This document shows positions 1 to 50,838 of a DNA stretch of 50,838 nt, piece after piece (the first letter of the stretch is position 1; each line of letters begins with the position of its first letter). The DNA lies in assembly GCA_937891825.1 (NCBI GenBank), contig CALAHN010000043.1, forward strand, positions 1 to 50,838, in the 5' to 3' direction. This stretch comes from an uncultured Alphaproteobacteria bacterium. GTDB taxonomy: Bacteria > Pseudomonadota > Alphaproteobacteria > Bin95. The notes beneath the pieces were generated by a model. The model ran no database searches. It saw nothing but the letters and a program-made list of their open reading frames with translations, and had not been told where the DNA came from. The position numbers and the translations under genes are program-made.

Positions 1-55
1 GACGGTGAATCACAACCTGCTGATATCGCTCAAACACTTTTCGGTCAGGCTCTCA
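1..55. mobile_element. Right end of an IS5-family-like insertion sequence (partial, runs off the window)
   Basis: Bases 1-55 match bases 50373-50427, the right end of the internal IS copy, with about four mismatches, and the similarity stops abruptly after base 55. The terminal bases read GGTCAGGCTC followed by TCA. The reverse complement begins GAGCCTGA, like the left ends at 49571 and 50790. The IS proper probably ends at base 52, and TCA (53-55) would be a TNA-type target triplet. Only this edge is in the window, so family assignment comes from the internal copy. Confidence 0.8.
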
Positions 56-1195
56 CACATCGATAATCAGGAAGAAGATCGAGAAGATCGCGTCGACAGC
101 GATCACGAAGAACACGCTTTGCACGACCGACTGCGTCGTCCGCTGGCCGACGGACGCCGCATTCGACGAAACCTTCAGGCCATGGAAACAGCCGATCGTC
201 GCGATCATCACGGCCATCACCGGGGCCTTGACGATCCCGACCCAGAAATGATTGATCGAAACAGCCGCTTGCAACTGCTTGGCGAACTGCGTCAGCGTGA
301 TATCGAGCGCGAACATCGATGCGACGGCCCCGCCGAGAATCGCCATGACATCCGCGAAAAAGACCAGCAATGGCAAGGTGATCATCAATGCCATGATGCG
401 CGGCGCACACAGCACTTCAATCGGATCCAGGCCGATCGTCTGCATGGCGTCGATTTCCTGATTGACGCGCATCGATCCGATCTGGGCCGTGAAGGCGCTG
501 CCGGAACGGCCGGCGACGATGATCGCCGTGATCAGAACCCCCAACTCGCGCAGCACGCCGACGCCGACGGAATCGACCGTCAGCAACTCCGCCCCGAACT
601 TGCTGAGCTGATTGGCGGATTGATAGGCCAGCACGACGCCGATCAGGAAATTTAACAGGCCGACAATCGGCAGCGCATTCAAACCCGTCGCCTGGAGCTG
701 GGTGACGAGGCCGCGCCAACGAATGCGCCAGGGACGCAACGCCAAACCAACGATCGCCATTGTGGCCGCGCCAGAAAAACTCAAAAGTTCAACGCCTTCG
801 CGCGCGAGCTTCAGCGCCGTCTCGCCAACTTCCGCCAGGACCCGCAGCACGGGATTTCCGTCGTCCGGCGCGTCGGTATGGCGCACCGACGCAGCCGCGA
901 TTACCTCGAGCAAGCGGCGATGCTCATCCCGCACGCCGGTCAGGGCGACAGCCTGGCCCTCGCCGGCAAGCTCCGCTGTCTCCAGCAGCAGCATCGCGCC
1001 ATTGGTGTCGAGTTGGCCAAGCCCCGCAATGTTCAGTTGCTTTACGCCCCGAGCCTGGCGCACCACGTTCGCGATCGCTCGCTCCGCGTCGCCGATGCTC
1101 GCGGTCGTCCAATCGCCGGCCGCGCGCAACACGCCGTCGCCGCCCGGCGACAGTCGGCAGGATTGGGATTCGGAACCTATCGCGCTTTGTCTCAT
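53..1195 (-). CDS. mlaE: STAS-MlaE family ABC transporter permease (phospholipid trafficking)
   Basis: This 380-residue protein has an N-terminal STAS domain (about residues 20-105, containing GLGQLDTNGAMLLLE) fused to an MlaE/YrbE permease domain (about 130-378) with several hydrophobic segments and the conserved stretch GRSGSAFTAQIGSM. The family is the inner-membrane permease of the Mla-type ABC system that moves phospholipids between inner and outer membranes. Its usual partners, the MlaF ATPase and MlaD MCE protein, would be expected downstream, beyond the window edge. The TGA stop (53-55) directly abuts an IS end, so the reading frame ends exactly at the insertion point. The C-terminus looks about family length, so the protein is probably intact. 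No strong ribosome binding site is seen before the ATG at 1195. Confidence 0.88.
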   Translation of the reverse strand: MRQSAIGSESQSCRLSPGGDGVLRAAGDWTTASIGDAERAIANVVRQARGVKQLNIAGLGQLDTNGAMLLLETAELAGEGQAVALTGVRDEHRRLLEVIAAASVRHTDAPDDGNPVLRVLAEVGETALKLAREGVELLSFSGAATMAIVGLALRPWRIRWRGLVTQLQATGLNALPIVGLLNFLIGVVLAYQSANQLSKFGAELLTVDSVGVGVLRELGVLITAIIVAGRSGSAFTAQIGSMRVNQEIDAMQTIGLDPIEVLCAPRIMALMITLPLLVFFADVMAILGGAVASMFALDITLTQFAKQLQAAVSINHFWVGIVKAPVMAVMIATIGCFHGLKVSSNAASVGQRTTQSVVQSVFFVIAVDAIFSIFFLIIDV

Positions 1196-1362
1196 TGCGA
1201 ATTTGTAGGGCTTTATCGCTTAAAATAAAATCACCTGCGCTATGGCAGGGTAACAATTTGCCCCGAGGGTAAGGCCCGTCACACCCAAGTTCGGGCGCGC
1301 TTTGCGGCAAATCGCAGGGACTGATACGGTTTGACTTACTTCGTTTCGACGGACAGGGGCCG

Positions 1363-1821
1363 ATGAGCCGCACGCTAACTCTCGCAATACCCCCGCACAT
1401 GGCTGACCTCGGCCGCGTTCAAGCCACGATCGTGGCGTTCGCGGAGACTTCAGACATCCCAATGCGCATCCAGCAAGCGCTTGATCTTGCATGCGACGAA
1501 GTGATTTCGAACATCATCCTTCACGGCTTCGACGACGATCAGTCCGACAAGCGGATAGCCTGCGAAGCGTCGATGACGGATGAAGTCTTTGCGATCACAT
1601 TTATCGATAACGGAAGGCCTTTCGACCCGTTGTCGGAAGCGCCGACCCCCGATCTCGAAAGCAGTCTGGAGGACCGCGCGGTCGGCGGCCTCGGCGTGCA
1701 TCTGGTCAAAGCGCTGGTCGACCGGTGCAGCTATGACCGCAGCCGCGGCGATAATCGGTTGACGCTTGAATGGTCAATCGATGCGACGCCGGCTACGACC
1801 GATCAGAAATCCGGCGCCTGA
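1363..1821 (+). CDS. RsbW-like serine kinase / anti-sigma ATP-binding protein
   Basis: This 152-residue protein is a stand-alone GHKL ATPase of the HATPase_c_2 (RsbW/SpoIIAB) type. An N box is visible at about residues 42-54 (ACDEVISNIILHG), the ATP-binding DNGRPFDP at 82-89 and a glycine-rich GGLGVHLVKAL at 108-118. Family members phosphorylate STAS anti-sigma-antagonist proteins and bind sigma factors or partner regulators. An AGGGG ribosome binding site precedes the ATG. No RsbV, RsbU or sigma factor gene is adjacent, so the partner is unknown. It is divergent from mlaE, whose product carries a STAS domain. The 3' end overlaps the convergent phosphohexomutase gene by 19 bp. Confidence 0.82.
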   Translation: MSRTLTLAIPPHMADLGRVQATIVAFAETSDIPMRIQQALDLACDEVISNIILHGFDDDQSDKRIACEASMTDEVFAITFIDNGRPFDPLSEAPTPDLESSLEDRAVGGLGVHLVKALVDRCSYDRSRGDNRLTLEWSIDATPATTDQKSGA

Positions 1822-3197
1822 ACGCCGCTCGCTTCAAGTTGCGCGATCAGGGCCATTTTCTGCTGTGTCAGGCCAGCTTCGGTTCGCGCTTCGCAGCGCC
1901 CGACAAGCGCATTCTGGGTATTGGAGGCCCGCAACAACCACCAGCCGTCGCCCTGTCGCACGCGCACGCCGTCCACGGCGATGACATCGGCGCCGGCGGC
2001 GGCCAATCGCTGGCTCGCCTCATCGACGACGGCGAACTTGCGGTCCTCCGGGCAATCGAAGCGGAGTTCGGGCGTATTCAGCAAGCCCGGCAAACTCCGC
2101 CGGAACTCCGCCAGGGTCTCATTGCTCGCCGACAGGATTGAGAGCGCGCGGACGGCGGCATAAAGCGCGTCGTCGAAGCCGAAGTAGCGGTCGGCGAAAA
2201 AAATATGCCCGCTCACCTCGCCCGCGAGCGGCGCGCCCGTTTCCGCCATCTTTGCCTTGATCAACGAATGACCGGTGCGCCACATCAGGGGCGCGCCGCC
2301 TGCGGCCGAAACGGCGTCGAAGAAGACCTGACTCGCCTTGACGTCGGCGATGATGGTCGCGCCCGGCTGCGCCTTCAGGACATCGCGGGCGAACAGCACC
2401 AGCGCCTGATCGGCCCAGACAATTTCCCCGTCGCCGTCGACAAAGCCGATGCGGTCGCCGTCGCCATCGAACGCGACGCCGAAATCCGCCCCGACCCTAA
2501 GCACTTCCGCCTGAAGCTGCGCCAGGTTCTTCGCTTCCGTCGGGTCCGGATGATGGGCAGGGAAGCGGGAATCGACCGCGCAGTTGATCAGGATATGTTC
2601 GCCCGGCAGGCGCTTCGTCAGGTCCGGCAGGATGGCGGCGGGCGCCCCATGGCCCGGGTCCCACACGACCTTCATCGGCCGCGCGACCGGATTGTCGCTG
2701 ACGATCCTGTCGATATGCTCCTGCATGACCGGGGTGTCGGTCAGCGAGCCGGCGCCGTCCACCGTGCGGCCGCTGGCGGCGATCTCGCCTAGCGCCCGAA
2801 TATCGTCGCCGTACAAGGCGCGCCGCCCCAGCATAAGCTTGAAGCCATTGTATTCCGGCGGGTTATGCGACCCCGTCACCATGATGCCGCCATCGGCCGC
2901 GAGCGCGTAGACCGCGAAATATAAAGTCGGGGTCGAGGCGAGCCCGATGCGGCAGACGGCCATGCCGCTGTCCGAGAGGCCGGCCGCGAGCGCCGCTTCT
3001 AACGCAGGCGAGCTTTCGCGGCCGTCATAACCGACGGCGACCCTTGAACCGCCCGCCGCCTTCGCCATAACTGCATAGGCGCGCCCCAGGGCATAGGCGT
3101 CCGCCGTGGACAGGGTTTCGCCGACAATGCCGCGAATATCGTATTCGCGCAGCGCCGTCGGATCGAACTTGTGCGGTATCGAAGCATCTCTCGGCAT
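1803..3197 (-). CDS. Phosphomannomutase / phosphoglucomutase
   Basis: This alpha-D-phosphohexomutase has 464 residues from the chosen start. It interconverts hexose 1- and 6-phosphates, supplying mannose-1-P or glucose-1-P for surface polysaccharide synthesis. The catalytic phosphoserine loop is TGSHNPPEYNG (Ser about 110), the metal loop DGDGDR is at about 244-249, the sugar-binding GEVSGH at about 326-331, and the phosphate-binding RASNTQNALVGR lies near the C-terminus. Four bases separate the ATG at 3197 from the galU stop, implying co-transcription. An in-frame ATG-less extension to 3236 would overlap galU and is less likely. The substrate (AlgC-like dual specificity versus ManB) cannot be settled from sequence alone. 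Confidence 0.9.
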   Translation of the reverse strand: MPRDASIPHKFDPTALREYDIRGIVGETLSTADAYALGRAYAVMAKAAGGSRVAVGYDGRESSPALEAALAAGLSDSGMAVCRIGLASTPTLYFAVYALAADGGIMVTGSHNPPEYNGFKLMLGRRALYGDDIRALGEIAASGRTVDGAGSLTDTPVMQEHIDRIVSDNPVARPMKVVWDPGHGAPAAILPDLTKRLPGEHILINCAVDSRFPAHHPDPTEAKNLAQLQAEVLRVGADFGVAFDGDGDRIGFVDGDGEIVWADQALVLFARDVLKAQPGATIIADVKASQVFFDAVSAAGGAPLMWRTGHSLIKAKMAETGAPLAGEVSGHIFFADRYFGFDDALYAAVRALSILSASNETLAEFRRSLPGLLNTPELRFDCPEDRKFAVVDEASQRLAAAGADVIAVDGVRVRQGDGWWLLRASNTQNALVGRCEARTEAGLTQQKMALIAQLEASGVQAPDF

Positions 3198-3201
3198 GGG
3201 T

Positions 3202-4098
3202 TCAGACCACCTTGCGCGCGGCGCCGATGCTTGCATAGTCGTCGATCAGGCGCTGTACATCGCGCCCCAGATCGCTGCGTTCGAGCGCAAACGCGAGCGT
3301 TGCTTCAAGGAAGCCGACCTTGTCGCCGCAATCGAAGCGGCGGCCCTCGAAGCGCAGGCCGTGGAATGGCGCCTTGCCGAGCATTTGCGCCATGGCGTCG
3401 GTCAACTGAATTTCGCCGCCCGCGCCCTTGCCCTGATTCTCCAGAATGTCGAAGACCTCAGGCAGCAGGACATAACGGCCGATGACGGAGAGCGTCGAGG
3501 GGGCGTCTGCCGGCTTCGGCTTTTCGACAAGGCCCTTGATCTCGGCGAGCCTGCCGTCGTCGGAGCCGACATCCAGCACGCCATAGCGCTCCGTATGCTC
3601 CCGCGGCACGTCCATGACCGCGAGCGCGTTGCCGCCGGTCTGGTTGTAAACGTCGATCAACTGGCCGATGCAGGGCTGTTTCGACATCACGAGATCATCG
3701 GCCAGAAGAATGGCGAACGGCTCGTCGCCGACGAGATGGCGCGCCGCCCAAACCGCGTGGCCCAGGCCCGCAGGCTCCTGCTGGCGAACATAGGCGACAG
3801 AGCCTGGCTGCGTCATCATGTCGGTGACGACGCCATAGGCCTCCATCTTGCCGCGTTTGCGCAGCGTGTCCTGCAGTTCGTAGCTGAAATCGAAATGATC
3901 TTCGATCGATGTCTTGCCGCGGCCCGTTACGAAAATGATCTGCTCGATGCCTGCCGCCTGCGCTTCCTCGACCGCATATTGGATGAGCGGCTTATCGACG
4001 ACCGGCAGCATTTCCTTCGGCATGGCTTTCGTCGCCGGAAGAAAGCGCGTGCCGAGGCCGCCAACGGGAAACACGGCTTTGCGGACGGGTTTACGCAT
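3202..4098 (-). CDS. galU: UTP--glucose-1-phosphate uridylyltransferase
   Basis: This 298-residue protein is full length for GalU, which makes UDP-glucose from UTP and glucose-1-phosphate. The nucleotidyltransferase signature GGLGTRFLPATKAMPKEM is at about residues 13-30, followed by LPVVDKPLIQYAVEEA. Later conserved blocks include GLGHAVWAARHLVGDEPFAILLADD (given in parts here as GLGHAVW and LLADD). An AAGGA motif lies about 10 nt upstream of the ATG. The next gene in the same direction is the phosphohexomutase, whose product can supply glucose-1-phosphate, so the pair forms a UDP-glucose supply operon. Confidence 0.95.
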   Translation of the reverse strand: MRKPVRKAVFPVGGLGTRFLPATKAMPKEMLPVVDKPLIQYAVEEAQAAGIEQIIFVTGRGKTSIEDHFDFSYELQDTLRKRGKMEAYGVVTDMMTQPGSVAYVRQQEPAGLGHAVWAARHLVGDEPFAILLADDLVMSKQPCIGQLIDVYNQTGGNALAVMDVPREHTERYGVLDVGSDDGRLAEIKGLVEKPKPADAPSTLSVIGRYVLLPEVFDILENQGKGAGGEIQLTDAMAQMLGKAPFHGLRFEGRRFDCGDKVGFLEATLAFALERSDLGRDVQRLIDDYASIGAARKVV

Positions 4099-4197
4099 GG
4101 ATCATTGTTCCTTGAGCAGCGAGGCGCTGCGTTACATGTATAGGGCTGTCGGTTTGAAACACCTTAATTACGACGAAGTTGTGACCGCTATAACGCC

Positions 4198-4917
4198 TCA
4201 GCGGCCAAGAAGCGCCTGCCGCGCCGCATTTATCTGCGCCGCCAGATAAGCGCTGCCGCCGCGATCCGGATGCGCGGACGAGATCAAGCGCTTGTAGGCG
4301 CTCTGAATTGCGTCCTCGTCGGCATCCTCCGGCAAGCCTAGCACCCTGTACGCTTCGGCCCGGCTCATCTGCCCCGAGCCTGGCCGTTGGGCGCCGCCAG
4401 CGCTTGCGGGATCGGCATCGGCATCGGGATCGGCGTCGTCGGCCTCAGGCCGGCCAAACCGGCGCGCCAGATAGGCCTCCAGCAACCGCCGGGAATTGGG
4501 ATCGGCCGCGCATTCCGCCGCAAGCCGGTCCAGGTCGCGTTCGCTGAGCGCATCCAGGGACCGGCCCTTGAACGGCCCCTGGCGAACGACGCCGTCCATG
4601 GCGCCGGTGTCATGATCCAGCGTCATCTCGAACCAGGCGCTATCCACCGACGAGCCGCCGCCGGGACTTGGCCCGCTCGCAGCCCTGGAGCGCCGCATGG
4701 CCCCCCTGAGGCCCAGCAACAGCGGGGCCAGCATGACGAGCCCGCTCAACACCGGCGAGAGACCGCCCCTGAAGACCACGAGCAGCAGCACCCCGCCCAA
4801 CGCGCCCAAAAGAACGATCTTCAACGCCCGCGCCGCCTTGGCCGGCGGCGCATTCGCATACCAGCGGGCAAACGCCAGAATGCCGGCGAGCAGGCCGAAC
4901 CCGAAGAGCAGCCACAT
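4198..4917 (-). CDS. Membrane-anchored J-domain protein (TIM14-like topology)
   Basis: The protein has 239 residues. Two hydrophobic segments occupy about residues 1-20 and 30-66, then an acidic linker rich in Asp-Ala-Asp-Pro repeats, and a short J-domain at the extreme C-terminus. The J-domain begins AYRVLGLPEDADEDAIQ and carries the diagnostic HPD in SSAHPDRGG. J-domains stimulate DnaK-type Hsp70s, so this protein would recruit an Hsp70 to the cytoplasmic face of the membrane. The order TM-linker-J resembles mitochondrial Pam18/TIM14 and its alphaproteobacterial relatives. The ATG lies two bases after the stop of the VWA gene, indicating translational coupling. The reading frame stays open upstream but only as an overlap with the VWA gene. 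Confidence 0.85.
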   Translation of the reverse strand: MWLLFGFGLLAGILAFARWYANAPPAKAARALKIVLLGALGGVLLLVVFRGGLSPVLSGLVMLAPLLLGLRGAMRRSRAASGPSPGGGSSVDSAWFEMTLDHDTGAMDGVVRQGPFKGRSLDALSERDLDRLAAECAADPNSRRLLEAYLARRFGRPEADDADPDADADPASAGGAQRPGSGQMSRAEAYRVLGLPEDADEDAIQSAYKRLISSAHPDRGGSAYLAAQINAARQALLGR

Positions 4918-4919
4918 AA

Positions 4920-5636
4920 TCACCCGGCAGGGCCTGAACGGCGGGAGGGCGGCGGCAGGGCCTGGGCCAACCGGCCGCCGCCGGTGAGGTCGCGCAATGC
5001 CAGGCGGCCGCCAGCCGCAAAGGCGGCCGCGGCGCGCAAAAGATCCCGCAAGGCGTCCGCGCTGGACGGGTCGAATGCGCAGTGCGCGCCGCCGGTCAAC
5101 TTTGCGATTTCGCCAAAGGCGCGGGCCGCGGCTGGGTCGCTGCCTTCCTGAAACATCAGCGCCGGAACGCCGAGCAGGCCAAGCGCGCCCGCCTTCTCGC
5201 AAACGGCGTCGATGTCTTCCTCAAAGGCGTCCCCAATGAACACCAGGGCCGCGACCGGGCCGGATTCAGCCTGCCGGCGCGCATTCGCCAGAACCTTCCC
5301 GATTTGGGTCAGTCCGCCCTGGCATTGCACCTGGGTCATGCGGCGCAGCAGGTCGTCGGCGTTGACGGTCCAGCCGCTGGCCTTGCATTCCCCATAGCCG
5401 CGATAGAACACCAGTTGAATTGCGAGCCCGCCAAGGCGGCCGGCCTCCCGAAACATTTCAGCTTGCATGCTGCACGCACGGTCCCAGGTCGGCTGGCGGC
5501 TCTGCGTCGCGTCCAGCGCGAAGATCAGCCGCCCGACAGTCCGCTTCGGAGTCTGCCGGGCTTGCTTCAGGAACGTATCGATAGCGCTGCTTGCCGGCCC
5601 AGCGGTCGGGATGGTTCGGCGATCGTCCTCAGGCAT
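4920..5636 (-). CDS. VWA-domain protein, partner of the J-domain protein
   Basis: This 238-residue soluble protein has a von Willebrand factor A-like fold. The start of the domain is LIFALDATQSRQ (about residues 37-48), giving a MIDAS-like D-x-T-x-S in place of the usual D-x-S-x-S. A second acidic strand is VFIGDAFEEDID. No signal peptide is visible, so it should act in the cytoplasm. The start at 5636 is chosen for the GGGAG motif five bases upstream; an alternative ATG at 5660 has a weaker site. It is the first gene of a tight two-gene unit with the membrane J-domain gene. The function is unknown; VWA proteins usually mediate protein-protein interaction, sometimes with chaperones or AAA+ ATPases. 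Confidence 0.75.
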   Translation of the reverse strand: MPEDDRRTIPTAGPASSAIDTFLKQARQTPKRTVGRLIFALDATQSRQPTWDRACSMQAEMFREAGRLGGLAIQLVFYRGYGECKASGWTVNADDLLRRMTQVQCQGGLTQIGKVLANARRQAESGPVAALVFIGDAFEEDIDAVCEKAGALGLLGVPALMFQEGSDPAAARAFGEIAKLTGGAHCAFDPSSADALRDLLRAAAAFAAGGRLALRDLTGGGRLAQALPPPSRRSGPAG

Positions 5637-5778
5637 GACTTCTCCCGGAAAGGGCTGCATTCGAGCCTTATTTGGGGCACATCGGCTGCCGCTCCAAGCC
5701 CCGGCATTTCAGCATGTCCGCAAAGCCGCGTCAGCGTCGGGCGAACGCAGTCCCTCCGAAAATCTGCCGGATTGACGC

Positions 5779-5815
5779 AAAACGGCGCGAAACGGGTTCG
5801 GAACCGCTTCGCGCC
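5779..5815 (-). terminator. Rho-independent terminator downstream of the NIPSNAP gene
   Basis: GGCGCGAA (5784-5791) pairs with TTCGCGCC (5808-5815), and the interior contains a further GGTTC/GAACC pairing. On the minus strand the hairpin is followed by TTTT (5782-5779). It lies about 45 bases after the NIPSNAP stop codon, in the correct orientation to end that transcript before the VWA gene promoter. Confidence 0.65.
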
Positions 5816-5860
5816 GCGTATCGCTGCCGTGCAACGCCCCCCAAGGCGAGCGACGGACGC

Positions 5861-6184
5861 TTAGCCTTTATATTTGAAGAAACCAGGCGCTTGCAGGATC
5901 TGGTTCTCTTGAGCCAGCAGATAGCCTGCTTCCTTCGTCTTCGCGAGGAAGGCGTGCCAGTCGGGGTCGGCTTGCATGGCGGCGCGCTTCTTCGCCCGGT
6001 CGGCCGCATCCGCATACGCCCAGACATGGACATAGGTGTTGATCGCGCCTGTTTCCGTCACGCCATACAGCGCCGGTTGCCCCAGATGCTTGGTCTGGAC
6101 CGCGAACCCGTGATCCTCGTACAGCTTCAACTGGGCCGGCACCGTGCCGGGTTTGCAGGTATAGGTGCGCATATCGAATATCAT
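5861..6184 (-). CDS. NIPSNAP family protein
   Basis: This 107-residue protein of the NIPSNAP/dimeric alpha-beta barrel family begins MIFDMRTYTCKPG, the typical family start. It also contains HVWAYADAADRAKKRAAM, typical of the family. Members are small dimeric ferredoxin-like folds often found beside catabolic genes; their biochemical role is poorly defined. The start at 6184 fits the family alignment; an upstream extension to 6253 has no homologous look. The gene diverges from the LhgO-like oxidase at 6281 and is followed by a rho-independent terminator. Confidence 0.82.
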   Translation of the reverse strand: MIFDMRTYTCKPGTVPAQLKLYEDHGFAVQTKHLGQPALYGVTETGAINTYVHVWAYADAADRAKKRAAMQADPDWHAFLAKTKEAGYLLAQENQILQAPGFFKYKG

Positions 6185-6280
6185 GGCGTCATCGCCCTCT
6201 CTGGATTGGATTGCTGGACGGCTGATCCTGGCGCCCATTAGAAAGGGATGCAAAGGCCTTTCATCAGGAAAGCATCAAGC

Positions 6281-7390
6281 ATGGTCGAGAGAGTGGACTG
6301 CATCGTGATCGGCGCCGGCGTCGTCGGCCTGGCCGCCGCCAAATTTCTGGCGGAAGCCGGCCGCGAGGTGATCGTGCTGGAGGCCGCCGACATGATCGGC
6401 ACGGAAACCAGCGCCCGCAACAGCGAGGTCATCCATGCTGGCATTTATTATCCGACCGGCAGCTTCAAGGCGAAAGCCTGCGTCGAGGGCAATCGCTTCC
6501 TCTACGACTATTGCGCCGAACGCGGTTTGCCCCACAAGCGCCTGGGCAAACTGATCGTCGCAAGCGAGGAAAGCGAGCGGCCCAGGCTAGCCGCCCTCAA
6601 GCAGAAAGCCGCCGATAACGGCGTTCACGATCTGGAACTCTTGTCCGCCAAGGAAGTCGAGTTGCTGGAGCCGGCCGTTCGATGCGTCGGCGGGTTGCTT
6701 TCGCCCTCGACCGGCGTGATCGACAGCCATGCCCTGATGCTCTCCTACCAGGGCGACGCCGAGGCCGCCGGCGCGATGATCGCGTTCCTCTCGCCCGTCA
6801 TCGGCGGCCGCGTCCGACCTGCGGGCGGCGTCGAGATCGATGTCGGCGGCGACGAGCCGATGACGCTCGCCGCCGACCTCGTGGTCAACTCCGCCGGCAT
6901 CGACGCCATCGCGGTCGCCAGTTCCTTCGCGGGCGCGCCCGTCGATAAATTCCCAAAGGCCTCAATGGCCAAGGGAAACTACTTCAGCTTGCTTGGGAAG
7001 CAACCCTTCAGCCGCCTCGTCTATCCCATGCCCGTCCCCGGCGCGCTTGGCGTGCATGTGACGGTCGACATGGGCGGCCAGTGCAAGTTCGGCCCGGATA
7101 TCGAATGGATCGACGTGAAGAACTACGACATGGACCCGGCGCGCGCCGACAGTTTCTACGCCGCCATTCGCGCCTATTTCCCCGACCTGAAAGACGGCGC
7201 GCTGATTCCCGCCTATGCCGGCATCCGGCCGAAGATCCATGGCCCGACCGAGCCGCAGCCCGACTTCATGGTCCAGGGGCCGGCCGAACATGGCGTTCCC
7301 GGCCTGATCAATCTGTTCGGGATCGAATCGCCAGGACTGACCGCATCCGCCGCCATTGCGCGCGCCGTGCTGCGGATGACGAACCGTTGA
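6281..7390 (+). CDS. FAD-dependent oxidoreductase, L-2-hydroxyglutarate oxidase (LhgO)-like
   Basis: The protein has 369 residues from the start preceded by AGGAAAG. An FAD-binding Rossmann motif is at residues 8-19 (IVIGAGVVGLAA), followed by ETSARNSEVIHAGIYY, a signature of the L-2-hydroxyglutarate dehydrogenase/oxidase branch of the DAO superfamily. The C-terminal end carries the FAD-contacting segment INLFGIESPGLTAS. The likely reaction is FAD-dependent oxidation of a 2-hydroxy acid to a 2-oxo acid, passing electrons to quinone or oxygen. The exact substrate is not certain. Two isomerase-like genes follow on the same strand, the first after 82 bases, so a shared transcript is plausible. 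Confidence 0.82.
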   Translation: MVERVDCIVIGAGVVGLAAAKFLAEAGREVIVLEAADMIGTETSARNSEVIHAGIYYPTGSFKAKACVEGNRFLYDYCAERGLPHKRLGKLIVASEESERPRLAALKQKAADNGVHDLELLSAKEVELLEPAVRCVGGLLSPSTGVIDSHALMLSYQGDAEAAGAMIAFLSPVIGGRVRPAGGVEIDVGGDEPMTLAADLVVNSAGIDAIAVASSFAGAPVDKFPKASMAKGNYFSLLGKQPFSRLVYPMPVPGALGVHVTVDMGGQCKFGPDIEWIDVKNYDMDPARADSFYAAIRAYFPDLKDGALIPAYAGIRPKIHGPTEPQPDFMVQGPAEHGVPGLINLFGIESPGLTASAAIARAVLRMTNR

Positions 7391-7472
7391 TTCGAGCGCA
7401 AGAACCAATCACTCTCAGGCAGAAGCGCCAGATTTGACTGCGCCAACGCCAGACCGAAGGAGGATCGCAGCC

Positions 7473-8105
7473 ATGCGCGCCGGGCCAATCGACTACTACT
7501 TCACCGTGACCTCGCCCTGGAGCTATATCGGGCATCTGCCGTTCCTGAAGCTGGCCGCCGCTTCAGGACGCGCGGTCGCCTTCAAGCCGGTCGATTTCGG
7601 CAAGGTGTTCGCCCAGTCGGGCGGCCTGCCCTTGCCCCAGCGCCCCGTGCAACGGCGCCGCTACCGGATGTTCGAATTGCAGCGTTGGCGGGACTTTCGG
7701 GGCACGGAGCTCAATCTCCGCCCGGCCCATTTCCCAACCGACCCGAGCCTTGGCAACCGCATGACGATGATCGCCGCCGATCAGGACCTGGACGCGGGCG
7801 CGCTCGGCCAGGCGATCATGCGCGCCTGCTGGTTCGAGGAGAAGAATGTCGCCGACGAAGCCGTGCTGATCGCCGCCGCCGACGGGCTTGGCCTGGACGG
7901 CAAGGCCCTGCTGAGCGCCGCCAAGGGCGCCGCCGGCATCGCCAGGGCCGAGGAATTGACGGAGGAAGCGATCGCTGGCCAAGTCTTCGGCGCGCCGACC
8001 TATGTCATCGACGGCGAGCCGTTCTGGGGCCAGGACCGGCTTGAACTGGTCGAGCGGGCGCTGCAAGGCCGCGTCGAGCCCTACAAGGTGGAGGGCGCGG
8101 TATGA
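7473..8105 (+). CDS. 2-hydroxychromene-2-carboxylate isomerase / DsbA-family protein (first of tandem pair)
   Basis: This 210-residue thioredoxin-fold protein belongs to the DsbA/kappa-GST family. The start is fixed by GGAGG nine bases upstream of the ATG. The N-terminal YYFTVTSPWSYIG has a serine (about residue 14) where oxidoreductases have CxxC, as in glutathione-dependent 2-hydroxychromene-2-carboxylate isomerase of naphthalene catabolism. The C-terminal FGAPTYVIDGEPFWGQDRL is the classic family ending. Without the CxxC, disulfide oxidoreductase activity is unlikely; a GSH-dependent isomerase or transferase is more likely. It overlaps the next, homologous gene by four bases (ATGA). Confidence 0.82.
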   Translation: MRAGPIDYYFTVTSPWSYIGHLPFLKLAAASGRAVAFKPVDFGKVFAQSGGLPLPQRPVQRRRYRMFELQRWRDFRGTELNLRPAHFPTDPSLGNRMTMIAADQDLDAGALGQAIMRACWFEEKNVADEAVLIAAADGLGLDGKALLSAAKGAAGIARAEELTEEAIAGQVFGAPTYVIDGEPFWGQDRLELVERALQGRVEPYKVEGAV

Positions 8106-8710
8106 GCGACGGCGCGAAGATCGATTTCTATTTCTGCGTCAACTCGCCCTGGATTTACCTGGGGCAGAAGCGGCTGGAAGGCATCGCCAAGAACGCTAAT
8201 GCCGAGATCCGCTATTTCCCGGTCGATCTGCGCGAAATGATGCTGCGCCTGATCGGCCATGACGATCCGCCGGAACGGTCGGAGCTGCACCGTGCCTACG
8301 GCAAGCTCGAAATGCGGCGCTGGTCGGAGCGTTACGGCCTGCCACTCTCGGAAAAGCCGAAATACTATCCGGTTTCGCAGAAGCGCGCCGCCTGCATGGT
8401 CGCGGCCGCCGACCGCCTGGGCGCAGATCCCGGAGCGCTGGTCTTCGCGCTCGCCCGCGCTTGCTGGGCCGAGGACCGCGACATCAACGACTGGAAGACG
8501 CTCGCGGCGATCGCCGAGGATTGCGGCTTGCCGGGCGATGTCCTGACCAACGCCGCCCAGGACCAGGCGGTCCTGGAGGAATTCGAGGACAACACCAATC
8601 GCGCGCTCGACCGCGGCGTCTTCGGCATCCCGAGCTATGTGGTCAACGGCGAAATCTTCTGGGGCCAGGACCGATTGGAGTTCCTGGAACATCGTCTCCA
8701 ATCGGCCTGA
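8102..8710 (+). CDS. 2-hydroxychromene-2-carboxylate isomerase / DsbA-family protein (second of tandem pair)
   Basis: This 202-residue paralog of the preceding gene is translated by a four-base ATGA overlap. Residues 8-21 read DFYFCVNSPWIYLG, again a serine active-site environment rather than CxxC. The C-terminus is FGIPSYVVNGEIFWGQDRL, the standard kappa-GST/HCCA isomerase ending. The two proteins are similar in length and domain plan but clearly diverged. They could form a heterodimer or act on successive or related substrates. A strong hairpin follows ten bases after the stop. Confidence 0.82.
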   Translation: MSDGAKIDFYFCVNSPWIYLGQKRLEGIAKNANAEIRYFPVDLREMMLRLIGHDDPPERSELHRAYGKLEMRRWSERYGLPLSEKPKYYPVSQKRAACMVAAADRLGADPGALVFALARACWAEDRDINDWKTLAAIAEDCGLPGDVLTNAAQDQAVLEEFEDNTNRALDRGVFGIPSYVVNGEIFWGQDRLEFLEHRLQSA

Positions 8711-8720
8711 CCGGATCAAA

Positions 8721-8750
8721 CCAATCTTGGGCGACATCGCCCAAGATTGG
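8721..8750. terminator. Perfect 14-bp inverted repeat between convergent genes (bidirectional terminator candidate)
   Basis: CCAATCTTGGGCGA (8721-8734) and its exact reverse complement (8737-8750) are separated only by CA. The hairpin lies between the stops of the isomerase gene (8710, plus strand) and the FecR gene (8799, minus strand). There is no strong T-run on either side, so classical intrinsic termination is uncertain. Position and symmetry suit termination or 3'-end protection for both transcripts. Confidence 0.6.
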
Positions 8751-8798
8751 ATAATTCAATCTGGATCATAGATTGATCGCATGGTGATAGAGGCTCGA

Positions 8799-9470
8799 TC
8801 AGCCTCCATGCGAGCTGGATTCAGACTCGGCCTCGCCGCTGTCGCTCGGACCATCCACATCGCCGCCGAAGGAGGCGGCGGCAATCGCCGGGATCGAAAC
8901 GGTTTGCGATACAGACACCGATGCGCCCGACGTCGAGCCGGTCGAGCCCGCGCCGACGCCGCCGCTGTCGCCGCTGCCGGAGGTCATCTCGACTTCGCCA
9001 GAAATCACCGAGACCGTTGTCGAACCGTCCTCGGCGACTGCCACGACAAAGTCCGTGCCGCGCACGCCAAGCGTCGCGGTCGGCGTCCGCACCTTGTAGC
9101 TTTGGCTCGCCATCCTGCCGGACACAAAGCGCATCAAGCCCTTGCTGACATTCAACGCGACATCGCCCGAACTCTTGCTGGGATCGAAGACGAAGCGATC
9201 GACTTTCACCTTGGACGAAGAGCCGACGATGAGTTGCGTGTTATCCACGAACTTCACATCCAGACGACCGTCGATCACGGTCTCGAGCTCCGTATTCGTG
9301 ACGACATCGTCGCGCAGGAAGATAGGCTCGCGCGCGCCTTGCGGCGGCGTCTCGTAGCCGTAAACCTGCACATAAGCTACCTGGCCGACGGTTTCGGCTG
9401 TCGCGTAAAGCGGCGACAGAACCAACGCGCCCCAGATCGCGGCGCTTGCAAAGCCAAAACCTTTATGCAT
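8799..9470 (-). CDS. Secreted FecR-domain protein
   Basis: The 223-residue protein has an N-terminal signal peptide (about residues 1-25, cleavage near ATA-ET). A FecR/beta-helical domain follows, with the conserved stretch VRTPTATLGVRGTDFVV at about residues 125-141. The C-terminal 70 residues are rich in Ser and Gly and low in complexity. Unlike classical FecR it has no cytoplasmic N-terminal anti-sigma helix and no transmembrane anchor, so it should be periplasmic or exported. No FecI-type sigma factor or TonB receptor gene is nearby. GGGG lies about six bases before the ATG. A second secreted FecR protein occurs at 44846-45478. Confidence 0.8.
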   Translation of the reverse strand: MHKGFGFASAAIWGALVLSPLYATAETVGQVAYVQVYGYETPPQGAREPIFLRDDVVTNTELETVIDGRLDVKFVDNTQLIVGSSSKVKVDRFVFDPSKSSGDVALNVSKGLMRFVSGRMASQSYKVRTPTATLGVRGTDFVVAVAEDGSTTVSVISGEVEMTSGSGDSGGVGAGSTGSTSGASVSVSQTVSIPAIAAASFGGDVDGPSDSGEAESESSSHGG

Positions 9471-9617
9471 CGAACGCCCCTAAATTTTGCGGGTAGATAG
9501 CAGCAGAGCTATCATTCATGAATCGCGTCCCGCAAGGTACTCCAATGGCGCTGCGACGCCAGTTGACAGCCGTCACATAAATCCCGCTCCAGCGACGCAT
9601 TATCCCGAAAAAAGAGG

Positions 9618-9646
9618 TTGCGCGCCCGAATGGCTTCGTTCATAAA
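9618..9646 (+). promoter_or_regulatory. Candidate sigma-70-type promoter for tRNA-Gly
   Basis: TTGCGC (9618-9623) and CATAAA (9641-9646) are spaced by 17 bases and lie about 40 bases upstream of the mature tRNA 5' end. Spacing is ideal, but the matches to consensus are partial, so this is a suggestion only. Confidence 0.35.
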
Positions 9647-9686
9647 GTCGCTCTCGTTCGGAGCCGCAAGGTTCCGGCGGCGGAGC

Positions 9687-9761
9687 GCGGGAGTAGCTCA
9701 GGGGTAGAGCATCACGTTGCCAACGTGAGGGTCGAGGGTTCGAATCCCTTCTCCCGCTCCA
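9687..9761 (+). tRNA. tRNA-Gly (anticodon GCC)
   Basis: A complete cloverleaf can be drawn. The acceptor stem pairs GCGGGAG (9687-9693) with CTCCCGC (9751-9757). The D-arm carries AGCTCAGGGGTAGAGC, the anticodon arm is TCACG-TTGCCAA-CGTGA with anticodon GCC, and the T-arm has GGTTCGAATCC. The 3' CCA (9759-9761) is encoded. It reads GGC and GGT glycine codons, which suits the GC-rich codon usage. Confidence 0.97.
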
Positions 9762-10325
9762 AATGCAGGTTGGATCGGGTCGCTTCGAAGCCGAACTGCG
9801 TCAGACCTAATTAAATGCACTCGAACGAGATCCACAAGCCGCGCCGCGCCTGAATGCGTCAAGCGCTTTGGTCTGTTGCCGCCGCATCCGCCCGTCCATA
9901 TACAACCTTCGTATTGTCTGTCGATGCGAATCTTGCTGGCTTGGCGTTCGCCTGGATGCAGCTCGCGCATATGGCCATAGGCCCAAAATGCCAGCCAACC
10001 GGACATCTTGTGGATACTTACGATTACTCAATTTTCCACTGTATCGATTGCCTCCGTGCCGCCGGGTCGATTTGTCGAGCGGCGAGGCTGTAATAGAAAG
10101 TCAATGAATGCCTACGCCGCATGTAGCCATTCCAATGGTTGACTAAAAATCGCCCGTTCGCCGATTTGTAATTAAATTATCATAATCGGATCGTAGATAG
10201 TTGTTCGACCCATTCGGTTCCGTAAAGACATGCCAAACTTGCGGAATTGTTTTGGCGAATTAATCTTTCAGTTTCCGTTTCTTGCTTAGCTGCGGCAAGC
10301 GTTGCAAGGTAATGGAGCGGCCCAG
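9762..10325. other. Gene-free, AT-richer stretch between tRNA-Gly and the glutamate dehydrogenase gene
   Basis: I see no convincing coding region in these 564 bases. Base composition is clearly more AT-rich than the neighbours, especially 10100-10300 with runs such as TTGTAATTAAATTATCATAA. The last part must hold the promoter and leader of the glutamate dehydrogenase gene, but no clear promoter pair stands out. No duplicated tRNA 3' end and no integrase fragment were found, so there is no positive sign of an integrated element. Confidence 0.6.
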
Positions 10326-13300
10326 ATGCGAGACAGTGTGGAGATCCCGATGATCAACGGAGCAGAAGGAGCGGACGCAGCGGCGGCGATCGTTGCAGAA
10401 AGCGTCAATGCGTCCGAGCGCGATGCGGCGGCTGCATTCGTCCGATTGTTCTATCAGCATGTGCCGGCAGCCGATCTTCGCGCGTTCGATCCTGGAACGC
10501 TCGCCGCCGAGGCGCTCTCCGCTTTCGGGTTCGCGCGGCGCTGGGCGCCCGGCGGCGCGCAGGTCAGGGCCTTCAACCCAACGCTGGCCGACGATGGCTG
10601 GCGCGCCGACCACACGATTATCGAAATTGTCCAGTCGGACATGCCGTTCCTGGTCGATTCGGTCACGGCCGAACTGGACCGGCGCGGGTTGACCGTTCAT
10701 CTGATCATCCATCCCGTCATCAGCCTGACGCACAAGGACGGCCAGATCGTCGCCGCCGGCGAGCGGCAGCGGCAGCCATCCGATATTTCCGTCATGCAAA
10801 TTCATGTTGACGAGCGGACGGACCCGGCTGACCTGGCGGATATCGAAGCTGGCATTCGTTCGGTCTTCGGCAGCGTCACGGTCGCCGTCGCGGACTGGCG
10901 TGAAATGCGCCGCCGGTTGGCCGCCGCCATTGAAGACCTCGCCCTCCATGCGCCGAACGACGTCGATCCGGCGGAAGTCAGCGAAAGCGCGGATTTCCTC
11001 GCCTGGCTCGACGACGACCACTTCACCTTCCTTGGCTACCGCGACTATGCGACATCGGGCGAAGGCGCCGAATTCAGAAGCACGCCGATCCTGGAGTCCG
11101 GCCTTGGCCTCCTCCGCGCCGATCAGCCGACGTCAGTGACGATCGGCGCGCGGATCGACAGCGTGCCCGCCCAGGCCTCGGGCCGGCAGCAGCGCCGCAA
11201 TGTCGTGACCGTGCTGAAATCTTCCAGCCGCTCGCCGGTCCATCGTCCGTCTCAGATGGATTATGTCGCGATCCAGCGCTTCGACGAAGCTGGCGTGGTG
11301 ATCGGCGAACGCCGGTTTGTCGGCCTCTTTACGTCCAATGTCTACACGACGTCGCCGAAGCGCATCCCCCTCCTCCGGCGCAAGGTCGCCGCGATTGTCG
11401 AGCGTGCGAGCGCCGGGCGCGGCAGCCATGACGAGAAGGCGCTGACCCACATCCTCGAAACCTACCCGCGGGACGAACTGCTGCAGGTCGAAGCCGATGC
11501 CCTCAGCGAGATCGCCCGCGGCGTCCTGAATTTGCAGGAACGCCGCCGGACGGCGTTGTTCGAGCGCCGCGACGCCTATAACCGGTTCGTGTCCGCCATG
11601 GTCTATGTGCCGCGCGACCGCTATGATACCAAACTCCGCCAGCGCTTCGCCGCGATCCTCTCGGAAGCCTATGGCGGCGAGATCGTCTCCTTCTCGACCC
11701 ATATCGCCGAGGACCCGTTGGCGCGGGTGCATTTCATCGTCGACACGCCCGATCCCGGTGCGGCGACCCTCGACGCGGGCGTGCTTGAAAAGCGCCTGCG
11801 GGATGCAAGTCGTTCCTGGTCGGACAAGCTCGAGACAGCGCTGGTCGCCGCGCTTGGCGAGGAAGCCGGCCTGGCGCTGTTCCGGCGCTATGGCGACGCC
11901 TTCCCCCAGAGCTATCAGGACGCGACGACGGCCGAGATGGCCGCCCACGATATCGGCCTGATGGAAGCCCGGTCGACGGAAACGGCGCTGGCGCTCGATA
12001 TGATCCGCCCCATGCATGCCCGACCGACGGAAGTGCACTTCAAGCTTTTCCATGGCGGCGCCCCGGCTCCGCTCTCCGACGTGCTGCCGATGCTGGAGGC
12101 CATGGGCCTGCGCATCTTGACCGAGACCCCAAACCGCATCGCCCCGGCCAAAGGCGCGCCGGTTTATCTGCATTACTTTGAGGCCGAGATTGCGGGCGGG
12201 CAGACGCTGGACCTGCGCGCCCTCCGCCCGGCATTTCTGGAAGGCTTCAGCGCCGCGTGGCATGGCGAAACGGAAAGCGACGAGCTGAATGCGCTGCTGC
12301 TGACGGCCGGCCTCAATTGGCGCCAGGTCGCCTTGCTGCGCGCCTTCAGCCGCTATCTGCGCCAGGCGGCGGCGCCCTTCAGCGTCGACTATATGGGCGA
12401 GGCGTTGACCCGGCACCCGTCGATCGCGGCGCTGATCATCAAGTATTTCGAGGCGCGCTTCGATCCGAACGCCGCCGATGCCGCCAAAGCCGACGCAGCG
12501 CGCGCCGCCGCCCTGGAGGCGCTCGACGCGGTGTCAAACCTGGATGAGGACCGCATTCTCCGCCGCTTCATCAACCTGGCCGATGCGGCGCTCAGGACCA
12601 ATTTCTGGCAGCGCGACGCTGCCGGCGCTCATAAGCCCTATCTGGCGATCAAGTTCGACAGCGCCAAGATCGACGACCTGCCGCTGCCGCGCCCAATGGC
12701 GGAAATCTTCGTGTTCTCGCCGCGCATGGAGGGCATTCACCTTCGCGGCGGCAAGGTCGCGCGCGGCGGCATCCGCTGGTCGGACCGCCGGGAGGATTTC
12801 CGAACCGAAATCCTTGGCCTCATGAAAGCGCAGATGGTGAAGAACACTGTCATCGTGCCGGTGGGCGCCAAGGGCGGCTTCATCCTGAAGCAAGCGCCGA
12901 CGACGGGCGGCCGCGACGCTTTCCTCGCGGAAGGTGTGGCCTGCTACAAGATCCTGATCCGCGGCATGCTGGACGTGACCGACAACCTGGTCGATGGCGC
13001 AATCCAGCCGCCGGCCGATGTCGTCCGGGCCGATGGCGACGATCCCTATATCGTGGCGGCCGCCGACAAGGGCACCGCGACGTTCTCGGATATCGCGAAC
13101 GGGCTTTCCGCCGAATACGGGTACTGGCTGGGCGATGCCTTCGCTTCCGGCGGATCGGCTGGATACGACCACAAGAAGATGGGCATCACGGCGCGGGGCG
13201 CCTGGGAATCCGTAAAGCGGATGTTCCTGGAGCTCGGCACGGATATCCAGGCGGAGCCGTTCACCGTCGCCGGTTGCGGCGACATGTCGGGCGACGTCTT

Positions 13301-15128
13301 CGGCAACGGCATGCTGCTCTCGAAGCAGATCAAGCTGGTAGCAGCCTTCAATCACCAGCATATCTTCATCGACCCCGATCCCGATCCCGCGACGAGTTGG
13401 GCCGAGCGCAAGCGCATGTTCGACCTGCCGCGCTCCGGCTGGGCCGATTACGACGTCGCCGCCCTCTCGCATGGCGGCGCGATCTTCGATCGTTCGGCGA
13501 AATCGATCACGCTGTCGCCGGAAGCGCAGCGCGCGCTCGATGCGCCGAAAGCCACGCTGACGCCCCATGCGTTGATCAACATCATCCTGAAGGCGCCGGT
13601 CGATCTGCTCTGGTTCGGCGGCATCGGCAATTACCTGAAAGCCCAGACCGAAACCCATCAGGACGCCGGCGACCGGGCAAACGACGCCGTGCGCGTCGAC
13701 GGGGCGGAAGTCCGGGCCAAGGTCATCGGCGAAGGCGCCAATCTCGGCGTCACCCAAAGCGGGCGCGTCGAGTTCGCCCAGGCCGGCGGCCGCATCAGCA
13801 CGGACTTCATCGACAACTCCGCCGGCGTCGACGCCTCAGACCATGAGGTCAATCTGAAGATCCTGCTTGGCCGCATCGTCGCCGATGGCGACATGACGGG
13901 CAAACAGCGCGACAGCTTGCTGGCCGCGATGACCGAGGAAGTCGGCACGCTGATTCTCCGGAACAACTATCTGCAGGGTCAGGCGCTTTCGATCGCCGAA
14001 CGGGACGCGCCCCAGCGCCTTGCCGACCATGAGCGGTTCATGCGCTCCCTGGAACGTCGCGGCCGCCTGAACCGTACGGTCGAATATCTGCCCGACGAGG
14101 ACGAAATCGACGCCCGGGAATCCGTCGGCAAGGGCCTGACCCGGCCGGAACTGGCGGTGCTGCTCTCCTATGCCAAGCTCGTGCTGTATGACGACCTGGT
14201 CGCAAGCGAACTGCCTGACGACCCTGGCCTCCAAGACCGACTGCTGCGCTATTTCCCCAAGCAGATCCGGGACCAATTCGGGGAGCAAGCAGCCCGCCAT
14301 CAGCTTGGCCGCGAGATAACAGCGACGATCATGACCAACGAGATCGTCGACCGCATGGGGCCAACATTCGCCACATACCTGACGGAAGAGAGCGGACGCC
14401 CAGTCAGCGATGTCGCTCGCGCTTTCGCCATCACGGTCGATACCTTCGGCTTGAAGGACCTGCTCGCCGGCGTCGAGGCGCTTGACGGGCCAGGCCGCAT
14501 GCCCTTGCAGGCGGAGATGTTCGGCGAGATCGCGCGCCTGATCCGGCGCGCGACCCAATGGCTGCTGCGGAGGCGGAGCGACCTCGGCATCGAGGCCGCG
14601 ACCCAGGCGCTCAGAGGGCCGATCCAGGCGCTGGCCGACGGTCTGGAGGACGCGATGGCCCCTACATCGGCCGCCAACGCAGCGGCGCGCACCCAACGCT
14701 GGATCGAGCTTGGCGCGAACGCCGACCTCGCCCGCGCCGTCGCTCATATGGACCCGATCGCGGCCGGCCTCGACATCGTGCATCTGTCGGAAGACGGCCA
14801 CAACCTCGGCGCGGCGGCGGCGACCTATTACAGCGTCGGCGAACGGCTCCGTCTCGGCTGGTGCCGCCGCAACGCGCGCGGCATCCAGACCACGACGGGC
14901 TGGGATCGCCAGGCGGTCGATGCGCTGCTGGAGGATTTCTACGGCCATCAGGCGGAAATCGCCCGGCGCGCCCTCACCGCAGGCGGCATCGAGCCGTGGC
15001 TGGCCGACCGCTCACGCAGCATCGAGCGCCTGGACCGCGCCTTGGACGACATGGCGTCCGGCGACGGCCTGACCCTCGCCATGGCGACGGTCGCCAACAG
15101 CTTCTACCGGGGCCTCAGCGCAAGCTGA
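10326..15128 (+). CDS. gdhB: NAD-specific glutamate dehydrogenase, large (180-kDa) class
   Basis: The protein has 1600 residues, the full length for the large NAD-GDH class, which catalyses NAD-dependent oxidative deamination of glutamate to 2-oxoglutarate and ammonia. A long N-terminal regulatory region contains ACT-like segments (for example FLVDSVTAELDRRGLTVHLI, about residues 109-128). The catalytic core holds RGGIRWSDRREDFRTE and VPVGAKGGFILK (Lys about 849), and the NAD-domain stretch is AGCGDMSGDVFGNGM (about residue 980). The start at 10326 is chosen for GGAG eight bases upstream; a TTG at 10302 is less likely. It stands alone, converging with a decarboxylase-like gene. It provides a link between amino-acid catabolism and the TCA cycle. 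Confidence 0.95.
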   Translation: MRDSVEIPMINGAEGADAAAAIVAESVNASERDAAAAFVRLFYQHVPAADLRAFDPGTLAAEALSAFGFARRWAPGGAQVRAFNPTLADDGWRADHTIIEIVQSDMPFLVDSVTAELDRRGLTVHLIIHPVISLTHKDGQIVAAGERQRQPSDISVMQIHVDERTDPADLADIEAGIRSVFGSVTVAVADWREMRRRLAAAIEDLALHAPNDVDPAEVSESADFLAWLDDDHFTFLGYRDYATSGEGAEFRSTPILESGLGLLRADQPTSVTIGARIDSVPAQASGRQQRRNVVTVLKSSSRSPVHRPSQMDYVAIQRFDEAGVVIGERRFVGLFTSNVYTTSPKRIPLLRRKVAAIVERASAGRGSHDEKALTHILETYPRDELLQVEADALSEIARGVLNLQERRRTALFERRDAYNRFVSAMVYVPRDRYDTKLRQRFAAILSEAYGGEIVSFSTHIAEDPLARVHFIVDTPDPGAATLDAGVLEKRLRDASRSWSDKLETALVAALGEEAGLALFRRYGDAFPQSYQDATTAEMAAHDIGLMEARSTETALALDMIRPMHARPTEVHFKLFHGGAPAPLSDVLPMLEAMGLRILTETPNRIAPAKGAPVYLHYFEAEIAGGQTLDLRALRPAFLEGFSAAWHGETESDELNALLLTAGLNWRQVALLRAFSRYLRQAAAPFSVDYMGEALTRHPSIAALIIKYFEARFDPNAADAAKADAARAAALEALDAVSNLDEDRILRRFINLADAALRTNFWQRDAAGAHKPYLAIKFDSAKIDDLPLPRPMAEIFVFSPRMEGIHLRGGKVARGGIRWSDRREDFRTEILGLMKAQMVKNTVIVPVGAKGGFILKQAPTTGGRDAFLAEGVACYKILIRGMLDVTDNLVDGAIQPPADVVRADGDDPYIVAAADKGTATFSDIANGLSAEYGYWLGDAFASGGSAGYDHKKMGITARGAWESVKRMFLELGTDIQAEPFTVAGCGDMSGDVFGNGMLLSKQIKLVAAFNHQHIFIDPDPDPATSWAERKRMFDLPRSGWADYDVAALSHGGAIFDRSAKSITLSPEAQRALDAPKATLTPHALINIILKAPVDLLWFGGIGNYLKAQTETHQDAGDRANDAVRVDGAEVRAKVIGEGANLGVTQSGRVEFAQAGGRISTDFIDNSAGVDASDHEVNLKILLGRIVADGDMTGKQRDSLLAAMTEEVGTLILRNNYLQGQALSIAERDAPQRLADHERFMRSLERRGRLNRTVEYLPDEDEIDARESVGKGLTRPELAVLLSYAKLVLYDDLVASELPDDPGLQDRLLRYFPKQIRDQFGEQAARHQLGREITATIMTNEIVDRMGPTFATYLTEESGRPVSDVARAFAITVDTFGLKDLLAGVEALDGPGRMPLQAEMFGEIARLIRRATQWLLRRRSDLGIEAATQALRGPIQALADGLEDAMAPTSAANAAARTQRWIELGANADLARAVAHMDPIAAGLDIVHLSEDGHNLGAAAATYYSVGERLRLGWCRRNARGIQTTTGWDRQAVDALLEDFYGHQAEIARRALTAGGIEPWLADRSRSIERLDRALDDMASGDGLTLAMATVANSFYRGLSAS

Positions 15129-15154
15129 GCCCCGGCGAAAGCCAGCGAAGCAGC

Positions 15155-15469
15155 TCAGGCGTCGTCTTCAAAGACCTTGAGGCCGACGCGGCCGGCGTTC
15201 ACCGCGCACGGCCAGCCGGCATAGAACGCCACATGGGTGATCAGGCCGCGCAGTTCGTCCTGGGTGACGCCATTGTCGAGCGCCCGCTGCATGTGGCCTT
15301 CCAGTTCCGGCGTCCGGTAGAGGGCCGCCAGAATGGCGCAGGTGACGAGGCTGCGGTCGCGCTTCGACAGTTCCGGCTGTTCCCAGACGTCGCCGAACAG
15401 GACTTCGTCCCGAAGCTTCGCCAGTTGCGGCACCAGTTCATAAGCGGTTTTCGCCGTGGTCTTGGCCAT
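15155..15469 (-). CDS. Carboxymuconolactone decarboxylase family protein
   Basis: This 104-residue all-helical protein of the CMD/AhpD superfamily contains SKRDRSLVTCAILAALY and ELRGLITHVAFYAGWP, the two diagnostic helices of the gamma-carboxymuconolactone decarboxylase (PcaC-like) group. It has one cysteine in the usual CxxC region, so it is not an AhpD-type peroxidase. AAGGAA precedes the ATG. It is the last gene of a minus-strand run with the MaoC hydratase and MFS genes, suggesting a small catabolic unit. Substrate unknown. Confidence 0.85.
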   Translation of the reverse strand: MAKTTAKTAYELVPQLAKLRDEVLFGDVWEQPELSKRDRSLVTCAILAALYRTPELEGHMQRALDNGVTQDELRGLITHVAFYAGWPCAVNAGRVGLKVFEDDA

Positions 15470-15507
15470 TGGTCGTTTCCTTCATGGTTTTTGGGAATTG
15501 GTTCGGG

Positions 15508-16026
15508 TCAGTAGTTCGCCTTGTCGTCGACCGCGTGGCCGCGCATCGGCATCAGCATCGCGCGCTCATAGCTCATGAACACCGTGCCGCACTGCTTGTT
15601 CGCGGTCGTGCGGATCTTGACGATCCCCTGGGTCGGCCGGGATTTTGAGGCCCGCTTCTCCAGCACTTCGGACTCGGCATAGATCGTATCGCCGATGAAG
15701 ACCGGGGCCGGCAGTTTGATATCGGTCCAGCCCAGGTTCGCGATGGCTTTCTGGGACGTGTCGGAAACGCTCATCCCCGCCACGACCGCCAGCGTGAAGG
15801 CGCTATTCACCAGGGGTTTGCCGAATTCGCTGTGCTTGGCGTATTCGGAGTCGAAATGCAGCGGGTGGGTGTTCATCGTCAGCAGCGTGAACCACGTATT
15901 GTCAGCTTCCGATATCGTGCGGCCCGGACGATGCTCGTAGATATGCCCGACCTCGAAGTCCTCGAAATAGCGGCCGATGGATTCCCGATATCGATTGGGG
16001 CCGACCTGCTTGGCGCCGTAGCTCAT
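15508..16026 (-). CDS. MaoC family dehydratase (hotdog fold)
   Basis: This 172-residue single hotdog-domain hydratase reads YFEDFEVGHIYEHRPGRTIS at about residues 20-39. The MaoC active-site motif follows as NTHPLHFDSEYA with the expected Asn-x-x-Pro-x-His-x-Asp pattern. Relatives include mesaconyl-CoA and enoyl-CoA hydratases acting on CoA thioesters. The start codon overlaps the MFS stop codon as ATGA, so translation is coupled to the transporter gene. The decarboxylase-like gene follows after 38 bases. The exact acyl-CoA substrate cannot be read from sequence. Confidence 0.88.
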   Translation of the reverse strand: MSYGAKQVGPNRYRESIGRYFEDFEVGHIYEHRPGRTISEADNTWFTLLTMNTHPLHFDSEYAKHSEFGKPLVNSAFTLAVVAGMSVSDTSQKAIANLGWTDIKLPAPVFIGDTIYAESEVLEKRASKSRPTQGIVKIRTTANKQCGTVFMSYERAMLMPMRGHAVDDKANY

Positions 16027-17273
16027 GCCTCATCCTTTGCTTCTGTCAGCGTTGCGCGATCCGGTCGATCGAGGCCCTTGGCCAGGAAAAACCAGGCGAA
16101 GGCAGCGATCTGGATCGAGATTGTCATGCCAAGCGCGATGCGATGGCCTTCCGCAGAATAGCCGCCATCCGCCGCGACCGGGAACTGGTCCAGAATAAGC
16201 CCGATGCCGCTTTGAAGAAAGAACCCGGCAAGGAAGCCCAGGAGATTGAGCGCCGTGTTGCTGCGCCCGGCGAGATCGGCGGGAAACCGGGTCGAGAGCA
16301 CCGCAAACATCGCGATCGGTCCGCTGGCGCAAAACCCGGCCACGCACCAGAGCGGCAGGGAAAACGGCAATATGCCAAGCAGAATCAGGGATTGCGCGCC
16401 GATCATCGCCGCCATGATCGCAAGCGCGGCCTGCAACGTCGTGACGCCGTGCCGGGCCAACCGGGCGTTGACCGCGCCGAAGACGAAATTGCCGGTCATC
16501 ATGGCAGCCATCATCGCGAACAAGCTCCAGGCCTGCACGTCGCGCCCCGCCCCCTCGATATCCCGGAGCCAGACGACGACCCATAAGCTTTGATAGGCTG
16601 AATAAGCTGCGATCACCGCGACCGTCAGCGGCGCATATCGAAGGAATGGCCCGGAAGCATAAATCCGGCCGATGGCGGCGATCTGCGCGCCAAGGCGCGG
16701 TTGGACGGCCGGGCGCGGCGCGCCTGGGATCAGCACGGCCGCGATCAACGCCACCAGGCAGCAATAGGCCGAAATCAGCAGCAGCGCCGACCGCCAGTCA
16801 ATCACCTTCAGCAGCAGCATCAGCGGCCCGGTCGCCAGCATGCCGCCGACCCCGGTCATGCCGAACAGCAGCGCGTTGATCGCCGGGACCCGCGACCGAT
16901 CGAACCAGATGTTCGCCGCCTTGAGGCCCGCCATGACGCTCCCCGCCATGCCGACGCCAATCAGAAACCGCCCCAGGAGCAATCCTGTCTGCCCATCCGC
17001 CAGCACAAACCACATGCCGCCGGTCGCGCCGATGATCTGCAGCGCCAGAACGACCGGACGAGGTCCGAACCGGTCCAGCAGGACGCCCATCGGCAATTGC
17101 GCCAGGCCGAAGCCGATGAAGTAGAGGCTTGTGACGAACCCCAGCTCCGCCGGCCCCAGGTTGAACTCGGCGATCAGGTCCGGGGCGATCGTCGCGTTGA
17201 CCATCCGAAACAGAAAGGATGCGATCGGCGTCAACAGGAACGGCAGCAGGATTGCGAATCCGAAGGGGGTCAT
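16023..17273 (-). CDS. Major facilitator superfamily transporter
   Basis: This 416-residue integral membrane protein has about twelve hydrophobic segments, full length for an MFS permease. The loop between helices 2 and 3 carries GVLLDRFGPRPVV, the MFS signature (G-x-x-x-D-R-x-G-x-R). The middle is a cytoplasmic stretch around residue 200. As the first gene of a unit with a MaoC hydratase and a carboxymuconolactone decarboxylase-like protein, it may import the compound they metabolise. Direction and substrate are unknown. Confidence 0.87.
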   Translation of the reverse strand: MTPFGFAILLPFLLTPIASFLFRMVNATIAPDLIAEFNLGPAELGFVTSLYFIGFGLAQLPMGVLLDRFGPRPVVLALQIIGATGGMWFVLADGQTGLLLGRFLIGVGMAGSVMAGLKAANIWFDRSRVPAINALLFGMTGVGGMLATGPLMLLLKVIDWRSALLLISAYCCLVALIAAVLIPGAPRPAVQPRLGAQIAAIGRIYASGPFLRYAPLTVAVIAAYSAYQSLWVVVWLRDIEGAGRDVQAWSLFAMMAAMMTGNFVFGAVNARLARHGVTTLQAALAIMAAMIGAQSLILLGILPFSLPLWCVAGFCASGPIAMFAVLSTRFPADLAGRSNTALNLLGFLAGFFLQSGIGLILDQFPVAADGGYSAEGHRIALGMTISIQIAAFAWFFLAKGLDRPDRATLTEAKDEA

Positions 17274-17501
17274 CCGGCGGCGGCTTCCGCGCGGGATGCG
17301 GCCGTCCTGCTTGACTGGACCGCGTTCGCGCGGACGCGCGCGCCATGCCCCAATAGTTTGATGGCGAGCAGCTTACCCGCCATTTTACAGGCCCGCCAAA
17401 AGGCGGGAACCGGAAGATCGATCGAATGCCACGTGATTTCCTAAGACCGTCGTTAAGCCAGAATCCGCATCATCCGGGCGGTTTAACGGGAGCATTGACC
17501 G

Positions 17502-17999
17502 ATGTCGCTGAAGGCGCAACCAGCAGCAAGACGCACATTCCTCCGCTTCGTCGGAACGGCGCCGCTGGCGCTCGCCGGCGGCGGCGCTGTCTTGAGCGGA
17601 TGCACGGAAGGGTCGGAGCCGCACGCATCAGATCAGGCCCATGTCGCCCGGCCCGAGGAAGAGCGCTACTGGCGCGCCTTGCGGGAAATGTCGGCGGCGG
17701 CCTATGCGACAAGCGTCCCCTTTCCGCCGGCGCTTGAAGCGATGGCGAACACGGAGCTGACCCTGACCGGCTTCATTCGGAGAACCCCAGGCTATGGCCG
17801 CCTGATCTTCACCCAACGCGCCGTCGGTTGTCCGAGTTGCGACCGGCAGAAACTCTGGCCGGTTATTGAAGTGATACCGGCGACGGCATTCGTCGACCCG
17901 CTGAACGGACCTGTGCGCCTCTCGGGCACGGTCGAACTCAGGCGCTTTGGCGACGGCCTGCCCGTCGCCCTGAAACGGGCGACCGTGGTCCAGGCCTGA
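17502..17999 (+). CDS. Tat-type lipoprotein of unknown function with a CxxC motif
   Basis: The 165-residue protein starts with a twin-arginine-like signal (RRTFLRFVG, residues 10-18), a hydrophobic stretch, and a lipobox LSGC (Cys about 34). It is predicted to be exported folded and lipidated. The mature part has a central strand pair and the motif GCPSCD, a possible metal or redox site. The C-terminal half (TELTLTGFIRRTPGYGRL; GPVRLSGTVELRRFGDG) looks like an OB-like beta domain, but I do not recognise the family. It converges with a quinone reductase gene six bases away. Function unknown. Confidence 0.65.
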   Translation: MSLKAQPAARRTFLRFVGTAPLALAGGGAVLSGCTEGSEPHASDQAHVARPEEERYWRALREMSAAAYATSVPFPPALEAMANTELTLTGFIRRTPGYGRLIFTQRAVGCPSCDRQKLWPVIEVIPATAFVDPLNGPVRLSGTVELRRFGDGLPVALKRATVVQA

Positions 18000-18005
18000 C
18001 GCGCC

Positions 18006-18992
18006 TCAAGCCGCCATATCGATCAGCAACTTGCCCCAGGTCTTGCGGGAATCCAGGGCGGTCAGCGCTTCCGGCAACGCCGCCATCGGATAGACGTTGA
18101 AGATTGCGGGCGCGATCTCCTTGCGGGCCATCATAGCAAAACAATCGTCGACGACGGTGACGGCATAGGCCGGGTCGCGGGCGAGATAGCCGCCCCAGAT
18201 CGCGCCGACCGCCGATGCGTTCTTCAGCAGCAGCCGATTGGCCGCGACCTTCTGGATTTCGCCGCCGGCAAAGCCAATGATAACCGCGCGCCCCTCGAAG
18301 GCGATGACCTTGAGCGCCGTATTGAAGATGTCGCCCCCGACGGGATCGTAGATCACATCGACTCCGCGGCCATCGGTCAGCGCCCGGACCGGCTCGACCC
18401 AGTCGGCGTCGGCTGCGTAGTCGAAGGCATGATCGGCGCCATTATCCAGGGCGACCTGGCATTTCTCCGGTCCGCCCGCGAGCGCGATGACCTTGGCGCC
18501 CCAGGCCTTGCCCAACTGCACCGCCGCGACGCCTACGCCGCCTGCGGCGGCCGTGACCAGCAACGTCTCCCCGGCCTGCAGGCCGGCGCGGCGGCGGAGG
18601 GCGACATGCGCCGTCGGGTAAATCACCGGCACGCAGGCGGCGGCCTTCAGGTCCACTTCATTCGGGACCGCCCGCAGCGCAGCGACCGGCATCACGCAAT
18701 AATCAGCGAAGCCGCCCCAGTCCGGCTGGCCGCAAACCCGGGAGGCGAGCGGCAAATCCACGCCCTCGCCGACAGCGACGACCTCGCCGGCGATTTCGCA
18801 TCCCGGCGTGAACGGCCGCGGCGGCTTCACCTGATATTTCCCGGCGATCATCAATGCATCGAAGAAGTTCAGCGCGGCATAGCGCACCTTCACCATGACC
18901 TCGCCAGGCCCTGGCGTCGGAATCGAGGTTGTCTCCAGAGCGATGCTGTCCGGCGCGCCCCAATCGGCGACGCGCCATGCGCGCATGGTCAT
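18006..18992 (-). CDS. NADPH:quinone oxidoreductase family protein (MDR superfamily)
   Basis: This 328-residue zinc-free medium-chain reductase has the N-terminal GroES-like domain with FTPGCEIAGEVVAVGEG. A Rossmann domain with TAAAGGVGVAAVQLGKAWGA binds NADPH at about residues 145-164. The structural and catalytic zinc cysteines of alcohol dehydrogenases are absent, as in quinone reductase/crotonyl-reductase-type enzymes. AAGGA lies eight bases before the ATG. It is one of four MDR reductases in the window (others at 20644, 28988, 36358). It is followed downstream by a convergent Tat lipoprotein gene. Substrate unknown. Confidence 0.87.
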   Translation of the reverse strand: MTMRAWRVADWGAPDSIALETTSIPTPGPGEVMVKVRYAALNFFDALMIAGKYQVKPPRPFTPGCEIAGEVVAVGEGVDLPLASRVCGQPDWGGFADYCVMPVAALRAVPNEVDLKAAACVPVIYPTAHVALRRRAGLQAGETLLVTAAAGGVGVAAVQLGKAWGAKVIALAGGPEKCQVALDNGADHAFDYAADADWVEPVRALTDGRGVDVIYDPVGGDIFNTALKVIAFEGRAVIIGFAGGEIQKVAANRLLLKNASAVGAIWGGYLARDPAYAVTVVDDCFAMMARKEIAPAIFNVYPMAALPEALTALDSRKTWGKLLIDMAA

Positions 18993-19007
18993 CGGCTATA
19001 TCCTTGA

Positions 19008-19991
19008 CTAAGGTTTGGCTTGAATGCTGCGGTCCTCGAAGAAGCGCCAGATTTCCCATGGCGCAAAGATGGCGTCGTTCGCCGGCCCCGCGATCCGCGC
19101 CGGCAGGGGGCCGGCGCCCGTGCCCGGCCATTGCCGGCCGAGCCCGCTGACCCAGATCACGCGGAGCGCGCCCGGATCGACACAGCCGCTCCAATCCCAG
19201 CGGGTGACCGTCCCCCCGTCCGCGGGCGCGCCCTCTGGCGGCGGCGCAATGGCGCTTCGCCCGCATCCCAGCGCCGCCGACCATGCCGTCGCCTGATCCT
19301 GGAGCGACGAGCGCATGCCAGGGCCGGCCCAGGGCGTATAGACCGCGCCGCCATAGGCAGGGTTCGTCGGATCGGCCAAGCCTTGCATCAGCAAAAGCGG
19401 ACGCGGCGTCTTGACCGTGTCGGGTACCTGGTAAAGCGGCCCGCCGACGCTGGCGATCGCGGCGAAGCGGCCTGGCGCCTCGATCAGGACCCGCTGCGCC
19501 ATCGCGCCGCCTTCCCCGAAACCCACAAGATAAATCCGCGCCGGGTCGATCGGCTGCTTCGCGACGATATCCTTGGCGACAGCGGCCAGGAACGCCGCGT
19601 CGGCCCAAGCGGCTGCGCCCGGCGTTCCGGCGTTCCAGACCTTCGCATTGAAAAATCCGCCCTCGGCCCGGCCTTGCGCCTGGGGGCCGGCGGCGGGCGC
19701 GACCAGGGCGAAGTGCGCCTGACTGGCGGTCGCGATCCAGCCATGGCGGTAGACCGCCGCCAAGGGGTCGTCGCCAGCGTCATGGAGCAGCACGATGGCG
19801 GGAACGCGCTCTTCGGGCTTAAGATTGGGCGGCAGCAGCACCGCGTAGCCGCGCTCGGCCGTATCGCCCCAGGGCGCGGGTTGCGTCAGCTTGACCTCTT
19901 TCGGCGTCAACGAGCCATCGGCCCCCGCCGGTCCGGCGAGGGCCAGGGCCGCCAGAACCGCGGCGAACAGGATGCGGCTTGGTCCTATCAC
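19008..19991 (-). CDS. Secreted alpha/beta-hydrolase-like protein lacking the nucleophile serine
   Basis: The 327-residue protein starts from a GTG that overlaps the stop of the upstream gene (GTGA). A signal peptide covers about residues 1-25 (ending near GPAGADG). The fold resembles LpqC/dienelactone hydrolase-like enzymes: VPAIVLLHDAGDDP is the oxyanion-side strand and IYLVGFGEGGAMAQR the nucleophile elbow. The expected G-x-S-x-G reads G-F-G-E-G, so the catalytic serine is replaced by glycine. The late loop LLLMQGLADPTNP resembles the acid-containing turn. It may therefore be a binding protein or use another mechanism. It is translationally coupled to the exported protein at 19988-20572. 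Confidence 0.7.
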   Translation of the reverse strand: MIGPSRILFAAVLAALALAGPAGADGSLTPKEVKLTQPAPWGDTAERGYAVLLPPNLKPEERVPAIVLLHDAGDDPLAAVYRHGWIATASQAHFALVAPAAGPQAQGRAEGGFFNAKVWNAGTPGAAAWADAAFLAAVAKDIVAKQPIDPARIYLVGFGEGGAMAQRVLIEAPGRFAAIASVGGPLYQVPDTVKTPRPLLLMQGLADPTNPAYGGAVYTPWAGPGMRSSLQDQATAWSAALGCGRSAIAPPPEGAPADGGTVTRWDWSGCVDPGALRVIWVSGLGRQWPGTGAGPLPARIAGPANDAIFAPWEIWRFFEDRSIQAKP

Positions 19992-20572
19992 CAGACGCCT
20001 GAGTCCGTAACGACGAACGGCCGCACCAGCGCTTTCAGCGTGCCGTCGCCATTCCAATAGAGGATGCCGACCGTCCGGCCGCGCTTGTCCCATCCCGCAT
20101 GACCGACCGCCCGACCGGCTTTGAGGCCTCTCTCCGTTTCGAAGGCGAAGGATTTATTCAGCACAACCAGCTTCTTGACCTCTTTCGGCTTGGGCGCGCC
20201 CGTCAAATTCAGGAGAAAAATCAGACGGTCGCCGTCGACCTTCACCAGCCCGACTTCGTCTTCGGGGGTGAAATCCTCCTTATCATAGCGATGCTCGGAT
20301 AGATGGCCCACAAGCGGAACGGCCGAATAATCGATCCGCGCCTGATTGCGCCGGGCGATGCCGGGCTGCGTCTTCGCCACCCTGGCTTGCCCCTTGCCCA
20401 CCACGAACAGGTCGACCGACGTGCTATGGCGGCCCTCGCGGTCCTCCAGCATAATTTGATAGACTGTCCGATTAGCTTCCTGGTCCGATTCTGCGCCGCC
20501 ATCGCCGCCTGCGCCGATGATCCATACGGCGGCTGCAGCGATAGCAACGGACTTCGCGAATGCGCGAAACAT
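19988..20572 (-). CDS. Exported protein of unknown function
   Basis: The 194-residue protein has an N-terminal signal peptide (about residues 1-27) and a mature part rich in beta strands. I do not recognise the family. The start is supported by GGAGGG with good spacing. The stop overlaps the GTG of the hydrolase-like gene, so the two products are made together and probably work in the periplasm. Features in the mature chain include VKVDGDRLIFLLNLTG and HAGWDKRGRTVGILYWNGDG. The 71-base gap to the next upstream gene, a quinone reductase, shows nothing notable. Confidence 0.65.
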   Translation of the reverse strand: MFRAFAKSVAIAAAAVWIIGAGGDGGAESDQEANRTVYQIMLEDREGRHSTSVDLFVVGKGQARVAKTQPGIARRNQARIDYSAVPLVGHLSEHRYDKEDFTPEDEVGLVKVDGDRLIFLLNLTGAPKPKEVKKLVVLNKSFAFETERGLKAGRAVGHAGWDKRGRTVGILYWNGDGTLKALVRPFVVTDSGVW

Positions 20573-20643
20573 GGTTATCCCTCCGACGGTGATCTGATGT
20601 CCGTCATTTGGCGCAGAAATGCGGCATTTTCATGGGGCGCGTC

Positions 20644-21621
20644 CTATGGCGAGACCGTCAGCACGTATTTGCCGATCGCCTTGCGGTCCATGACGGCGCG
20701 CATCGCCGTCGGCGCGTCCGCGAGCGGCATATCCGCCGCGATTCGCGGCCGGACGACGCCAGCCGCCGCCCAGGCCAGCAGCGTATCGGCCGACTGACGC
20801 AACAGCGCCGTATGGCGGCGACGGTAGTGCATCAGCGCAAATCCCAACGCCGCCCGGTTCTTGACCAGCAGCAGATTGGCCGGGATCTTCGGAATGGCGC
20901 CGCCGGCATAGCCGATGGTGAGATACCGTCCGCCCCAATCGAGCGCCCGAAACGACGGCTCATAATAGTCGCCCGCGACCGGATCGAAGACGACATCGAC
21001 CCCGGCGCCAGAGAGATCGAGCGCGCGCTGGCGCAGATCCTCCGTTCGGTAATCGATGACGGCGTCGGCGCCGTGGGCTGTGGCGACCGCGGTCTTCTCC
21101 GCGCCGCCAGCGGCCGCGATCACTGTGGCGCCAAGCGCCTTGCCGACCTCTACGGCGGCGAGGCCGACGCCCCCGGCCGCGCCCAGAACCAGCAAAGTCT
21201 CGCCCGGCTGCAGCCGCGCCTCGAACGCCAGCGCGCAATGGGCCGTCAGATAGACCGAGCAGAGCGCCGCCGCCGCCGCGTCGCTGACGCCTTCCGGCAA
21301 GGGAAAGGTTTCGGTCGCAGCGGCTTTCGCCTGAGTTGCATAGCCGCCGTCGTAAACCAGCGCCATCACCCGGTCGCCCGGCTTGAAGTCCGTGACGCCC
21401 GCGCCGGTCGCAGCAATCCGGCCAGCGACTTCCATCCCGGGCGCAAAGGGCAAGGGATGCTTGTTCTGGTGCATGTCGCGGATCATCAGGGTATCAGCGA
21501 ACGAGACCCCGGCCGCCGTGACGTCGATCAAGACCTCCCCCGCCCCCGCCGCTGGGGCTGGAAGGTCGCCGACAGTCAGCGTCTCAGGCTCGCCGAAGGC
21601 GGCGCAAACAATGGCTCGCAT
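20644..21621 (-). CDS. NADPH:quinone oxidoreductase family protein (MDR superfamily)
   Basis: The protein has 325 residues from the ATG at 21621, with AGGGG upstream; a TTG lies one codon earlier. It shows the GroES-like N-domain with FAPGMEVAGRIAATGAGV and the NADPH-binding LGAAGGVGLAAVEVGKALGA at about residues 146-165. Alcohol-dehydrogenase zinc ligands are absent. The gene starts 12 bases after the 3-hydroxyanthranilate dioxygenase stop, so they may share a transcript. It is related to the reductase at 18006 but not a recent duplicate. Confidence 0.87.
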   Translation of the reverse strand: MRAIVCAAFGEPETLTVGDLPAPAAGAGEVLIDVTAAGVSFADTLMIRDMHQNKHPLPFAPGMEVAGRIAATGAGVTDFKPGDRVMALVYDGGYATQAKAAATETFPLPEGVSDAAAAALCSVYLTAHCALAFEARLQPGETLLVLGAAGGVGLAAVEVGKALGATVIAAAGGAEKTAVATAHGADAVIDYRTEDLRQRALDLSGAGVDVVFDPVAGDYYEPSFRALDWGGRYLTIGYAGGAIPKIPANLLLVKNRAALGFALMHYRRRHTALLRQSADTLLAWAAAGVVRPRIAADMPLADAPTAMRAVMDRKAIGKYVLTVSP

Positions 21622-21633
21622 CAAGCAGCCCCT

Positions 21634-22155
21634 CTATGACTTGCCGGGATTGACGTGGCCGCAGGCCTTGCAGGTCCGCAGCTTTTCGTCGGCATGATAT
21701 TCACGGAAGACCGGCGGCAGGTCCTTCTCGATATCCGCCAGTTCGAATTCGCGGCGGTGATGGCATTCGCCGCAGGCCTCGCAATACCACTCGAACGCAT
21801 CCAGTTCGCCGGGCAGCCGGATCCGCTCGACCACCAGGCCGACGCTGCCGGCGGGGCGTTGCGGCGAATGGCGGACATGGGGCGGCAGCAGCAGCATCTC
21901 GCCTGCGCGGATCGGGACGTCGACCGGCTCGCCGTCCTCGATCACCCGCAGGACCATCTCGCCTTCGACCTGATAGAACAATTCCTCGCCGGGATCGTCG
22001 TGATAGTCGGTGCGCTCGTTCGGGCCGCCGATCACCATGATGATGAAGTTCTTGTAGGTCGTCTTATAAAGCTGCGCGTTGCCGACCGGCGGCTTCAGCA
22101 GAGACCGATTGTCGGCGATCCATTGTTGCAGATTAAACGCCGCCAATTTCGCCAT
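21634..22155 (-). CDS. nbaC: 3-hydroxyanthranilate 3,4-dioxygenase
   Basis: This 173-residue cupin dioxygenase cleaves 3-hydroxyanthranilate to 2-amino-3-carboxymuconate semialdehyde in kynurenine degradation or quinolinate/NAD synthesis. The metal ligands correspond to His52, Glu58 and His96 (YHDDPGEELFYQ; PPHVRHSPQR), with Arg48 and Arg100 matching substrate-binding arginines of the bacterial enzymes. The C-terminus carries the second iron site of bacterial homologs (CEACGEC and CKACGH). AGGAG precedes the ATG. No other kynurenine-pathway gene is adjacent; a quinone reductase follows and holC lies upstream. Confidence 0.93.
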   Translation of the reverse strand: MAKLAAFNLQQWIADNRSLLKPPVGNAQLYKTTYKNFIIMVIGGPNERTDYHDDPGEELFYQVEGEMVLRVIEDGEPVDVPIRAGEMLLLPPHVRHSPQRPAGSVGLVVERIRLPGELDAFEWYCEACGECHHRREFELADIEKDLPPVFREYHADEKLRTCKACGHVNPGKS

Positions 22156-22194
22156 GATGTGCTCCTGTTGGTCATCCAGGTGTACTGTATCGAT

Positions 22195-22677
22195 CTAGCC
22201 GCGCCGCTCCAGCCGCCAATCCCCGCCGTCGAAACTCCAGTATGCCAGCGATCGCCCCTCGGCGCTCCAATCGCGCCAGCGGGCGCGGGCCACATCCCGC
22301 GCCGCCCCGTCCCGGGCGTCGAAGAGATACATGCGCGCTGCATAGGCCGCCCAATCCGCGGGCGCCGCGTCATCGACGACGACGATGCGGCCAGCCGCAG
22401 CATCCGGCGCTTCCGCTGCGATCCAGACCGGATGCTCTGCCGGGTCGCCGTCGCCGGGGCCGCCATGGGGAAGGAAGCTGGCGGGGTCGAAAGTCCAAAG
22501 GCCGGCATTCAACGCCGACGCGCGCTCGCCCTCCGCCGTCAACACCAGGGTCCGGACGGCGGTCGCGGGACCGTCGCGCTCAAGCCAGCGGCCGAGCGCG
22601 GCTTCGAGCGGCCGACCGTCGGCGTTCAGGAAATCGATCCAGGCGTCAGGCGCCGCCGCGGCATCGTCCGCCGGCAT
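22195..22677 (-). CDS. holC: DNA polymerase III chi subunit
   Basis: This 160-residue protein has the bacterial chi-subunit pattern. A conserved centre reads WTFDPASFLPHG followed by HPVWIA, the strand RIVVVDDAAP comes next, and the C-terminal helix is ARARWRDWSAEGRSLAYW. Chi links the clamp loader to single-strand binding protein through the psi subunit. The gene begins three bases after pepA, the usual alphaproteobacterial arrangement, which supports the call despite a weak family signature. Confidence 0.8.
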   Translation of the reverse strand: MPADDAAAAPDAWIDFLNADGRPLEAALGRWLERDGPATAVRTLVLTAEGERASALNAGLWTFDPASFLPHGGPGDGDPAEHPVWIAAEAPDAAAGRIVVVDDAAPADWAAYAARMYLFDARDGAARDVARARWRDWSAEGRSLAYWSFDGGDWRLERRG

Positions 22678-22680
22678 CGG

Positions 22681-24174
22681 TCAGCTCTCGAATCGGTCCG
22701 CGACTAGCCGGTCCAGGAGGCGCACGCCGAACCCGGCGCCGCCTTTCGGCACGGTCGGCTTAGCCTTGGTCGTCCATGCGACGCCTGCGATATCGAGATG
22801 CGCCCAGGGCGTCTTGTCGACGATGAAGCGCTTCAGGAACTGCGCCGCCGTCACGCTGCCGGCCTCGCGGCCGCCGACATTCTTCATGTCGGCGATGGGG
22901 GACGCGATCTGCGGATCGTAGTCATCGTGCAGCGGCATGCGCCACATCAACTCGCCCGTCGCCTCGCCCGCGGCGACGATGTTCGCCGCCAGCGCGTCGT
23001 CATTGGCGTACATGCCGCCGTAGACGCCGCCGAGCGCGACCACGATGGCGCCGGTCAATGTGGCGAGATCGATCACGGCGGCGGGCTTGTACTTCTTCTG
23101 CACGTGCCAGAGCACGTCCGCCAGCACGAGCCGGCCCTCGGCGTCGGTATTGATCACCTCAATGGTCTGGCCGGACATCGACGTCACGACGTCGCCAGGG
23201 CGCTGCGCCGACGAGGACGGCATGTTCTCGACCAGGCCGACAATGGCGACGACGTTCGCCTTGGCCTTGCGGCCAGCGATCGCCTGCATGGCCCCAACGA
23301 CGGCGGCTGCGCCGCCCATGTCGTACTTCATGTCCTCCATGCCGGCGGCGGGCTTCAAGGAAATGCCGCCGGTGTCGAAGGTGACGCCCTTGCCGACCAG
23401 GGCGAGCGGACCCTTGCCGCCTTTGCGGCCCTGCCAATGCATGATGACCACACGGGCCGGACGAGCACTACCCTGAGCAACGCCTAAAAGCGCCCCCATG
23501 CCGAGCCTTGCGAGCGCTTTCTCATCCAGAACTTCAACTACGACGCCAAGCGTCTTCAGGTTCTCGCAGCGCGCGGCGAAGCTTTCCGGATAGAGTTGGT
23601 TCGGCGGTTCTTCCAGGAGATCGCGCGCCAGATAGACGCCGTCGGCAATGGCGTCGAGGGCGCCGAAGCGCTTGCGGCAAAGCGCCGTCGCAGCCGAAAG
23701 GATGCGCAAGCTGGTCAGTTCCGGCGGCGTCGCTTCGGGCCCTTTCGTCCGGTACTTGGCGAAGCGGTAGGCCCCGAGCTTCATGCCGTAGGCGATTTCC
23801 GCGCCCAGGTCTTCCGGGGCGAGCGCCTCGCCCTTCGGCGCATCGGCCGCGACCGCTACCTGCCGTTCCCCGCCCTTGGCGAGCAGGCCGTAAAGCTTGC
23901 CGCCGATTGTCTGGGCGCCGAGAGCATCCAGCTTGGCGGGGTCGCCGACGCTGATCGCCACCAACCGGCTATAGCCGACGCCATCCGGCATCGGCACGTC
24001 GATGATTTCGCCAAGTTTTCCCTTGAGGCCCAGGGTCGCGACGGCGCGCTTGATCGCGCCGCCTGCCGCCTTATCCGCCTGGGCCGCCGTCTCGCCCATC
24101 GCGCCGCCCTCCCCGACAAGGACTGCGAAGACGCCGCTTTTGGGCGTCGATAAATCGGCAAAAGCAATCCGCAT
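22681..24174 (-). CDS. pepA: Leucyl aminopeptidase (M17 family)
   Basis: This 497-residue enzyme is full length for PepA, a dizinc cytosolic aminopeptidase that releases N-terminal amino acids. The N-terminal macro-like domain covers about residues 1-165. The catalytic domain contains GKGVTFDTGGISLKPA (Lys and Asp ligands), MKYDMGGAAAV and the signature NTDAEGRLVLAD. AAGGATG lies upstream of the ATG. HolC follows three bases after its stop. It is divergent from surA across a 170-base intergenic region. Confidence 0.95.
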   Translation of the reverse strand: MRIAFADLSTPKSGVFAVLVGEGGAMGETAAQADKAAGGAIKRAVATLGLKGKLGEIIDVPMPDGVGYSRLVAISVGDPAKLDALGAQTIGGKLYGLLAKGGERQVAVAADAPKGEALAPEDLGAEIAYGMKLGAYRFAKYRTKGPEATPPELTSLRILSAATALCRKRFGALDAIADGVYLARDLLEEPPNQLYPESFAARCENLKTLGVVVEVLDEKALARLGMGALLGVAQGSARPARVVIMHWQGRKGGKGPLALVGKGVTFDTGGISLKPAAGMEDMKYDMGGAAAVVGAMQAIAGRKAKANVVAIVGLVENMPSSSAQRPGDVVTSMSGQTIEVINTDAEGRLVLADVLWHVQKKYKPAAVIDLATLTGAIVVALGGVYGGMYANDDALAANIVAAGEATGELMWRMPLHDDYDPQIASPIADMKNVGGREAGSVTAAQFLKRFIVDKTPWAHLDIAGVAWTTKAKPTVPKGGAGFGVRLLDRLVADRFES

Positions 24175-24344
24175 CGGGCAGACATCCTTTCATTCTAGAA
24201 CGGCGAAGCGTATGTCACGCGAGTCTTCGCGCGCTTCCGCGCAAGCGTCAATGTTTACGAAAGCGGGCCGGTTGCGGAAACCCTCGCCGCCCCGCTACAA
24301 AGCATCAGGCAATCTGGACCGAACACCAGGAGACTATAGGCACC

Positions 24345-25607
24345 ATGCGGATGCGGCAAAGCGCAATCCTGTCAATCGCGGCCCTGATCTTCCTGGGCGC
24401 GCTGGCGGCGTTTGCCGGCCCGTCGGCCGCCCAGCAATCGGTCGGGCGCATCATCGCGTCCGTCAATGACGCCGCGATCACGGACTACGATCTCGACGCC
24501 CGCATGAAGCTTCTGGCCCCGAACGCCCTGACGACCATGTCGCTGCCGGAGCAGAAGCAACTTGCCCGGCGCGCGTTGAACGACCTGATCGATGACCGGC
24601 TGAAGGCCCAGGAGGCGGAACGCCTCAGCCTCAAGGTCAGCGATGCCGAAATCCAGGCCGGGCTCGCCACGATCGAGCGCAACAACGACATGCAGCCGGG
24701 CGGTCTGTTCGCCCAGATGACGGCGAGCGGCATTCCCGTCTCCGCGATCATCGATATGACCAAAGCCAATCTGCTCTGGCGGAAGGTGGTGCTGCGCCGG
24801 GTTATCCCGCAGATCTCCGTCGCTGCCGACGAGGTAAACAGCGCCCTCTCCCTGATCCGCGACGCTGGCGGCAGCGCCATCGTCCGCGCCGCCGAGATCT
24901 TCCTGCCTGCCAGCGAAGGCGATCCGCAGGCCCTGGCGGCGGAAATCGCAGCCCAATTGGCGGATGGCGGATCGTTCGCGCAATTGGCCCAGCGCCATTC
25001 ACGGTCGACGACGGCGGCGGTCGGCGGCGACCTTGGCCAGATCAGGGCCGATCAACTGGACCCGGCCCTGCAAGCCGCGCTCGCCCAACTGCAGCCCGGC
25101 GAGGTCAGTCCGCCGGTCACGACCAACCGCGGCGTGTATCTGCTGCGACTGATCGAACGCACCGAGGTGAGCACGGGCGACGCGGCCCAGGCAGTCGTGA
25201 CATTGGCGCGGGCGACATTGCGCGTCGCCAATGCCGACGCCATCCCGGCGGCCCGCCAACAACTGGCCGACGCGCTCCAGGGCATCGATGGTTGCGATGA
25301 CTTCGAACGGGCGGCGCGCACGCTGCAATCCGATCAACCCGCCCGCGTCGTCGACGCCCGGATCGGCGACTTGCCGGACGAACTTCGCGGGCCGGTCGGA
25401 GCCTTGCGCCCCGGCGAGCAGACCGAAACCTTTCTGCTGCAGGACCGGGTCGCCGTGCTGATGGTCTGCCGCCGCGCCGAAGTCGGCGACGGGCTGCCGT
25501 CGGCCGAGCGGGTGGCGGAGAGCATCCAGCGCCAGCGGGCCGAACGCCGGGCGGAACGCTATCTGCGCGACCTGCGCCGGGTCGCGTTCATCGATATCCG
25601 CGGCTGA
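24345..25607 (+). CDS. surA: Periplasmic peptidyl-prolyl isomerase SurA
   Basis: The 420-residue protein has a signal peptide (about residues 1-30, ending near SAAQQS), the SurA N-domain (about 35-160, with IASVNDAAITDYDLDARM), a parvulin PPIase domain (about 165-275, including LADGGSFAQLAQRHS and GGDLGQI) and a second degenerate C-terminal domain. SurA chaperones outer-membrane proteins in the periplasm. pdxA follows five bases after the stop and rsmA overlaps pdxA, the classic surA-pdxA-rsmA order. Upstream lptD, often the first gene of this cluster, is not present here. Confidence 0.92.
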   Translation: MRMRQSAILSIAALIFLGALAAFAGPSAAQQSVGRIIASVNDAAITDYDLDARMKLLAPNALTTMSLPEQKQLARRALNDLIDDRLKAQEAERLSLKVSDAEIQAGLATIERNNDMQPGGLFAQMTASGIPVSAIIDMTKANLLWRKVVLRRVIPQISVAADEVNSALSLIRDAGGSAIVRAAEIFLPASEGDPQALAAEIAAQLADGGSFAQLAQRHSRSTTAAVGGDLGQIRADQLDPALQAALAQLQPGEVSPPVTTNRGVYLLRLIERTEVSTGDAAQAVVTLARATLRVANADAIPAARQQLADALQGIDGCDDFERAARTLQSDQPARVVDARIGDLPDELRGPVGALRPGEQTETFLLQDRVAVLMVCRRAEVGDGLPSAERVAESIQRQRAERRAERYLRDLRRVAFIDIRG

Positions 25608-25612
25608 TTGCG

Positions 25613-26617
25613 TTGATCGAGGGACTTCCGCTCGCGGTCACCATGGGCACCCCTGCCGGAATCGGCGGGGAGTTGACGCTCGCCGCGTGGCTGGCGCGCC
25701 GGGCCTCGGGCCCTGTGTTCTTCGCGATCGACGACCCGGCCCGCCTCGTCCGGCTTGCGGCGCGCCTCGGCCTCGATACGCCGATCGTCGAAGCGACGCC
25801 CGAAACCGCGGCCAAGGTTTTTGGCCGCGCGCTGCCGGTTCTGCCCATGGCGCTTGCAGGCGAGGTCCATCCGGGGGCGCCCGATCCTGCCCATGCGAAG
25901 CCGGCGATAGCCTCCATCGAAACCGCGACCCAACTTGCGATGGCCGGCCGCATCGGCGGCTTTGTCACCAACCCGGTCTACAAGCGCAGCTTGTATGATG
26001 CCGGGTTCGCCTATCCTGGCCAGACGGAATTTGTCGGCGCGTTGAGCGACCCGGCCGCCCAGCCGATCATGCTGCTGGCCGGGCCGCAATTGCGCGTCGT
26101 GCCGCTGACGACGCATATGCCGCTCCGCCAGGCGATCGACGCGGTTTCGACCGAGGCGATCGTCCGCCTCGCCACGGCGCTCGCGGCTGCATTGACCCGG
26201 GATTTCGGCTTCGATCCGGCCCGGATCGCCGTTGCGGGCCTGAACCCTCATGCCGGCGAAGAAGGCAAGATGGGCCGTGAGGACATCGACCTGATTCAGC
26301 CTGCCGTCGAAGCGCTTCGCCAGGCGGGCATCATGGCGACGGGACCGTTCAGCCCGGACTCGATGTTCCACGAGGCCGCGCGCGCGGGCTATGACGCAGC
26401 CTTGTGCATGTATCACGACCAGGCGCTGATCCCCTTGAAGACGCTTGATTTTTATTCCGGCGTGAATGTGACCCTGGGCCTGCCCGTGGTGCGCACGTCC
26501 CCCGACCATGGCACGGCGTTCGATATCGCCGGCCGCGGCATCGCCGATCCGTCGAGTTTCCTGGCGGCGCTCGATCTGGCGGCCGCCATCGCCGCCCGGC
26601 GCCGTCGCGCCCGATGA
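25613..26617 (+). CDS. pdxA: 4-hydroxythreonine-4-phosphate dehydrogenase
   Basis: The 334-residue enzyme of pyridoxal-5'-phosphate synthesis oxidises 4-phosphohydroxy-L-threonine. Family motifs are LPLAVTMGTPAGIGGELT at the N-terminus (usually GDPAGIGPE), TTHMPLRQAIDAV, GLNPHAGEEGKMGREDI and MYHDQALIPLKTL with metal-binding histidines. The only start that keeps the conserved N-terminus is TTG at 25613, because the next ATG at 25643 lies inside the motif. The stop overlaps the rsmA start as ATGA. Confidence 0.93.
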   Translation: MIEGLPLAVTMGTPAGIGGELTLAAWLARRASGPVFFAIDDPARLVRLAARLGLDTPIVEATPETAAKVFGRALPVLPMALAGEVHPGAPDPAHAKPAIASIETATQLAMAGRIGGFVTNPVYKRSLYDAGFAYPGQTEFVGALSDPAAQPIMLLAGPQLRVVPLTTHMPLRQAIDAVSTEAIVRLATALAAALTRDFGFDPARIAVAGLNPHAGEEGKMGREDIDLIQPAVEALRQAGIMATGPFSPDSMFHEAARAGYDAALCMYHDQALIPLKTLDFYSGVNVTLGLPVVRTSPDHGTAFDIAGRGIADPSSFLAALDLAAAIAARRRRAR

Positions 26618-27483
26618 ACGCCGGGCTCGACGCCCTGCCGCCGCTTCGGGACGTCATTCGCGCGCACGATCTTCAGGCCGACAAGCGCTTCGGCCAGCAT
26701 TTTCTGACCGACCCGAATATCCTCGGCCGCATCGCCAAGGCCCCTGGCCCCATCGATGCCGCCACGGTCATTGAGATCGGCCCCGGCCCCGGCGGCCTGA
26801 CCCGAGCCTTGCTAGCCGCCGGGGCGGCGCGCATGGTCGCGATTGAGATCGACCCCCGGTGCGCCCGGATCGCAGAGGAAATCGCCGCCGCGGCGGACGG
26901 GCGCCTGACCGTCGTCATGGCCGACGCCCTGACCCTCGATCTGACGACGCTCGGGTCCGCGCCGCGTTGGATCGTCGCAAATCTGCCCTACAATATCGCG
27001 ACGCCTTTGCTGGTGCGCTGGCTGAAAGCCGTCGCGACCGCGCCCAATGCGTTCGGCGGCATGGTCCTGATGTTCCAGAAGGAAGTGGCGGAGCGCCTCG
27101 CCGCGAAGCCCGGCTCCAAGGCCTATGGGCGGCTGTCCGTCCTGACCCAATGGCTGATGCGGGCGGAAAAGCTGTTCGATCTGCCGGGTGGCGCCTTCAC
27201 GCCGCCGCCGAAGGTCGCGTCATCGGTAGTCCGGTTGACGCCGCTTGGCGCCCTTCCCGGCCCATTGCGCTTCGCCGCCATGGAGGCCGTCACGGGAGCC
27301 GCATTCGGCCAGCGCCGGAAGATGCTTCGGCAATCGCTGAAGGCGCTTGGCGGCTCGCCGGAAGCGCTGCTCGACGCGGCCGGCATCCTCGCGACCCGGC
27401 GGGCCGAGACGCTGACCATCGCCGAATTTGCAGCGCTGGCGTCGCTGCACGCGGACAGTCCGCACGGGCAAAATGTGCGTTAG
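26614..27483 (+). CDS. rsmA: 16S rRNA (adenine(1518)-N6/adenine(1519)-N6)-dimethyltransferase
   Basis: The 289-residue KsgA/RsmA dimethylates two adjacent adenines in the 3' hairpin of 16S rRNA. The N-terminus carries KRFGQHFLTDPNILGRIA. The SAM-binding motif is VIEIGPGPGGLTRALLAAG (about residues 51-69) and the catalytic NLPYNIATPLL (about 126-136). It overlaps pdxA by four bases and converges with the DUF2059 gene with a four-base overlap of stop codons. Confidence 0.95.
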   Translation: MNAGLDALPPLRDVIRAHDLQADKRFGQHFLTDPNILGRIAKAPGPIDAATVIEIGPGPGGLTRALLAAGAARMVAIEIDPRCARIAEEIAAAADGRLTVVMADALTLDLTTLGSAPRWIVANLPYNIATPLLVRWLKAVATAPNAFGGMVLMFQKEVAERLAAKPGSKAYGRLSVLTQWLMRAEKLFDLPGGAFTPPPKVASSVVRLTPLGALPGPLRFAAMEAVTGAAFGQRRKMLRQSLKALGGSPEALLDAAGILATRRAETLTIAEFAALASLHADSPHGQNVR

Positions 27484-28013
27484 GGCTTTTTCAGCAAGCC
27501 CTCGGCATCCATCCGATCGAGCGCGCGGGTGGCCGCCACTTCGCCCAAGCGCTCGCCGATCTCCCGTCCCTGGACCATTCCCGCATTCGCCAGCTTCGGC
27601 AATTCGAGCAAGGCTTTCTGGCCGGCGGAGGATTCGTAGAATGCCGCGAGCTCGCCCAATTCGGCGACCGTAAAGCGCTCCGCATACATGACGGCCGTCG
27701 CCAGGACCAGTTCATCGACCATCTGATCTTCGATCCGGTCGAATTCTTCTTCCAGGATCACGAAGGCGCGCCCTGGCAGGTCTGGCGCATTCTGCTGCAA
27801 CTGGCCGATGACGCCAGCGACCTGGCTGCGGAAAATATTGCGCGCCAGATCGTCAGCCTGGCTGAGCGCGAGCACGCGTTGGGCTGCTGCCATCGCCTCC
27901 GCCGTCTGCGCTGGCGCCGCCGAGGCGGCGGCCGGCGCGTCCGTAGGTTGGGATTGGACAGGCGCCCAGCAGAGCGCTGCAGCCAGGGCGGTCGCGATTG
28001 AAATAGCCCGCAT
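27480..28013 (-). CDS. DUF2059 domain protein, exported
   Basis: The 177-residue protein has a signal peptide (about residues 1-22, ending near VQSQP) and an Ala-rich spacer. The C-terminal DUF2059 helical domain includes RFTVAELGELAAFYESSAGQ. The family is widespread in alphaproteobacteria and has no established function. It begins three bases after the stop of the thioesterase gene, so the two form an operon, and it ends in a four-base overlap with rsmA. Confidence 0.85.
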   Translation of the reverse strand: MRAISIATALAAALCWAPVQSQPTDAPAAASAAPAQTAEAMAAAQRVLALSQADDLARNIFRSQVAGVIGQLQQNAPDLPGRAFVILEEEFDRIEDQMVDELVLATAVMYAERFTVAELGELAAFYESSAGQKALLELPKLANAGMVQGREIGERLGEVAATRALDRMDAEGLLKKP

Positions 28014-28016
28014 GAA

Positions 28017-28475
28017 CTAGTCTCCGCAAATCAGTTGCAAGGGCGCCAGGGCGGCGCGGATCCTGTCAGGCATCGGCATCGGCCGGCCCGAGGCGCGTTC
28101 GACGAATACGTGCACGAAAAATCCAAGGGCCGCAGGCAAGGTCGCGTCGTCCACGAACATGCCGACCTCATATCTGACGCTGGACCGGCCGAGTTTCGCC
28201 ACACGAACGCCGCAGTGGATCACGGCAGGAAACGCCACTGGCTCGAAATATGAGCAGCCGCTTTCGACGACAAGGCCGATGGCGGCGGCGATATCCTTGT
28301 CATGCCCAGCTTCGCGGACGAGGAAAGCCGTCACGGCCGTGTCGATATAGCTGTAGAAAACCATGTTGTTGACATGGCCGTAGCTATCCATGTCGGCCCA
28401 GCGGGTCTGAATGGGGAGGAAAGCGCCGAAGCGGTCCCGGGTCTCGTTGTCGCGCGCCACGCCGCCATGCTCCAT
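28017..28475 (-). CDS. Acyl-CoA thioesterase, 4-hydroxybenzoyl-CoA thioesterase type
   Basis: This 152-residue hotdog-fold thioesterase carries RWADMDSYGHVNNMVFYSYI, the 4HBT/YbgC signature with the catalytic aspartate. A later strand is FFVHVFVERASGRP. It would hydrolyse acyl-CoA thioesters. The ATG at 28475 is preferred because the alternative TTG at 28514 falls inside the T-run of an upstream terminator. DUF2059 follows three bases downstream. Confidence 0.85.
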   Translation of the reverse strand: MEHGGVARDNETRDRFGAFLPIQTRWADMDSYGHVNNMVFYSYIDTAVTAFLVREAGHDKDIAAAIGLVVESGCSYFEPVAFPAVIHCGVRVAKLGRSSVRYEVGMFVDDATLPAALGFFVHVFVERASGRPMPMPDRIRAALAPLQLICGD

Positions 28476-28512
28476 CGCCGATCTTAGCGTGAGTTCTAGC
28501 AGAGGGAGCGCC

Positions 28513-28545
28513 AAAAAAAAGAGGGCCGCCTTCGAGGGGCGGCCC
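28513..28545 (-). terminator. Rho-independent terminator of the DUF1192 gene
   Basis: GGGCCGCC (28523-28530) and GGCGGCCC (28538-28545) form an eight-base GC stem with a seven-base loop. On the minus strand the stem is followed by eight uninterrupted Ts (28520-28513). It sits downstream of the DUF1192 gene and just before the thioesterase start, separating the two transcripts. Confidence 0.85.
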
Positions 28546-28688
28546 AGGTCAACAGGGAGGCGTCAAAGAGACGACGGATGCAGTCAACATCCGATAGATC
28601 GACGATTACGCCATAATGGTTAACGAATGGTAAATGCCGGGCGGTTACTGACCACTGGCGGGCAATTATGCAAGAACATTACTATTTC

Positions 28689-28874
28689 TCAGATTTTGAA
28701 CAAGGATTCCGCTGCCGTCATCTTGCCCTTTTTTCTCTGCATATCAGCTTCAACGCGCGCCATCTCGGCGCGCAAAGATGCGATCAATTCCGCCAGATCC
28801 GCAACCGACCAGCGTTCCAAGTCGTCCCCAAGCTGATAGGCGACTTTCGGCTTTGACGTCTCTTCCTCGAACAT
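28689..28874 (-). CDS. DUF1192 domain protein
   Basis: The 61-residue protein is typical of the DUF1192 family of small alphaproteobacterial proteins, with an N-terminal basic/acidic stretch, then QLGDDLERWSVADLAELI and a coiled-coil-like helix (SLRAEMARVEADMQRKK). It is usually found beside a quinone reductase gene, as here: the reductase starts 114 bases away on the other strand. Function is unknown; the helix may mediate dimerisation. Confidence 0.82.
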   Translation of the reverse strand: MFEEETSKPKVAYQLGDDLERWSVADLAELIASLRAEMARVEADMQRKKGKMTAAESLFKI

Positions 28875-28987
28875 TGTTCGCCTCTCCTCATCATGCGACA
28901 GTCCGACGATAGCAAAGGGATCGCCTGCGCCGAAAGGCCATTCGCGCCCATCGATTGTTTCGCCAGCCTTTCAGAAGGAGCCAAGCC

Positions 28988-29986
28988 ATGGCCAATATTC
29001 CAGATGTGATGCATGCCATCGAAATCCCGCGGCCCGGCGGGCCGAACGCCCTGAAGATCGGCAAACGCCCAGTGCCGGAGCCAAAGGCCGGGGAAGTGCT
29101 GGTCAAGATCGCGTCCGCCGGCGTTAACCGCGCCGACACCCTGCAACGCCAGGGCCTCTACCCGATGCCGCCCGGCGCGACGGATATCCCGGGTCTCGAA
29201 GCCGCCGGCGAAGTCGTCGCCCTCGGCCCCGATGTCAGCCGCTTCAAGGTCGGCGATGCGGTCTGCGCCCTGCTCTCTGGCGGCGGCTATGCGGAGTTCG
29301 TCAACGTGCCGGAGCCCCAGTGCATGGCGCTCCCGCCAAAGGTCGATCTTGCAGCGGCAGGCGGCGTGCCGGAAACCTTCTGTACGGTCTGGACCAATGT
29401 CTTCGAGCGCGCCGCGCTCAAGCCCGGCGAGGTTTTCCTGGCACAGGGCGGCACAAGCGGCATCGGCTATACCGGCATTCAGTTGGCGAAAGCTTTCGGA
29501 TCTCCGGTTCTGGCGACTGCGGGTTCGGACGAAAAAGCCCGCGCCTGCGAAGCGTTCGGCGCCGATCGCGGCATTAACTACAACACCGAGGACTTTGTGG
29601 CCGTCGGCAAGGAATTCACCAATGGCCGCGGCGTCGACGTCATCCTGGACATGGTCGGCGGCGATTACATTCCCCGCCAGCTCGAGCTCCTCGCCCGGGA
29701 AGGCCGGCTTTGCTTTGTGGCGCTGATGGGCGGCACGGTCGTCGAAGCTGATTTCGGCCTGATCCACCGCAAGCACCTGACCGTGACCGGATCGACGCTC
29801 CGCTCCCGGACCATCGAGCAGAAAGCGAGCATCTGCCGCGCGCTCGAAGCCAAGGTCTGGCCGCTGTTCGAAAGCGGCGCCTGCAGTCCGGTGATCTACA
29901 AGACCTTCCCGCTGGATCAGGCGGCGGAAGCCCACGCGCTGATGGAATCCAGCCAGCATATCGGCAAAATCATGCTGGAAACCTGA
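28988..29986 (+). CDS. NADPH:quinone oxidoreductase (MDR superfamily)
   Basis: The 332-residue protein starts from an ATG preceded by AAGGAG. The N-domain contains KIASAGVNRADTLQRQG and PGLEAAGEVVALG. The NADPH site is AQGGTSGIGYTGIQLAKAFG (about residues 152-171), typical of PIG3/Qor-type quinone reductases. It reduces quinones or alkenals by hydride transfer from NADPH. It diverges from DUF1192, a conserved neighbourhood, and converges with selB. Confidence 0.88.
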   Translation: MANIPDVMHAIEIPRPGGPNALKIGKRPVPEPKAGEVLVKIASAGVNRADTLQRQGLYPMPPGATDIPGLEAAGEVVALGPDVSRFKVGDAVCALLSGGGYAEFVNVPEPQCMALPPKVDLAAAGGVPETFCTVWTNVFERAALKPGEVFLAQGGTSGIGYTGIQLAKAFGSPVLATAGSDEKARACEAFGADRGINYNTEDFVAVGKEFTNGRGVDVILDMVGGDYIPRQLELLAREGRLCFVALMGGTVVEADFGLIHRKHLTVTGSTLRSRTIEQKASICRALEAKVWPLFESGACSPVIYKTFPLDQAAEAHALMESSQHIGKIMLET

Positions 29987-30001
29987 CCGAGCCGCCGCCC
30001 C

Positions 30002-31885
30002 TCAGAGCAGCCGCCGCGCTTCGCCCTGCCGCTGGGTGAGGCCGGACTTGTCCATATATTCCAGCACTTCGATCGCGACGTTCCGGCCGATGCCGGCGCT
30101 ATCCTTAAAGGCTTGCGCCGTGAACGCGCCGTCGGCGGACTCGGCCGCGACCGCGCGCGCGATCTCCAGAAGCTGCTCGATCGCTTCAGGCGGAAAGAAG
30201 CGGTTGCCTGCGACCGGCGCCAGCAAGCCCATGCGCGCAGCCCGTTTCAACAGCGCCAGCACCGGCACATGATCGACGCCGAGCTCTTCGGCGATTTCCC
30301 GGACCCGCGGCGGCCGGATGCCGCCATCGATCAACAGCGGCTCGATCCGTCGCCAGAGGCGCTCTTCAAAGTCGGAAAAGCGAACGATATGCCCAGGCAA
30401 AGCCAGGCGGCCGCCGGCGCGAGTCAGGCGCTTGCTCGCCGCCATCCGCTCAACGACGGCGTCGAAAAGCGGCGCCGGAGGACGCACGCTCAACCGTTGG
30501 CGGAGCGCGACCCCGGCGGCGCCAGGCTCTTCCGGCCGTTCGGCATGCCACGCGGTCAACGCCGATATAATCTCTGCCTCCAGCGCCTCGACCCGGTCTG
30601 GCGCCGCGAGCAGCATGCCGGCGCCTTCGCCAAGCTGCACCGGCCCCGCTCTCCGGAGAACAGCGGCCCTCGCGCCCTCGCCCAGGTTCCGGGCCAGCGC
30701 AAAGCCTGTCCAGGCGACGGTCGGCGCGACGTCCAGCAGCGCTGAGAGGGCCGCCGCCGCATCCCCGGTATCGAGCGCCTGAAAGCGCGCCGACTCCCGC
30801 CAGCGCCGGTTGGGAGGATCGGGGTCGAGGATGCGGCCGCCCGCCAGCGTCGCCTTGCCCTGCTGGTCACGCAGCACGAAGCGTTCCCAGGCAGCCGCCG
30901 CGACCGGGCGTTCCAGGGTGATGCGGGCATAACCGGTCTCGCCGGGCGCCAGCTTCCGCCCTTCCAGAAACAGGATGCGTCCCGGGATATCCGCCGCGCC
31001 GTGGTGCAGATGAATCGCCGCGCCGTCGGGAAGGCCAGGGCCGCCCAGCGCTTCCGCCGCCGCCGTGACGCGCACATCCAACTTGGTCGACTGGCTAAGG
31101 CCATCCTCCGCGACCAGCCAGTCGCCCCGGCTGACGGCCTCCGGGTCGATGCCGGCCAGATTGATGGCCAGGCGCTGCCCGTCCCGGCCGGCGTGGCTTT
31201 CCTTGTTCTGGGCATGCAGGCCGCGCGCCCGGGCGACGGCGCCGCCGGGCGCTGACCGCACGCGGTCGCCGGCCTTGATCGCGCCCGCATAGGCCGTGCC
31301 GGTCACGACAAGCCCGACGCCGCGCAACTGGAACACCCTGTCGATCGCGAGCCGGAACCGCCCATCCGCCGGCGGCCGGGCCGCCTGCCGGGCGGCGCGG
31401 ACCAGATGCTGCTTGAGCGCCTCGACCCCTGCCCCGGTGACGCCCGAAACCGGAAAGATCGGCGCCCCGTCCAGCGCCCCGCCTTCCGTCAACGCCCGAA
31501 TGTCCGCTTCGACGGCGGCGATCCGATCCGGTTCGACCATATCGGCCTTGCTGATGGCTATCGCCCCCGCCGGCGCTTCCAGCAAGTTCAGGATCGCCAG
31601 ATGCTCGCGGGTTTGCGGCATGACGCCATCGTCGGCCGCGACCACCAGCAGCGCCAGATCGACGCCGGCGACGCCCGCCAGCATCGTCCGGACAAACTTC
31701 TCATGACCGGGCACGTCGATGAAGCCGATCCGGCCGTCGGCGCCGGCATCTAGATAGGCAAAGCCCAGGTCGATGGTCATGCCGCGGCGTTTTTCTTCCG
31801 GAAGCCGGTCGGCGTCGACGCCCGTCAACGCCGCGACGAGCGTCGTCTTGCCATGGTCGATATGTCCGGCGGTCGCGACGATCAT
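30002..31885 (-). CDS. selB: Selenocysteine-specific elongation factor SelB
   Basis: The 627-residue protein is full length for SelB, which carries Sec-tRNA(Sec) to in-frame UGA codons next to a SECIS element. The GTPase domain begins with G1 [13 protein letters not shown] (about residues 4-16), then [16 protein letters not shown] (G3) and ISKADMV (G4). Domain II and III elongation-factor folds follow. The C-terminal winged-helix region (about 440-627) contains repeats such as [18 protein letters not shown] and binds SECIS RNA. The ATG overlaps the selA stop as ATGA. The reading frame remains open upstream, but that part is only an overlap with selA. Confidence 0.95.
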
Positions 31886-33270
31886 GGCGCGTCCAGCAGA
31901 CGCAATTGCGCGCCGAAGGCCGCCTCGTCTTCCAGACAGCGGCAATCCAGCCAGAACCGGTCTTCCGCGATCCGGCCGATGACGGGGACCGGCAATTGCC
32001 GGAGCGCTGCGCCAAGCGCCGCCAGGCGTCGGCCGGCGCCTTTCGGATCGGGACCGGCGGGCGCCGCCGTCAGCGCGTGACTGGGCAGGAGATCGACCGG
32101 CAGCGCCCCGGAGCCGATCTGACTGCTGCAGGCTTCGATCGCGACGGCCCAACCCGGCAGCGCCGCCGCCAGGGCCGGAAGCGCCCGCGTCGCCGCGGCG
32201 TGGATAGCAGCGGCCGGCCGGCTGAGGAGACGCAGCCCCGGCAGATGTGCGGCAAGGCTGTCGGGATCGTCGTAGAGCGCCAGCGTCGCCTCGAGCGCGG
32301 CAAGCGTCACCTTGTCGAGCCGGATCGCCCGTTTCAATGGATGCTTCGCGACCTTGGCGACCAGGTCCCGCTTGCCGACAATCAAGCCGGATTGCGGCCC
32401 GCCCAGCAGCTTGTCGCCCGAAAAGCTGACGATATCCGCCCCGCCCTTCAGCGCATCCTGCACGGTGCGCTCATAGGGCAGGCCCCAGCGGGTGAAATCG
32501 ACCAGGGCGCCGGCGCCAAGTTCGTCATAAAAGATCAGGCCGCGCTCCCGCGCCAGCGCTGCCAACTCCGCCTCTGGCACGGACGACGTGAACCCGACGA
32601 TGGCGTAATTCGACGGCCGAACCCGGACGATCATCGCCGTCGCATCGGTAATCGCATTCACATAGTCGGCCAGGTGGGTCCGATTGGTCGCGCCGACTTC
32701 GCGGAGCGTCACGCCGGCGGCGGCCATGACATCCGGCATGCGGAAGGCGCCGCCGATCTCGACCAGTTCGCCGCGCGAGATGATGGCTTCCCGGCCCTTG
32801 CCGAGCGCGCTCAGGACAGCGAGCACGGCGGCGGCATTGTTGTTGACGGCGATCGCCGCCTCCGCCCCGGTCAGGCGTTTGAGCCAGTTCGACACATGAT
32901 CGTCGCGCTGGCCGCGCCGGCCCGATGCAAGATCGTATTCCAGATTGACGAAGCCGCCCGCCGTCTGCATCGCGGCAAGGGCGGCGCTCGCCAACGGCGC
33001 ACGGCCGAGATTGGTGTGGAGCACCGAGCCCGTCAGATTGAACACTGGCTGGATCGAACGGCGGCGGCGCGCGATCAAGCGCAAGGCCGCATCGCTGAGC
33101 AAGGCATCTGGCGTCATGCCGCCCGAGGCGCGCGCGCCGACGATCGCGTCACGCAGCGCCGCTGTCGTCGCCTGCCGCCCGTAGTCGGCGATGAGGTCGA
33201 CGCCGGCCGCGGCGCTCAACAACGCATCCATCGACGGCGGCCGCCAATTCGCCTCGCGAGAAGTGTCCAT
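31882..33270 (-). CDS. selA: L-seryl-tRNA(Sec) selenium transferase
   Basis: The 462-residue PLP enzyme converts Ser-tRNA(Sec) to Sec-tRNA(Sec) using selenophosphate. The PLP lysine is Lys287 in [16 protein letters not shown], and [16 protein letters not shown] near residue 79 is a SelA hallmark. The ATG at 33270 has an AGGA motif upstream; a TTG six codons earlier is less likely. It is the first gene of selA-selB. selC (tRNA-Sec), selD and a selenoprotein were not found in the window. Confidence 0.95.
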
Positions 33271-33370
33271 GCCTTGATCCTGCCGCAAGCGCTCGCCCAG
33301 GCAGGACGTTACCTGTTCGCCTGCCGGAAAGGAACCGACCCCGGCGCGCGGCGACGCAAATCAATGCGGA

Positions 33371-33841
33371 TCAGTGCAAATGCGATCGAACCGTCTGGAG
33401 GAGGTCGTCGCGAAGCGACTGCGCCTCCGGGCTATCAGGATCTTCCAGGCGGTTCTGGATGATCGTCCGCGCGGCCCGCACATTCGCGAGCATCGCCTCC
33501 AGCTCCGCCTGCGTCGCCGTGAGCCGGTGGTCGGTGAGGTTGCAGAGGGCGCCGCCGATATCCGAGATCATGGCATAGCCGAAGGTCGCGCCTTGGCCCT
33601 TCATGTCGTGGGCCAGCCTGAAGATCGCATCCAGTTGCTCGGGCGCCTGTTCGGGACTTGACCGGGCGATAAGGATGGCCCGTTCCAGTTCGTCGATCGC
33701 GGCCGGCGCCCACTCGGTCACATAGGCGCGCTTAAGCTTGTCGATCGCCGAACGCGCGCGGCGCAGCGCGGCATCATCGATGCCGGACGGCTCCGCTCCG
33801 GGTTCGAAAAACGAAAAAGCTGGGCGCGACGACTTCGACAT
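33371..33841 (-). CDS. Stand-alone Hpt (histidine phosphotransfer) domain protein
   Basis: The 156-residue helical protein has an Hpt four-helix core at about residues 60-145. The phospho-acceptor region reads IFRLAHDMKGQGATFGY, where the histidine of AHDMKGQ aligns with the site of phosphorylation. Such proteins relay phosphate between a hybrid kinase and a response regulator, or act as chemotaxis-like adaptors. No kinase or regulator is adjacent. A GGGAG motif precedes the ATG. The gene ends 100 bases from the selA start and is probably transcribed separately. Confidence 0.75.
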   Translation of the reverse strand: MSKSSRPAFSFFEPGAEPSGIDDAALRRARSAIDKLKRAYVTEWAPAAIDELERAILIARSSPEQAPEQLDAIFRLAHDMKGQGATFGYAMISDIGGALCNLTDHRLTATQAELEAMLANVRAARTIIQNRLEDPDSPEAQSLRDDLLQTVRSHLH

Positions 33842-33959
33842 GGCAGCTCCCGGTGGGAAGGGGGTCGTGATGTCGAAGACAGTACAAAGCGGGCTCTAAG
33901 GGGTGCTTAAATCGATCCCGCATAATTCAATGTAATTTTGAGACAATCTGCCGGACGGA

Positions 33960-34253
33960 TCAGTCCAGGATCTCGCACGCCGTCAGACTGCGGCCGTTGA
34001 TCAGGTCCCGATACCGATCGCGCACGGCCACGAGGCGGGCGGATTCCCGGTGCAGCTCGAACGCCGCCTCGTCGCGGTAGACCTCATAAAGATGCACGAT
34101 CGGCCCGCCGTCCCTGGACGTCAGCACATCGAAGCGCTCGCACCCAGCTTCCTCTTCCAGGGTCTTGACCGCATGCTCGCGGAGGATGGCGAGAAAGGCC
34201 GGGAGCGCCGCCGGCTTCACATCGAACGCTACAATCAACGCCTGTTTCGCCAT
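33960..34253 (-). CDS. Antibiotic biosynthesis monooxygenase (ABM)-domain protein
   Basis: The 97-residue dimeric alpha/beta-barrel protein is related to quinol monooxygenase YgiN. It shows the family layout with HAVKTLEEEAGCERFDVLTS and VHLYEVYRDEAAFELHRES. Members are cofactor-free monooxygenases or small scavengers of quinones and aldehydes. A strong GGAAGGGAA site precedes the ATG. It is the last gene of a MaoC-DAO-ABM unit. Confidence 0.85.
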   Translation of the reverse strand: MAKQALIVAFDVKPAALPAFLAILREHAVKTLEEEAGCERFDVLTSRDGGPIVHLYEVYRDEAAFELHRESARLVAVRDRYRDLINGRSLTACEILD

Positions 34254-34283
34254 GCCTGTTCCCTTCCCTGCGCGTCGCCTCTT

Positions 34284-35576
34284 TCAGCCGATCGAATCCC
34301 GGACGCGATAATACGCGGCGACGATCGACAGGAACCATGGATTGCCCTTGTAGAACGGCATGGTCGGAAAATTCCTGCCATCGAACGCCGTCGCGCCCGC
34401 CGGATCGCCGAGCATGCGCAGCCCCAGCTTGTGGCCGAGATACGTGCTCATCGCCACGCCCGACCCCAGATAGCCGCAGGCATAATGCACGCCGTCGAAT
34501 TCGCCGATATGGGGGAGCTTGTCGAACGTGAAGCCCAGCTTGCCGCCCCAGGCATGGGTGATCCTGACGTCTTCAAGCTCAGGCCAGACGTCGACCATGA
34601 ATTTCCGGAGATACGGCGCCGCCTCCTCCGCCTCGGAGTTCCGCAGCAGCGGCCGGCCGCCCATCAGGATGCGCCGCCCGTCATGGCTGGCGCGGTAATA
34701 GTGCACGGTGCGCTTCGTATCGATGATCATGTTGCCGCGCGGCACGAGGCGCTTGACCCGCTCGGCCGGCAGTTCCTCGGTGGCGATGATCTGACTCGCG
34801 ACCGGGATCACCCGCTGTTTCAAGCTGGGCAGGACGCCGTCGGTATAGCCGTTGGCGCCGATGGCGACCTGGCCGGCGCGGGTCTGGCCGCGCGCCGTCT
34901 CGACGATCAGCGCCGCCCCGTCGCAGCGGACGCCGGTCACCCGCGTGCCGTCGACGATAACGCCGCCCGCCGCCCTGACCCGCTCCAGCAAGCCCGCATG
35001 CAGCTTCGCCGGATGCACGACGCCGTCCCGGACATTGAACCGCCCGCCATGATAAAAATCGGAGCCGATGTGCGATTGCTGCTCGCCCGGCTCGACGATC
35101 TCGACGTCGGCGTCCAACTTGTCCTGCAGGATCGCGACATCCCGGCGGAGGCCCGCCATCGCGCCGGGCTTGTGCGCGCCGAGATAGCGGCCGGAGCGGA
35201 CGAAATGCGCCTGGATCTGCTCGCGCTCGACCAGTTCCTCCAGATAGTCGACGCTCGCCCGGCCCTCATGCCAAAGCTGCTTGGCGTTCGCTTCGCCCAG
35301 CATCGTTTCGGTCTGGGAGTAGGAGAGCTTGAACGGGAAATTCCCGACCCCGCCGCCATTCCTGGAACTGGCGCCATGCCCTGCCTGCTCCGCCTCGAAG
35401 ACGACCACGGACTTGCCGCCCCGGAGCGCCGTCAGCGCCGCCGACAAGCCGGTATAGCCGGACCCGACGATTGCGACATCCGCTTCCTTCGGCACGTCCG
35501 GCCGGGCGATCGGATCGCGCGGCGCCTGATCCCACCAGAACGGCTGCAGCGTCACGCCTGCAAGCGGCTTCGCCAT
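34284..35576 (-). CDS. FAD-dependent oxidoreductase of the DAO family (PuuB-like)
   Basis: The 430-residue amine/amino-acid oxidase-like flavoprotein has the FAD motif VAIVGSGYTGLSAALTALRG at about residues 33-52, then GHGASSRNGGGVGNFPF, typical of gamma-glutamylputrescine oxidase and related enzymes. Late motifs include HAWGGKLGFTFDKLPHIG. It probably oxidises an amine or N-methyl amino acid. The MaoC gene ends five bases upstream (stop at 35581), and an ABM protein lies 30 bases downstream. Substrate unknown. Confidence 0.85.
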   Translation of the reverse strand: MAKPLAGVTLQPFWWDQAPRDPIARPDVPKEADVAIVGSGYTGLSAALTALRGGKSVVVFEAEQAGHGASSRNGGGVGNFPFKLSYSQTETMLGEANAKQLWHEGRASVDYLEELVEREQIQAHFVRSGRYLGAHKPGAMAGLRRDVAILQDKLDADVEIVEPGEQQSHIGSDFYHGGRFNVRDGVVHPAKLHAGLLERVRAAGGVIVDGTRVTGVRCDGAALIVETARGQTRAGQVAIGANGYTDGVLPSLKQRVIPVASQIIATEELPAERVKRLVPRGNMIIDTKRTVHYYRASHDGRRILMGGRPLLRNSEAEEAAPYLRKFMVDVWPELEDVRITHAWGGKLGFTFDKLPHIGEFDGVHYACGYLGSGVAMSTYLGHKLGLRMLGDPAGATAFDGRNFPTMPFYKGNPWFLSIVAAYYRVRDSIG

Positions 35577-35580
35577 CGCG

Positions 35581-36054
35581 TCAGCCCTCCCGGCTCTTCA
35601 TCAGCCGCAGCGGCGTGTATTCCAGCACGCAATCGCCGTTCTGCGTGATGACGCGATTCAATGTCCGCACCAGGCCGCGGCCGCCCTTGCTGGCGGCGCG
35701 GCTCTCGGTCACTTCCATGTCGACATGAATGGTGTCGCCGACGCAGGTCGCGCCCTTGATATCCATGCTCATGCCGAGAAAGGCGAAACCGGTCTTCTGC
35801 AAGGTCGACTGCATGACCAGGCCTTCAGCGACCGACAGGACCAATGCCCCCGGCACGATGCGCTTCCCGGTCGGCGATTCGTGCTCGATATATTCGAGAT
35901 TATTGAACAGCACTTCCTGCATGCCGGTGACGCCGATGAACGAAATCAGATCGCTCTCGAACAGCGTCCGGCCGATGGTGCGGAATTTCCGGCCGACCGT
36001 CAGGTCCTGCCAATAAAAGCCGCGTCCTAGTTCCTCGAACCCGTCGCTGGACAT
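35581..36054 (-). CDS. MaoC-like hotdog protein lacking the usual hydratase motif
   Basis: The 157-residue single hotdog-domain protein begins GRGFYWQDLTVGRKFRTIGR, like MaoC dehydratases, and later shows RIVPGALVLSVAEGLVM. The standard active-site segment N-x-x-P-x-H-x-D is absent; the equivalent region reads GMQEVLFNNLEYIEHESP. It may have a different catalytic site or bind acyl-CoA without hydrating it. A GAGGAG site precedes the ATG. It heads the operon with the DAO and ABM genes. Confidence 0.75.
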   Translation of the reverse strand: MSSDGFEELGRGFYWQDLTVGRKFRTIGRTLFESDLISFIGVTGMQEVLFNNLEYIEHESPTGKRIVPGALVLSVAEGLVMQSTLQKTGFAFLGMSMDIKGATCVGDTIHVDMEVTESRAASKGGRGLVRTLNRVITQNGDCVLEYTPLRLMKSREG

Positions 36055-36131
36055 ATCCGCTCCTCTGGCATGGTTTTCCTGGGGAAGCTTAGCGCGTATA
36101 TCTCCGCCACGAAAAGGAGCTTTGTCGAACG

Positions 36132-36335
36132 ATGTCCCAAGCGCTGCCGCGGATCAAAAGCCCGTGCGTCAATGTCTGTCTGGTCGATCCGGCGACACGG
36201 CATTGCGAGGGCTGCGCCCGGACCCTGCGCGAGATTGCGCAATGGTCCAGGCTCGACGACGCCGAGCGCACGGCCATCATGGCCGACCTGCCCAACCGGA
36301 AGCTCGCGCTTGCCGCCGGCGCCCGGCCGCAATAG
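36132..36335 (+). CDS. DUF1289 domain protein
   Basis: The 67-residue protein has the complete DUF1289 pattern: SPCVNVCLVDPATRHCEGCA then RTLREIAQWSRLD. Four cysteines (in SPCVNVC and HCEGC) could bind a metal or Fe-S centre. The family is widespread and small; function is not established. An AGGAG motif lies about ten bases upstream. It diverges from the MaoC-DAO-ABM operon. Confidence 0.9.
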   Translation: MSQALPRIKSPCVNVCLVDPATRHCEGCARTLREIAQWSRLDDAERTAIMADLPNRKLALAAGARPQ

Positions 36336-36357
36336 CGCTGGACGCCCGACCGCTGGC

Positions 36358-37380
36358 TCAGTTGGGATCGGGGCTGACGCGAACCAGCAGTTTCCCGAAG
36401 TTTTCGCCCTGGAACAGCTTCATGAACGCCGTCGGGGCGTTCTCCAGGCCGTCGACCCAGTCTTCCCGGTATTGCAGCTTGCCGTCCTTGATCCATTGGG
36501 CCATGCGCGGCAGCGCTTCGGGCCAAAGGTGATGGAAATCGTAGACCAGGAAGCCCTGCATGCGGGCGCGCATCGGGATGAAATAGCGGGTATTGCGCGG
36601 GACGCGCTCCGGCGCCGCCAGATTGTATTCCGCGATGCCGCCGCAGACGGCGACGCGGGCGCCGATCGCCAGGTGCCGCGTGATCGCGTCATAGATCGCG
36701 CCGCCGACATTCTCGAAATAGACGTTGACGCCGCCCGGGCAGTGCCGGTCGAGCGCCGCATCGAGATCGTCGGTCTTGTAGTTGATGCAGGCGTCGAACC
36801 CGAGGTCATTCACCACGTAAGCGCATTTCGCCGGCGAGCCAGCGATGCCGACCACCCGACAGCCCATGATCTTGGCGATCTGACCAACGACCGCGCCGAC
36901 CGCGCCGGACGCGGCTGAAACGACGACGGTTTCCCCGGGCTTCGGCTCGCCCACATGCAGCAAGCCGAAATAGGCGGTCATGCCGGGCATGCCCAGCACG
37001 CCGTTCGCGGTAGAAATCGGCGCCAGTTTCGGTTCGATCTTGCGCAGCCGTTGCAGCGGCGGGACGGAATAGTCCTGCCAGCCAAGCGTGCCCTCGACGA
37101 TGTCCCCAACGGCGAAATCCGGATGCAGGGACTGCACGACCTCGCCGACGCCGCCGCCGATCATGACCGCGTCGATCTCGACATTCGGCGCATAGCCCGC
37201 GACCGCGTTCATCCGCCCGCGCATATAGGGATCGAGCGACATGACGATCTGCCGGACCAGAACCTGACCGGGGTTCGGCCGCGGCGTCGGCGCGGTCTCA
37301 AGCCGGAAATTGTCCGGCGAGACCATGCCTTCGGGCCGGCTCGCCAGAACGATGCGGCGGTGCGTATCGGGAATGGCCAT
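36358..37380 (-). CDS. NADP-dependent oxidoreductase, leukotriene B4 dehydrogenase/CurA type (MDR)
   Basis: The 340-residue MDR reductase of the CurA/YncB subgroup has QIVMSLDPYMRGRMN near residue 45 and the NADPH-binding VSAASGAVGAVVGQIAKIMG (about residues 150-169). YFENVGGAIYDAI is another hallmark. Relatives reduce alkenals, 15-oxo-prostaglandins or curcumin. It starts five bases after the stop of the luciferase-like gene, in a minus-strand unit with PhyH. A long upstream open frame overlaps that gene and is not used. Confidence 0.88.
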   Translation of the reverse strand: MAIPDTHRRIVLASRPEGMVSPDNFRLETAPTPRPNPGQVLVRQIVMSLDPYMRGRMNAVAGYAPNVEIDAVMIGGGVGEVVQSLHPDFAVGDIVEGTLGWQDYSVPPLQRLRKIEPKLAPISTANGVLGMPGMTAYFGLLHVGEPKPGETVVVSAASGAVGAVVGQIAKIMGCRVVGIAGSPAKCAYVVNDLGFDACINYKTDDLDAALDRHCPGGVNVYFENVGGAIYDAITRHLAIGARVAVCGGIAEYNLAAPERVPRNTRYFIPMRARMQGFLVYDFHHLWPEALPRMAQWIKDGKLQYREDWVDGLENAPTAFMKLFQGENFGKLLVRVSPDPN

Positions 37381-37385
37381 GGCGA

Positions 37386-38264
37386 TCAGCCTTTCATGCC
37401 GACGAGCTTCGCGAACTTCTGCAATTCCTCGATATGCGCCTTGGGCGACGGCAGATCGGAATCGATCGTCCGGAAGCTGACATGGCTCATGCCAAGCTCT
37501 TCCCACGCCTTGACGTCGGCCGCCCAGACAGCTTCGCCGCGGTTCCAGTGATGCAGCGTCGCGTTCATGCCATATGTGGCGGGGTCGCGCTTGAACTCGC
37601 CCTGCCATTGGGCGATGCGCGCCAGCAAGCGGCGCGTGTCGTCATTCGGCTCGGCGCGCGGGTTGAGGGAATAGCCGTCGCCCAGGCGAACGGCGCGGCG
37701 GATGGCGTTCTCCTCGAAGGCGCCGATGAAAATCGGGATCGGCTGCTGAACGGGCTTCGGGTTGATGCCCATGTCCTCGATATCGTGGAAGTCGCCTTTG
37801 TAGGTGATCGCCTCCTCGGTCCAGAGGCGGCGCATGACGTCGATCTGTTCCTCAAAGCGCCGGGCGCGGGTTTTGTAGTGCATACCGAGGCCCTGATATT
37901 CCTCCGGGCTCCAGCCGATGCCGCAGCCAAGGCGCAAGCGTCCACCTGACAGGATATCGACTTCGGCCGCCTGCTTCGCGACCAGCGGCGCCTGCCGTTG
38001 CGGCAGGACCATGACAGCGGAAGCGAAGGTAATTTTCGTCGTCAGCGCGCTCGCATAGGCGAACAAGGTCAACGGTTCGTGGAACGTGCGGTCGACGGTG
38101 TAATAATGCGCCCAGGGCGAGCCCTTGGCTTCCCGGTTCAGCAGAATGTGGTCGATGCACAGCACGTGATCGTAGCCAAGCCCTTCCGCCGTCTGGAAGA
38201 AGTCCTTGACCATCGACATGTCGTCGCCGATTTCGGAATGGGGGAAAACGCAACCGATTTTCAT
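37386..38264 (-). CDS. LLM-class F420-dependent oxidoreductase / luciferase-like monooxygenase
   Basis: The 292-residue TIM-barrel flavoenzyme of the bacterial luciferase superfamily begins MKIGCVFPHSEIGDD and contains RLRLGCGIGWSPEEYQGLG, the typical LLM loop. It could use FMN or F420 to oxidise or reduce a small substrate. The ATG at 38264 matches the family start; an ATG at 38285 overlaps the upstream stop (ATGA) and adds seven residues. It lies between PhyH and a CurA-type reductase, implying a shared pathway. Confidence 0.85.
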   Translation of the reverse strand: MKIGCVFPHSEIGDDMSMVKDFFQTAEGLGYDHVLCIDHILLNREAKGSPWAHYYTVDRTFHEPLTLFAYASALTTKITFASAVMVLPQRQAPLVAKQAAEVDILSGGRLRLGCGIGWSPEEYQGLGMHYKTRARRFEEQIDVMRRLWTEEAITYKGDFHDIEDMGINPKPVQQPIPIFIGAFEENAIRRAVRLGDGYSLNPRAEPNDDTRRLLARIAQWQGEFKRDPATYGMNATLHHWNRGEAVWAADVKAWEELGMSHVSFRTIDSDLPSPKAHIEELQKFAKLVGMKG

Positions 38265-38281
38265 GGTTCGGGAGTTCCTTG

Positions 38282-39085
38282 TCATTCAGCCGCGACGGCC
38301 GGGTGTTCGGCGGCATAGGTCATGAGCGCATCGTCCGCGACCGGCTCGATCGGCGTGAAATCCCGGTGCGCGATCCATTCCGCGCGCTGGAACTTCGTGA
38401 TGTGGTTCGAGACGGCGCAAAGCGTCAGGTAGACGATCTTGCGCTGATAGGGGGTGATGTTCGGCGGGCTCGCATGGACGAGATTGCCATGGAACATGAT
38501 GACGGATCCGGCAGGCCCGGTCGGCGCGACGATGCCGCCCTCCTTCGCGAGATCCGTCACCGTCGCCTTATCGAGCGTCCAGAGCGGATAGGATGTAGTC
38601 TGCAGGTCATGGCCAGCTTCGAGCACGCCGCGCTTGTGGCTCCGGGGAATGAACATCAGGGCGCCGTTGATCGGCAGCACCTCATCGAGGAAGACCGCGA
38701 TATTCATGGCGCGCGGCTCGGGCATGCCGTCGTCCCGCGCCCAGGTGCCGTAGTCCTGATGCCACTGCCAGACATCGCCGTCGAACGCAGCTTTCGCGTT
38801 GATCTTGAACTGATGCATGTAGACGGCTTCGCCAAGCAATTCGGTCACGGGGCCGATCAGGCGGGGATGCGCGCCAAGCCGGCGGTAGGCCTCGTTGTAG
38901 GTGTGGGCGGCGAAGGCGGTGCGCGGCGCGCCGGTCTTCTCGCGCCAGACTTCTTCGCGGTCCTGGCCGTAGATCGTCTCCGCCTCGACGCGGAGCGCCT
39001 GCATCTCCCGGTCCGAGAAGCAGCTTGGCAGGAACAGATAACCTTCGCGGTCGAAATCTTCCCGTTGCTGGGCGGTGAGAAACAT
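38282..39085 (-). CDS. Phytanoyl-CoA dioxygenase (PhyH) family protein
   Basis: The 267-residue Fe(II)/2-oxoglutarate-dependent dioxygenase carries the ligand motif WQWHQDYGTWARDDGMPEPR (H-x-D) and the distal histidine in MFHGNLVHASPPN. Family members hydroxylate aliphatic acids or acyl-CoAs, betaines and many natural products. A GAGGAG site precedes the ATG. It is the first gene of PhyH-LLM-MDR and diverges from a DsbA-fold isomerase gene. Substrate not predictable. Confidence 0.88.
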   Translation of the reverse strand: MFLTAQQREDFDREGYLFLPSCFSDREMQALRVEAETIYGQDREEVWREKTGAPRTAFAAHTYNEAYRRLGAHPRLIGPVTELLGEAVYMHQFKINAKAAFDGDVWQWHQDYGTWARDDGMPEPRAMNIAVFLDEVLPINGALMFIPRSHKRGVLEAGHDLQTTSYPLWTLDKATVTDLAKEGGIVAPTGPAGSVIMFHGNLVHASPPNITPYQRKIVYLTLCAVSNHITKFQRAEWIAHRDFTPIEPVADDALMTYAAEHPAVAAE

Positions 39086-39159
39086 GGGCGCGCACTCCTC
39101 TTTAGCTCAACCGGGACGGTGCTATAGACTGGCCCCAGACGCAAGGGAGGGAGGCAGCG

Positions 39160-39750
39160 ATGGCCCGGGAGATTGAGTTCGTATTCGATGTAGGCAGCCC
39201 CACCGCCTATCTGGCATGGACGCAGTTGCCGGCCCTCAAGCTGAAGACCGGGTCCGAGATCAAGTTGACGCCGGTGCTGCTTGGCGGCCTGTTCAAGGCC
39301 AGCGGCAACGCCTCGCCCACGGATTCGGCCGCGAAGACCGCTTATATCGCGAAGGATTGCGCCCGCATCGCCCGCCGCCTTGGCGTCATCTTCAAGCTCA
39401 ACCCGCACTTTCCCGTCAACACGATGATCATCATGCGCGCCATTGTCGGCGCCCAGCGGGCCGGCCAACTCGATCCGTTGCTGACGGCCGCATTCCACGC
39501 CATGTGGGTCGGCGGGCAGAAGCTCGACGATCCGGTGATCCTGGAACATATCTCGGAACAGGCCGATATCCGCGTCGCGAAGCTGGCAAGCTGGATCGGC
39601 GACGACAGCGTCAAGGCGCAGCTTCGTACGAACACCGATCATGCCGCCAAACGCGGCGCGTTCGGCGCGCCGACATTCTTCGTCGGCGACGAGATGTTTT
39701 TCGGCCAGGACCGCATGGACTGGGTCGCGGACGCCGCGACCGCCAGATAG
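39160..39750 (+). CDS. 2-hydroxychromene-2-carboxylate isomerase / DsbA-family protein
   Basis: The 196-residue kappa-GST-like protein has the N-terminal EFVFDVGSPTAYLAW, where Ser13 replaces the redox CxxC. The C-terminus is FGAPTFFVGDEMFFGQDRMD. This is the closest of the three such proteins here to the naphthalene-pathway isomerases. A GGGAGGGAGG ribosome site precedes the ATG. It is divergent from the PhyH-LLM-MDR unit, so joint regulation is possible. Confidence 0.86.
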   Translation: MAREIEFVFDVGSPTAYLAWTQLPALKLKTGSEIKLTPVLLGGLFKASGNASPTDSAAKTAYIAKDCARIARRLGVIFKLNPHFPVNTMIIMRAIVGAQRAGQLDPLLTAAFHAMWVGGQKLDDPVILEHISEQADIRVAKLASWIGDDSVKAQLRTNTDHAAKRGAFGAPTFFVGDEMFFGQDRMDWVADAATAR

Positions 39751-39773
39751 CCGCCGGTAAATGACGGCGGTTT
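39751..39773 (+). terminator. Candidate terminator hairpin after the isomerase gene
   Basis: CCGCCG (39751-39756) pairs with CGGCGG (39765-39770) around an eight-base loop and is followed by TTT. It lies directly after the isomerase stop, between convergent genes. The T-run is short, so strength is uncertain. Confidence 0.5.
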
Positions 39774-39776
39774 GAC

Positions 39777-41459
39777 CTAAGGCCGCGTGTCGCGCCAATC
39801 CTCGACCCAGAGCGTCGTCGGATATTGATGGCCGGTCGGCGCCACACCTTTCAGCCAACGGGGCATGACGAATGGCTGCGCCCGGAAATACAGCGGCAGG
39901 ACCGGCAGGTCGGCGGCATAGAGCGCCTGAAGCTCCGCCCAAAGCGCCAACCGCTTTTCCCGGTCCAATTCGACCTCAATCCGGTCGATCAAGCTGTCCA
40001 TGTCCGGGTTCGCATAGCCCGGATAATTCTGGCCGGCCCAATTGTTGGCTTCATTCGGGATCATCGTCGAATGCAGCGTCGTGCGCGGCGGGTTTTCGGG
40101 CGCGGAGAGCCATGCATACATCGCCAGTCCGTCGAACGCCCGCTTGGTGACGGTGTCGCCAAAGAATACCCGCGCCGGCTGATTGCGGATCGACGCCTGG
40201 ATCCCAAGCTTCGCCCAATCGCTTTGCAGCGCCTGCTGGGCAAGACCGCGCAGGCGGTCGCCCGCGGTCGTCATGAAATCGAACGCAAGCGCGTCGCCTG
40301 CCGCATTCCGGCGAACGCCTGCCCCATCCAGCCGCCACCCAGCTTCGTCCAGCAAGGCCGCGGCCTGCGCCGGGTCGTAGGGGAAAGTCATGATGGACCG
40401 GGAATAGGCGGGATCGACGGGCGCGACCGGGCCATGGGCCGTCGGCTGGCGCCCCTGAAACAGCGTCGCCGTCAAGCCGTCGCGATTGGCGCCGAACAAA
40501 AGCGCCTGACGGACCCGGAGATCGCGCAGCGCCGGATGCTCCAGATTGACGTCCATATGCTCGTAAATCAGGCCCGGTCGATACTGGAATTCGTACTGGC
40601 CGCGCGCCCGCCGCTCCAGCGCCAGCGCCTGATCGATCGAAAGCCCGAGCTCGCCGGCGATATAGTCGATCGCGCCCGAGCGAAGATTGGCTTCAAGCGC
40701 CGCCGTGTTCTCGATCGTGCGGATGACGATGCGCTCGAACGCGGGGGCTTTGCCTTGCCAGTGGGCGTTCGGCTCCAGGGTCAGGGAGGCGCCGGGATCG
40801 ACCGCGGTCACGCGGTAGGGGCCATGGTAGAGGCCGGGCGTCTCGGGCGCCGTCACATAGCGGGTGCGGTTCCGATACGTCGCGGGATCGGCCTCGAACA
40901 CCGACCGCTCCAGATGCGCCGGCAAGGGCGTCAGGGCCAGAATGTTATAGCGATGCTCGACCCGATCGTTGATCAGGGTAAAGCGCCGGTCGTCGATGCG
41001 ACGGACCTCAAGAATGCGCCGGTAGCCCTCGGCGTCGGGGACGCCGGTATCCGGATGCTTGCCGATCTCCCAGGCGAAGATCACGTCATCGACGGTCACG
41101 GGCGCGCCGTCGCCCCAGGTCAATCCCTCCGCAATCGCGTAAGTGACGGCCATGCCTTTGCCGGAGCCGTCCCCGACATCGGTCGGAACATCGACGAGGC
41201 TCGCCCCGCCGGTCTCCAGCGACGGCAATTCGACGCACGCCCGGCAGACTGGCGTCCAGTCCTTGTCGAACACGACGAAGGGCCGGAGCGCGAGGCCCAG
41301 CACATAGCTTTTCGCCAGCATCGAATCGATCGCCGGATGCAGCGTCGAGGGATATTGCGTGACGCCGATCACCAGCGGACGGGCATGGGCCAGGCTGGCG
41401 CTCGCGACCATGGCGAGCGCGACGAGCAGCGCCCTGAGGCTCATCCGGTTCAGGGTCAT
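39777..41459 (-). CDS. Peptide/oligopeptide ABC transporter substrate-binding protein (SBP_bac_5), orphan
   Basis: The 560-residue protein has a signal peptide (about residues 1-27, ending SLAHARP) and the extracellular solute-binding family 5 fold. Signatures include GLTWGDGAPVTVDDVIFAWE and DLRVRQALLFGANRDGL. It would deliver peptides or other solutes to a Dpp/Opp-type ABC importer in the inner membrane. No permease or ATPase genes are adjacent. The ATG at 41459 overlaps the pyrE stop (ATGA), so it is translated from the pyrE message. Confidence 0.88.
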   Translation of the reverse strand: MTLNRMSLRALLVALAMVASASLAHARPLVIGVTQYPSTLHPAIDSMLAKSYVLGLALRPFVVFDKDWTPVCRACVELPSLETGGASLVDVPTDVGDGSGKGMAVTYAIAEGLTWGDGAPVTVDDVIFAWEIGKHPDTGVPDAEGYRRILEVRRIDDRRFTLINDRVEHRYNILALTPLPAHLERSVFEADPATYRNRTRYVTAPETPGLYHGPYRVTAVDPGASLTLEPNAHWQGKAPAFERIVIRTIENTAALEANLRSGAIDYIAGELGLSIDQALALERRARGQYEFQYRPGLIYEHMDVNLEHPALRDLRVRQALLFGANRDGLTATLFQGRQPTAHGPVAPVDPAYSRSIMTFPYDPAQAAALLDEAGWRLDGAGVRRNAAGDALAFDFMTTAGDRLRGLAQQALQSDWAKLGIQASIRNQPARVFFGDTVTKRAFDGLAMYAWLSAPENPPRTTLHSTMIPNEANNWAGQNYPGYANPDMDSLIDRIEVELDREKRLALWAELQALYAADLPVLPLYFRAQPFVMPRWLKGVAPTGHQYPTTLWVEDWRDTRP

Positions 41460-42109
41460 GCCTGCGCGGCCGCCCAACCATCGGGATCGCCCAGGAACGC
41501 CCGGACCTCGGCCGCGACGTTCGGCGGGAAATAGCCCTCGCTCTCCGCGACGCGGATGATATCCGCCCAGGTCGCGAGTTCATGCAGGGCGACGCCCATT
41601 TCTTCCAGGTTGGCGCGGCTCGCGGGGAAGATGCCGTAGTGGAAGACGACGAAGGTGTGCTCCACCCGAGCGCCGGCTTTCCGGAGCGCGTTGATGAAGT
41701 TGATCTTGCTGCCGCCGTCGGTCGCAAGGTCTTCGACCAGGATGACGTTCTGGCCTTCCCTGAATTCGCCCTCAATCTGCGCATTCCGCCCGAAGCCCTT
41801 GGGTTGCTTGCGAACATACAGCATCGGCAAGCCCATCCGCTCCGCGATCCATGCCGCGAACGGAATGCCGGCGGTCTCGCCGCCAGCGACCGCGTCGAGC
41901 GTCTCGTAGCCCGCGGCGCGTTCGATCGTCTGGACGGCCATATCCATCAGCCGGGACCGGGCGCGCGGATAGGAAATCAGTTTCCGGATATCGACATAGA
42001 CCGGGCTTTTCCGGCCGGACGTGAATACAAACGGCTCCTTGCCGTCATAGGCATAGGCGGCCTTGATCTCAAGCAGGATGCGGGCGGCTTCATCGGCGGC
42101 GGCAGTCAT
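41456..42109 (-). CDS. pyrE: Orotate phosphoribosyltransferase
   Basis: The 217-residue enzyme of de novo pyrimidine synthesis joins orotate and PRPP to give OMP. The type I PRTase motif is VILVEDLATDGGSKI (PRPP loop) and the orotate-binding region carries FTSGRKSPVYVDIRKL. The ATG at 42109 is chosen because the family starts near MTAAADEAARILLEI; an upstream in-frame extension looks non-homologous. A solute-binding protein overlaps the 3' end. Confidence 0.93.
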   Translation of the reverse strand: MTAAADEAARILLEIKAAYAYDGKEPFVFTSGRKSPVYVDIRKLISYPRARSRLMDMAVQTIERAAGYETLDAVAGGETAGIPFAAWIAERMGLPMLYVRKQPKGFGRNAQIEGEFREGQNVILVEDLATDGGSKINFINALRKAGARVEHTFVVFHYGIFPASRANLEEMGVALHELATWADIIRVAESEGYFPPNVAAEVRAFLGDPDGWAAAQA

Positions 42110-42254
42110 GGGAATAGCATGTCCTTCCAGGCGAGAACGATCAGGCGAAAGCAATTACCCTATCTGCGCCTTGCCGATATCGTCAGGGCGCGGGTTGATC
42201 TATGCTGCAAATCCTTATCAGCCCCGCCGCCCGCGCGCCAGCAAGCAGTCATGT

Positions 42255-43028
42255 ATGACCGACCCAATCCTGACCGAACTGGCGACAGGCTCGCTGATCT
42301 ACATCGCCGTCTGCGCATTCCTGAGCGCGATCTTCCATAGCGTCAGCGGCTATGCCGGCGGCTTGCTGCTCGCGATCTGTCTCGCACCTGTTATCGGCAT
42401 CAAGGCGACCGTTCCGGTGCTGGCGATGTCGCTGCTGATCTCCCACACCAGCCGCGCCTGGGCGTTTCGGCGGGGGTTTCAATGGCCGATCTACCGCGAC
42501 GTCATGCTGACCGGGCTGCCGGGAATCGTTATCGGCGCCTCGGTCTACAGCGTGCTGCCGATCCACTGGGTCGCAGTCGTGCTTGGCGTATTCCTCCTGT
42601 CGTCGGCGCCGCTGCGGCGGTTGATGCAGAAGATGAACGTCGCCGTCGGCCGGAAGGCCCTGATGGCGGCCGGCGCGCCGTTCGGCCTGCTGTCCGGCGC
42701 GGCGATCGGGGCGGGCATGATCCTGGCGCCGTTCTTTCTGGCGGCCGGCTTGGCGGGCGAAGCGCTCCTGGGGACCATGGCGGCGGTCGCATTCACCGTC
42801 AACGTCTTGAAGACGCTGGTCTTTAGCGGATTTTCCGTGCTGAATGCCGACCTCGCGCTGCTGGGCGCCGCCGTCGGCCTCTGCGCCGTGCCAGGGAACC
42901 TAGTCGGCCGCTGGATCATCACCCAAACCCCGATCAGGGTCCATATCGCATTGGTCGAGACCGTTGTGGCGCTTGGCGGGATCTACTTCCTCTGGACCGC
43001 CGCGAAGGGATTTGGACTGCTGGACTGA
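42255..43028 (+). CDS. TauE/SafE family sulfite or anion exporter
   Basis: The 257-residue inner-membrane protein has about eight hydrophobic segments and the repeated glycine-rich helices of the TauE/SafE family (HSVSGYAGGLLLAICLAPVI near residue 28, and GLLSGAAIGAGMILAPFFLA in the second half). Family members export sulfite, sulfoacetate or other organic anions. No clear ribosome binding site precedes the ATG. It diverges from pyrE across 145 bases. Substrate unknown. Confidence 0.86.
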   Translation: MTDPILTELATGSLIYIAVCAFLSAIFHSVSGYAGGLLLAICLAPVIGIKATVPVLAMSLLISHTSRAWAFRRGFQWPIYRDVMLTGLPGIVIGASVYSVLPIHWVAVVLGVFLLSSAPLRRLMQKMNVAVGRKALMAAGAPFGLLSGAAIGAGMILAPFFLAAGLAGEALLGTMAAVAFTVNVLKTLVFSGFSVLNADLALLGAAVGLCAVPGNLVGRWIITQTPIRVHIALVETVVALGGIYFLWTAAKGFGLLD

Positions 43029-43087
43029 CCTTGCCGGACGATGGCAGACTCCAGGCGCATCCCTTTCCCACGCAACTGGAGTTTCCC

Positions 43088-44812
<1,725 letters not shown>

Positions 44813-44845
44813 TCGGGCGCGCGCCGCCTCGCGAAATCATATGTG

Positions 44846-45478
44846 CTAGTTGAAGCTGATCGTCTTGACAGCCCGGTCGATCTTTTCCTGCGGCCAGGCA
44901 TGCGGCGCGGAGGGGCCGTGCATGGGATGCATGATCATCGTCGCCTCGCCGGCTTTCAGGGTGACGGCGCCGCCAGCCGTCGAGACCACGACTTCGCCGT
45001 CCAGCACGAGAATGCCATAGCCATCGTCGATCGTGCCGCCCCAGACGGTGGTGCCGCGGACGCCGAGCGTGCCGATCGGGGTGGTGATATCGACATTGCC
45101 GCCCGTCTTGCCTTCGATTGCGCCGCCGACGAACAAGAACGCGCCCTGAACGACTTCAAACGCCAGTTTCCCGCCTTCCCTGGCCGGGTCGTAGGCAAAT
45201 TCGTCGACGACGAGGCTGGCGTTCTCGCCGAGCGTCAATTTCGTGCCGTCCTTCAGGGTTGATTGCAGCCGCGCCTTCTTGCCGGTCTGCAGGCGGTCCT
45301 CGAAGATCACTGGCGCGCCGTCAGCCAGTCGCCGCGCATCGCCGCCATAGATCGCTTCGGCGCGAAGCTGAACCTTGTCGATGGCGCCGACGGCCGGCCG
45401 TTCGGCCACGGCGGATGCTGCGGGGATCAAAGCTGCGGCGAACAGAGCTGCGGCCAGGGTGTGCTTGATGTTTGACAT
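44846..45478 (-). CDS. Secreted FecR-domain protein next to cyclic-nucleotide signalling genes
   Basis: The 210-residue protein starts from an ATG with AAGG upstream. A signal peptide covers about residues 1-25 (ASAVAERP). The FecR domain contains LTLGENASLVVDEFAYDP and ITTPIGTLGVRGTTVWGG, typical of periplasmic FecR-like repeats. There is no transmembrane helix or anti-sigma domain. It is downstream of and in the same direction as the EAL-domain gene (53-base gap), and near a divergent CHASE2 cyclase. It may be a periplasmic ligand or binding partner for the CHASE2 sensor; this is inference. Confidence 0.82.
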   Translation of the reverse strand: MSNIKHTLAAALFAAALIPAASAVAERPAVGAIDKVQLRAEAIYGGDARRLADGAPVIFEDRLQTGKKARLQSTLKDGTKLTLGENASLVVDEFAYDPAREGGKLAFEVVQGAFLFVGGAIEGKTGGNVDITTPIGTLGVRGTTVWGGTIDDGYGILVLDGEVVVSTAGGAVTLKAGEATMIMHPMHGPSAPHAWPQEKIDRAVKTISFN

Positions 45479-45531
45479 GGTCATCCTTCTTTATCAGGTT
45501 GGATCGTTCTGGCGGGATCGGAGGGCGGCTG

Positions 45532-46803
45532 TCAGACCGCCTGCTTCTGGGCTTCGACGCCGATGGTCTTTCCCCAGGCGCCAAGGAGGCCAGCCGCATC
45601 GGCGCGCGGCATCGGGCGGGCAAAGTAGTAGCCCTGGCCGTACTCGCAGCCGAGGTCGCGGAGGCAGTCCGCATCCCGTTTCGTCTCGATGCCTTCGGCG
45701 ACGACGGGGATTTGCAGCTCCTTGGCCATGCTGAGGATCGAGCGGATAATCTTCATGCTGCGATCGTCGTCATGCATCGCCATCACGAAGCTGCGGTCGA
45801 TCTTCAAAGTGTCGATCGGGAATTTGTGCAGATAGCCCAGGCTGGAATAGCCGGCGCCGAAATCGTCGATCGCGATGCTGAGGCCCTTGATCTTGCATTC
45901 GCGCAGGGCCTCGGCGGCGCGCTCCGGCTGCTGCATCAGCATGGTTTCGGTGATTTCGAGTTTTAGGCGGCGCGGATCGGCGCCCGTCTTCAGCAACGTC
46001 CGCATGATGTTCGAGACAAAGTTCCGGTCGTCGAAATCGCGGCCCGAAACATTGACGCTGACGAACATATCGTCCCGAACATGATCCTCGGGCCTGCGCA
46101 GCCCTTCGAATTCCATGAACCCGGTGCAGGCCTGCTCCAGGCAAAGCCGGCCAAGCGGCACGATCAGGCCGCTCGCCTCGGCAGTCGGAATGAAGACCAT
46201 CGGCGAAATCAGGCCGCGGGTCTTGTGACGCCAGCGGACAAGCGATTCGAAGCCAGCGATCGCCGTATCCCGAAGATCGACGATGGGCTGAAAGTGCAGC
46301 TCGAAATCCTGATGCTCGATCGCCTGCTCCAGCTCGCGCTCAAGCCGGATTTCCTGGATCGCGACATGCTCACGTTCGTCGTCGATAGCCGTAAGGCTGT
46401 TCAGGGGCGCGTCGCCCAGATTGACGCCCTGGAGTTGATCCATGGTCGAACGAAACCGCTCCATCAGCACGGTCAGGAGCATGCGAAGGATCGGGTCGCT
46501 TTCCTCGATCCGCCGGTTCAATTGCTCGCGCGTGATCAACAGGAGTTCGCAGTTCGAAGCGGCGGTCACCGTCGCCGTCCGCGGCTTGTTGTCAATGATC
46601 GCCATTTCGCCGAAAATCTCGCCGGCGCCGCGCCGCGCCAGCACAACCTTCTCGGCGCCGCGCTGGATGCTGATCTCGACCTGGCCGCGCTCAACGAAAT
46701 AGGCGCATTCGCCAGCATCGCCAGCCTGGAAAATATTGGCGCCTTTCGCGACCAGGAGCCCGTCGAACATCGAACTGTGTTCGCTCATGCTGACGTCCAT
46801 CAT
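45532..46803 (-). CDS. Cyclic-nucleotide-binding domain fused to an EAL c-di-GMP phosphodiesterase
   Basis: The protein has 423 residues. An N-terminal cNMP-binding domain (about 12-120) has the phosphate-binding cassette FGEMAIIDNKPRTATVTA (Glu66, Arg75). The EAL domain (about 160-415) carries ESL at 186-188, Asn251, EITET (about 283-287), DDFGAGYSSL (313-322), Lys334 in KIDRSF, Glu370 in AEGIE and Gln390, so the catalytic set for c-di-GMP hydrolysis appears complete. cAMP or cGMP binding could therefore control c-di-GMP breakdown. No membrane segments are seen. The start at 46803 has a second ATG one codon later. It diverges from the CHASE2 cyclase gene and precedes the FecR gene. Confidence 0.88.
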   Translation of the reverse strand: MMDVSMSEHSSMFDGLLVAKGANIFQAGDAGECAYFVERGQVEISIQRGAEKVVLARRGAGEIFGEMAIIDNKPRTATVTAASNCELLLITREQLNRRIEESDPILRMLLTVLMERFRSTMDQLQGVNLGDAPLNSLTAIDDEREHVAIQEIRLERELEQAIEHQDFELHFQPIVDLRDTAIAGFESLVRWRHKTRGLISPMVFIPTAEASGLIVPLGRLCLEQACTGFMEFEGLRRPEDHVRDDMFVSVNVSGRDFDDRNFVSNIMRTLLKTGADPRRLKLEITETMLMQQPERAAEALRECKIKGLSIAIDDFGAGYSSLGYLHKFPIDTLKIDRSFVMAMHDDDRSMKIIRSILSMAKELQIPVVAEGIETKRDADCLRDLGCEYGQGYYFARPMPRADAAGLLGAWGKTIGVEAQKQAV

Positions 46804-46899
46804 ACAGGTCCGCAAGCATTGATACTCGCTCAGGTTTCCTTAAGACGCCGCTAATAGGATGCGACGCATTCGCAATGCCTTCCTGGAAGGACGACCGAA

Positions 46900-49047
46900 A
46901 TGCCCTTCAGCTTGCGCCGCGTCACAGCCCGCCATGGCTTCGCCATCGCGCTTGGCCTGGCCACGCTCGCCGGCGCCGCGACCCTGCGCGTCTGGGACCC
47001 GGAACCGGTCGTTCGCAGCCGCCTTGCGGCGTTCGATTTCTATCAGCGCGTCTGGACGCGGCCGGCGCGGGCGGCGCCGGTCAGCGTCGTCGATATCGAT
47101 GAAGCCAGCCTCAGCCGGATCGGCCAGTGGCCCTGGCCGCGCCGGCAGATCGCCGCTCTGGTCGACCGACTGACCGAGGCCGGCGCCGCCGTCGTCGCCC
47201 TTGACATGATCCTCGCGGAGCCGGATCGCTCCTCCCCGTCCCTGCTGCGGCCCATCCTCAAGGCCGAGGGCCTGATCGGGACCGACGCCAGCCAAGCCTG
47301 GCCCGACTATGACGCCGAGCTGGCCGCCGCATTCCGGCGCGGCCGCGTCGTCGCGAGCTTCGGGATGCACGGGATAGCGAACGACGCCCGGCCGGCCCTG
47401 AAAACCGGGTTCGCCATTCTGGGCGACGACCCAAGCGCTGGCCTAAGCCGCTATGCCGGCGCTGTCACATCTATTCCAGCGCTTGAGGCTGCAGCGCTTG
47501 GCAATGGCGGCATTAGCGTCGTCTCCGCCACCGACCAGACAATTCGGCGCACGCCGCTCCTCGCCGCGCTCGACGGCCAAGTCTATCCATCGCTCGTCCT
47601 TGAGGCGCTGCGCGTCGCCCAGGGCCGGGACAGCATCGCCGTCAAATCAAGCGACGGCCACGGCCTGAGCGCCGTCCGCGTCGGCAGAGTCGAGATACCG
47701 CTGGAGCGGGACGGCCAGATGTGGCTCCGCTATGCAGAGACGCCGCCTGGCCGAACGCTCCCCGCATGGTCAGTGCTGGACCAAAGCGCAGCCGACCTCC
47801 GCGCCAGGGTCGGGGGGCGCATCGTGCTGGTCGGGTTCAGCGCCGTCGGCCTTTCCGACCTCCGCGCGACGCCCCTCAACCCATTTGAGCCAGGGGTCAA
47901 CATTCACGCCGAGGCGATCAGCCAAATCATCGCGGCCGATTGGCTTGGCCGCCCCAGTTGGACGGTCGCCACGGAGCTTGCCGCTGTCATCGTCATGGCA
48001 TTGGCGGTCATCCTGGCGCTTGCCGGCTTCGGCGCCCGCGCCGGCGGACTGGCGGCCGCGGTCGGGATCGTCGCTGCGGCCGGCGGCTCCGCCTATGCAT
48101 TCCAGCATGCCGGGCTGCTGCTGGACCCGGTCTTCCCGGCAGCGACGCTGCTCGCGGTCTATGTCGTCGTGGCGGCCGCGGTGACGCTCCGGACGGAAAA
48201 GGAACGCGGGCAGATCCGGACTGCATTAGGGCAGTTCCTTTCGCCCGGCCTCGTCGCCCAGATCGCAGAGAACCCGGAAGCCCTGGCGCTCGGCGGCGAA
48301 GCGCGCGACATGACCTTCCTGTTCACCGACCTGGAAGGCTTCACGGCCATGACCGAGCGGCTGGCCCCGGACGCGCTCGTGCGCATCCTGAACCAGTATC
48401 TCGACGGACTGTGCGCCATCGTGCTCGACCATGGCGGGGCGGTCGACAAGATCGTCGGGGACGCCGTCCATGCCATGTTCAACGCGCCGGTCGCCATGGC
48501 GGACCACCCGGCGCGCGCCGTCCGTTGCGCCCTGGCGATGGACGCCTTCGCCATGGCGTTTCAAGCGCGCCTGAAGCAGGAGGGCTACAAGATCGGCGTG
48601 ACGCGCATCGGGGTGAACACCGGGACCGCGATCGTCGGCAACTTCGGCGGGCAGCGCCGGTTCGACTACACCGCCCACGGCGACGCCATCAACACGGCCG
48701 CGCGCCTGGAAGCAGCCAACAAGCATCTCGGCACCCGGATCTGCGTCGCCAAGAGCACGGCCGATCGATGCCCGGACATCGCCTTCCGCCCGACCGGCGC
48801 GTTGATGCTGCGTGGCAAGAGCGAAGGCGTGGAAACCCTGGAGCCGACCCGCGACGGCGTCTTCGCAGCATCCGACCTGGCCTCGCATCATGCTGTCCAT
48901 GCCCGGCTCCAGAACCGCGAGGATACGGCGCAGGCGCAAGCCGACCTCGCCCGCCTCGCAGCGGAGCATCCCGACGATGCGCTGCTGCGCTTCCAGGCTG
49001 GCCACATCGCGAGCGGCGCGGCCGGTCTTCGGATAACGGTCGGCTAG
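46900..49047 (+). CDS. CHASE2-domain class III adenylate cyclase
   Basis: The 715-residue membrane protein has an N-terminal TM helix, a periplasmic CHASE2 sensor (about residues 35-340, with VSVVDIDEASLSRIGQWPWP), three TM helices (about 355-430) and a class III cyclase domain (about 470-640). Metal aspartates are Asp477 (FTDLEGFT) and Asp521 (GDAVHAMFN). Lys517, and Thr in FDYTAHGD, fit ATP selection. Asn598 and Arg602 (NTAARLE) are transition-state residues. All catalytic positions are present, so it should make cAMP. AAGGA lies nine bases before the ATG. It is divergent from the cNMP-binding EAL gene and likely feeds it. Confidence 0.93.
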   Translation: MPFSLRRVTARHGFAIALGLATLAGAATLRVWDPEPVVRSRLAAFDFYQRVWTRPARAAPVSVVDIDEASLSRIGQWPWPRRQIAALVDRLTEAGAAVVALDMILAEPDRSSPSLLRPILKAEGLIGTDASQAWPDYDAELAAAFRRGRVVASFGMHGIANDARPALKTGFAILGDDPSAGLSRYAGAVTSIPALEAAALGNGGISVVSATDQTIRRTPLLAALDGQVYPSLVLEALRVAQGRDSIAVKSSDGHGLSAVRVGRVEIPLERDGQMWLRYAETPPGRTLPAWSVLDQSAADLRARVGGRIVLVGFSAVGLSDLRATPLNPFEPGVNIHAEAISQIIAADWLGRPSWTVATELAAVIVMALAVILALAGFGARAGGLAAAVGIVAAAGGSAYAFQHAGLLLDPVFPAATLLAVYVVVAAAVTLRTEKERGQIRTALGQFLSPGLVAQIAENPEALALGGEARDMTFLFTDLEGFTAMTERLAPDALVRILNQYLDGLCAIVLDHGGAVDKIVGDAVHAMFNAPVAMADHPARAVRCALAMDAFAMAFQARLKQEGYKIGVTRIGVNTGTAIVGNFGGQRRFDYTAHGDAINTAARLEAANKHLGTRICVAKSTADRCPDIAFRPTGALMLRGKSEGVETLEPTRDGVFAASDLASHHAVHARLQNREDTAQAQADLARLAAEHPDDALLRFQAGHIASGAAGLRITVG

Positions 49048-49060
49048 CGCAAGGACCGCG

Positions 49061-49480
49061 TCAGCCCGCCAGCAGCACGACCGCGAGCGCCAGGTGGGTC
49101 AGGGCATGCAATTGCTGATCCGCCCCGAACAACCACCAGAACCGGGCGTTGGCGGGCGTCAGTCCGGTCGCCAGGCCGATCCGCGCCTTCATGAAGTCGA
49201 TCAGGGCATGGACGAAGAAGTCGACAAACGCCAGCCAGACGAAGGCGGGATTGACCGCGAGCGCGACCAGGGCCGTCCCAAAGCCGTGCATGCCGGCGTG
49301 GACGAACAGCGGCGGCGCCCACCCGGCGCGGCGCTGCTTGCCCTGCGCCATCCAATCGGTCTGGAGGATGTAATCCGCCAGCAAATGCTTGATTTCAAAC
49401 AGGACAAACACGACGATGACGGCCCCAAGCGTCACCTGTGTCGTCCCCAACGCCCCGATGCCCATCCCGCCCCTACTCAT
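49061..49480 (-). CDS. DUF3307 membrane protein
   Basis: The 139-residue integral membrane protein has about four hydrophobic segments and the DUF3307 pattern FEIKHLLADYILQTDWMAQG, PLFVHAGMHGFGTALVAL and VDFFVHALIDFMKARIG. Conserved His and Asp in the helices suggest a metal site. Function is not established. The ATG at 49480 lacks a good ribosome site; an ATG at 49465 preceded by GGGGCGGG is an alternative. It converges with the cyclase gene. Confidence 0.82.
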   Translation of the reverse strand: MSRGGMGIGALGTTQVTLGAVIVVFVLFEIKHLLADYILQTDWMAQGKQRRAGWAPPLFVHAGMHGFGTALVALAVNPAFVWLAFVDFFVHALIDFMKARIGLATGLTPANARFWWLFGADQQLHALTHLALAVVLLAG

Positions 49481-49570
49481 TTACCGGCGACGCGCGCCAG
49501 GGAAGTCCAACGATCCGGCGGCTCTGATACCTGCTGGGGCGCCAGGCGCCTAGAGCATTGAATTCCCTTA

Positions 49571-50424
49571 GAGCCTAAAATCAAAAGATCAAGAAGGATA
49601 GCAATGCCTTGCGATCCTTCGCGTTATGATTCGGATGCTGGCGATGAAGGCCCATACTGTGGCGCTTTCTGTCGTGCGCTCCCAATCCTTCGCGAGCCTG
49701 CGGCAGCGTCCGAGTCAGGCGAAGGCGCGTTCGACGACGCAGCGTCTCGGCACGACCTTTTAGCCCTTAGCGGCGCCAGAACGCTTGATGATCTCCAAGG
49801 TCCAGCCGCCCTGGCTTTTGAGCGCCATACACAGTTTCTCGCCGCCAAAGCCGCCGTCGGCAATGACGTGACGCAGCCAGGGGAACCGATGGCGAACCGC
49901 CTTCAAAAGGTCCGGGGCGCCGTCCCGGTCCTGAATGTCGGCCGCGTGGACGATCACGAACAGCATCATCCCGAGCGTGTCGGTCAGGATATGCCGCTTG
50001 CGGCCTTTGATTTTCTCGCCCGCGTCATACCCGCGAGGCCCGCCGAATTCCGTGGTTTTCACGCTCTGGCTGTCGATCACGCCGGCCGTCGGGCTCGCCT
50101 CGCGCCACTCCAACGCCCGCGCGCACATCGCCAGAACATGGTTGATCGCCGTGAACAGTCCCAAGTCCCGCCAGGCGTAGAGATAGCCCGGCGCCGTGGT
50201 CATCGGCGGAAAGTCCTTCGGCAGCGCGCGCCCCGCTTCGCCGCCGGAAACAGTCCGGATATCAAATCCCATTCCCGATCCAGCAAGTCGCTTGGATAGC
50301 GGGACGTCGAACGCCTATGATCCCGACGAGCGATATCTGTCCAGGCCATATGATCCTCCATCTCTTCGCAAAGACGGTGAATCACAACCTACTGATATCG
50401 CTCAACTCCTTTTCGGTCAGGCTC
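49571..50424. mobile_element. Decayed IS5-family insertion sequence (IS427/IS1031-like)
   Basis: The left end is GAGCCTAAAATC at 49571 and the right end GGTCAGGCTC at 50424. They are imperfect inverted repeats, and the same ends recur at the window edges. Flanking triplets are TTA (49568-49570) and TCA (50425-50427), both TNA but not identical. About 854 bp; the encoded transposase has a DDE catalytic fold but is broken. The left edge differs from the copy at 50790 by an extra base. The element is probably non-autonomous now, though it could be mobilised in trans. Confidence 0.82.
49589..50349 (-). pseudogene. Broken IS5-family transposase
   Basis: The N-terminal part reads RYPSDLLDREWDLISGLFP and AAKRG, the start of IS5 transposases. 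The frame then shifts and about 27 conserved residues are absent before ALPKDFPPMTTAPGYLYAWR in another frame. The catalytic domain shows VIDSQSVKTTEFGG (first Asp) and VIADGGFGG (second Asp). A TAA at 49760-49762 ends the frame after RSGAAKG, and a TGA at 49715-49717 follows where tryptophan is usual. The DDE glutamate (VVERAFA, codon 49730-49732) lies beyond the first stop. The longest remaining open part is 49760-50272. Confidence 0.85.
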
Positions 50425-50572
50425 TCAGAGGCGAACAAGGGAAACCCGGGCCGCTTCGGTTAAGCGCAATGAATTTAACCGCGCCCTGTCTTCGCCCGAC
50501 AATGAGTTAACGCTTACGGGTAAGAGCGCAAACCTCATCAAGCATTGGGGATGGGGTTGGGAACCGCCATTC

Positions 50573-50785
50573 TTATTGCGCGAATGGCTTGAACGTCAGT
50601 AACCCATTCCGGGCCGATTCAAGCGACCTGACCACAGCCGCTGCTATTCCGCGCCCTGCGGCGTCGCCATAAAAATTACAAGAACCGTAAGCTAGTAATG
50701 AATCGTCCGGGTTCTTCAAAATGAGCTTTGCAAACCCGTCGGACAGCGTGTCATAGATCACAACCCCGCCCTCTTCAATTATCAC
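50573..50785 (-). CDS. Short hypothetical protein, possibly truncated at its 5' end by an IS
   Basis: The 70-residue frame starts at a GTG at 50785, two bases from the IS left end at 50790. It reads DTLSDGFAKLILKNPDDSLL and SCNFYGDAAGRGIAAAVVRS; I recognise no family. The open frame continues upstream into the IS, so the native N-terminus may have been separated by the insertion. The flanking 50428-50572 segment shows no gene. This region is less GC-rich than the rest of the window. Low confidence as a real protein. Confidence 0.35.
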   Translation of the reverse strand: MIIEEGGVVIYDTLSDGFAKLILKNPDDSLLAYGSCNFYGDAAGRGIAAAVVRSLESARNGLLTFKPFAQ

Positions 50786-50789
50786 CTGA

Positions 50790-50838
50790 GAGCCTGAATC
50801 AAAAGATCATGAAGGCTTGCAATGGGTTGCGATCCTTC
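50790..50838. mobile_element. Left end of an IS5-family-like insertion sequence (partial, runs off the window)
   Basis: Bases 50790-50838 align with 49571-49620 apart from one indel and several substitutions. The reverse strand would encode the C-terminal end of the transposase (RRIATHC then KPS and a stop), close to RRIARHCYPS of the internal copy. TGA (50787-50789) is the flanking triplet. The orientation matches both the internal copy and the right end at 1-55. Confidence 0.8.

Follow-up and report, generated by a model that had tools for sequence, protein, structure and literature searches.

To our knowledge, most of what is known about the wiring between cAMP and c-di-GMP in bacteria concerns indirect links at the level of transcription. 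The window analyzed here, positions 1 to 50,838 of contig CALAHN010000043.1 of an uncultured alphaproteobacterium, carries between positions 44846 and 49047 genes for a cyclase with a CHASE2 sensor, for a protein fusing a cyclic-nucleotide-binding (cNMP) domain to an EAL phosphodiesterase domain (hereafter, the cNMP-EAL protein), and for a FecR-domain protein. The question raised by this locus is whether the three products make up one route that leads from the periplasm through cAMP to c-di-GMP. The identities of the genes are clear, the active sites of the two enzymes are intact, and the clustering is conserved. Taken as a whole, the locus is best explained as a periplasm-to-c-di-GMP signalling cassette, a reading to which we assign a probability of about 0.6. 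In such a cassette, CHASE2, probably with the secreted FecR protein, would sense a periplasmic or envelope condition and control the class III cyclase, a membrane-bound enzyme predicted to produce cAMP. The cAMP would bind the paired cNMP domains of an EAL dimer and, by analogy with the Bdellovibrio enzyme Bd1971, switch the phosphodiesterase on; c-di-GMP would be hydrolysed and its local level would fall, with a shift from sessile to motile life as the likely outcome.

Gene layout and the CHASE2 cyclase

All three open reading frames (ORFs) in the region 44846-49047 are intact and lie where a first-pass annotation of this DNA had placed them, with the refinement that the FecR-domain gene (44846..45484, minus strand, 212 aa) opens at 45484, and the start given previously, 45478, is a second in-frame ATG. 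As that annotation also stated, the cyclase gene (46900..49047, plus strand, 715 aa) is divergent from the cNMP-EAL gene (45532..46803, minus strand), which has an ATG start and encodes 423 aa; an alternative TTG start at 46815 is possible. The 96 bp between the two start codons (46804..46899) presumably contain the promoters, and by-eye inspection of this intergenic region recognised no CRP-like site. The cNMP-EAL and FecR genes are on the same strand, separated by a gap of 47 bp, and probably form one transcript. The host genome assembly comprises 4.3 Mb in 163 contigs.

The cyclase matches the Pfam models CHASE2 (193 bits, cut-off 26.3) and Guanylate_cyc (64 bits, cut-off 21.9). CHASE2 occupies residues 33-371, hydrophobic segments are found at 352-388 and 404-432, and the cyclase domain spans residues 470-641; thus, sensor, membrane segments and class III catalytic domain are all present in a single chain, and the description of the gene as a complete CHASE2 cyclase is correct. 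A membrane segment would also be expected at the N-terminus, ahead of CHASE2, but it fell below the hydropathy threshold used. The catalytic residues, which had been annotated as complete, all align with those of CyaB (3R5G): D477 and D521 for the metals, K517 and T591 for adenine, and N598 and R602 for the transition state. K517 and T591 form an adenine-type pair, from which we infer cAMP as the predicted product.

Relationship of the cNMP-EAL protein to Bd1971

The cNMP-EAL protein matches cNMP_binding (PF00027) at 75-78.7 bits (cut-off 27.5; 46501..46752, minus strand) and EAL (PF00563) at 246-247.6 bits (cut-off 31.3; 45613..46338, minus strand). Its phosphate-binding cassette, FGEMAIIDNKPRTATV (residues 64-79), is intact and includes the phosphate-contacting arginine R75 followed by T76, within the motif PRTATV. 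The earlier statement that the EAL catalytic residues are in place proved accurate: all nine positions checked (E186, N251, E283, E286, D313, D314, K334, E370, and Q390) are present and invariant in 24 homologues, and the signature itself reads ESL instead of EAL.

In a phmmer search against the PDB, the top match of the protein was Bd1971 (E 2.5e-86, residues 24-403). Furthermore, with an AlphaFold2 model of mean pLDDT 87 as the Foldseek query, Bd1971 structures took ranks 1 to 6 (E values between 5e-42 and 7e-39, 36-37% identity), among the deposited ones being 6HQ4, 6HQ5, and 6HQ7. The cNMP-EAL protein is thus a full-length homologue of Bd1971, with matching domain composition and order. 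Bd1971 of Bdellovibrio bacteriovorus is described as a c-di-GMP phosphodiesterase that turns its substrate over about 8-fold faster in the presence of cAMP or cGMP, the activation running via a CRP-like sensor dimer (PMC6717892). Since the window protein is a full-length homologue of this assayed enzyme, the step from cAMP to EAL activation is strongly supported, as far as homology can predict it. According to the same paper, full-length homologues exist in Micavibrio, other proteobacteria and cyanobacteria, among others, and the cNMP-EAL fusion is therefore already known. The first-pass annotation had singled it out as a direct link between two second messengers; it cannot count as a new one, since such a link was published for Bd1971 in 2019.

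The two proteins share the domains and their order over the full length, the cassette arginine, and all EAL catalytic residues. However, they are about 36% identical; Bd1971 has the canonical EAL signature, whereas the window protein has ESL, Ser68 of Bd1971 corresponds to T76, and the C-helix residues that contact the base differ. In addition, in the passages considered, the paper mentions no partner cyclase alongside Bd1971, whereas the cNMP-EAL gene of the window adjoins a CHASE2 cyclase gene.

The residue T76 bears on which nucleotide the partners exchange. If the cyclase were of guanylate or mixed type, the messenger might be cGMP, or the EAL protein might answer both nucleotides. According to the Bd1971 study, protein kinases that prefer cGMP carry Ser or Thr at the position equivalent to T76, so that PRTATV would place Thr where such domains have it; Bd1971, with Ser there, accepts both nucleotides, and cGMP is the slightly better activator (PMC6717892). 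The CHASE2 cyclases of Sinorhizobium are also termed AC/GC in the literature (PMC13001267). However, K517 and T591, aligned with CyaB, form the adenine-type pair, and we regard this alternative as improbable.

Conservation of the cluster in Alphaproteobacteria

A genome of the same genus (G001, contig L006) has the same three-gene block in the same order and orientation, with the cyclase and cNMP-EAL genes divergent and the FecR gene downstream. Identities to the window are 55-56% for the cyclase, 57% for the cNMP-EAL protein, and 73-74% for FecR; this assembly has a reading-frame break near the 5' end of the FecR gene. No match to the ORFs flanking the block in the window was found on the congener's contig. 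The block has therefore stayed together although its surroundings changed, and the three genes are no chance neighbourhood. Among 13 genomes of the genus and family, the cNMP-EAL fusion and the orthologues of the cyclase and FecR genes occur together only in this congener; the other family members in the set have neither a cNMP-EAL gene nor close orthologues of the cyclase and FecR.

A full-length cNMP-EAL gene was found in 26 of 386 Alphaproteobacteria genomes. In four Micavibrio-type genomes, it is adjacent and convergent to a CHASE2 cyclase gene, with 7-25 bp between the ORFs; three of these genomes are from one other family, and the fourth, Micavibrio sp. TMED27, comes from another collection. 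The gene does not adjoin a CHASE2 cyclase in about 20 further alphaproteobacterial genomes that carry it, and thus the pairing is not obligatory. A search for conserved co-occurrence, which the first-pass annotation had suggested as a check, gives a divided answer in this way: the adjacency holds in the window genus and in one other family, and fails in the further genomes, so that conservation of the pair across the class is rejected. In G096, a CHASE2 cyclase of a different subtype lies about 5 kb from the cNMP-EAL gene on the same contig, and was not counted. Directly upstream of the cNMP-EAL gene of G186 is a different class III cyclase, whose start looks MerR-like by eye. In the wider phylum, few cNMP-EAL matches were obtained in 397 genomes at the threshold used, and three non-alphaproteobacterial cNMP-EAL loci have no CHASE2, cyclase, or FecR gene within about 9 kb.

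In the cyclase tree, the cyclases of the window and its congener are set apart from the Micavibrio-type group by starred branches, which force two changes. Thus, the pairing formed on at least two occasions, unless the pair was reshuffled or one partner replaced, and a single origin of the pair through cyclase descent is rejected. The deep branches of the cNMP-EAL tree are too weakly resolved to decide on a single origin.

A further question is whether the cAMP used by the pair is its own. The host genome contains at least 12 class III cyclase matches (among the matches listed in a PF00211 profile search), 11 cNMP-binding matches, and 5 EAL matches. With these numbers, a dedicated relay would need a local pool or a complex, and the cAMP may be shared with other proteins of the cell. 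Thus, of the relay proposed previously, the step from cAMP to the EAL protein stands, whereas its dedication to this one cyclase is put in doubt by the many cyclase and cNMP-binding genes. One explanation is that the cNMP-EAL protein serves a cell-wide cAMP pool, as is thought for Bd1971, and that the adjacency reflects co-regulation or chance inheritance. The number of cyclases would agree with this, as would the separation of most cNMP-EAL genes elsewhere from CHASE2 cyclases and the report that Bd1971 moderates overall c-di-GMP (PMC6717892). However, the block is conserved in the congener despite unrelated flanks, and the same pair is adjacent, in a different orientation, in another family. 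The chance of finding the pair in two of 17 families is 8e-5 to 3e-4, a rough estimate that ignores the choice of the window for its content; counting the other families only, it is 0.01-0.02. We therefore consider service of a cell-wide pool alone unlikely, and prefer the signalling cassette.

Each part of this cassette is of a known kind, and what is new is the pairing of a CHASE2 cyclase with a cNMP-EAL protein, of which we found no report in the open-access literature, a body of work that mostly excludes subscription journals. A related system is found in Sinorhizobium meliloti, in which the CHASE2 class III cyclases CyaD1, CyaD2, and CyaK feed cAMP to Clr and NsrA is required for sensing (PMC13001267). 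There too, CHASE2 cyclases act through cAMP on a cNMP-binding effector; however, this effector, Clr, belongs to the CRP family of regulators, and NsrA, the envelope protein, is an outer-membrane beta-barrel, not a FecR protein. Bd1971 is itself a direct protein link between cAMP and c-di-GMP, and its description leaves open which cyclase feeds it. For a specific cNMP-EAL enzyme, the window cluster and the corresponding Micavibrio-type pair point to one particular candidate cyclase, and input, messenger, receptor, and output thereby become testable as one unit. The pairing and its recurrence are useful in this respect, as they make a direct circuit between cAMP and c-di-GMP accessible to experiment.

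FecR proteins and the possible input to CHASE2

The FecR protein scores 41.7 bits with the Pfam model FecR (cut-off 24). Residues 8-28 resemble a signal peptide, in agreement with the earlier annotation, and are the only hydrophobic segment; the product is predicted to be a secreted, stand-alone, single-domain protein of the periplasm with no sigma or anti-sigma domain and no anchor. FecR-type cell-surface signalling domains resemble its structure model (pLDDT 88.9); a weaker match is 5ix9, deposited as a cell surface anchoring domain (E 0.03, 1.2 A over 62 columns). A second FecR gene lies elsewhere in the window, at 8802-9470.

Two known roles of related domains were considered and rejected. 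Regulators of the FecI/FecR/FecA type have an N-terminal anti-sigma domain, a membrane segment, and an adjacent ECF sigma gene. The fold of the FecR part is common to these regulators and the window protein, but the latter, with 212 aa, consists only of the FecR domain and the signal-peptide segment. As for a function as an ECF anti-sigma factor, no sigma gene is adjacent, the neighbours in a Pfam scan being the cNMP-EAL gene and an FMO-like gene. The LapA/LapG system, in turn, consists of a LapG-type BTLCP protease and a type I secreted (T1SS) adhesin with a retention module. The FecR protein scores 21.9 bits with the retention_LapA model, below the cut-off of 50 bits; PF06035, the protease model, has no match in the window genome (G000) or in G001, and no T1SS gene was present among the ORFs scanned around the cluster. 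Since the window genome is without a LapG-type protease, the Lap route cannot be the mechanism there.

For the input side, we surveyed the neighbours of 54 CHASE2 genes, 40 of them with a cyclase domain, mostly from genomes sampled for the cNMP-EAL gene. A FecR gene lies within 1.5 kb of 13 of the 54, a count that includes the window pair, against 0.14 expected, and this enrichment holds regardless of the output domain, whether cyclase or, as in L156, histidine kinase. The stand-alone FecR proteins linked to CHASE2 in three families have in common a C-terminal PxxW...(K/R)(I/V) motif. As noted in the first-pass annotation, FecR-CHASE2-cyclase neighbourhoods are known in bacteria: published clusters of Campylobacterota combine a CHASE2 cyclase, FecR, a cAMP phosphodiesterase, and a TPR protein (PMC9239204). 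They resemble the window in clustering a CHASE2 class III cyclase with a nucleotide phosphodiesterase and an envelope protein that has a FecR domain; however, the substrate of their phosphodiesterase is cAMP itself, and they include a TPR protein, whereas the phosphodiesterase of the window is a cNMP-binding c-di-GMP enzyme. In the biofilm operon BiofilmReg of Burkholderia, a LysM-FecR protein is encoded with a CHASE2 histidine kinase (PMC5192318); again a secreted FecR protein is coded next to a CHASE2 sensor, but the output is a phosphorelay, whereas that of the window is cyclic nucleotides.

The recurrent neighbourhood and the published clusters together suggest that FecR is a partner or input of CHASE2, which lends some support to that part of the earlier proposal. 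On the other hand, FecR is absent from the Micavibrio-type clusters, which have the cyclase and the cNMP-EAL protein, and it is thus no universal part of such clusters. FecR may be functionally separate, its position reflecting only the clustering of envelope genes, with CHASE2 sensing without it; the location of the window FecR gene on the strand of the EAL gene, and not on that of the cyclase, fits this as well. Such a separation would concern the input step only and would be compatible with the signalling cassette at its output step. Against the strong enrichment whatever the output domain, the clusters of Campylobacterota and Burkholderia, and the shared C-terminal motif, we hold a separate FecR to be possible but rather doubtful.

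The survey also places the window among other effectors. A cNMP-binding gene was found near 8 of the 40 CHASE2 cyclases, and six of the eight are cNMP-EAL cases, favoured by the sampling. Two further cases were not selected for: in G055, a CHASE2 cyclase shares an operon with FecR and a CRP-like regulator, and in G387, the gene for a cNMP-gated Na+/H+ exchanger lies 4 bp from a CHASE2 cyclase. The G055 cyclase is, apart from that of the congener, the nearest to the window clade in the tree (98/93), with a long branch that makes its placement less sure. With a CRP-like regulator, an exchanger, and cNMP-EAL proteins as examples, the cNMP effector encoded next to a CHASE2 cyclase can vary, and the window holds the c-di-GMP-phosphodiesterase version.

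Type I secretion genes are near 8 of the 40 CHASE2 cyclases, including all four Micavibrio-type loci, in which TolC, ABC, HlyD, and cyclase ORFs run in one direction and overlap or nearly touch. Near other CHASE2 cyclases, the FecR domain forms the N-terminal part of long proteins, several of them with RTX, Calx-beta, VWA, or Ig-like repeats, and genes for LapG-type proteases lie about 1-6 kb from the cyclase in G192, G276, and G096. These neighbourhoods suggest that CHASE2 cyclases may monitor exported adhesins through their FecR-fold modules. In the same open-access literature, subscription journals again being mostly outside it, no link of CHASE2 with type I secretion, or of FecR domains with type I secreted adhesins, was found. 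What CHASE2 senses was stated to be unknown in the 2016 Burkholderia paper (PMC5192318), and the pattern offers a testable idea of this input, namely FecR-fold proteins tied to the export of surface adhesins. As a tentative extension, alphaproteobacterial CHASE2 cyclases might sense the state of envelope proteins with a FecR fold, which would at first have been the part of type I secreted adhesins that stays in the periplasm, and signal via cAMP to a neighbouring cNMP effector that differs by lineage; the window would then combine a free periplasmic FecR with a c-di-GMP-lowering effector and provide a feedback from the envelope to c-di-GMP through cAMP, without LapD/LapG.

Cyclases and cNMP-binding effectors in other genomes

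In one of the genomes compared (G055), a CHASE2 cyclase gene shares an operon with the genes for FecR and for a cNMP-binding, CRP-like regulator (L190:4131-7413). The cyclases of this operon and of the window group together in the cyclase tree, although the G055 row has a long branch and its placement is less sure. Compared with the window cluster, the G055 operon has the same input and a different cNMP effector. In G387, a CHASE2 cyclase gene lies 4 bp from the gene for a Na+/H+ exchanger that carries a cNMP-binding domain (L163:1350-6191). In G186 (L132:8804-11631), the gene directly upstream of a cNMP-EAL gene encodes a class III cyclase whose start looks MerR-like; the two are possibly a third type of cyclase/cNMP-EAL pair.

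Secretion and protease genes near CHASE2 cyclases

In Micavibrio-type genomes, genes for TolC, an LssB-type ABC protein, HlyD and a CHASE2 cyclase are co-directional, with overlapping or nearly touching ORFs (L007:9223-16392; also L133, L134 and L141). Similar T1SS-CHASE2 neighbourhoods were seen at L164, L167, L168 and L172. In three genomes, a LapG-type BTLCP protease gene (L210:292-705, L211:6386-6703, L212:9345-9761) lies about 1-6 kb from a CHASE2 cyclase gene.

Cluster surroundings and FecR genes

The first gene after the window's CHASE2 cyclase gene, convergent to it, encodes a DUF3307 protein (49061-49480, minus strand); none was found adjoining the orthologous cluster of the congener. 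A DDE transposase fragment (49760-50272, minus strand) is also near the cyclase end of the window's cluster. The congener's FecR orthologue (L006:4900-5528) has a reading-frame break close to its 5' end, either real or an assembly error.

The window encodes a second secreted FecR-domain protein (8799-9470, minus strand; Pfam, 57.5 bits), which lacks the C-terminal PxxW motif seen in the CHASE2-linked FecR proteins; its gene has no CHASE2 gene in its surroundings. A tRNA-Gly gene (9687-9761) is located nearby.
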